Assembly (NCBI GenBank): GCA_020216625.1
Contig: JAIUYB010000013.1
Span: forward strand, 1-14,096
DNA length: 14,096 nt
Reading direction: 5' to 3'
From: Desulfarculus sp.
GTDB taxonomy: Bacteria > Desulfobacterota > Desulfarculia > Desulfarculales > Desulfarculaceae
A model generated the notes under the pieces. That model did no database searches. It was not told the origin of the DNA and was given only the letters and a program-made list of their open reading frames with translations. Positions 1 to 14,096 of the stretch are shown one piece after another. Position 1 is the first letter of the stretch, and the number at the start of each line of letters is the position of its first letter. Both the position numbers and the translations under genes were made by a program.

Positions 1-87
1 CATCTACGGGAGCGACCAGCGCCGGTTCAGGGTACAGCCCCACCCGACCCGTGTACGCCCGTCGCGGCGCGCGACCGCGACCGCGAC

Positions 88-1650
88 CTATTTGGCGTAG
101 TCCACGGCCCGGGTTTCGCGGATCACGGTGACCTTGATCTGGCCGGGGTACATCATCTCGGCCTCGATCTTGCGGGCCACGTCGTGGGAGAGCAATAGCG
201 CCTGCTCGTCGCTGGTCTTTTCGGCCTCCAGGACGATTCGCACCTCGCGGCCGGCCTGGATGGCGTAGGACTGGCTGACTCCCTGGAAGGAGTTGGCGAT
301 GCGCTCCAGGTCCTCCAGGCGCTTGACGTAGCTTTCCAGCATCTCGCGCCGGGCTCCGGGGCGGGCGCCGGAGAGGGCGTCGGCGGCCTGGACCAACACC
401 GCCAGGACGCCCTCGGGCGGGATGTCCTCGTGGTGGGCCTGGATGGCGTGAACGATGTGGGGTTTTTCGCCGTAGCGCTTGGCCAGGTCCGCGCCCAGCA
501 GGGCGTGGGGGCCTTCCACCTCATGGTCCACGGCCTTGCCGATATCGTGCAAGAGCCCGGCCCGCTTGGCGTGCTTGGGGTTGATGCCCAGCTCGCTGGC
601 CATGATGCCGCAGAGGAAGGCGACTTCCAGGGAGTGCTGCAAGACGTTTTGGGCGTAGGAGGAGCGGTAGCGCAGGCGGCCCAGGAGGCGGATGAGCTCC
701 GGGTGCATGCCATGGACGCCCACGTCGAAGGTGGCCTGCTCGCCGGCCTCCTTGACGCTGGCCTCCACCTCGGTGGCCACCTTCTTGACCACCTCCTCGA
801 TGCGGGCGGGGTGGATGCGTCCGTCGCTGATCAGGCGTTCCAGGCTCAGGCGGGCGATTTCCCGGCGCATGGGGTTGAACCCGGAGAGGATCACCGCCTC
901 GGGGGTGTCGTCGATGATCAGGTCCACCCCGGTGGCGGCCTCGATGGCGCGGATGTTGCGGCCTTCGCGGCCGATGATGCGGCCCTTCATTTCGTCGCTG
1001 GGCAGGCTGACCACGCTGACCGTCTTTTCCACCGCGTAGTCGCCGGCGTAGCGTTTGCAGGCCAGGGCCAGGATTTCCTGGCATTTCTTGGCGGCCTATT
1101 CCTTGGTCTCCTGCTCCACCCGTTTGAGGGTTTTGGCCGCCTCGTGGCGGGCCTCGTCCTCCACGGTCTGGATGAGCTGGGCGCGGGCCTCCTCCTGGGT
1201 CATGGCCGCGATGCGCTCCAGGGTTTCTTTTTGTTGGGCCACCAGGTGGTCGTAATGAGCGCGTTGCTCCTCCACCTGGCGTTCGCGTTCGATGATGGCC
1301 AGCTCGCGGCGGGTGGCCTCCTGTTCGCGGCTCTCCAGGTTGTCGGACTTCTTGTCCAGCAGCTCTTCCTTCTGGGCCAGCCGGCGTTCGAACTGGTTTA
1401 GCTCGCTGCGCCGCTCCTTGGTCTCGGCCTCGAACTCCACCTTCATTTGGTAGATTTGGTCCTTGGCCTGGAGCAGGGCCTCTTTCTTGAGGGTGTCGGC
1501 CTCGCGGCGGGCATCCTCCATCAGTTTCTGGCTCAGGGATTCGACCGAATGGAGCCGGGACTGGGCCTGGCGCAGGCGCACGAAATAGCCCAGCGCCAAG
1601 CCGATGCCCAGGGCGACCAGGGCGGCCAGGATGGCCAGTGTGGTGGACAT
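88..1650 (-). pseudogene. rny: Ribonuclease Y, full-length frame interrupted by one in-frame TAG
   Basis: RNase Y is a membrane-anchored endoribonuclease that starts mRNA decay. Read from ATG 1650 the frame is 520 codons, the usual family length, with one internal TAG at codon 185 (1096-1098). Before it are a single N-terminal membrane helix (about residues 4-24) and a long charged coiled coil. After it are a KH domain ([12 protein letters not shown], about 222-233) and an HD domain with LLHDIGK, its His-Asp at 368-369, the numbering I recall for Bacillus subtilis RNase Y. The ending [12 protein letters not shown] is also typical. AGGAGG at 1655-1660 supports the start. No frameshift is needed: both halves share one frame. 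An automated caller would probably give 1096-1650 and 88-1032, the latter from GTG 1032 without a clear ribosome-binding site. Family identity is certain; whether the gene is broken, misread in sequencing or read through is open. Confidence 0.93.
1096..1098 (-). other. In-frame amber codon (TAG) inside rny
   Basis: The codon sits between ...QETKE and AAKKCQEIL..., just before the KH domain. Aligned from memory with B. subtilis RNase Y, the position falls on a Glu in a KEE stretch, so one G-to-T change from GAG would explain it. Other genes here end properly at TAG (zapB-like, atpC, atpD, atpG, rodA and rny itself), so TAG is not reassigned genome-wide. Confidence 0.9.
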
Positions 1651-1652
1651 GG

Positions 1653-1681
1653 GACCTCCTTGTTCAGCGCGCAAGGAGGTC
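1653..1681 (-). promoter_or_regulatory. Perfect 10-bp hairpin enclosing the rny Shine-Dalgarno
   Basis: Arms at 1653-1662 and 1672-1681 are perfect reverse complements (on the minus strand GACCTCCTTG and CAAGGAGGTC) around a 9-nt loop. The 3' arm holds the AGGAGG used by the rny ATG at 1650. The 5' arm contains ACCTCCTT, the sequence of the 16S rRNA anti-Shine-Dalgarno. In the mRNA the stem would hide the ribosome-binding site, which suggests translational control; that role is inference. Confidence 0.6.
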
Positions 1682-1726
1682 GAGACCGCGACAAGCGAAG
1701 GATCGGATTCCGAGTCGGGGCAAGGG

Positions 1727-1981
1727 CTAGGTTAGCGCCGGCAAAGCCACGGCGTGGGGCGCACCCCCGCGCAGTCGTGGGCCGACAGGCTCAACCACCG
1801 GAATTTCAGGCATCACCGGGCCGAACCGCCCCTTGACCGGGCGGTCGGCCGGCATCCAAAGCCAGGCCGCGAGTTGTGCGCGGCTGGCCGTCCACAGGAC
1901 CCAAAGCAGCAGCCGCCACCCGCATGACCAAATCCGCGCGTGGTCGCTCATCGCCGCCCAGGCATCCCGGCCTTTTTTCAT
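1727..1981 (-). CDS. Possible small protein between 6S RNA and rny (doubtful)
   Basis: This is an open frame of 84 codons starting at ATG 1981 (MKKGRDAW...) and ending at TAG 1727. A Trp/Leu-rich segment at about residues 27-48 could be a membrane helix; the rest is Pro/Gly/Arg-rich. I recognise no family. Its third-position GC looks lower than in neighbouring genes and the region just upstream has no convincing ribosome-binding site (a GGAG lies too far away). The frame stays open further upstream, but only through the 6S RNA structure, so a longer version is unlikely. It may equally be non-coding leader of rny. Confidence 0.25.
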   Translation of the reverse strand: MKKGRDAWAAMSDHARIWSCGWRLLLWVLWTASRAQLAAWLWMPADRPVKGRFGPVMPEIPVVEPVGPRLRGGAPHAVALPALT

Positions 1982-2031
1982 TCCCAGACCAATCTCCGCT
2001 TTTTTACGAGAGTCTAGAAGAGGCCCGCCCC

Positions 2032-2210
2032 GCCTCCGCCGTGTGGCGAATCGTTTTTGAACCTGGTTTTTCCAGGTGGGCCGGGCGTGGCCTGGTTCGG
2101 GTCCCCCGCATGGAGGGTCCACCCCCTTGTCGGCCAGTGGCATTCGGCCCGCGTCAATACATGTTGGCTCAAAAGATCCTTTCGCCCAAACCACGGACGG
2201 CGCAGGAGGC
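2032..2210 (-). ncRNA. ssrS: 6S RNA (candidate, by fold and position)
   Basis: 6S RNA binds the housekeeping RNA polymerase holoenzyme and lowers transcription in stationary phase. The 179 nt beginning 8 nt after the zapA stop fold as expected. The closing helix pairs GCCTCC (2205-2210) with GGAGGC (2032-2037), continues with GCCGT/ACGGC, and then GTGG/CCAC or GGCGAA/TTCGCC (2181-2186 with 2045-2050). A large central bubble follows, with TGAGCCAA (2164-2171) on its 5' side, close to the E. coli 6S TGAGCC as I remember it. On its 3' side is a small hairpin, ACCTGG/CCAGGT (2061-2077). The interrupted GC-rich apical stem includes GGGCCG/CGGCCC (2145-2150 with 2078-2083) and TGGCC/GGCCA (2132-2136 with 2088-2092). 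Length, fold and the position beside zapA all match the family; ends are approximate. Confidence 0.78.
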
Positions 2211-2217
2211 CTCAAGC

Positions 2218-2490
2218 TCATGCGTGCTCTATCTTGGCGAGCAGCCTCTCGGTCTTGGTCTCGATCTCCTGGAGCAAATGCTCTTGCTTGTCTTGCAGTT
2301 GCAAGAGTTCGTTGGTTATGTTCAACGCGGCCAGCACCGTGGCCGCCAAGGTGGAACTGGTGTTGGTGTTGGTCAGAACCTCGTTGAGCCGGGCGTTGAG
2401 ATGGGCCGCCACGCGCCGCAGTTGGCCTTCACTGCCCTCGGTGCGCAGCAGGTACTCATTGCCCAGGATCTGAATCTTGACCGATGCCAA
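2218..2490 (-). CDS. zapA: Cell division protein ZapA
   Basis: ZapA binds FtsZ and bundles its filaments at the Z-ring. The 90-residue product opens with VKIQILGNEYLL, the N-terminal beta strand pattern of the family, followed by a globular head and a long C-terminal coiled coil (about residues 55-90: LNITNELLQLQDKQEHLLQ). The start appears to be TTG 2490: the only nearby ATG (2500) is out of frame and an in-frame TGA lies three codons upstream. The AGGGAG sequence abuts the TTG too closely, so AGGA about 9 nt upstream is the likelier ribosome-binding site. The gene begins 11 nt after the ZapB-like gene, so the two are probably cotranscribed, and 6S RNA follows it directly. Confidence 0.88.
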   Translation of the reverse strand: MASVKIQILGNEYLLRTEGSEGQLRRVAAHLNARLNEVLTNTNTSSTLAATVLAALNITNELLQLQDKQEHLLQEIETKTERLLAKIEHA

Positions 2491-2501
2491 CTCCCTTCAT
2501 C

Positions 2502-2720
2502 CTATAGCGATTCCAGCTTCTGGACCAGGCTCTCGATGCGGCCGCGCACCTCCTGGCGCTCCGCGTCCTGGGTTTTGAGGAGCTCGTTCAGCTCCGCCAC
2601 TTCGGCATCTTTGTCATTCAGCCGCGCCTTGAGCGCCTCGTTCTCCGCGCCGAGGGCCTTAAGGCGCGAAATCAGCTCCTCGATCTTGGCTTCCAGTCTG
2701 CTAAACGCGGCTATTTCCAT
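2502..2720 (-). CDS. zapB: ZapB-like short coiled-coil cell division protein
   Basis: This 72-residue protein is almost entirely heptad-patterned coiled coil (repeats such as LEAKIEELISRLKAL and IESLVQKLESL) with no globular domain. That, its size and its position immediately upstream of zapA fit ZapB, which joins the Z-ring through ZapA in E. coli. Coiled coils of this length are poorly distinguishable by sequence, so the name rests largely on context. ATG 2720 is the first start after a plausible promoter; the upstream GGTGAAAAG is a weak ribosome-binding site. The gene ends with TAG. Confidence 0.7.
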   Translation of the reverse strand: MEIAAFSRLEAKIEELISRLKALGAENEALKARLNDKDAEVAELNELLKTQDAERQEVRGRIESLVQKLESL

Positions 2721-2748
2721 ATGCTTTTCACCGTGATTCCCGCTACAA

Positions 2749-2777
2749 AAAATAAGTTATGGCCTGCCGGCGGTCAA
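2749..2777 (-). promoter_or_regulatory. Putative sigma70 promoter for zapB-zapA-6S RNA
   Basis: On the minus strand TTGACC (2772-2777) is followed after 17 nt by TATTTT (2749-2754). This is the AT-rich part of the glmS-zapB gap. Transcription would begin near 2742 and run through zapB, zapA and the 6S RNA. I found no clear separate promoter just before the 6S RNA. Confidence 0.5.
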
Positions 2778-2822
2778 GGCTTTTGTTACGCTTGTGCCCC
2801 TTCCCACATGCGGACCATGGTT

Positions 2823-4661
2823 TCATTCCACGGTAACGCTCTTGGCCAGGTTGCGCGGCTGGTCCACGTCGGTGCCCCGGAGCACCGCCACGTGGTAGGC
2901 CAGCAGTTGCAACGGCACCACCAGCAGGATGGGGGCCAGGAGCGGGGGGCAGGCCGGCACGCTGATGACGGCGTCGGCCAGGGCGTGGGCCGCGGCGTTG
3001 TCGGGCTCGGTGACGGCGATCAGCTTGCCGGACCGGGCGCGCACCTCCTGCATGTTGGAGAGCACTTTTTCCAGCACGTCGTTCTGGTTGGCCAGCACCA
3101 CCACCGGCATCTGGTCGTCGATCAGCGCGATGGGGCCGTGCTTCATCTCGCCCGCCGGGTAGCCCTCGGCGTGGATATAGCTGATTTCCTTGAGCTTGAG
3201 CGCACCCTCCAGGGCGATGGGATAGCAGAGGCCCCGCCCGAGGTAGAGGAAGTCCTTGGCGGTGCAGAAGGTTTCGGCCACCGCCTTGACCTCGTCCTCC
3301 CGCTCCAGCACCTGCTGGACCAGGCCCGGCAGGGCCACCAGCTCCTCCACCAGGCGCAGGGCTTTTTCCTCGCCGATGACCCCGCGCACCCGGCCCAGAT
3401 GCAGGGCCAGCAGGCACAGGGCCGCCAACTGGGTGGTGAAGGCCTTGGTGGAGGCCACCCCGATCTCCGGCCCGGCGTAGGTGTAGAGCACGCCGGCCGA
3501 CTCGCGGGTCAGGGAGCTGCCCACCACGTTGCAGATGGTCAGGGCCTTGGCGCCCTTGGCCTTGGCCTCGCGCACCGCGGCCAGGGTGTCGGCGGTCTCG
3601 CCGGACTGGCTGATGGCCACCACCAGGTCGCCGGGGCCCACCAGGGGGTCGCGGTAGCGGAACTCGCTGCCCAAGTCCACCTCGGTGGGCATTTTGGCCA
3701 GGCCCTCCACCAGGAACTTGCCCACCAGGGCGGCGTGGTAGCTGGTGCCGCAGGCCAGGAAGATCAGCCGCTTGGCGGCCTTCATCTCGGCGTCGGCCGC
3801 CGAGAGGTCGGGCAGGAAGACGTCCGGGTTGCCTTGCTTCACCCGCCCGGCCAGGGTGTCCACCAGGGCCCGGGGCTGCTCGAAGATCTCCTTCTGCATG
3901 AAGTGGGTGAAGCCCGCCTTTTCGGCCATGGCCGGGGACCAGGAGATGACGTCGGTCTTGCGCTCCTGGGGGTTGCCGGCCACGTCGGTGATCTGGTGGC
4001 AGCCGTCCTTGATCACCACCACGTCGCCGTCGTTCAGAAAGACCACCCGGTTGGAGTGGGCCAGGAAGGCCGGCACGTCCGAGGCCAGGAAATACTCGCC
4101 CGCTTCGCCACCCAGGCCCAGGATCAACGGCGAGTCCTTGCGCGCGCCGATGATCGTACCGGGCTGGCGTCGGTCCAGGATCACCAGGGCGTAGGAGCCG
4201 CGAATGTGGCGGAGGGCCTGGTAGACCGCGGCCGCCAAGTCGGGCGCGCCCTGGTCCAGCTTGGTCTGCACCAGGTGGGCCACGATCTCGGTGTCGGTCT
4301 CGGAGCTGAAAACGCAGCCCCGGGCCACCAGCTCCTCCTTGAGCTCCAGGTAGTTCTCGATGATGCCGTTATGCACCACCGCCACGTCCTGGGCCAGGTG
4401 GGGATGGGCGTTGGTCTCGCTGGGCCGGCCGTGGGTGGCCCAGCGGGTGTGGCCCATGCCCAGGTTGCCACAGAGGGGATCGGCCTCCAGCTTGGCGCGC
4501 AGGCCGGAGAGCTTGCCCTGGGCTCGGCGCACCGCGAACTGGCCATCCAGGACCAGGGCCAGGCCGGCGGAGTCATAGCCGCGGTATTCCAGGCGGCTAA
4601 GTCCCTCCATGATGACCTCGACCGCATTTTTAGGCCCGATATATCCGATGATGCCGCACAT
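2823..4661 (-). CDS. glmS: Glutamine--fructose-6-phosphate aminotransferase (isomerizing)
   Basis: GlmS makes glucosamine-6-phosphate from fructose-6-phosphate and glutamine, the first committed step to UDP-GlcNAc. The 612-residue product is full length. The glutaminase domain begins MCGIIGYIG, with Cys2 the nucleophile after Met removal, and has RWATHGRPSETNAHPH near 73-88. Two sugar isomerase (SIS) domains follow, with CGTS (304-307), SQSGET (351-356) and the KEISYIHAEGYPAGEMKHGP segment (491-510). The C-terminus DQPRNLAKSVTVE carries the family's conserved lysine. ATG 4661 has AGGAG about 11 nt upstream and leaves the nucleophile at position 2, so the start is firm. It lies downstream of the GlmU-like gene in the same pathway, separated by 289 bp. 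Confidence 0.97.
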   Translation of the reverse strand: MCGIIGYIGPKNAVEVIMEGLSRLEYRGYDSAGLALVLDGQFAVRRAQGKLSGLRAKLEADPLCGNLGMGHTRWATHGRPSETNAHPHLAQDVAVVHNGIIENYLELKEELVARGCVFSSETDTEIVAHLVQTKLDQGAPDLAAAVYQALRHIRGSYALVILDRRQPGTIIGARKDSPLILGLGGEAGEYFLASDVPAFLAHSNRVVFLNDGDVVVIKDGCHQITDVAGNPQERKTDVISWSPAMAEKAGFTHFMQKEIFEQPRALVDTLAGRVKQGNPDVFLPDLSAADAEMKAAKRLIFLACGTSYHAALVGKFLVEGLAKMPTEVDLGSEFRYRDPLVGPGDLVVAISQSGETADTLAAVREAKAKGAKALTICNVVGSSLTRESAGVLYTYAGPEIGVASTKAFTTQLAALCLLALHLGRVRGVIGEEKALRLVEELVALPGLVQQVLEREDEVKAVAETFCTAKDFLYLGRGLCYPIALEGALKLKEISYIHAEGYPAGEMKHGPIALIDDQMPVVVLANQNDVLEKVLSNMQEVRARSGKLIAVTEPDNAAAHALADAVISVPACPPLLAPILLVVPLQLLAYHVAVLRGTDVDQPRNLAKSVTVE

Positions 4662-4950
4662 TGATTTTTCATCTCCTGGGCGCTTGCCGGGGGGAGCCTG
4701 TCACGGGAGAAAGGGCCCCCCGGCCCCCCTCCCAAAGAGCTTCTCCGCCAACGGCGGGTCGCCATTGGCGCGCTCTTCCTGGGTCTCAAGCATACCTTAA
4801 AGCCAGGGTGATTGGCCATCGGCTCTTACGGAAACCAAAGGCTCCCGTCCAAGCGCCGCGCGGCCTAACCCGCCACCGTGTATTGATTTTTGGGAAGGGG
4901 GCCCGGGGCGAGCCCTTTCGCGGATAAAAGGGCTCCCCCCCCGGTTTTAT
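4662..4950. other. Gene-free spacer between the GlmU-like gene and glmS
   Basis: These 289 bases hold no convincing ORF on either strand. The frame that would continue the GlmU-like protein does not encode the hexapeptide-repeat acetyltransferase domain. A perfect 9-bp hairpin lies near the GlmU end. TTGGAC-18-TAAGAG on the minus strand is a poor promoter match, so the glmS promoter is not settled. No glmS ribozyme core was recognised. Confidence 0.6.
4910..4935 (-). terminator. Perfect 9-bp hairpin after the GlmU-like gene
   Basis: GAGCCCTTT (4910-4918) and AAAGGGCTC (4927-4935) pair perfectly around an 8-nt loop, 15 nt after the stop codon. In the minus direction the stem is followed by C/G-rich sequence instead of a U-tract, so it is not a canonical intrinsic terminator. 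It may be an RNA 3'-end stabiliser. Confidence 0.4.
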
Positions 4951-5688
4951 TCAGCGGGCCGGGCCGGTGATCTGGGCCTCGATGGCGGCGAGTTCTTCCT
5001 TGGAATTGATGCCGGCCACCTCCAGGGGGTCGGGGCACAGGGCCAGACCCACCTTGCGGCCGGCCTGGTCCAGGAGCTGGACCAGATCGGTGAGGTAATA
5101 CTCTTTCTGGTCGTTGTCGTTGCCGATTTGGGGCAGGAACTCCAGCAGGTCGGCGGCCTGGGCCACGTAGATGCCGGCGTTGACGATCTTGATGGCGCGC
5201 TCGGCCGGGCTGGCGTCGCGGAACTCCACGATGCGGGTGAGTTGGCCGGCGGGAGTGGTGACCAACCGGCCATAGGAGCCGGGGTCATCGAGCTCCATGC
5301 CCAGCACGGTCAGGGCGTTGCCCTGGTCGGCGTGGGTGGCCAGCAGGGCGCGGACCGTGGCTGGTTTGAGCAGCGGCACGTCGCCGCAGAGGATCAGCAC
5401 CGGCCCGCTCCAGTCGGCCAGCTCCGGGGCGGCGCAGAGCACGGCGTGACCGGTGCCGAGCTGGGGTTGCTGCCGGGCGAAGCGCAGGTTGGGACGACCG
5501 GCGAAGGTCTCCTGGACCAAATCGGCCTGGTGGCCCACCACGGCCACGATGCGGCCGGCATCAAGGCTTTGGGCCAGGTCCAGGACATGGGCCAAGAGCG
5601 GCCGCCCGGCCAGGGGGTGCAGGACCTTGGGCAGGTCGGATTTCATGCGGGTGCCCTTGCCCGCGGCGAGGATGACGACGGCCAGCAT
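4951..5688 (-). CDS. glmU: UDP-GlcNAc pyrophosphorylase domain protein (GlmU-like, single domain)
   Basis: The 245-residue protein matches the N-terminal uridylyltransferase domain of GlmU, which joins GlcNAc-1-phosphate to UTP. Visible are VVILAAGKGTRMKSDLPKVL (4-23), the nucleotide-binding signature; QLGTGHA (76-82); CGDVPLL with the metal-binding Asp at 103; YGR (139-141); and AGINSKEEL with the second metal ligand Asn at about 228. The sequence stops at TGA where bifunctional GlmU (about 450-460 residues) continues into the left-handed beta-helix acetyltransferase, and no such sequence follows in any frame I checked. GGAGG six bases before ATG 5688 supports the start. It is either a genuine one-domain enzyme with the acetyltransferase elsewhere, or a paralogous nucleotidyltransferase. 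It sits 186 bp after atpC. Confidence 0.85.
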   Translation of the reverse strand: MLAVVILAAGKGTRMKSDLPKVLHPLAGRPLLAHVLDLAQSLDAGRIVAVVGHQADLVQETFAGRPNLRFARQQPQLGTGHAVLCAAPELADWSGPVLILCGDVPLLKPATVRALLATHADQGNALTVLGMELDDPGSYGRLVTTPAGQLTRIVEFRDASPAERAIKIVNAGIYVAQAADLLEFLPQIGNDNDQKEYYLTDLVQLLDQAGRKVGLALCPDPLEVAGINSKEELAAIEAQITGPAR

Positions 5689-5698
5689 TTCACCCCTC

Positions 5699-5725
5699 CC
5701 GGGTATCCCGGTTCATGACCATGAA
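5699..5725. promoter_or_regulatory. Two adjacent small perfect dyads upstream of the GlmU-like gene
   Basis: CCGGG-TAT-CCCGG (5699-5711) abuts TTCATG-AC-CATGAA (5712-5725), 10 nt upstream of the start codon at 5688. They could be operator half-sites or small mRNA hairpins. Each is short enough to arise by chance, and no regulator is recognised. Confidence 0.25.
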
Positions 5726-5801
5726 TCGGATCAATCGTCGCTGGACAAGTTTATCAGCGCCGGGCCCACCCGCATCCGCATCCTGGCCGATGCCACCACG
5801 A

Positions 5802-5834
5802 AACGGGCGCTCCCCGATCAGGAGAGCGCCCGTT
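5802..5834 (-). terminator. Stem-loop at the end of the atp operon
   Basis: AACGGGCGCTC (5802-5812) pairs perfectly with GAGCGCCCGTT (5824-5834) around an 11-nt loop, about 40 nt past the atpC stop. In the transcript the stem is followed by TTCGTGG, a poor U-tract. On the opposite strand it is followed by TTGACTTTTCG. It is a strong stem with a weak tail, so termination may be partial. Confidence 0.55.
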
Positions 5835-5874
5835 GACTTTTCGCGCCGGTCCGCCAAGGCGGGCGGGACAGAGC

Positions 5875-6294
5875 CTAGGCCGAGGGACGGCCCTTCTCGG
5901 CCACCCGCATGCGCAGCATGGCGCGCTGGAGGGCGGCCTCGGCCCGGGAGTACTCCAACTGCTCGGTGGCGGCCTTGGCGATGCGCTGCTCGGCGCGCTC
6001 GCGGGCGCGCTTGGCCCGGTCCAGGTCGATCTCGCGGGCCAGCTCGGCCGCCTCGGCCAGCACGGTCACCTTTTCGCCGGTGACCTCGGCGAAGCCGCCG
6101 CTGACCGCGGCGTAATCGGTGGCGTTGCCATCACGGAAGCGCAGCTCGCCGATGGCCAGGGCGGACAGGAACGGCACGTGGCCGGCCAGGACGCCGAACT
6201 CGCCGTCCACGCCGGTGCAGACCACCACGTCCACGTCCTTGCTCAGCAGGAGCTTGTCCGGGGTGACGACTTCCAACTTGATCTTGTTGGCCAT
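5875..6294 (-). CDS. atpC: ATP synthase F1 subunit epsilon
   Basis: Epsilon is part of the rotating central stalk of F1 and can inhibit ATP hydrolysis. The 139-residue protein has the usual two parts: an N-terminal beta sandwich (residues 1 to about 85, with LEVVTPDKLLLSKDV and GEFGVLAGHVPFL) and a C-terminal helical hairpin rich in Ala, Arg and Glu (about 88-135). The length is normal. ATG 6294 has AAGGGG about 10 nt upstream. It is the last gene of the F1 cluster, separated from atpD by 140 bp that contain a strong hairpin, and it ends with TAG. Confidence 0.95.
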   Translation of the reverse strand: MANKIKLEVVTPDKLLLSKDVDVVVCTGVDGEFGVLAGHVPFLSALAIGELRFRDGNATDYAAVSGGFAEVTGEKVTVLAEAAELAREIDLDRAKRARERAEQRIAKAATEQLEYSRAEAALQRAMLRMRVAEKGRPSA

Positions 6295-6390
6295 GGGCTA
6301 TTGACCCCTTCCTGCGTATCTATCCCGGCGGGGATGGGCCCGGGGGGGTTAGTCTCCCCGCCTCTTGGGCGACCCGCCGCCTTTGCGGTG

Positions 6391-6419
6391 CGGGGCGGGG
6401 ACCAATGGACCCCGCCCCG
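6391..6419 (-). other. Very GC-rich stem-loop between atpD and atpC
   Basis: CGGGGCGGGG (6391-6400) and CCCCGCCCCG (6410-6419) are perfect reverse complements around a 9-nt loop that can add two more G-C pairs past a mismatch. It lies 16 nt after the atpD stop and about 100 nt before atpC. No U-tract follows, so intrinsic termination is unlikely. A role in RNA stability, or in lowering epsilon output relative to the other subunits, is inference. Confidence 0.55.
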
Positions 6420-6434
6420 TTGAAGGTCATTCGC

Positions 6435-7847
<1,413 letters not shown>

Positions 7848-7881
7848 CTACGAGCCTCCTCGCAAGAAGCGTTTGGGTTTG

Positions 7882-8760
7882 CTAACCCTGTTTCAGGGCC
7901 TCGGCGCCGCCCACAATGTCCATCAGTTCGGCGGTGATCGCGCTCTGGCGGGCCTTGTTGTACAGCAAGGTGAGATTGTTGATCATCTCCTTGCAGTTCT
8001 TGGTGGCGTTGTCCATGGCGGCCATGCGCGCGGCCTGCTCGCTGGTGGCCGTCTGCAAAAGAGCGTTGTAGACCCGCACGTTGATGTAGCGCGGCAGCAG
8101 GTCCACCAGGATCTCCTCGGCCGAGGGCTCGATGAGATACTCGGACGCGCCGCCGGCCTCGCCCTCGGCCGCCGCCTCGGGAGAGATGGGCAGCATCTTC
8201 TCCGCGGTGGGGACGAAGGAGGCCATGGAGGCGAACCGGGAATAGATCAGGTGGACCTCCTGGGCCTGGCCGCCCAAAAAGGCGTTTAAACCCAGGCGGG
8301 CGACCTGCACCGCCAGGTCGAAGTCCACCACGTTCATCACCCCGGACAGGTCCTGGGCGATCTCAACCTTGCGGCGGCGGAAGTAGTCGCGCCCCTTGCG
8401 GCCCACGGTGTACAAGAGAACCTGGCGTCCGGCCTGGGTCTGCTCCTTGATGAAGCGCTCGGCCTTGGTGATCAGGTTCATGTTGAAGGAGCCGCAGAGA
8501 CCGCGGTCGGCGGTGAGCAGGATGAGGGCCACCGTTTCCACCGACTCCGGCTGGGCCAGCAGGGGATGGATCTCGGGATCCACCCCCGCGCTGACGCTGC
8601 GCAGGACGTCGGCGAACTTGCCGGCGTAGGGCTTGAAGCGCTCGGCCTTTTCCTGGACCCCGCGCAACTTCGCCGCCGCCACCATGTTCATGGCCCGGGT
8701 GATCTGCCGGGTCTTTTTGACCGCGGAGATCTTGTTCTTGATATCTCGCAGCGCTGCCAT
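7882..8760 (-). CDS. atpG: ATP synthase F1 subunit gamma
   Basis: Gamma is the rotating central shaft of F1. The 292 residues match the family's usual length. The N-terminal helix (RDIKNKISAVKKTRQIT) and the C-terminal helix (MINNLTLLYNKARQSAIT) form the antiparallel coiled coil inserted in the alpha/beta ring; the middle is a Rossmann-like domain containing TADRGLCGSFN (83-93). A short Ala/Glu/Gly-rich insert lies near residues 194-210. ATG 8760 has GGAAGG 7 nt upstream. The gene starts 19 bp after atpA. Confidence 0.97.
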   Translation of the reverse strand: MAALRDIKNKISAVKKTRQITRAMNMVAAAKLRGVQEKAERFKPYAGKFADVLRSVSAGVDPEIHPLLAQPESVETVALILLTADRGLCGSFNMNLITKAERFIKEQTQAGRQVLLYTVGRKGRDYFRRRKVEIAQDLSGVMNVVDFDLAVQVARLGLNAFLGGQAQEVHLIYSRFASMASFVPTAEKMLPISPEAAAEGEAGGASEYLIEPSAEEILVDLLPRYINVRVYNALLQTATSEQAARMAAMDNATKNCKEMINNLTLLYNKARQSAITAELMDIVGGAEALKQG

Positions 8761-8779
8761 TGGCGACCTTCCTTAGCGC

Positions 8780-10288
8780 TTAGGCCTGGAAGACCGATTC
8801 GAACTCGGTCAGCACCTTCTTGAACTTGGCGTCCAGGTCGTCGTCAATGGCCTTCTTGGCCTCCAGGTCCACCCACAGGTCGGGGTGCTTGGACTCCACG
8901 AACTCGTACATGGCCTTCTCGTAGTCGGCCAGGCGGTCCACCGGATATTTGTCCAGGAAGCCGCGGGTGCCGGCGTAGAGGATGGAGACCTGCTTGACCA
9001 TGGGCAGCGGCTGATACTGGGGCTGCTTGAGGATCTCCACCAGGCGGCGACCACGGTTGAGCTGCTGCTGGGTGGCCTTGTCCAGGTCGGAGCCGAACTG
9101 GGCGAAGGCCTCCAGCTCGCGGAACTGGGCCAGGTCCAGGCGCAGGGTGCCGGCCACCTGTTTCATGGCCTTGACCTGGGCGGCGCCGCCCACCCGCGAG
9201 ACCGACAGACCGACGTTGATGGCCGGCCGCACGCCGGAGAAGAACAGGCCCGGCTCCAGGTAGATCTGGCCGTCGGTGATGCTGATCACGTTGGTGGGGA
9301 TGTAGGCGCTGACGTCGCCGGCCTGGGTCTCGATGACCGGCAGGCTGGTCAGGGAGCCGGCGCCCAGCTCGTCGCTCATCTTGGCCGAGCGCTCCAACAG
9401 GCGGCTGTGGTTGTAGAAGATGTCGCCGGGGTAGGCCTCGCGTCCCGGCGGACGGCGCAGCAGCAGCGAGATCTGGCGGTAGGCCACCGCCTGCTTGCTG
9501 AGGTCGTCGTAGCAGATCAGGGCGTGGCGGCTGCTGTCCCGGTAGTACTCGCCGATGGCGGTGCCGGAGTAGGGCGCGACGTACTGGAGGGTGGCGGGGT
9601 CGGAGGCGCAGGCGCTGACCACGCAGGTGTACTCCATGGCGCCGTAGCGGGTGAGCGTGTCGATGACCTGCGCCACGGTGGACTTCTTCTGTCCCACCGC
9701 GACGTAGATGCAGAACACGTCCAGGCCCTTCTGGTTGATGATGGCGTCGACCAGGATGGCCGTCTTGCCGATCTGGCGGTCGCCGATGACCAGCTCGCGC
9801 TGGCCGCGACCCACCGGGGTCATGGCGTCGATGGCCTTCAGACCGGTGTACATGGGCTCGTGGACGCTCTTGCGGGCCACGACGCCGGGAGCCACCATCT
9901 CGATGCGGCGGAACTCGGTGGCGTTGATGGGGCCCTTGCCGTCCAGCGGGTTGCCCACCGGGTCGATGACGCGGCCGATGACCGCGTCGCCCACCGGCAC
10001 CTCGGCGATGCGGCCGGTGCGCTTGACCACGTCGCCTTCCTTGATGTGCTCGGTCTCGCCCATGATGGCCACGCCCACGTTGTCCTCTTCGAGGTTGAGG
10101 ACCATGCCCAGGATGCCGTGGGGGAACTCCAAGAGCTCGCCGGCCATGGCCTTCTCTACGCCGTGGATGCGGGCGATGCCGTCACCGACGGAGAGAACGA
10201 TGCCGGTTTCCGAGACCTCGACCTTTTTGTCGTAATCCTTGATTTGTTCCCGGATTACCTGACTGATCTCTTCGGCTCTGATCTGCAT
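8780..10288 (-). CDS. atpA: ATP synthase F1 subunit alpha
   Basis: Alpha forms the non-catalytic nucleotide sites of F1 and supplies the arginine finger to beta. The 502-residue protein has the barrel domain, the P-loop GDRQIGKT (169-176; Ile where many homologues have Thr), the [15 protein letters not shown] segment (276-289), and VSRVGG with the arginine finger at 365. ATG 10288 overlaps the atpH stop by one base (TAATG), which implies translational coupling; AAGGGG lies farther upstream than is ideal. The C-terminal helical domain is complete and ends FESVFQA. Confidence 0.98.
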
Positions 10289-10839
10289 TAGGCGTATTCA
10301 CCCCTTCTCAAGGAATCCTTTAAGCTCTCCAGCTGGGTCCGGAGGCTGCCATCCAGCACCAGATCACCGATCCGGGCCACGACACCACCGATCAGGCTGG
10401 GGTCCTCTTTCACTTCCAGTTTCACCTCGCGGCCGGCCACTTCCTTGAGGGTGGCGGACAGGCGCTGGATCTCCGCATCGTTCAGGCCGGCGGCCGAGAC
10501 CACCTCCGCCCGGGTGATGCCCTTGACCTCGTCGATGAACTGCTGGTAGACCTCGTTGATGGCCCGGACCGCGCCGATGCGGCCGCGATCCATCAACAGC
10601 TTGAAGAAATTGTTGACCAGGGGGCTCAAGCCGGCCTTGGCCAGGATGGCGTCGAGCAGGTTCTTCCGACCCTCGAAGGCGAAGGCCGGATTGCCCAGGG
10701 CCGGCTCCAGCTCGGGGGACTGGTTCAGGATCCCCACGAACTCAAGCACCTCCCGACCGTACTGCTCGAACTTGCCGTCTTCCTTGCCCAGTTCCAGCAA
10801 GGCCCGCGCGTAGCGCTTGGCGACGATCAGGTTGGTCAC
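10288..10839 (-). CDS. atpH: ATP synthase subunit delta
   Basis: Delta (the OSCP homologue) fixes the top of F1 to the peripheral stalk. The 183-residue protein has the N-terminal six-helix domain (begins [16 protein letters not shown]) and the C-terminal region with the family signature [20 protein letters not shown] (about 150-169). The start is GTG 10839, whose bases overlap the atpF stop as GTGA, a classic coupled junction. The stop overlaps the start of atpA. Size and both domains are normal. Confidence 0.96.
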
Positions 10840-11429
10840 TGTACCTCCCGTTGCACTTTGGCCAGGTATTCGCTCACCAACCGGGTGTGGTCCTCGGCGG
10901 TGATGTTTTGCTTCAAGAGGTCCTCGGCCAGGGCGGCGGACATGTCGGCGATGTCGCGCTTGAGCTCGGCCTTGGCCGCCGCGGTCTCCTGCTCGATGGT
11001 GAACTGGGCCTGGGCCTTGATGCGCTCGGCCATCTGCTGGGCGCTGGCCAGGATCTTCTCCCGCTCACGCTCGCCCAGGGCCCGGAACTCGGCCAGGATC
11101 TTCTCGCGCTCGCCCTCGGCGTCCTTCAGGCGCTGGTCGATCTCGGCGTAACGGCGCTTGGCCTCCTCGCGCTTGGCCTCCAGCTCGGCCAGCTCGTTCT
11201 TGATCTGCTCCACCCGGCCGCTGAGCCCGGCCTTGAGCGGCTTGCGCAGCACCACCACCAGCACGATGGCCAGCACCGCGAAGTTCATCGCGCGCCAGAC
11301 CAGGTCCAGGTTGGGGCCAGTCACGTGATGGCCGCCAGCCTCGGAGGCCAGGGCCAGGCCCGCGCCCAGGCCCACCACCGCGATGGCTCCCAGACCCGCC
11401 AGCCAGCGCACACCCTTGCTCGCACGCAT
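10836..11429 (-). CDS. atpF: ATP synthase Fo subunit b, with signal-like N-terminal extension
   Basis: Subunit b is the peripheral stalk that links delta/F1 to the membrane. I take ATG 11429, giving 197 residues; it overlaps the atpF' stop as TGATG. The protein has two hydrophobic segments. Residues 8-28 end in ALASEAGG, resembling a signal peptide with a cleavage site. Residues 43-61 (about MNFAVLAIVLVVVLRKPL) match the usual b-subunit anchor. The rest is a long charged coiled coil (GRVEQIKNELAELEAKREEA and onward). The canonical E. coli b (156 residues, from memory) lacks the first segment. The frame stays open upstream only as a shadow of atpF'. Confidence 0.93.
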   Translation of the reverse strand: MRASKGVRWLAGLGAIAVVGLGAGLALASEAGGHHVTGPNLDLVWRAMNFAVLAIVLVVVLRKPLKAGLSGRVEQIKNELAELEAKREEAKRRYAEIDQRLKDAEGEREKILAEFRALGEREREKILASAQQMAERIKAQAQFTIEQETAAAKAELKRDIADMSAALAEDLLKQNITAEDHTRLVSEYLAKVQREVQ

Positions 11430-11863
11430 CACTGGATGCTCCTTCCCAAAAGCTTCTGGGCCAGCTCGCGGCCAAAGGACTGCACCTGGCCCTTGAGCTC
11501 CTCGCGCACCCCGCCGATCTCGGCGGCGATCTGCTGGCGCACCCGGGCCACCGTCTCCTCCATCTCCTTGGTGGCCGCCGTGATCAGCTCGCGTTCCTGG
11601 CCCCGGGCGTCGCCCTTGATCTCCTCGCGCAGGGCCGCGCCCTGGCTGCGGGCGCCGGCGCGCTCGGCCTCCAGGGCCTTGGACTGAGCCTCCACGCCCT
11701 CCAGGCTGGCGCTGATATCGCCGTTGAGCTGGGCGATCTTCTCGGCCCGCTGCTGCAGGATGCCCCGGATGGGCTTGTACAGCACCGCGTTGAGCACCAG
11801 CATCAGGACCAGGAAGTTGACGATCTGGAACCCTAAAGACCAATCTATGTCGATACTTACCAT
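11429..11863 (-). CDS. atpF': ATP synthase Fo subunit b' (second b-type subunit)
   Basis: This 144-residue protein is a short b-type stalk subunit: one membrane helix (about 10-30, GFQIVNFLVLMLVLNAVLYK) followed at once by KPIRGILQQRAEKI and a coiled coil to the end. With the b gene immediately downstream it forms the b/b' heterodimer arrangement known from cyanobacteria, photosynthetic proteobacteria and, as I recall, many Desulfobacterota. It is the first gene of the atp cluster. ATG 11863 has AGGG 4 nt and GGAG 11 nt upstream. Genes for subunits a and c are not in the window and must be elsewhere. Confidence 0.93.
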   Translation of the reverse strand: MVSIDIDWSLGFQIVNFLVLMLVLNAVLYKPIRGILQQRAEKIAQLNGDISASLEGVEAQSKALEAERAGARSQGAALREEIKGDARGQERELITAATKEMEETVARVRQQIAAEIGGVREELKGQVQSFGRELAQKLLGRSIQ

Positions 11864-11941
11864 ACGACCCTGCTCTCCGTACCCCTAGGCGTGGCGCGTT
11901 GCTCGGCTCCGTTAGGTTCCGTTGGCTACGTTGTGTCGGTC

Positions 11942-11961
11942 AAAATAAAAGGCAGCTTGCC
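11942..11961 (-). terminator. Short hairpin with T-rich tail in the atp leader (possible attenuator)
   Basis: On the minus strand GGCA-AGC-TGCC (11951-11961) is followed directly by TTTTATTTT (11942-11950). An alternative bulged stem GCAaaGC/GCTGC is also possible. The stem is only 4-5 bp, so termination would be weak. Position between the upstream structured element and atpF' is what makes it notable. Confidence 0.3.
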
Positions 11962-11986
11962 AGGCTTTGCGCCCAGAGCACGGCGA

Positions 11987-12071
11987 GGGGAGTTGGATTC
12001 GCGGGCCTGGTCACGCAGACCCCACATCAACGCTGGCAGGCCGACCCCAAGGTCAAGAGTCCGAACTCCCC
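11987..12071 (-). promoter_or_regulatory. Structured 5' leader element of the atp operon
   Basis: The outer stem pairs 11987-11994 with 12064-12071 (8 perfect pairs, GGGGAGTT/AACTCCCC) and continues past a bulge with GGA/TCC. Inside it are a stem GGCCTG/CAGGCC (12004-12009 with 12037-12042) and, directly adjacent, a hairpin GACC/GGTC (12043-12046 with 12051-12054), giving a three-way-junction-like fold. It lies roughly 50 nt after the predicted transcription start. I match it to no known riboswitch class. Confidence 0.4.
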
Positions 12072-12128
12072 ACCTCCATCAAGCCAATGGGCGCTTCCCC
12101 ACTTGTGATGCAAATGACAAGCTGCGAG

Positions 12129-12157
12129 TTTCTACAATATTTCATACGCGGTGTCAA
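12129..12157 (-). promoter_or_regulatory. Sigma70-type promoter of the atp operon
   Basis: TTGACA (12152-12157), a perfect -35 hexamer, is followed after 17 nt by TAGAAA (12129-12134; 4 of 6 matches to TATAAT) in an unusually AT-rich patch. Transcription would begin near 12122, giving a leader of about 260 nt before atpF'. Confidence 0.7.
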
Positions 12158-12193
12158 AACATTTTTTCCCAGGACTGGCGCGGGCTAATCCAA

Positions 12194-12589
12194 TCAGCCC
12201 TTGGCCGAGAGCAGGGTGATTCGCCCCCGGTTCTCGTCCAGTTCCTGGTCGGTGGTCATGGAGCAATGCCCCTCGAAAACCACCCCTTCGTCCATCACCA
12301 CCAAGGGCGCGGTGATATTGCCCTTGAGCCGGCCCGGGGTCTTGAGCTCCAGGCGCTTGGTGACCACCACGTCACCCACCAGCTCGCCGCTGATGATCAC
12401 CGTGGCCGCGTTGACCAGGGCCTCGACCTTGGCGTTGGGGCCGATGAACAAGGTGCCGTCGCCCCGGATGTTGCCTTGGAAGCGGCCGTCCAGGCGGGCC
12501 TGACCGGTGAAGATCAGCTCGCCCAGGATCTGGCTTTCGCCGCCCAGGAACATGGTCAGGTCGTTTTCCCGCGTTTGCTTGCCCAACAA
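12194..12589 (-). CDS. Bactofilin family protein
   Basis: Bactofilins polymerise without nucleotide into filaments that scaffold cell-shape and polarity proteins. From TTG 12589 the product is 131 residues. A polar N-terminal tail leads to the DUF583 beta-helix core (about 13-110): FLGGESQILGELIFTG, RLDGRFQGNI, TLFIGPNAKVEALV, VIISGELVGDV, and the family's VFEGHCSM near 104-111. TTG 12589 is preferred because GGAAGG lies 8 nt upstream; TTG 12586 is nearly as good. The frame extends to GTG 12655, but the added residues are Arg/Gly/Pro-rich, unlike bactofilin, and overlap a GC hairpin. Its place after rodA fits a role in wall growth. Confidence 0.9.
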   Translation of the reverse strand: MLGKQTRENDLTMFLGGESQILGELIFTGQARLDGRFQGNIRGDGTLFIGPNAKVEALVNAATVIISGELVGDVVVTKRLELKTPGRLKGNITAPLVVMDEGVVFEGHCSMTTDQELDENRGRITLLSAKG

Positions 12590-12619
12590 GGCTCTCGCCT
12601 TCCCGCCCCGGGGACAGGT

Positions 12620-12643
12620 CGCCCCCAGGGACCCTCGGGGGCG
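12620..12643 (-). other. GC hairpin in the leader of the bactofilin gene
   Basis: CGCCCCC (12620-12626) pairs with GGGGGCG (12637-12643), with inner AGG/CCT pairs past a one-base bulge. It lies about 30 nt before the TTG start. No U-tract follows, so it looks like a leader stem and not a terminator. Confidence 0.4.
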
Positions 12644-12736
12644 CCTGGACGCCACGGCCTGGACTGTATCGCTTCCGCCGCCGGCATGACGGCCTTAGGA
12701 CTAGATTTCACTAACACGCTACCCTGCGTCCTGGCA

Positions 12737-12765
12737 ACAAAAATCGCCCCAGGTCCACCGGGGTG
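12737..12765 (-). terminator. Weak candidate terminator after rodA
   Basis: Just past the rodA TAG, a short CCCC/GGGG stem (alternatively CCACC/GGTGG) is followed on the minus strand by GCGATTTTTG. The T-run is fair but the stem is short, so termination is uncertain. Confidence 0.3.
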
Positions 12766-12766
12766 G

Positions 12767-13873
12767 CTATTGCCGCCGAAAGACGAAGCGGCGCATGGCC
12801 ACGCTCTGGATCAGCCCCAGGGCGGCCATGGTGGTGATCAGGCTGGAGCCGCCATAGGAGATGAAAGGCAAAGGTATGCCCACCACCGGGAACATGCCCA
12901 CCACCATGCCCACGTTGATGAACGACGGCCAGAAGACGCAGGCCGTGGCCCCCACCACCATCAACATGCCCAGGCGGTCCTTGGCCCTCAGGGCCTGCAC
13001 CAGACCGCGGTAGACCACCGCCGCCAGGAGGATCAGCACCACCACCCCGCCCACGAACCCCCATTCCTCGGCCAGCACCGAGAATGCGAAATCGGTGTGC
13101 TGCTCGGGCAAAAAGTGCAACTGACTCTGGGTGCCGGCCATCCAGCCCTTGCCCATGAACTGGCCCGAGCCCACCGCGATCTTGGACTGGATCAGGTGGT
13201 AGGAGGCGCCCAAGGGGTCGGATTCCGGATCCAAGAAGCTGAAGATGCGCTTCTTCTGATAATCCTTGAGGAAGGTCCAGACCAGGGGCAGGGCTCCCAG
13301 GAAGGCCCCCCCCGCCATGGTCAGGGAAAAGAGCTTCACCCCGTTGACCAGGATGATGGAGCCGCCCACGATCAGCACCATCACCGCGGTGCCCAAATCG
13401 GGCTGCTTGAGGATCAATAGGGCCGGCAGGGCCATCAGGGCGCAGGGAATGACCAGTTGGCGCAGGTTGTAGGGCTCGTTCTGGTCCCGCCGCTGGAAGT
13501 ACTGGGCCAGGACCAGGATCACCGCCAGGCGGGCCAGCTCCGAGGGCTGGACCACGATCGGCCCCAAGGCCAGCCAGCGCTGGGCCCCGCCCACCACCCG
13601 GCCCCAGAGCAGCACCGCCATCAGGGCGACCACCACCAGGGCGTAGAAGGGATAGGCCAGGGTGGCCAGGCGCTGGTGGCCGATCATGGCCACCGCGCAC
13701 ATCACCCCCAGACCAATGGCGAACCAGTACAACTGCTTGAGGAATACCGGGGTGCCCACGTTCTCGAAGCTGCTGGCGGCGCTGTAGAGGTTGATGGCCC
13801 CGCAGCCGACCACCGCGGCCAGCAGCACCACCAAGAGCCAGTCGAAATTGGTCACCAAGCGTCGGTCTATCAC
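12767..13873 (-). CDS. rodA: Rod shape-determining protein RodA (SEDS glycosyltransferase)
   Basis: RodA polymerises lipid II into glycan strands in the elongasome, paired with PBP2. The 368-residue protein is almost wholly hydrophobic with about ten membrane helices. SEDS family motifs are visible: AQRWLALGP (97-105), QPSELARL (109-116), KQPDLGTA (156-163), GKGWMAGTQSQLHFLPEQHTDF (241-262) in the large periplasmic loop with the essential Asp at 261, SVLAEEWGF (265-273), and GIPLPFISYGGSS near the end. The start is GTG 13873 with GGAGG 8 nt upstream. It lies 22 bp after the preceding gene, so cotranscription is likely. Confidence 0.96.
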   Translation of the reverse strand: MIDRRLVTNFDWLLVVLLAAVVGCGAINLYSAASSFENVGTPVFLKQLYWFAIGLGVMCAVAMIGHQRLATLAYPFYALVVVALMAVLLWGRVVGGAQRWLALGPIVVQPSELARLAVILVLAQYFQRRDQNEPYNLRQLVIPCALMALPALLILKQPDLGTAVMVLIVGGSIILVNGVKLFSLTMAGGAFLGALPLVWTFLKDYQKKRIFSFLDPESDPLGASYHLIQSKIAVGSGQFMGKGWMAGTQSQLHFLPEQHTDFAFSVLAEEWGFVGGVVVLILLAAVVYRGLVQALRAKDRLGMLMVVGATACVFWPSFINVGMVVGMFPVVGIPLPFISYGGSSLITTMAALGLIQSVAMRRFVFRRQ

Positions 13874-13895
13874 TGCCTGGGCCTCCCCCCGCCGC

Positions 13896-14096
13896 TCACG
13901 GCCGGCGATAGGTGGAAGGGTTCAGGACCGGGTCCTGGGAATCGCCTCGGAAGGGGCGGGGGCGGCCATTGGCTTCCGCCGCCGTGGTTCCGGGCCTTTT
14001 CTTCTCCGCCGGCTTGGCCGCCGGCTTCTTGGCCGGGGCGGGAACCGGGTCCGGGGGCTTGGGCCGGGCCGGCGCGGCCGCCGCCTGCGGCTTGGC
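13896..14096 (-). CDS. mrdA: C-terminal tail of an upstream gene, probably PBP2 (partial)
   Basis: An open frame enters at the right edge and gives 66 residues before TGA 13896. The sequence is low-complexity, rich in Pro, Ala and Lys (AKPQAAAAPARPKPPDP, AKKPAAKPAEKKRP), and ends STYRRP. No catalytic motif is visible because the body of the protein lies outside the window. The name rests on synteny: mrdA (penicillin-binding protein 2) normally sits immediately before rodA, and disordered Pro/Ala/Lys-rich tails occur in PBP2 proteins of high-GC relatives. The coding frame itself is well supported by its third-position GC bias and its short gap to rodA. Confidence 0.6.
   Translation of the reverse strand, partial: AKPQAAAAPARPKPPDPVPAPAKKPAAKPAEKKRPGTTAAEANGRPRPFRGDSQDPVLNPSTYRRP

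Follow-up and report, generated by a model that had tools for sequence, protein, structure and literature searches.

A single in-frame amber codon in an otherwise conserved RNase Y gene of a draft Desulfarculus genome

The stretch of DNA analysed here (14,096 nucleotides, hereafter the window) is the entire contig 314 of a Desulfarculus sp. assembly that comprises 2,978,421 bases in 557 contigs and is 70.03% complete. Its minus strand carries rny, the gene for RNase Y, and translation of this frame revealed one internal TAG (Table 1), whereas the normal terminator of the gene, also TAG, lies at positions 90..88. The preliminary description of this DNA had reported a lone in-frame amber codon in an rny gene that was otherwise intact, and this was confirmed at codon 185 of 520. 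Between zapA and rny a full-length match to 6S RNA (RF00013) was observed at 2023-2211 of the minus strand (45.9 bits, E 1e-7), which is below the gathering score of 46.4. Also on the minus strand, positions 4951-5688 encode a nucleotidyltransferase of 245 amino acids with NTP-transferase-type matches only. The aligned length is 236-244 codons in four relatives and 78 in a fifth, and the protein is shorter than the usual bifunctional GlmU.

Table 1. Features of the rny locus, in window coordinates.
Feature	Position	Strand	Evidence
rny (RNase Y), 520 codons, one internal TAG	88..1650	-	Translation; Pfam RNase_Y_N, KH_1 and HD; 29 aligned relatives
Internal TAG, codon 185, where the nearest relative (G005) has CAG (Gln)	1096..1098	-	Translation, alignment
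N-terminal piece, codons 1-184; full Shine-Dalgarno before the ATG	1099..1650	-	Pfam RNase_Y_N; AAGGAGGT 3 bases from the ATG
C-terminal piece, codons 186-520, KH and HD, no stop; dN/dS 0.034 against G005	91..1095	-	Pfam, codon comparison
GTG codon 207, restart proposed earlier; no upstream Shine-Dalgarno match	1030..1032	-	Start-site inspection

The pieces on either side of the stop were scanned apart against Pfam. RNase_Y_N was found 5' of the stop, and KH_1 (~214-268) and HD (~336-427) were found 3' of it, so that the whole RNase Y domain set (RNase_Y_N, KH, HD) is present in the expected order. The RNase_Y_N match spans across the stop, which falls within its last tenth, and KH begins further downstream. 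The earlier placing of the stop, after the coiled coil and ahead of the KH domain, is therefore near enough: the stop does precede KH, but it still lies inside the RNase_Y_N match. The N-terminal piece presumably corresponds to the membrane segment and coiled coil of RNase Y. The gene resembles RNase Y in its domains, their order, its length and its 96.5% protein identity with the nearest genus mate, and differs from it in that the frame is not uninterrupted, the TAG at codon 185 being absent from every relative examined. This genome contains one RNase_Y_N match. No second rny copy was found among the 40 of 197 first-look candidates that were scored, the sole other DNA match being of 55 bases at 76%.

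RNase_Y_N was searched in 40 genomes, this one included, and was matched in all 40. No stop was present inside the match in any of the 39 relatives, each of which is open over at least 520 codons, and the interruption was found in this genome only. Those 29 of the 39 relatives with an rny match whose loci were returned were aligned. The alignment of rny from close relatives that had been suggested gave a sense codon at position 185 in 29 of 29, namely Ala in nine, Ile in seven, Thr, Ser and Gln in three each, and Val, Asn, Glu and Met in one each. A wider set was formed by the best 80 of at least 542 confirmed database loci (genome_contigs), at least three of which (L057, L058 and L059) come from relatives already counted. 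In these best 80 the site was always covered by a sense codon with no stop in the aligned frame, and Glu was the commonest residue (24/80). In the set of genomes examined the rny TAG is thus confined to this one, and the column at codon 185 tolerates many residues. Glu, put forward earlier as the probable family residue, is not conserved in this column, which is variable in the 29 relatives, although Glu is the commonest residue in the wider set. In the nearest relative, G005, whose rny is 93.9% identical at the DNA level, this codon is CAG, and hence the one-base difference is C to T, which leaves the proposed change of GAG to TAG unsupported. The other four genus mates read Ala (three) or Thr (one), so the ancestral base at codon 185 cannot be placed from them.

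The window is collinear with contig 87 of G005 in two blocks, 3-5687 (92.0% identity) and 5792-14076 (94.5%). No indel relative to G005 was found in the 13 genes measured, rny included. In rny, dN/dS against G005 was 0.152 over the 183 codons compared before the stop. Codons 186-520 gave 0.034, the lowest value among the 13 segments compared. The earlier statement that the gene shows no other decay is borne out by the lack of indels and by the dN/dS values on both sides of the stop. Amino-acid differences in rny were placed with four outgroups; five fell on the window branch and two on that of G005, and 11, including codon 185, were unplaced. Base changes were placed in rny, zapA, glmS and glmU, using four outgroups (three for glmU). 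In these four genes 17 non-synonymous and 50 synonymous changes were assigned to the window branch, and 13 and 52 to the G005 branch, so that this genome does not clearly exceed G005 in private nonsynonymous changes; a high general error rate is thus unsupported. G:C-to-A:T was the largest class of placed changes on both branches (43/67 and 42/65, respectively), so that a real C-to-T mutation is equally natural. In summary, rny shows no sign of long decay, and random errors are not clearly in excess in the stretch. A plasmid blastn search gave eight partial matches only (60-80% identity), none of which reached 80% query coverage.

Other in-frame stops were sought with a reference-free codon-usage scan, which reports same-frame stops flanked by coding signal. 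The sample consisted of 60 of the 557 contigs, 15 of which (all shorter than 3 kb) read only N, and amounted with the window to 336,986 bases. Five candidates were obtained: the rny TAG, one TGA and three (L178, L210 and L211) that were rejected as ordinary junctions between genes with separate domains. The TGA, at 7954-7956 of L177 (contig 398 of this genome), lies inside a family-2 glycosyltransferase and corresponds to TGG (Trp) in five of five genus orthologs. A comparison with orthologs from G005 (25 genes) and from a further genus mate, G002 (47 genes), revealed the rny TAG in both sets and one TGA in L163, and no frameshift-like case. The TGA in L163, a locus whose gene we take to be that of trigger factor, was dropped because it lies upstream of the likely gene start. 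As controls, 230 kb of G005 and 656 kb of G002 were scanned likewise and yielded six and 25 candidates, respectively; the starts that follow each candidate were inspected. No broken gene was found among these 31, 26 of which were judged by eye only. Three control candidates (L221 4568, L248 1513 and L190 13570), which lacked a clear start or consisted of a long frame pair, were rejected, since separate domains lie on either side. Contig 80 of G002 (L257) contains an in-frame TGA at 7460-7462, in a flavin/ferredoxin protein that is presumably HdrA-like. The adjacent frame has another at 8192-8194, preceded by Fer4 domains and followed by a CCG domain, and both resemble selenocysteine codons. 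At least two lone interruptions are therefore present in the assembly; they represent two stop types, and both are G:C-to-A:T with respect to relatives. The occurrence of two stop types fits a background of error or mutation and not UAG reassignment, and two cases are too few to claim more interruptions here than in the relatives.

These results indicate that the rny stop is very probably an isolated base difference without function, a statement that takes together an error or minor-strain base and a recent nonsense mutation. Both a sequencing or assembly error and a recent nonsense mutation had been listed in the preliminary description, and both fit the evidence. The stop resembles the single-base in-frame stops of drafts and pseudogenes, in being one base away from the sense codon of a relative, in its conserved flanks and in the presence of another case, with a different stop codon, in the same assembly; no difference from them was detected. 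Our literature search on stop errors in draft genomes found no paper. In yeasts, a genetic-code screen attributed some apparent stop-to-Trp inferences to in-frame pseudogene stops (available text of PMC8629427).

We infer that the TAG reflects an error, or else the base of a minor strain, and is not a fixed mutation; this reading is given a probability of about 0.58. The change from CAG to TAG, as read against the nearest relative, would then be one isolated base in the consensus of a fragmented draft, produced by faulty sequencing or consensus calling or contributed to the assembly by a minor strain, and cells of the living population would make a normal RNase Y of 520 residues. This reading is favoured by the open frames in 39 of 39 relatives, the sense codon in 29 of 29 aligned relatives and the conserved gene around the stop, as well as by the second lone interruption (TGA for TGG), likewise G:C-to-A:T, in 337 kb. 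The missing nonsynonymous excess, the lack of any frameshift-like case and the prevalence of G:C-to-A:T on both branches speak against it. What places error above mutation in our weighing is the fragmented state of the draft, together with the severity of RNase Y loss in Bacillus subtilis, where the enzyme is described as quasi-essential in the accessible part of PMC8266666.

A real nonsense mutation, recent and fixed in the strain, which would split RNase Y and so far have brought no further decay, is possible, although we hold it doubtful. The absence of other decay in rny agrees with it, and it would belong to the commonest class of placed changes in the lineage. Deletion of rny is possible in B. 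subtilis, with severe effects, and such a cost, as far as the accessible part of the source goes (PMC8266666), counts against it as well. Moreover, the mutation could have arisen only very recently: of the 13 segments, the one with the lowest dN/dS is the stretch of 335 codons 3' of the stop.

That a suppressor tRNA, such as one for Gln with a CUA anticodon, reads through this UAG is very improbable. Gln, encoded by CAG in the nearest relative, is indeed what a Gln amber suppressor would replace at this codon. No CUA anticodon was present among the 22 tRNA matches (RF00005) of the 70% complete genome; 21 of them were named by ARAGORN and have ordinary anticodons, and the remaining one, truncated at a contig edge, was read by eye as Glu CTC. 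With 30% of the genome missing, the absence of a CUA tRNA is unproven, and such a tRNA could sit in the missing part. However, RF1 is intact and over its cut-off in this genome, and TAG is an ordinary terminator: five of the 13 genes of the window end at TAG (rny, atpC, atpD, atpG and rodA), against six with TGA and two with TAA. The earlier remark that several neighbours end normally at TAG was thus correct for atpC, atpD, atpG and rodA, and applies to rny itself. Decoding of UAG as sense would lengthen atpG by 484 codons, across atpD in another frame, and the other four genes by 15 to 63. The marks of UAG reassignment, TAG avoidance and RF1 loss, are accordingly absent. In addition, the second interruption is a TGA, which a CUA tRNA could not read. 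Still less credible is the idea that the amber codon is fixed and serves as a low-level control on RNase Y, being read by a Gln tRNA with a CUA anticodon whose gene would lie outside the assembled sequence.

A designed split into two polypeptides, with a coiled-coil anchor in the membrane and a soluble KH-HD nuclease translated from a start beyond the stop, would accord with the position of the stop ahead of the KH and HD domains. The rny ATG is preceded, three bases upstream, by the full Shine-Dalgarno sequence. The first ATG, GTG or TTG past the stop is the GTG from which the nuclease had been proposed to start; this GTG exists, at codon 207, but it lacks an upstream Shine-Dalgarno match, as does ATG 221. 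GTG 213 has a four-base match at a distance of 15 bases, and AGGA lies four bases ahead of CTG 194, a weak signal at a rare type of start. An internal restart was rejected, only these weak four-base matches (CTG 194 and GTG 213) having been found among the first candidates. The split occurs in none of the 39 relatives and in none of the best 80 of at least 542 loci. Two separate polypeptides, as suggested before, are consequently disfavoured by the lack of a good restart signal and by the open frames of the relatives examined, and we consider them highly unlikely.

The genome was also searched for pyrrolysine genes, as had been proposed together with the search for amber suppressors, and PylS and PylB remained below their cut-offs. 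No match to the PylS C-terminal model over the cut-off was obtained in this genome, in its five genus mates (two of which, 97% and 99% complete, likewise lack it) or in 14 other family members; there were weak matches only, and these occurred equally in most control genomes. The PylS N-terminal model gave no match in this genome and was positive in the Methanosarcina control. PylB did not exceed its cut-off in any of the six genus genomes (this one and the five mates), with weak sub-threshold matches only. Five of the 40 genomes gave PylS C-terminal matches over the cut-off (L031-L034 and contig 258 of G039); these five belong to a single different family within the class. The available text of PMC8318568 describes the use of pyrrolysine in marine Deltaproteobacteria and links it with proteins of trimethylamine metabolism, among which RNase Y does not fall. 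The likeness to this system consists in the UAG codon and in PylS elsewhere in the class; the difference is that neither this genome nor its genus mates nor the family sample showed PylS above the cut-off. Read-through by pyrrolysine or a suppressor, which had been raised as a possibility, is disfavoured by these searches, by the tRNA set and RF1 and by the ordinary use of TAG, and insertion of pyrrolysine at a column as variable as that of codon 185 is the least probable of the explanations, being hardly credible.

The lone stop in rny is ordinary and does not point to new biology. It does advise caution: when a conserved gene in a fragmented draft shows a lone stop, the nearest relative should be compared, and so should the other stop types within the same assembly, before read-through is proposed.
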